DNA from: Acidobacteriaceae bacterium
Lineage (GTDB): Bacteria; Acidobacteriota; Terriglobia; Terriglobales; Acidobacteriaceae
Length of the DNA stretch: 16,284 bases
Direction of reading: 5' to 3'
NCBI GenBank assembly: GCA_003152795.1
Contig: PMBA01000282.1
Span: forward strand, 5,018-21,301
Shown here: in pieces, positions 1 to 16,284 of the stretch
Numbering within the stretch: position 1 is the stretch's first letter
Layout: every line of letters begins with the position of its first letter
Position numbers and translations under genes: made by a program
The notes under the pieces: generated by a model
What the model was told of the DNA's origin: nothing
Databases searched by the model: none
Seen by the model: the letters and a program-made list of their open reading frames with translations, nothing else

Positions 1-6
1 GAAACC

Positions 7-948
7 TTGAAACTTGGATTCTTGATAAAGCGCATCCAACCCGTCTTGTTACTTTTTCCCCTGGTCATTTTTAACACCTTCCTTTTGCTGGCGGAGGAAC
101 CGGAAACCACGCTCAAAGTCGACGTGAAGCTGGTCAACGTGTACGTGACGGTGACGGATGGGCGGGGAGCTCCGGTGGCGAATCTGCAGAAAGAAAATTT
201 TCTGCTGAAGGAAGACGGCAAAGAACAGAAAATCGCGATCTTCAGCAAGGAATCGGCGCTGCCACTGTCGATCGTGCTGGCGGTCGACACCAGCCTGAGC
301 ACCAGAAAGGACCTGCCGCTGGAACTGATCTCGGCGCGCAAGTTCGTGCACGCGATCGTGCGTCCGCAGGACGGACTGGCCTTGTACAAGTTCAGCGAAG
401 AAGTCAGCGAACTGGTGCCGTTCACATCCGACTTGAAAAAGATCGACGCCGGAATCGACCGGGTGCGCAATGGCTCGGCGACGGCGCTCTACGACGCGGT
501 GTTTCTGGGATCGCAGGCCCTCAGCCGGCGGCAGGGAAGAAAAGTTATGGTGGTCATCACCGACGGCGGAGACACGGTGAGCCAGGTGGACTACAAGGAA
601 GCGCTGCGCGCGGCCCAGGAGTCGGAGGCGATCATTTACAGCATCATCATTGTGCCCATCGAAGCGAGCGCGGGACGAGACACGGGCGGCGAGCACGCCC
701 TGATTCAGATTTCCGCCGATACTGGCGGGAAATATTACTACGCCACATCGCTGCCGCAACTGGACGACGCCTTCCAGAAGATCAGCGACGAACTGCGAAC
801 CCAGTATCTGCTGGCGTACTATCCCACGCAGCGCTATTCGGATTCCGAATTCCGCCAACTGCGAGTGGACCTGGCGAACCCTCCGGCTGGCGGTCCTTAC
901 CAGTCGCACTATCGCGCGGGGTACTACACACGCAAGGGGACGTTCTAA
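7..948 (+). CDS. VWFA-related exported protein (acidobacterial VWA family)
   Basis: A 313-aa protein with a hydrophobic N-terminal segment (about residues 12-29) that looks like a signal peptide or anchor. A short beta-rich region (about 35-80) precedes a von Willebrand factor A domain (about 87-260). The MIDAS metal site is complete: DTSLS at 94-98, Thr at about 159, and Asp186 in VITDGGD. Architecture and length fit the VWFA-related family that is strongly expanded in Acidobacteriota. VWA domains bind protein partners through a divalent metal, so a role in envelope or extracellular protein-protein contact is likely; the partner is unknown. The TTG at 7 is the first start visible, but the frame is open to the window edge, so the true start could lie upstream. 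No clear terminator follows; there is only a weak AT-rich 6-bp dyad (975-992). Confidence 0.85.
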   Translation: MKLGFLIKRIQPVLLLFPLVIFNTFLLLAEEPETTLKVDVKLVNVYVTVTDGRGAPVANLQKENFLLKEDGKEQKIAIFSKESALPLSIVLAVDTSLSTRKDLPLELISARKFVHAIVRPQDGLALYKFSEEVSELVPFTSDLKKIDAGIDRVRNGSATALYDAVFLGSQALSRRQGRKVMVVITDGGDTVSQVDYKEALRAAQESEAIIYSIIIVPIEASAGRDTGGEHALIQISADTGGKYYYATSLPQLDDAFQKISDELRTQYLLAYYPTQRYSDSEFRQLRVDLANPPAGGPYQSHYRAGYYTRKGTF

Positions 949-1272
949 CCGTCGCCGTCATCGTCGCGCTCCTGAATTCATAATTCTGAATTTATTCCTA
1001 CTGAAAATCATATTTCCTGCCATTCCGGAGCCTTTTCGGGTGCTGGTCACGTTTAGTAAGTGTTTTTTTTACAATGGCATGCCTAACGCTCTGTAACGTT
1101 ATGTAAAAGGGAACTGTCTTGGATTGTGAATTGCTAAGAACCTCCCAACCATCTGTTTCGGTTCGACTCGAATACTCATTGCCAGTTTGAGTTGCTGCTG
1201 AGAGGGATTACGTTGTCCTCGTTTTGTAGATCGACCTAGTTCTGTGGTTCCGTTCCCTGAGGAGGGAGATTT
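949..1272 (+). promoter_or_regulatory. Gene-free leader before the first TonB receptor
   Basis: These 324 bases contain no credible gene on either strand. They hold a weak dyad, AATTCA/TGAATT (975-992), a T8 run followed by a -10-like TACAAT (1070-1075) without a convincing -35, and an 8-bp palindrome TAACGTTA (1094-1101). The leader ends in a strong Shine-Dalgarno, AGGAGG at 1260-1265, seven bases before the ATG at 1273. The promoter of the downstream receptor must lie here, but its exact position cannot be fixed by eye. Confidence 0.45.
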
Positions 1273-4200
1273 ATGGCTAAGACTCGCGTGCTGTTTGGCA
1301 TTTTGACCTCTGTGTTGGTATTGGCGCTGCTGGTTGCGGGCGCGGTCGCCCAGGAAACCACGGGCGGATTGCAGGGGGTTGTGAGGGACGCGTCGGGTGC
1401 GGTGGTATCGCATGCCCAGGTGGAATTGACGGGTTCGTCGCTGGTCGGCAAGAAAGAATCGCCGACTGACGGTAGCGGATACTACCGCTTTGCCAACCTG
1501 CCGCCCGGGACCTATACGCTCACCATCACCGCGCAGGGCTTCTCGACTGCGAAGCGCGATGGTCTGATCATCGAAGTCGGCCACCTTCCCTCGGTCGACA
1601 TCAAGCTCGAAGTGGGCGCGGGTTCGACGGTGGTGGAAGTGAACGCGGCCGCGTCGACGATCGACGTGACCACCGAGACCACGCAGACCAACATTACCCA
1701 GGATGTGGTGCAGGATGTTCCGCACGGACGGTCGTTCCAGTCGGTAATTCAGTTCGCACCGTCGGCCCGCAACGAACCATTGGCGGGCAGCAACCCTTAT
1801 AACGGCGGCACTGGCAACGGCGGCACCTCGCCTGGCAACGGCAGCAACGGAAATAACGTCGGCTTCATGGTTGCTGGCGGCTCCGACTCCGAGAACTCCT
1901 ACCTGGTTGAAGGTCAGGAAACCGCGGACCTCGCGGGTGGTTTTTCGCACAGCAACGTGCCTTTTGACTTCATTGAAGAAGTGCAGGTCAAGACCTCCGG
2001 TGTTGAAGCGGAGCATGGCGGTTCGCTTGGTGGCGTCGTCAACGTCATCATGAAAAAGGGCAGCAACCACCTCCACGGATCGGTATTCAGCCAGTTCGAG
2101 AACCAGGGAATGGACGGTTCGCCGGTGGCTTTTCAGCGTTACGATCCAAACGGATCTGCTTCGTCCACGACCGGTGTCAACAACATCGACGTGCCGTACC
2201 AGTTGCTTCAGCCGATTCGACCGAAGACTAGCGACGTCTATCCCGGGTTCAACCTGGGCGGCCCGATTCTGAAGGACCGCATCTTTTTCTTCCTTGGCTT
2301 CAATCCGGAGTGGAACGATGCGGAACGAACCGTAAACTATGGTCCAACCAATGGCGGCGAGACGAAATTCAGCCGCAATGTGCAGACCTACTTCACCACG
2401 GCCCGCATTGACGCCAGCGTCTCCCAGAAAATTCGCATTTTCGGTTCATGGCTCTATCAGTATCAGCGAGAGGCCGGAGAAAACCTGCCAGCGTCCGATT
2501 CGACAACGGGTTTGTACAACTTCTCGACCGGGTGCTTCGCGAACTCCAGCACGCCGTGTCTCGGCACCGGGGTACCACAGTTTGCTTATTCCCATAATCT
2601 GGGCTATTCGGCGCCCAATATCACCACCAATTTCGGCGCGGACGTTACGATAACCCCGCGTCTGGTGGCCACCACCCGCTTTGGCTACTACTTCCAGAAC
2701 TATCACGACTTCGGCTTCCCGACCAGCGGCGAGCTTACTTTATGGAACGACAGCGGCCAGGGGGGTACTGACGCTTTCGACGCTCCGCTGCCCACGTCTT
2801 TACAGCAATCGACGGGGTATTTCAATGCCGCCCAGAACCAGAACGATACCCAGCGCAATGCGGATAAGGCCATCCAGTTTGACCAGGATGTAGCCTGGTT
2901 CAAGAGCGGATGGTGGGGGACGCACAACTTCAAGTTCGGCTATCAGTTGAATCGTTTGTCGAACGATATTTCACAGCATTGGAATGAACCGGCTACCCTC
3001 TTCAACGTCGGCGACGGAAACCCCGCGAACCCCGACTACAATCCCTCAGCCACCTACAGTTCGTCCAGTCCTAACGGCGCTACTGCTTGTGCGGCCCTAA
3101 CCGCCCTTTATGGTTCCTGCACCGGCCAGTATGGATACATCACCATTGAGGACTTTGGTTCTCTCGGAAAGGCTACCAGCTTCAACCACGGCATTTTTGC
3201 TCAGGATGCCTGGACGATCGGTAATGGCGTTACCATCAACGCCGGCGTCCGGTTCGACAAAGAGTATCTGCCGGGTGAAGGCGGAGCTCCTGGGGCGCAA
3301 AACCGTCCTATCAACTTCGGCTGGGGCGATAAAGTTGCTCCTCGGATCGGCGCTGCCTGGGATGTTTTCAAGGATGGCCGGATGAAGGTCTTCGGCAGCT
3401 ACGGCCGGTTCTACGACATCATGAAGTTGAATCTGGCCATCAGTTCGTTCGGCGGCCAGTACTGGCAGAATTGCATCTACGCCTTAAACACGTCCGATCT
3501 CAGCACGATCACCCCCGTTTTCAACAGCTCCGGGCGTTTCTGCGGCGGGCCGGGAACCGATTCCACCACCGAAGCTAACTTCGCGGGCGGGACCACACCG
3601 GCTGGACTGACCTTTATCGAGAACACGAACTTCCGCGCCTTCCCAACTACGTGTTCCACTTGCAGCGCAACCCAGGAAGGTGTAGCGCCTGGCCTGAGGC
3701 CGTACGAGCAGCATGAATCCGTATTCGGCGTTGACTACCAGATCAAGAGGAACCTGGCATTCGAAGCGCGCTGGGATCGCCGCCGGCTGGACCACGTGAT
3801 CGAAGACTCAGCCCTTTACAATCCCAACATCGGCGAAACCTTCGTCATCAGCAACCCTGGTCAGGGCGTAGGCAGCACTTTTGCGGGATTCTGGAACTTC
3901 CTCTACGGATGCTCTCCGTCGAATCCGACGGCCTGCGCTTCGTACCCGCAGAATGGGGTGCCGCAAATTTGCGACCCGAATTCGGGACTTTGCCCCCCCA
4001 CTGGCCTGATACCGGGCGCCCGCAGCTACGACGGTGTGGAACTGCGGTTGACTAAGACCACCAGCAATCACTGGTTTGCGATGTTCTCCTACACCTACAG
4101 CAAGCTGCGGGGAAATTACACGGGCTTGACCTCGACCGACCTCGCGGACGGCGGCGGGGGACGCAACGCTCCGAACAACAGCCGTTCGTTTGACGAGCCC

Positions 4201-4854
4201 TACTTCCAGTTCAATGCGAACGGAGGTTCTTCCAGCGGGTTATTGCCGACGGATCGCCCGAGCGCATTCAAGGGCTATGCCTACTATGAGCTGCCGTGGG
4301 GAAAATTCCACAACAAGCTGAATACGAACTTCGGCCTCTTCCAGGTTCTGTACAGCGGCACGCCGCAGACCAGCTACGCCGATGTGGGCTACAGCTCTCC
4401 GGGCGCGTGGCCGGTCGATATCGTCAACCGCGGGAAGTGGGTTGACGTGACCCAGGATCCAACCACCGGCGCCATCACTGTGGGTTCGCCGCGCACCTTC
4501 CGCACTCCGTGGTACATGCAGAGCGACTTCAGCATTGACCAAAACTACAAGATCACGGAGCGCAATACGTTGAGCTTCTCCGTAACCTTCACCAACCTGC
4601 TGAACCAGCACGCCGTAACCGCATACGGCCAGCAGATCGACTCCAACATCGTGCAGAGCTTCTTGTCGCCCAATGGCTCGTTCGTTGCCAGCCAGGGATA
4701 CTATGCGAACGCTGAGCGCCCGTATGACGTTCAGAGCTTGCTGAACCAGCAAAACCTGTTTGGCGAAGGCAACACCATCAACAGCCAATACGGAAAGCCT
4801 TACCTCTTCCAGGCTTCGCGCAACATCCGTCTTGGGGTGAAGTTCACCTTCTAG
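1273..4854 (+). CDS. Oar-like TonB-dependent receptor with carboxypeptidase-regulatory domain
   Basis: An outer-membrane protein of 1193 aa. A signal peptide (1-26, cleavage after AVA) precedes a carboxypeptidase regulatory-like beta-sandwich (about 30-112, including YYRFANLPPGTYTLTITA). A plug domain follows (about 140-265, with IEEVQVKTSG and GGVVNVIMKKGS), then a large beta barrel ending in FTF, the aromatic C-terminus recognised by the BAM machinery. Size and domain order match the Oar/TonB-receptor families typical of Acidobacteriota, which import or display large ligands across the outer membrane. The ligand cannot be read from the sequence. The plug carries a Gly/Asn-rich low-complexity stretch (about 175-198). 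Predicted surface loops hold closely spaced cysteine pairs (421/429, 606/616, 734/757, 794/797). The start is well supported by AGGAGG seven bases upstream, and an intrinsic terminator follows the stop. Confidence 0.93.
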   Translation: MAKTRVLFGILTSVLVLALLVAGAVAQETTGGLQGVVRDASGAVVSHAQVELTGSSLVGKKESPTDGSGYYRFANLPPGTYTLTITAQGFSTAKRDGLIIEVGHLPSVDIKLEVGAGSTVVEVNAAASTIDVTTETTQTNITQDVVQDVPHGRSFQSVIQFAPSARNEPLAGSNPYNGGTGNGGTSPGNGSNGNNVGFMVAGGSDSENSYLVEGQETADLAGGFSHSNVPFDFIEEVQVKTSGVEAEHGGSLGGVVNVIMKKGSNHLHGSVFSQFENQGMDGSPVAFQRYDPNGSASSTTGVNNIDVPYQLLQPIRPKTSDVYPGFNLGGPILKDRIFFFLGFNPEWNDAERTVNYGPTNGGETKFSRNVQTYFTTARIDASVSQKIRIFGSWLYQYQREAGENLPASDSTTGLYNFSTGCFANSSTPCLGTGVPQFAYSHNLGYSAPNITTNFGADVTITPRLVATTRFGYYFQNYHDFGFPTSGELTLWNDSGQGGTDAFDAPLPTSLQQSTGYFNAAQNQNDTQRNADKAIQFDQDVAWFKSGWWGTHNFKFGYQLNRLSNDISQHWNEPATLFNVGDGNPANPDYNPSATYSSSSPNGATACAALTALYGSCTGQYGYITIEDFGSLGKATSFNHGIFAQDAWTIGNGVTINAGVRFDKEYLPGEGGAPGAQNRPINFGWGDKVAPRIGAAWDVFKDGRMKVFGSYGRFYDIMKLNLAISSFGGQYWQNCIYALNTSDLSTITPVFNSSGRFCGGPGTDSTTEANFAGGTTPAGLTFIENTNFRAFPTTCSTCSATQEGVAPGLRPYEQHESVFGVDYQIKRNLAFEARWDRRRLDHVIEDSALYNPNIGETFVISNPGQGVGSTFAGFWNFLYGCSPSNPTACASYPQNGVPQICDPNSGLCPPTGLIPGARSYDGVELRLTKTTSNHWFAMFSYTYSKLRGNYTGLTSTDLADGGGGRNAPNNSRSFDEPYFQFNANGGSSSGLLPTDRPSAFKGYAYYELPWGKFHNKLNTNFGLFQVLYSGTPQTSYADVGYSSPGAWPVDIVNRGKWVDVTQDPTTGAITVGSPRTFRTPWYMQSDFSIDQNYKITERNTLSFSVTFTNLLNQHAVTAYGQQIDSNIVQSFLSPNGSFVASQGYYANAERPYDVQSLLNQQNLFGEGNTINSQYGKPYLFQASRNIRLGVKFTF

Positions 4855-4876
4855 CCAGACTGCGCGCCAAACCTCG

Positions 4877-4906
4877 AGGGAGCCGGGAATCCGGCTCCCT
4901 TTTCTT
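4877..4906 (+). terminator. Rho-independent terminator after the first receptor
   Basis: GGGAGCCGG (4878-4886) pairs perfectly with CCGGCTCCC (4891-4899) around a GAAT loop. One more A-T pair lies at the base, and TTTTCTT follows directly. It sits 23 bases after the stop codon at 4854, so the two tandem receptors are probably separate transcription units. Confidence 0.9.
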
Positions 4907-4916
4907 ATGCTCGGGG

Positions 4917-4948
4917 AAGCCGCCGGAACCCGATTCGGACGGCGGTTT
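4917..4948. repeat. Second hairpin downstream of the receptor terminator
   Basis: AAGCCGCCG (4917-4925) pairs with CGGCGGTTT (4940-4948), with one G-T wobble. Inside the loop CCG and CGG can form a smaller stem. There is no long T-run afterwards, so this is at best a backup terminator or a leader structure ahead of the next receptor. Confidence 0.4.
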
Positions 4949-5022
4949 GGGACGTGGTCGAGAAAAACGCGTACATCGCGCCGGGGAAGTGGGCGCATCT
5001 AGTAAACTGTTCTATTCGATTT

Positions 5023-5048
5023 CAGTTGAAAATCATTGCAGTTGAAAA
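5023..5048 (+). repeat. Direct repeat CAGTTGAAAA upstream of the second receptor
   Basis: Two exact copies of CAGTTGAAAA (5023-5032 and 5039-5048) lie 16 bases apart in the gap before the second receptor. Each contains a -35-like TTGAAA, but no matching -10 is found at the right distance. A regulator half-site pair is possible; chance is also possible. Confidence 0.35.
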
Positions 5049-5129
5049 CCTGCAGTGGAAACCAGGACCCTTAAACGCGGAACTGCGTCCAGGTTCTACT
5101 TGAGGTTCTGCTCCCAGGAGAGTGGCATT

Positions 5130-8100
5130 TTGTTTGATTGGTCTGGCTTGCATGTTCGTCGTTGTCTGCCCGTTGGCCTGTTGCCGGTGTTGATGGTTGC
5201 CCTCACGCTGGTTGCGCTCACAGGTTGGTTGCGGGCGCAGGAAACGGCCCCGGAAAATCCCACCACCGGCACCATTCAAGGCACGGTGAAGGATGACGTC
5301 GGCACTCCGGTGGAAGGGGCGCGCGTATTGTTCAGTTCGGCGGCCACCGATACCAGGGGCGTGACCCGCACGGGCACGGACGGGACCTACGTCACCGAAC
5401 CGCTGCCGCCGGGCGCTTACGTGGTGTTGGTGGAAGGCAAAGACATGGTGCCGGTGGAGCACACCGCGAATGTGGTGTCGGGGGCGTCGGCCACGGCGGA
5501 TTTCAATCTGGAATGGATTAATCCGGGGCCGGTGCGCCTGGAGAGCTTGTTCAGCGGCGACGTTCCCGACACGCTGCCTTTAGACGGGCGGAACTATCTG
5601 AGTGCGGGAGCGCTCCAGCCCGGCGTGCAGGCGGTGGATGGAAGAGTTTACGGCGCGGGCAAGAGTGGGACGCAATCGCTCTCGATCAATAGCCAACTGG
5701 GGCGAACCACGCACTACGACCTGGACGAAGTCGAGGCGATGGACGAGACCAGGGGCGCAGCCACACTGAATCTGCCCGCCGACGCGGTGCGCGAGGTGAT
5801 CGTGTCGCGGGCCACGCCGGAAGTGTTCCAGTCGCTGAACGCCAGCGGCGCGGTGCGGGTTACGACGCGCTCCGGCGGGGATGAATGGCACGGCAATCTT
5901 TTTGGCAATCTGGAGGACCGGATCGTCGGCCTGGCGGGGTTTCCGTCGGGCGATCCGAAGTACAGCCGGCAACAGTATGGATTTGGGGCGGGCGGCGCCC
6001 TCATCCCGGACAAGGCGTTTTTGTTTATCGGCGGCGAACGCACCAAGCAGGATGGGGACTTGCCGATCCAACTCGGATTCCCCGCTTTTAACGGCATCGG
6101 CCTGCAGAGCGCTTATTTTCGCGAGAACATGCTGACGGCGCGGCTGGATTACAACTTCAGCGAAAACATGAAGGGGTTCGCCCGGCTCAGCTACGACAAT
6201 GCCAACGGGATCGGGCCGTCGGACAGCCAGTCGAATTTTCGCAATCAGGTGAACGTTCCGGCGGCGGTTTTTGGACTGGATTGGAACCACGGACGGTTCG
6301 TCAACAGCGCCCGTTTCGGCTACCGGAAGATGGTGGACGCGATTAATCCGGACCTCAAGGACTCGGTAATTTTCCCGACGGCGCCCTTCCACATGCAGAT
6401 TGGATCGTATGCCCTGGGGCCGAGCGTGGCCGGTCCGCGACAGACGATTCAGCGCGACCTTTACGGGCGCTACGACAGCAGCACAATCTTCCGGGTGAAT
6501 CATCGGGTGCGCTTTGGTGGAGCGATTCATCGCATCGCGCAGGGAGATTTCTATGCGCCGGGAAGTGATGGCCCGTCGGTGACGAGTTCCAATGGACTGG
6601 ACGTGATCACCGCCATCAACAGCGACCCGAACCTGTTTCCGCTTTTCCCGGGCGATCCCCGCGGTGCGGCAGGCAATCCACTGAACTATCCGGTGGGCAC
6701 GGTCACGATTTTCAACGGCCTCGGAAATTTCAGCGAGAACTCGGCTTTCAACCGGTCGAGCGGCGGACACTTCGACACCCGCCTCGAGGGCTATCTGGGC
6801 GATACGTTCAATCTGTTACCAAACCTCAACATCAGTTTTGGCGTGAATTATGTCCGGGACAGCGGGCGCACCGACGGCGACCTGGCGCCGGCGCAATGTT
6901 CGGCGATCAACACCACCATCGTGACCAATCCACCGTGCACGACTGGTCTGATTCTCGATCAATTCGGTGTGATTACGAACACCGCCTCGGGTGGACACCA
7001 GAGTCTGGGCCAGAGCGTGAACCAGCCGAACTTCAATTTTGCCCCGCAAGCGGGTGTGGCATGGGATCCGGGGCACAACGGGCGGACGGTGATTCGCGCC
7101 AGCGGAGGAATGTTCTTCGACAATTTTCTGCTCCAGAATACTTATCAGGATCGCATCAACCGCTTGTCGAACGGGCAATACAACCGCAGCCTGACGCTGT
7201 GTCCGACGGGGGCGGTGCTGTTTCCGGACGGATCGGTGGTGAATTCGGTAGAGGGAGTGGACATCGCGACCGGCATCTGCGGGCAGCCCATCAATGCGGT
7301 TGCTTCGTTGATTCAGGAATTGCAGTCACAGTTCCAAACGGCGCAGTCGCTGGTGACGGGCGGGCAGAACGTGTACTCGCTGGCCAACAGCCTGGCGAAC
7401 TTTGGCGGCCTGCTGGCGCCCGGTTTCAAGACGCCGCGCGTGGTCCACATGAGCGCCGGGATTCAGCATCAGATGGGGGAGCGCGGTATGTTCTCCGTCG
7501 ACTATGTGCGCGAGCTCGGCACCCAGTTTCCCCTGGGGATTGACACCAATCACGTGGGCGACGCCAGCTACTTGACCGACGGCAGCAATATAAACCCGTT
7601 GCTCAATACCTATGCGGCGGAGCTGTCGGCTATCAATTCCACGCTGTCGGCCAACCCCTTGTCGGTGAACGCGGGATGCCCGCAGAATCATCCCGCTCTG
7701 TTTGCGGGCAGCAGTTCGCAGGCAGCGGTGGATTGCTATCTGGCCGCGGTGCCCGGAGCGAGCATCACCGATTTCGCGCGCCAGGGGCTGGACTCGTCGA
7801 ATGCATTCTGCGGACCGTTTCCGTGCTCGGTGCTGGGCAAGCAGCAGGCGGCGTTCGGCGGCGTGAATCCGGCGGTGGGATCGAACATCATGTACTTTCC
7901 GAGCGGGCGATCGCAATATCAGGCTTTGCACCTGGCGTACAAGACCAGTTCGGAGAATGCACTGCGGCGGGTGCGCCGGCTCGACGTGGCGATTGCGTAT
8001 TCGTGGTCCCGGTATCGCACCAACGTGGCGGAGCCCAACGGCAGCGGAGGAGATTATTCGCTGATGAACGTGGCGGAAGATTTCAACCGCCCGCACCTGA

Positions 8101-8828
8101 GACATTTCGGGTCGTCGGGGCTGGACCGGACGCACCAGTTGACGTTCACTCCGGTTGCGGAGTTGCCGCACGGGCTGCGGCTGGCGATGATCGCGCACCT
8201 GGCATCGCCGCTGCCGCTGAGCGCCCGCCTTCCGCAACAGGATGGGGGCGGAGTGGCGGGAGAAATCTTCCGCAGCGACCTCACCGGCGACGGTACGGTA
8301 GGCGACCTATTGCCCGGCACGTTTATCGGAACCGCGGGAAGGCATTCGGCCAGCACGTTGACCAGCGCCATCACGTCTTACAACGCCAACTATGCCGGGA
8401 GGTTGACGCCGGCGGGGAACGATCTGTTCATCAGCGGCTTGTTCCGATCGGATCAACTGGGCACGCTGGGTGCATACGCCCCTACGATTCAAGGGCTGCC
8501 GGGGCATTATGCGCAAGCGACTTGGCTGAAGACCATCGATCTGCGGTTGAGCTGGCCGTTGCAGATTGGAGAGCGGGTAAAACTGGAGCCGAATTTCTCC
8601 GTGTTTAACGCTTTCAACTTTGCCAACTTTGGGGGCGCGGGGAACCAGTTAAGCGGTGTGATGAATGGAGCTCCGGGCAGTTCGCTGAACAATGCGAGTT
8701 CGGCGGGATTCTGCGGCAACTCATCCACCTATTGCACCTCGCGGTTGGATCGGGTTCTGCCCGGTTCGGGCACGTATGCGACGGGGGCTCCGCGGCAAAT
8801 GGAGTTTGGAGTTAGGATCACGTTCTGA
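5130..8828 (+). CDS. Second Oar-like TonB-dependent receptor
   Basis: A protein of 1232 aa from the TTG at 5130. That start is chosen because AGGAGAG (5116-5122) is correctly spaced before it and because it gives a normal signal peptide (basic HVRR, then a hydrophobic core, cleavage near RAQ at about 35-37). The frame opens upstream to a GTG at 5055, but that start has no Shine-Dalgarno and would bury the signal sequence. A carboxypeptidase regulatory-like domain (about 48-127) precedes a plug (about 145-255, with ADAVREVIVSRATPE) and a long beta barrel ending in GVRITF. A DLTGDGTVGD stretch in the late barrel resembles a calcium-loop motif. Loops contain several cysteine pairs. It is a distinct paralogue of the preceding receptor, not a recent copy, because loop sequences differ throughout. 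Substrate unknown. The exported sulfatase-fold gene starts 115 bases later on the same strand. Confidence 0.92.
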   Translation: MFDWSGLHVRRCLPVGLLPVLMVALTLVALTGWLRAQETAPENPTTGTIQGTVKDDVGTPVEGARVLFSSAATDTRGVTRTGTDGTYVTEPLPPGAYVVLVEGKDMVPVEHTANVVSGASATADFNLEWINPGPVRLESLFSGDVPDTLPLDGRNYLSAGALQPGVQAVDGRVYGAGKSGTQSLSINSQLGRTTHYDLDEVEAMDETRGAATLNLPADAVREVIVSRATPEVFQSLNASGAVRVTTRSGGDEWHGNLFGNLEDRIVGLAGFPSGDPKYSRQQYGFGAGGALIPDKAFLFIGGERTKQDGDLPIQLGFPAFNGIGLQSAYFRENMLTARLDYNFSENMKGFARLSYDNANGIGPSDSQSNFRNQVNVPAAVFGLDWNHGRFVNSARFGYRKMVDAINPDLKDSVIFPTAPFHMQIGSYALGPSVAGPRQTIQRDLYGRYDSSTIFRVNHRVRFGGAIHRIAQGDFYAPGSDGPSVTSSNGLDVITAINSDPNLFPLFPGDPRGAAGNPLNYPVGTVTIFNGLGNFSENSAFNRSSGGHFDTRLEGYLGDTFNLLPNLNISFGVNYVRDSGRTDGDLAPAQCSAINTTIVTNPPCTTGLILDQFGVITNTASGGHQSLGQSVNQPNFNFAPQAGVAWDPGHNGRTVIRASGGMFFDNFLLQNTYQDRINRLSNGQYNRSLTLCPTGAVLFPDGSVVNSVEGVDIATGICGQPINAVASLIQELQSQFQTAQSLVTGGQNVYSLANSLANFGGLLAPGFKTPRVVHMSAGIQHQMGERGMFSVDYVRELGTQFPLGIDTNHVGDASYLTDGSNINPLLNTYAAELSAINSTLSANPLSVNAGCPQNHPALFAGSSSQAAVDCYLAAVPGASITDFARQGLDSSNAFCGPFPCSVLGKQQAAFGGVNPAVGSNIMYFPSGRSQYQALHLAYKTSSENALRRVRRLDVAIAYSWSRYRTNVAEPNGSGGDYSLMNVAEDFNRPHLRHFGSSGLDRTHQLTFTPVAELPHGLRLAMIAHLASPLPLSARLPQQDGGGVAGEIFRSDLTGDGTVGDLLPGTFIGTAGRHSASTLTSAITSYNANYAGRLTPAGNDLFISGLFRSDQLGTLGAYAPTIQGLPGHYAQATWLKTIDLRLSWPLQIGERVKLEPNFSVFNAFNFANFGGAGNQLSGVMNGAPGSSLNNASSAGFCGNSSTYCTSRLDRVLPGSGTYATGAPRQMEFGVRITF

Positions 8829-8943
8829 GCGGCGGATCTTCCGATGGAAAGCCGGGTATCCCCGCCCGGTCAATGCGTACGCAACGAGTGACCGGCCATC
8901 GCAGTTCGCGGAACCGATCGCGGCCGTCGAGCGGAACAATCTC

Positions 8944-10917
8944 ATGATTCGTCAGTGGGTGAGCGTGATTTTGTGCGTGGTGTGCCAGGCGGCCCGCGCG
9001 CTGGCCGGCGCACCCGCTCCTCCCAACATCGTCGTGATCACGGTGGATACGGCCCGAGCGGACCGCATGGGGTTTCTGGGCTCGAAGCTGGGACTGACGC
9101 CGAACCTGGACGCGCTGGCGGGCGAGTCCGCTGTTTTCGTTCGCGCCTATTCGCAAGTCCCGCTGACTGCGCCTTCGCACGCGACCATCTTCACGGGTAC
9201 CTACCCGCAGTTTCACCATGTGAACGATTTCCAGGTGCTGCTGGCGAACGAACTGCCCTGGGCGCCGGAAATTTTGCGCAGCGGCGGGTATCACACGGCG
9301 GCGTTTGTCAGCGCCATGGTGCTCGACCCGCGCGCCGGGTTTGCTCGCGGTTTCGACCGTGGCTTCGACACCTACGACGCCGGCTTTCACCAGCGCCTTC
9401 CGGGAGAAGATCGGTACCACTCGACCGAGCGCCGTGGCGGAGAAGTGGTGGAGCATGCCCTGGCCTGGTTGAATGACCATCCCCAGCGCCCGTTTTTCAT
9501 ATGGCTGCACCTTTACGACGCGCACGATCCCTACGATCCGCCCGAACCTTACAAGAGCAAGTACGCCGCCGCGCCCTACGACGGTGAGATTGCGTACGCG
9601 GATTCGGCGGTAGGCAGGTTCCTCGGCGAGTTGCGGAGGCGTGGACTCTACGACGGCGCGGTGATCGCGGTGATGGCGGATCATGGCGAGGCGCTGGGCG
9701 AGCACGGCGAAGATAGTCACGGAGTCTTTCTCTACGACGAAACCATCCACGTGCCCCTGGTAATCAAGTTGCCCGGTGGCGCTGCCGCCGGGAAACGCAT
9801 TGAGACGCGAGTTGGACTGGTCGATGTGATGCCGACGATCCTGGAGGCGGTGGGAGTTGCGGTGCCGCGGGAAGTGCAAGGGGAATCAATGATGGGCATG
9901 ATGACGTCGAAGACGGCATCTGCCGAAGGCGCCGACCGCCCGGAGTATGCGGAGACAGACTATGCGCAGCGCACGCTCGGATGGAGTTCGCTGCGGGCAC
10001 TGCGATCGGGAAAGTATCTCTACATCAAAGCGCCGCGGCCGGAACTCTACGACCAGGCGGCGGACCCGAAAGCCGAGCGCGATTTGGCGTCCGCCTCGTC
10101 GGCGGTGGCCACTACGTTAGCCGGGCAACTGGATGCGTTCCGGCAAGAGACCGGCAGCAGCCGGGAAGCGCCCAACGCCACTATCGATCCGGAAGCACAG
10201 GCGAAACTGGCGGCGCTCGGCTATGTCGCCACCGATCCCAACCCTTCGAGGTCCGGCGCCAGGAGCATGGGCGCGGATCCCAAGGACAAAATCGAGATTG
10301 CTAACCTGGTGCATCGAACGTTCCTGCTGATCGAAGATCAACGTTACCAGGAGGCCGTTCCCCTGCTCGAGCAACTGATAGCGAAAGAGCCGGACACGCC
10401 GCTGGCCTACGCCCAACTCGGCCAGTGCCTGGTCTCGCTCAAGGACTACACGCAGGCCGTGCCGGTGCTGCGCAAGACCGTGCAATTGCGTCCGGACCTG
10501 ACCCTCCCGCATTTCCAGCTGGGGGTGGCGTTAATCGAAACCAAGGACATCGCCGGCGCAGTGCCCGAATTCGAAATCGTCGTGGCCAGGGTACCGCGCT
10601 GGGAGGAAGCGCACCTATATCTGCAGATGGCCTACGCGCAGACCCACCGCATGCCGGAAGCCATCGCGGAGTGCAAGAAGGTGCTCGAAGTCGATCCCGA
10701 TCACTACGCAACGAACCTGCTCCTCGGGCGAGTTCTGGAACTCACGGGAAATCTTGCCGCCGCGTTGCCGAGTCTGAAGAAGGCGGCCGCGCTCGAGCCC
10801 AAAGCGCCCGAGCCGCATACGTTTCTCGCCGATGCCTATGACCGGTTGGGACGGAAAACGGACGCCGCGCGGGAGCGGGCGGCAGCGCGGCGTTTGCGAG
10901 CGGATCACAAGGAGTGA
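8944..10917 (+). CDS. Exported sulfatase-superfamily protein with C-terminal TPR domain
   Basis: A protein of 657 aa. An N-terminal hydrophobic segment (about 5-20, ARALAG) looks like a signal peptide. The alkaline phosphatase/sulfatase fold spans about 27-410: metal-binding Asp35 in ITVDTARAD, the nucleophile region PLTAPSHATIFTG (73-85), HLYDAHDPYDPP (189-200), and metal ligands Asp246-His247 in MADHGEALGEHGED. The C-terminal part (about 449-657) is a series of TPR units, usually a protein-binding solenoid. The position of the sulfatase catalytic Cys/Ser is occupied by Thr75 (T-A-P-S-H instead of C/S-x-P-S-R). It therefore cannot mature to formylglycine in the usual way; other superfamily members with Thr here act on phosphate esters. 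Activity is uncertain. ATG 8944 is the start that leaves a signal peptide; its Shine-Dalgarno is weak (GAGCGG). It may be co-transcribed with the receptor 115 bases upstream. Confidence 0.88.
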   Translation: MIRQWVSVILCVVCQAARALAGAPAPPNIVVITVDTARADRMGFLGSKLGLTPNLDALAGESAVFVRAYSQVPLTAPSHATIFTGTYPQFHHVNDFQVLLANELPWAPEILRSGGYHTAAFVSAMVLDPRAGFARGFDRGFDTYDAGFHQRLPGEDRYHSTERRGGEVVEHALAWLNDHPQRPFFIWLHLYDAHDPYDPPEPYKSKYAAAPYDGEIAYADSAVGRFLGELRRRGLYDGAVIAVMADHGEALGEHGEDSHGVFLYDETIHVPLVIKLPGGAAAGKRIETRVGLVDVMPTILEAVGVAVPREVQGESMMGMMTSKTASAEGADRPEYAETDYAQRTLGWSSLRALRSGKYLYIKAPRPELYDQAADPKAERDLASASSAVATTLAGQLDAFRQETGSSREAPNATIDPEAQAKLAALGYVATDPNPSRSGARSMGADPKDKIEIANLVHRTFLLIEDQRYQEAVPLLEQLIAKEPDTPLAYAQLGQCLVSLKDYTQAVPVLRKTVQLRPDLTLPHFQLGVALIETKDIAGAVPEFEIVVARVPRWEEAHLYLQMAYAQTHRMPEAIAECKKVLEVDPDHYATNLLLGRVLELTGNLAAALPSLKKAAALEPKAPEPHTFLADAYDRLGRKTDAARERAAARRLRADHKE

Positions 10918-10942
10918 AAAGCGGCGTCAGAGACAAGAGTGC

Positions 10943-10980
10943 GAGGGCGTTTCGGATGGACTCACCTCCTGAACGCCCTC
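10943..10980. terminator. Hairpin between convergent genes
   Basis: GAGGGCGTT (10943-10951) pairs with AACGCCCTC (10972-10980) around a 20-base loop that can form a small inner GGA/TCC stem. It lies between the sulfatase-fold gene and the convergent minus-strand repeat protein. No T-run follows on either strand, so it is a weak shared terminator or an mRNA-stabilising structure. Confidence 0.4.
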
Positions 10981-11034
10981 CAGGTTTAAGGCTTCCACGC
11001 GCACCGTGAGATGTACCGCGTAAGCCAGCGTGAA

Positions 11035-12114
11035 CTATGCGCTCACACTCAGAGCATTGGAGCTGCTCTGAGCCTGACTGGTCGCGGTGGCTGTCAGCAC
11101 GTTCAGAAGCAGCTCGTAATTTTTCGTCTGGTTGAGGTTGATGGTGATTTGCTCCGCGTTGCTGCCGCTCTGTCCCTGATTTACGTCAATCGTGACCTGC
11201 GCTCCTGCGCTGCCGCTACCGAGATTGATCGTAATCTCTTCCGGAGAAGCGGACGAAGAGCTGCTCCCCTGGCCGAGATTGATGACCAGTTCCGGCGTGG
11301 TGGAACTCGACCCGCTGGTGCCGGACGTTCCTCCCAGGTTGATGACGATCTCGGAAAGCGCGGAACCGTTTGCCGCTGTGGTGGAGGCGGCAGGCGCCTG
11401 CACGGCGGGCGGCACAATGGGTTGCGGCCCGACTGGCTCCGGGCCTACGGTGGGCCCTCCGGCTGCCTCAAGATTGGCGAAGGCCGACTGGGCTCCGGCC
11501 AGATCGCCGGATTGCAGCGCCTGACCGATCGCCTCGAAATCCTGGGCGCGGCCGGCCTGCTGGAACGGTTCCGCATTCTGGTTGGGCCCGCTTTGGCCGA
11601 GCGCGGCCAGGGTGCTGAAGTCCTGCTGGGCGGCGGTCAGGTTGCCGGCTTGCAGGTCTTGTCCGAGTTGGGCGACATCGGCTTGCCGCTGCTGCCGGAA
11701 GGCTTGCAGTTCCTGGTAGATCGAAGACCCATTGTCGGCTGCCGTTGCCGTGTTTGGCTGGGTGCTGGTGAGGTTTACGATCGCGGCCGGAGTCGTCTGC
11801 GATGCCGTTTCGGCATTGGGTCGTTTGACGGTAAGCGTCGCAAATTCCGCCTGCGCGCGCGCCAGGTCGCCCGCTTGCAATGCCTCCCCGACGGCATCGA
11901 ACGCCTGGGCGCGGCTGGACTTGGAAAACGGCTCGGAATTCGCGAAGGGTCCACCTTCTCCGAGCACCGCCAGAGCCTTGTAGGCCTGCTGCGCGCTCGC
12001 CAGGTCCCCACTTTGAAGCGCGCTCCCGAGCTGCTTAAGATCGGCCTGGCGGTTCTGGTAGAAGCTTTGGAGCTCCTGAAGTATCGATAAGCTGGAAACT
12101 GCCGCTGTTGACAT
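11035..12114 (-). CDS. Modular repeat protein, unrecognised family
   Basis: I do not recognise a named family. The 359-aa protein has no signal peptide or membrane segment. Residues 12-95 and 132-216 are two copies of one module. Each module contains a long helix-rich unit (QELQSF..NRQAD..QLG..LQSGDL..AQQ, 12-50 and 132-171), a GPF/GPN-AEPF-like linker, and a shorter unit (RAQ.F.A.G.ALQ.GDLA.AQ..FA.L, 68-95 and 189-216). Four related helical hairpins result. A Pro/Ala-rich linker (221-250) leads to a C-terminal Ser/Gly/Thr-rich region. This carries five short beta motifs: EIVINLG (255), ELVINLG (275), EITINLG (293), QVTIDVN (306) and QITINLN (322), plus a possible sixth (334). The start is supported by GGGAGA eight bases upstream of the ATG. 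The opposite strand also has a long open frame here, but it lacks these regular repeats. A cytoplasmic scaffold or self-assembling protein is possible; function unknown. Confidence 0.8.
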   Translation of the reverse strand: MSTAAVSSLSILQELQSFYQNRQADLKQLGSALQSGDLASAQQAYKALAVLGEGGPFANSEPFSKSSRAQAFDAVGEALQAGDLARAQAEFATLTVKRPNAETASQTTPAAIVNLTSTQPNTATAADNGSSIYQELQAFRQQRQADVAQLGQDLQAGNLTAAQQDFSTLAALGQSGPNQNAEPFQQAGRAQDFEAIGQALQSGDLAGAQSAFANLEAAGGPTVGPEPVGPQPIVPPAVQAPAASTTAANGSALSEIVINLGGTSGTSGSSSTTPELVINLGQGSSSSSASPEEITINLGSGSAGAQVTIDVNQGQSGSNAEQITINLNQTKNYELLLNVLTATATSQAQSSSNALSVSA

Positions 12115-12296
12115 AGGTTTTCTCCCAATGGCGGGTTCGCCGTTACTTCATAACATGGGCTTAGTTGCCGCCCTTCAAACCTCATCGGTTGAACGGGAGA
12201 ATGACTTTAGAGGAAACCGAGAGTTACCAACGTTCCATCGCTCCGCGACCGAGGCCAATTGCGAGGCAGGAATATCGTCTGCAAACGCCGGACGCG

Positions 12297-12326
12297 AAAA
12301 GGCCGGAACAGGTGCCTGCTCCGGCC
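12297..12326 (-). terminator. Rho-independent terminator of the ABM-like gene
   Basis: Read on the minus strand, GGCCGGA (12320-12326) pairs with TCCGGCC (12301-12307) as a 7-bp stem. An inner CAG/CTG stem and small loop sit inside, and TTTT (12300-12297) follows immediately. It lies about 80 bases past the stop of the gene ending at 12405, so it separates that gene from the repeat-protein gene downstream. Confidence 0.82.
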
Positions 12327-12356
12327 GGCTTACTTGATGGTTCTTCGGTTTACGGG

Positions 12357-12416
12357 ATCATGCTCAGTCAATCATGCTCAGCCAATCTGTTCAGGCAATC
12401 ATGCTCAGGCAATCAG
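12357..12416. repeat. 14-bp tandem repeat, about 4.3 units
   Basis: Unit ATCATGCTCAGNCA: copies at 12357-12370, 12371-12384, a degenerate 13-base copy at 12385-12397, another at 12398-12411, and a partial ATCAG at 12412-12416. The variable position is T, C, G and G in the four copies. The right end overlaps the last codons and the TGA of the minus-strand ABM-like gene; the rest lies in its 3' untranslated region, before the terminator. Confidence 0.9.
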
Positions 12417-12728
12417 TGTTTTTTCGAAGTGCTCGCAGAGCGTGGTCTCGAGCGTGTAAGTCTTGCGAACCGTGGGATTGGTCATATACGGCTTGAGGAT
12501 TTGCTCTATCCTCGGGACCCACTCTTTCTCATTGCGCTCGAGATCCTTCTTGTCGGTCCAGAGGGTCACCGCCAGCACCTTCTCGGTCTTGACCTCGGGC
12601 ACGAGTGGAAGGATTTCGAGGAAGCCATCCTGTTTCTTCAGAATGGGAAGGACCTCTTTTTTTACGACGCGGATGAATTCGTCTTTTTTCTCCAGCAGCG
12701 GAACGAACTCAAGGATGCGAGCGAACAT
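12405..12728 (-). CDS. Small ABM-like (antibiotic biosynthesis monooxygenase fold) protein
   Basis: A 107-aa soluble protein. The order of beta strands and amphipathic helices fits the ABM/dimeric alpha-beta barrel fold: MFARILEFVPLLEKKDEFIRV, then the helix VVKKEVLPILKKQDGFLEIL, then VLAVTLWTDKKDLE. Members of this fold act on quinols or polyketides, or have no known substrate. No catalytic residue can be assigned here, so a specific reaction is not claimed. The start at 12728 is preferred over the upstream in-frame ATG (12806) because AGGAG sits about eight bases before it and similarity to the fold begins there. The last three residues and the stop are encoded within a 14-bp tandem repeat. 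It is transcribed divergently from the secreted protease at 12932. Confidence 0.75.
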   Translation of the reverse strand: MFARILEFVPLLEKKDEFIRVVKKEVLPILKKQDGFLEILPLVPEVKTEKVLAVTLWTDKKDLERNEKEWVPRIEQILKPYMTNPTVRKTYTLETTLCEHFEKTLIA

Positions 12729-12762
12729 GGGAATTCTCCTTTCGTTCTTGGAATTTTGAAAT

Positions 12763-12825
12763 TGGCTCCGCGAGACTTCTGTCTGGCCCGGTCTGCGGGA
12801 TGGCATGGAGACTACAGCGGAGCCA
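12763..12825. repeat. 9-bp perfect inverted repeat in divergent intergenic region
   Basis: TGGCTCCGC (12763-12771) is the exact reverse complement of GCGGAGCCA (12817-12825), separated by 45 bases that include an inner CCCG/CGGG stem. It starts 34 bases upstream of the ABM-like start codon. It could be a regulator site or, if transcribed, a folded 5' leader of that gene. Confidence 0.5.
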
Positions 12826-12858
12826 GAGGGTTTGCAGTGATGGTTGGGCAGCGCGAAT

Positions 12859-12887
12859 GTGACAATTTTCGCTGAAATCGTTTCAAT
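12859..12887 (+). promoter_or_regulatory. Candidate sigma70-type promoter of the protease gene
   Basis: GTGACA (12859-12864, five of six matches to TTGACA) and TTCAAT (12882-12887, four of six to TATAAT) are separated by 17 bases. This would give a leader of roughly 35-40 bases before the GTG at 12932. Read by eye only. Confidence 0.4.
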
Positions 12888-12931
12888 CTGGGAACCGGCG
12901 ACTGTAGAGACAAGGCTTGGTATTCTGAAGC

Positions 12932-13693
12932 GTGGTCTGGTGCCGAATTTTCGCGGTGCTTCTCGTTTCGCTGCCCTGCGACGCGGCGTTGGCGCAGGCA
13001 GTCACAGCGCCTCCGGCAGCCCTGCGCGCCGCTGTCCCGCTGTTGTGTACCGAGAACAATCGCGGCGCCTATACTCGCGTTCGCGGCAGCGGAGTCATCG
13101 CCGATTCCGGCGGCACGCTGCTGACAGCCGCTCACGTCATTCTCCAGGCTCACTCCGGCCTCGCCTCCGGCTGCACACTCAGTGTGATGGTTCCGGACGA
13201 GGAATGGACTCGCACCGGGCGCCTGCGCGCCTTCCTGCTGGGAGATTGCCGCCTGAACCAGCCACTCGATCTGGCGGTGTGCCGCATTCATCCGGCAGAG
13301 AACAGTCGCGACTGGGGCTACCTCCGCGCTGCCCGGATCCGCTTGCGTCCGGCCACATCCGGCGAACCGGTTTGGGTCACAGCCTTCACCGGTTGGGGCA
13401 TGTTTCCGCTGATCCGCAGCGGACATATCACGGGGCGGCAGAACTATCAGCGCCAGGACGGATGCCGTTGCGACTTTGCCACCGACATTACCGCCGTCGA
13501 AGGCATGAGTGGAGGTCCGGTTATCTCCCGCGAGGGAGAGGTTCTGGGAATCATCACGCTGGCGGGAAAGGGAAAATTCATCGGCCTGTCTTTCGGCGTC
13601 AGTTTTGAGGAGGCTAAAAGCTTCTTGCGGGCTGAAGGCGTTATCGCTTCCGCAAGCGCGGATCAGGTGTCCGGAAAAGATAGCGCGCATTAG
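12932..13693 (+). CDS. Secreted trypsin-like serine protease
   Basis: A 253-aa protein starting at GTG 12932, the first start after an in-frame stop; it has no strong Shine-Dalgarno. A signal peptide (about 1-23, ALAQA) precedes a chymotrypsin-fold peptidase of the HtrA/S1 type. The catalytic triad is complete: His68 in LLTAAHVI, Asp113 in LDLAVCRI, and Ser193 in GMSGGPVIS. The mature part is short (about 230 aa) and lacks the PDZ domain of DegP/HtrA, so it is a stand-alone protease domain. Six cysteines in the mature region (39, 81, 106, 117, 178, 180) suggest disulfides and a periplasmic or secreted location. Substrate unknown. Its stop is 25 bases from the stop of the convergent membrane-protein gene. 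The long frame on the opposite strand lacks any comparable motif. Confidence 0.85.
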   Translation: MVWCRIFAVLLVSLPCDAALAQAVTAPPAALRAAVPLLCTENNRGAYTRVRGSGVIADSGGTLLTAAHVILQAHSGLASGCTLSVMVPDEEWTRTGRLRAFLLGDCRLNQPLDLAVCRIHPAENSRDWGYLRAARIRLRPATSGEPVWVTAFTGWGMFPLIRSGHITGRQNYQRQDGCRCDFATDITAVEGMSGGPVISREGEVLGIITLAGKGKFIGLSFGVSFEEAKSFLRAEGVIASASADQVSGKDSAH

Positions 13694-13718
13694 GCGGATT
13701 TCCGGGTTCGGCTGGTAT

Positions 13719-14099
13719 TCAGTGAACAAACGGATAGATTTCGTCGACGATCCAATAATTCGCCAGCGCCACCGCAAACAGGGTTCCCGCCAAATAGAGA
13801 CCGGAACGCCAGCGCTGCCACGCCACGCCGCGAAAGGTCCAACGCCGCATTGGAATATCCACGAGGTAAGCGGCACAGTAACAGGCATTGGCCAGCAGTC
13901 CCAAAACGACCAGTTTTAGAAGCGACGAGAGTGTCGCCGCGTCGCGGAAGTGCGGCCAGGTCAGCACCAGCCAGGCAATGACCACGGCCGTAAGCACCAG
14001 GTTGTACACGATCCGGCGTGGTTCCCAATATCGGATCGCATCGTGCAGAAGTTCTGGCAGCGGGGACGATGGGGATTGAACTGGGTTGCGCGTGTCCAT
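13719..14099 (-). CDS. Small three-helix membrane protein, unknown function
   Basis: A 126-aa protein with a polar N-terminus (YWEPRR at 24-29) and three hydrophobic segments at about 30-49, 59-81 and 98-118, ending VDEIYPFVH. I do not assign a family or function. The frame is open upstream to 14228, but that extension reads through the tRNA-derived repeat (GREFESLRAH is a typical false translation of a tRNA). The start is therefore placed at ATG 14099. That start has no Shine-Dalgarno; the bases before it are pyrimidine-rich (TTTCTCCT). The gene begins 14 bases from the tRNA-Arg 3' fragment, so before the islet arrived it may have sat directly downstream of an intact tRNA-Arg and been read from that promoter (inference). 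Confidence 0.7.
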   Translation of the reverse strand: MDTRNPVQSPSSPLPELLHDAIRYWEPRRIVYNLVLTAVVIAWLVLTWPHFRDAATLSSLLKLVVLGLLANACYCAAYLVDIPMRRWTFRGVAWQRWRSGLYLAGTLFAVALANYWIVDEIYPFVH

Positions 14100-14112
14100 A
14101 GGAGAAAGTGAC

Positions 14113-14159
14113 TGGTGCGCCCGGAGAGATTCGAACTCCCGACCTACAGCTCCGGAGGC
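14113..14159 (-). repeat. 47-bp duplicate of the tRNA-Arg 3' part (att-like site)
   Basis: This stretch is identical, base for base, to 16084-16130, which is the 3' part of the tRNA-Arg(CCG). It runs from the last two bases of the 5' anticodon stem through the anticodon loop, variable region and T-arm to the encoded CCA. Identity stops at both edges (14160 A versus 16131 T; 14112 C versus 16083 T). It has no acceptor 5' half or D-arm, so it is not a working tRNA. Orientation is the same as the intact gene, as expected for the far-end attachment site of a tRNA-integrated element. Confidence 0.93.
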
Positions 14160-14326
14160 AGTCAGAATACCATGGGCCTTCGAAGAATCGGTTGCCTGCA
14201 ATAGGTTCTGCGCTCCAAAGTGAGGCACGATCGGCGGCAGGGATCCCAGCGATTGTTAGCGGGCAAAGTTGCTCGTCATCCGCCGAAACGCCGATTTTAA
14301 CCCGCCGTCCGACCCAGCGATGGTTA

Positions 14327-14358
14327 CGAAATATTTCCTACACTTTCGTATTATTTCG
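14327..14358 (+). promoter_or_regulatory. Candidate promoter and operator of the islet gene
   Basis: CGAAATA (14327-14333) and TATTTCG (14352-14358) form a perfect 7-bp inverted repeat around 18 bases. A -10-like TATTAT (14349-14354, five of six) overlaps its right arm; the only -35-like TTACGA (14324-14329) is poor and 19 bases away. The arrangement resembles an operator over a promoter. The rest of 14160-14421 shows no gene. Confidence 0.3.
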
Positions 14359-14421
14359 CTTCTGATGTACTATCTCCGGTATCGCGCGCTCTTGCCGAAC
14401 TTCGCGCTTGCCGGAGAGCTC

Positions 14422-15996
14422 ATGGATCGACGCACCTTCTTGAAATCCGCCACTGCAACAGGACTCACAGTAGGTCTGCTCAAGGCCAGCGCCAACGCCT
14501 CCATACCCGAACACAACTGGGACAAATACGATTGGGGATCAGGGCCTGCGGTCCCCGACCGGCTTTATCAGGGGCCGTTCCCACAGTACGGTCCCTGCGC
14601 GGTTGTTCCCGAGAGCGATGTCTCGATGATTACTTCGCCGTCCCGGGAAATCGTCAGCAATTACGGCATGGGTCTCATCGCTTATCTTTCCGACGATACC
14701 GGACCGCTCAGTATCCCCGGTCAAACCCAGGAACGAACTCTGGAGGATCTCGTCAAGCTACCCTTCGTGCAGAAGGTCTATCTCCGTCCAAACTGGCGCG
14801 AGGTGCAGAAGCAGCCAGGCCGGCTCGACTTCGCGGAGTGGTGGAAAATCGCCTTCGAATTGGCTCGCCGCTACGACAAGCCCATCGGGTTCCGCGTCCA
14901 GTTGGAGAATCCCGACGTTCCCGATCCGGGGATGCCGGACTTTCTCCTTAACAAGGTTCCCTACGTAAAGCTCAAAGGCGAGTGGAAGGGTAACCCGGCG
15001 GAAATGCGCTACAAGAAGGATAACCGCGTGCCGCGCTACGATCACCCGGCGTATCAGGCAGCGTTTCGCGAATTGAATGAGCTGCTGGCCGCCGAACTCA
15101 ACGGTCATCCGCAGATCGAGTTCATGGATACCATGATGTACGGCTTTTGGGGCGAAGGGCACACCTGGCCCTACGAGGGCAATCCGTTCCCCAGCCAGTT
15201 GGTTGCGGAACAGACATGGGCGTCCATGTTCGAGACGCAACTTGAACACTGGACTAAAGTCCCGCTGGCGACGAATACTCAGCCCGACTTCAGCAACGTG
15301 GGCAACGCCGACATGCTGGATCGTACGATGCGCACCGGCAACTGGCTACGTACGGATACGATTTTCATTGAGAATACTCAGATTGAAGCATTGAGCTACC
15401 GTCCGCTGTGGGCTGCGGCGATCTGCGAAGTTGGTTTCACCACCGGCGATGCGAAGGAGCTTCAGATCGACGAAGATGGAATTACTTACAACGAGCAGAT
15501 CATTTCTCACGCCGCCGACGTCGGTGTCAATTATCTGTCGGTTTGGAGTTGGCATAAGCAATCGGCTCGCAGCATTTTGAGCTACTACGAGAAGTTTCCG
15601 GAGCCCATCGATGAGATGGCGCGCCAGATCGGCTATCGCATCCGCCCGTCGTTTATCTGGACTTTCAAGCGGGACGGAACTGACGGTCTGGTGATCGGAC
15701 TCGCAAACGATGGGATCACGCCCGTTCCTGGAGTGCTTCGCCTTACTGTGTTCAGTGAGGACAACAAGATCAACGTATCAGGCTGCATTGACGCCGGCTA
15801 TCCGAAGCCGACAGGCGTTCATCAAGCGATGCTGATGCTGCCAGCGGGCGTTCCATGGCAGGGTCTGCGGCTGAAGGCTGAGCTCGAAGTTAAAGGCGTG
15901 CGTCATCCGGTCCGATGGGCGTGCCGGCAGAAGGTCAATCCGGATGGCTCATTGACGCTGCGCCACAACTACAAACCTGATCAGCCGTTGGTGTGA
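14422..15996 (+). CDS. Tat-exported glycoside-hydrolase-like TIM-barrel protein
   Basis: A 524-aa protein with a twin-arginine signal (MDRRTFLKSA, then a hydrophobic stretch to about 27), so it is exported folded. The middle resembles beta-galactosidase-like/DUF4832-type TIM barrels. A segment YLRPNWREVQKQPGRLDFAE (120-139) is typical of an early barrel strand of clan-A hydrolases. GFWGEGH (241-247, Glu245) is a candidate acid/base region, IFIENTQIE (314-322, Glu317) a candidate nucleophile strand, and YLSVWSW (371-377) a late strand. The last 110 or so residues look like a beta-sandwich. Family assignment is from motif pattern only and the substrate is unknown. ATG 14422 is chosen because GGAGAG lies five bases upstream and the Tat motif begins there; upstream in-frame starts add a sequence with no signal character. 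It is the only complete gene of the tRNA-bounded islet. Confidence 0.7.
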   Translation: MDRRTFLKSATATGLTVGLLKASANASIPEHNWDKYDWGSGPAVPDRLYQGPFPQYGPCAVVPESDVSMITSPSREIVSNYGMGLIAYLSDDTGPLSIPGQTQERTLEDLVKLPFVQKVYLRPNWREVQKQPGRLDFAEWWKIAFELARRYDKPIGFRVQLENPDVPDPGMPDFLLNKVPYVKLKGEWKGNPAEMRYKKDNRVPRYDHPAYQAAFRELNELLAAELNGHPQIEFMDTMMYGFWGEGHTWPYEGNPFPSQLVAEQTWASMFETQLEHWTKVPLATNTQPDFSNVGNADMLDRTMRTGNWLRTDTIFIENTQIEALSYRPLWAAAICEVGFTTGDAKELQIDEDGITYNEQIISHAADVGVNYLSVWSWHKQSARSILSYYEKFPEPIDEMARQIGYRIRPSFIWTFKRDGTDGLVIGLANDGITPVPGVLRLTVFSEDNKINVSGCIDAGYPKPTGVHQAMLMLPAGVPWQGLRLKAELEVKGVRHPVRWACRQKVNPDGSLTLRHNYKPDQPLV

Positions 15997-16015
15997 AGGC
16001 AGAGGAGTAATGTGC

Positions 16016-16083
16016 ATGAAAGTTTCAACCCTGGTTATGCCTGAACACAGAGCGGAAAGCACGGCAGGCAACTTATTGAAAAT
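16016..16083 (+). pseudogene. Possible truncated 5' end of a second islet gene
   Basis: GAGGAG (16002-16007) is well placed for the ATG at 16016, 20 bases after the hydrolase stop. The frame begins MKVSTLVMPEHRAESTAGN and then runs antisense into the tRNA-Arg at 16084, where the translation is the familiar false product of a tRNA. Either this is the leftover start of a cargo gene cut off at the tRNA junction, or a chance Shine-Dalgarno. The continuation past 16083 is not a real protein. Confidence 0.25.
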
Positions 16084-16160
16084 TGGTGCGCCCGGAGAGA
16101 TTCGAACTCCCGACCTACAGCTCCGGAGGCTGCCGCTCTATCCAGCTGAGCTACGGGCGC
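16084..16160 (-). tRNA. tRNA-Arg (anticodon CCG)
   Basis: Read on the minus strand, the acceptor GCGCCCG (16160-16154) pairs with CGGGCGC (16094-16088). The D-arm GCTC/GAGC, the anticodon stem GCAGC/GCTGT with loop CTCCGGA (anticodon CCG, reading CGG), and the T-arm GGGAG-TTCGAAT-CTCTC are all present. Discriminator A and an encoded CCA (16086-16084) follow, then ATTTT. The structure is complete, with only normal G-U pairs, so the gene should be functional. Its 3' 47 bases are repeated at 14113-14159. Confidence 0.97.
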
Positions 16161-16174
16161 ACGGTGGTATTGCA

Positions 16175-16204
16175 AGTGTACATCGAGGGCCAGCAACGCC
16201 TCAA
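16175..16204 (-). promoter_or_regulatory. Candidate promoter of tRNA-Arg
   Basis: On the minus strand, TTGAGG (16204-16199) and TACACT (16180-16175) are separated by 18 bases, each with four of six consensus matches. Initiation would fall about eight bases before the mature tRNA 5' end. Plausible but read by eye only. Confidence 0.4.
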
Positions 16205-16241
16205 CGGGCGGGAGCGCCGGGTAGTGTCTCAGTTTAACGAA

Positions 16242-16284
16242 ACCTTAACCACGAAGGGCACGAAGGAGAACCTTGAAACTAAAA
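16242..16284 (+). other. CACGAAGG repeat and possible start of the next gene at the window edge
   Basis: Two ACGAAGG units ten bases apart (about 16253-16268) follow a TTAACC, resembling a short dispersed repeat often met in intergenic soil-bacterial DNA (recollection, not checked). AAGGAG (16263-16268) lies four bases before a TTG at 16273 that could begin a gene (M-K-L-K) continuing beyond the window. Too short to judge. Confidence 0.25.

Follow-up and report, generated by a model that had tools for sequence, protein, structure and literature searches.

A probable tyrosine-recombinase element relic holding a captured operon fragment at a tRNA-Arg(CCG) gene of an acidobacterium

The window analysed here is a 16,284-nt stretch of contig PMBA01000282.1 from an Acidobacteriaceae genome, a 4.72-Mb assembly in 475 contigs that is 82% complete. 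An intact tRNA-Arg gene with anticodon CCG was identified by ARAGORN at 16084..16160 (minus strand), and its 3' part occurs twice, as a tRNA-proximal 47-bp copy (16084..16130, tRNA positions 31-77 in antisense on the plus strand) and as a distal copy (14113..14159, plus strand). The original prediction, made from the sequence alone, described two identical 47-bp copies in the same orientation, and a repeat search bears this out: they are exact direct repeats 1971 bp apart that bound a 1,924-bp islet (14160-16083). Exact 47-mer pairs are expected by chance about 7e-21 times in uniform random sequence, a negligible figure, and the whole source assembly contains only these two sites, both at the islet, with up to three mismatches allowed. 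The copies were said to span exactly the anticodon loop to the CCA; the CCA is indeed included, and with position 31 four bases ahead of the anticodon the repeat begins in the anticodon stem-loop, which makes the description nearly exact. Such a repeat of a tRNA 3' part at both ends is what marks a tyrosine-recombinase element targeted to a tRNA gene. The interior holds one complete gene (14422-15996, 524 aa), as predicted, and neither the open reading frames nor a domain search revealed an integrase within 14160-16083. Because the islet has no integrase of its own, as an autonomous element would, we class it as a relic rather than an element.

On the far side of the distal copy lies a gene for a membrane protein (13719..14096, minus strand). 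Its product is 125 aa, one residue shorter than originally stated, and with its start at 14096 the gap to the tRNA fragment measures 16 bases instead of 13. An open frame on the minus strand at 13719-14228 is chimeric, joining the element end, the tRNA fragment and the membrane-protein gene in that order, and may be called as a single gene by annotation pipelines. Further along, the window has a 27-nt repeat in three degenerate copies (TGCTCAGTCAATCATGCTCAGCCAATC) at 12347-12414. The proposed comparison of islet composition with its surroundings was carried out and favours neither side: the islet has a GC content of 0.562 and the contig one of 0.594, and the 3-mer make-up is ordinary, with 56 of 125 windows at least as far from the mean. 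Composition thus speaks neither for nor against a foreign origin of the islet.

An exact 26-mer of the tRNA is present in 19 of 24 same-genus genomes, the source genome included, and 20 loci were fetched from the other 18; two of these carry tRNA-Arg(ACG) and 18 the CCG gene. In all CCG loci but two (16 of 18), the tRNA has the same conserved gene as its neighbour; the two exceptions lie at contig ends, and the locus is evidently orthologous in these relatives. In one genome (G003; L029, G003:C61:23000-42999), the tRNA-Arg is turned around with respect to the conserved genes near it, with the conserved gene on the other side. The genes downstream in the window (trypsin-like, ABM, p359, sulfatase-TPR, TonB and VWA) recur variably among the loci and not in every one. 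Alignment with relatives, as the original prediction had advised, yielded an islet-free site: in G018, of the same genus, the two flanks of the islet can be matched to the window at base level, and the membrane-protein gene follows the tRNA with nothing inserted between them. The outer flank of the distal core resembles the tRNA 3' flank of this empty site, identifying the distal copy as the probable displaced original 3' part and the intact gene as the integration target, which the insertion would have rebuilt. An ancient conserved arrangement of tRNA, fragment and hydrolase was rejected, as all 20 loci lack the hydrolase; a second tRNA-Arg fragment elsewhere, which would have suggested ordinary tRNA duplication and decay, was not found in the 82%-complete source genome either. 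On these alignments, the islet is an insertion at tRNA-Arg.

The islet gene (14422..15996, plus strand) encodes a protein with a weak Tat-type signal and a predicted (beta/alpha)8 barrel of the kind seen in GH42, GH14 and GH35, and on the strength of this model we regard it as glycoside-hydrolase-like and call it the hydrolase. It has no Pfam match, and a comparison of its sequence with solved structures gave nothing convincing. Invariant acidic residues, E245 and E317 among them, were seen in an alignment of 41 sequences, and dN/dS against 13 relatives is 0.057-0.135. In a tree of nine rows, the source genome groups with G019 and G013 (support 100/99), a grouping that is rejected for the conserved tRNA-neighbour gene (16 rows, AU p 0.0003); because the two trees disagree, the hydrolase appears to have been acquired horizontally. 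Between the source genome and G019, synonymous divergence is 0.336 in the hydrolase and 0.640 in a piece of rpoB. The corresponding values are not lower for G001 (0.483 versus 0.427) and G010 (0.697 versus 0.466), as expected if only the kinship with G019/G013 is special. Searches of 50,697 phage records gave no match to the hydrolase, while 3 of 72,556 plasmid records matched at 59.5% identity or less.

The hydrolase gene did not come by itself, to judge from its relatives. A chromosomal fragment of 1,805 bp (14235..16039, plus strand) comprises the gene, its upstream region and the first eight codons (MKVSTLVM, 16016..16039, plus strand) of a truncated gene, the start of a right-handed beta-helix gene that lies 3' of the hydrolase in several relatives. 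In G001, the homology covers exactly 14235-16039, the eight beta-helix codons included, at 87.7% DNA identity; it covers 14235-16006 in G016, 14243-16038 (in two pieces) in G002 and 14324-16038 in G019. Eight same-genus genomes carry a hydrolase 85-94% identical at another place, that of G002 being in two pieces. A GHL10-like gene, scoring just under the Pfam cut-off, adjoins the hydrolase or lies one gene off in G001, G009, G010, G013, G014 and G016; G002 has only a stub of it, and the G019 contig ends before it. The beta-helix gene follows the hydrolase in G001, G002, G013 and G019. Neither partner gene was found in the source genome (82% complete), one of the searches having been run without a positive-control genome. 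The region upstream of the hydrolase at 14324-14400 is strongly conserved among five aligned relatives, which suggests a conserved promoter or operator, and a sigma-70 scan found no promoter-like site there. In G016 (L088, G016:C230, 3-2296), the hydrolase is immediately preceded by a tyrosine recombinase and an IS91-type transposase.

The operon homology abuts, at 14235 and 16039, two short stretches that resemble the ends of an integrase-bearing element inserted at the same tRNA in another genome of the family, G136. The distal end (14160..14234, minus strand, 75 nt, 'int136 type') matches the G136 distal end without gaps at 45 of 75 positions, in register and at the same distance from the core. 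None of 20000 shuffles did as well, and the best match elsewhere in the 16-kb G136 locus reached 35; the local alignment score alone is weaker, being equalled by 8 of 1000 shuffles. Over 31 positions G136 scored 19, against 4 for G044, 7 for G129 and 7 for G017, three further elements or islets at this tRNA. The tRNA-proximal end (16040..16083, minus strand, 44 nt) is like the G136 proximal end (0/500 and 0/1000 shuffles as good; E 1.5e-4 in a search). For four other proximal arms, the shuffles as good out of 1000 numbered 0 (G276), 8 (G037), 101 (G180) and 248 (G176). The likeness of the left end to G136 emerged from direct comparison and was missed by the search over 398 genomes: a blast-type search with 14160-14240 found no match at E<=0.01 in the 397 other family genomes, G136 included. 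The right end matched 10 of the 397, G136 among them, in weak or partial matches whose places were not each checked. G136 is the one element with an integrase at this tRNA whose two ends both match those of the islet; for G037 and G176, the fetched DNA contains no second tRNA piece and supplies a proximal end only. A leftover C-terminus of a G044-clade integrase beside the tRNA was also considered, as QLIEN resembled PQLIEG, and was rejected when 193 of 400 shuffles equalled the peptide score.

A 19-nt motif, TGTGTTCAGAAyGTGwTCA, defined from these same sequences, occurs exactly twice in the 16-kb G136 locus, near each element end and in the same orientation. At the proximal end it is present in G037 and, as a variant, in G176, and is absent from G276 (where a matching proximal arm lacks it and the contig ends 493 nt beyond the tRNA), G044, G129 and G017. 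Integrases of the lambda type bind arm sites, and by its position and this analogy the motif (TGTGTTCAGAAnGTGnTCA) is a candidate arm site at the ends of the G136 element. The window has the proximal motif cut after TGTGTTCAG (minus strand), half of the candidate arm-type site, and lacks the distal one; each inner junction falls within about 10 bp of the place of the motif in G136. As far as these comparisons reach, the islet is a chimaera of element ends and a chromosomal operon fragment. We consider it extremely improbable that it was created by the assembly joining a hydrolase contig of another population member through the tRNA repeat. The assembly is in 475 contigs and 47-bp repeats can mislead short-k assembly, but a false join would require a hydrolase source already flanked by the 47-mer left and right, which is the islet or its circle again, and the GC3 of the hydrolase (0.693) fits that of eight neighbouring genes (0.675-0.761). 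The inner junctions themselves (14234/14235 and 16039/16040) could be errors of so fragmented an assembly.

The family was searched for other elements at this tRNA. A tRNA 40-mer had at least two matches in 13 of 398 family genomes, and among the matches listed, at least seven genomes, the source of the window included, had two on one contig; the other six were examined. The G044 element measures 4.5 kb; its 3' fragment of the tRNA is 46 bp long, and its tyrosine integrase, of 410 aa, overlaps the tRNA. In integrases of the G044 clade, which is large (L113 6209-7438, homologues P0121-P0240), the last 20 or so codons are the antisense of the tRNA-Arg 3' half, and 62 of the 120 homologues listed match the tail pattern W[CR]ARRDSNSRPxAPEAxALSS. 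The 10-kb element of G136 (L116, G136:C82:44000-60000, 2986-13177) is bounded by a 45-bp fragment, has its 408-aa integrase adjacent to the tRNA and carries genes for a capsid protein, an S78/prohead protease and a small terminase; a second integrase, of the G044 type, lies just beyond the fragment. Ten open reading frames of this element were scanned, in which no large terminase, portal, tail or conjugation gene was recognised. In this acidobacterium, the element is either a defective prophage or something like a phage satellite that forms capsids, the likening to satellites being our own assumption. At least three genomes have an integrase of the G136 type beside the tRNA: G136 itself, G037 (76% over 251 residues) and G176 (56% over 146 residues, a fragment). 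No locus turned up when viral contigs were scanned with the integrases of G044 and G136. Integrases for the same tRNA are thus present in the family; in the source genome, where the original prediction had advised looking, no close helper emerged among the four of nine candidates scored. By the evidence of these genomes, tRNA-Arg(CCG) is a used integration site in the family.

Two further genomes have a 3' fragment of the tRNA and no match to three integrase queries in tblastn. In G129 (L114/L115, G129:C85:80000-104000), 18 kb lie between the tRNA-Arg and a 42-bp fragment, with a distal end matching that of G044 at 21 of 31 positions; the genes of this stretch, named by eye from open reading frames, look metabolic. 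G017 (L041, G017:C86, 10009-10573), compared separately, has a 484-bp islet between the tRNA-Arg and a 35-bp 3' fragment, with one short membrane-protein-like frame, again by eye. G016, G216 and G288 have whole or decayed duplicates of the tRNA-Arg gene, unlike the 3'-only copy of the window, and in L118 (G288:C88, 1970-2803) one small gene lies between two full-length copies whose outer flanks are dissimilar. These duplicates flank short stretches, and a partial tRNA duplication, or the illegitimate insertion of a fragment carrying a tRNA-Arg 3' half, could in principle give the islet without any integrase. We judge this very unlikely, since the duplicates of the relatives reach into the 5' half whereas the window repeats positions 31-77 only, the repeated core is nearly that of the integrase-bearing elements, and both islet ends match an integrative element. 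Among the fetched hydrolase loci, none has the hydrolase between tRNA-Arg pieces outside any element; the only tRNA-Arg there is complete, a different one, and 3.4 kb past the hydrolase (L103).

Our preferred reading, to which we assign a probability of about 0.78, is that the islet is the relic of a gutted tyrosine-recombinase element, that it holds a captured operon fragment and that it most likely can no longer be excised. An element with G136-like ends would have integrated within the 3' part of tRNA-Arg(CCG), so that the tRNA was restored and a 47-bp duplicate came to lie at the opposite end of the element, a step supported by the repeat, the empty site and the matching ends. Its interior, integrase included, would have been lost later or before arrival and replaced by a 1.8-kb fragment of the hydrolase operon of another bacterium, cut in the second gene. 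The remains would be a 47-bp core at each boundary, 75 and 44 nt of element end within, and a single complete gene together with the upstream region that belongs to it, the hydrolase presumably now being a resident single gene. This make-up is there to be observed, while the order and mechanism of loss and replacement are what we infer. Counting against the reading is that G136 is the only integrase-bearing element to supply both ends.

Whether the islet was a remnant or a passenger moved in trans had been left open by the original prediction, whose reading as a tRNA-targeted insertion holds. The evidence now favours a remnant: the second gene of the operon breaks off after eight codons, no more than 75 and 44 nt of the element ends are left, the islet is single-copy in the source genome, and no close helper integrase of the G136 type was found there, the best match being 41% over 174 residues (E 1.3e-32; four of nine candidates scored). 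Because the motif is half lost at one end and gone at the other, a G136-type integrase most likely could not excise the islet, which is probably immobile. A cargo cassette that lacks autonomy and is still mobilised in trans by such an integrase, a tyrosine-recombinase counterpart of MITEs or CIMEs, would account for the survival of the two cores and of a portion of each element end, for copies that are still identical, for an intact, horizontally acquired hydrolase from a family with low dN/dS, and for another short islet without recognised integrase at the same tRNA in G017. We hold it to be unlikely, in view of the incomplete motif, the distant integrase and the near absence of the ends from the 397 other family genomes; a mobilised element is also expected in several copies, and there is one in the source genome and none at the 20 same-genus loci. 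A more general version, in which elements at this tRNA give rise to minimal single-gene cassettes by swapping their interior, between or at the two terminal direct motifs, for a chromosomal fragment, and the cassettes are then moved in trans by intact elements, is distinctly unlikely; if true, it would be a route for capturing and transferring single genes without carrying an integrase.

Returning to the preferred reading of a gutted relic, short islets with one gene next to a tRNA frequently go unexplained, and here every boundary can be assigned, with the target, the element ends, the captured fragment and a likely donor lineage. The islet would show an integrative element eroded to its ends with one gene staying, and it allows a simple test of how much attachment end an acidobacterial tyrosine recombinase needs. 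Its closest known counterpart with genes, the G136 element, shares the core, the distal 75 nt and the proximal 44 nt; the islet has none of its genes and no complete terminal motifs. Tycheposons and tRNA-bounded flexible islands, in the account given in PMC10872708, are likewise cargo bounded by tRNA genes, one type being known by tRNA-Lys 3'-end repeats, but tycheposons carry their own tyrosine recombinase and measure 4-200 kb, unlike the islet. For the ssrA islands of Dehalococcoides, PMC3146451 reports 15 without integration modules, in which direct repeats of an RNA-gene 3' end surround cargo without integration genes at a site that is also home to integrase-bearing islands; those described there use a serine recombinase, target tmRNA and form tandem arrays, whereas the window has one islet with one gene at tRNA-Arg. 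The definition of CIMEs in PMC5704250 describes the same general outcome as in the islet: a site-specific location, flanking att repeats, retained cargo and no integrase or transfer genes. The islet has no integration or transfer genes, and its cores, in the place of attL and attR, are identical, with the G136 terminal motif eroded as above. It differs in that its nearest relative with genes bears phage capsid genes, in that its ends are so far reduced and in that its cargo is a captured operon fragment. The best reading is that the islet is akin to CIMEs, of a kind already known and with an unusually clear anatomy.
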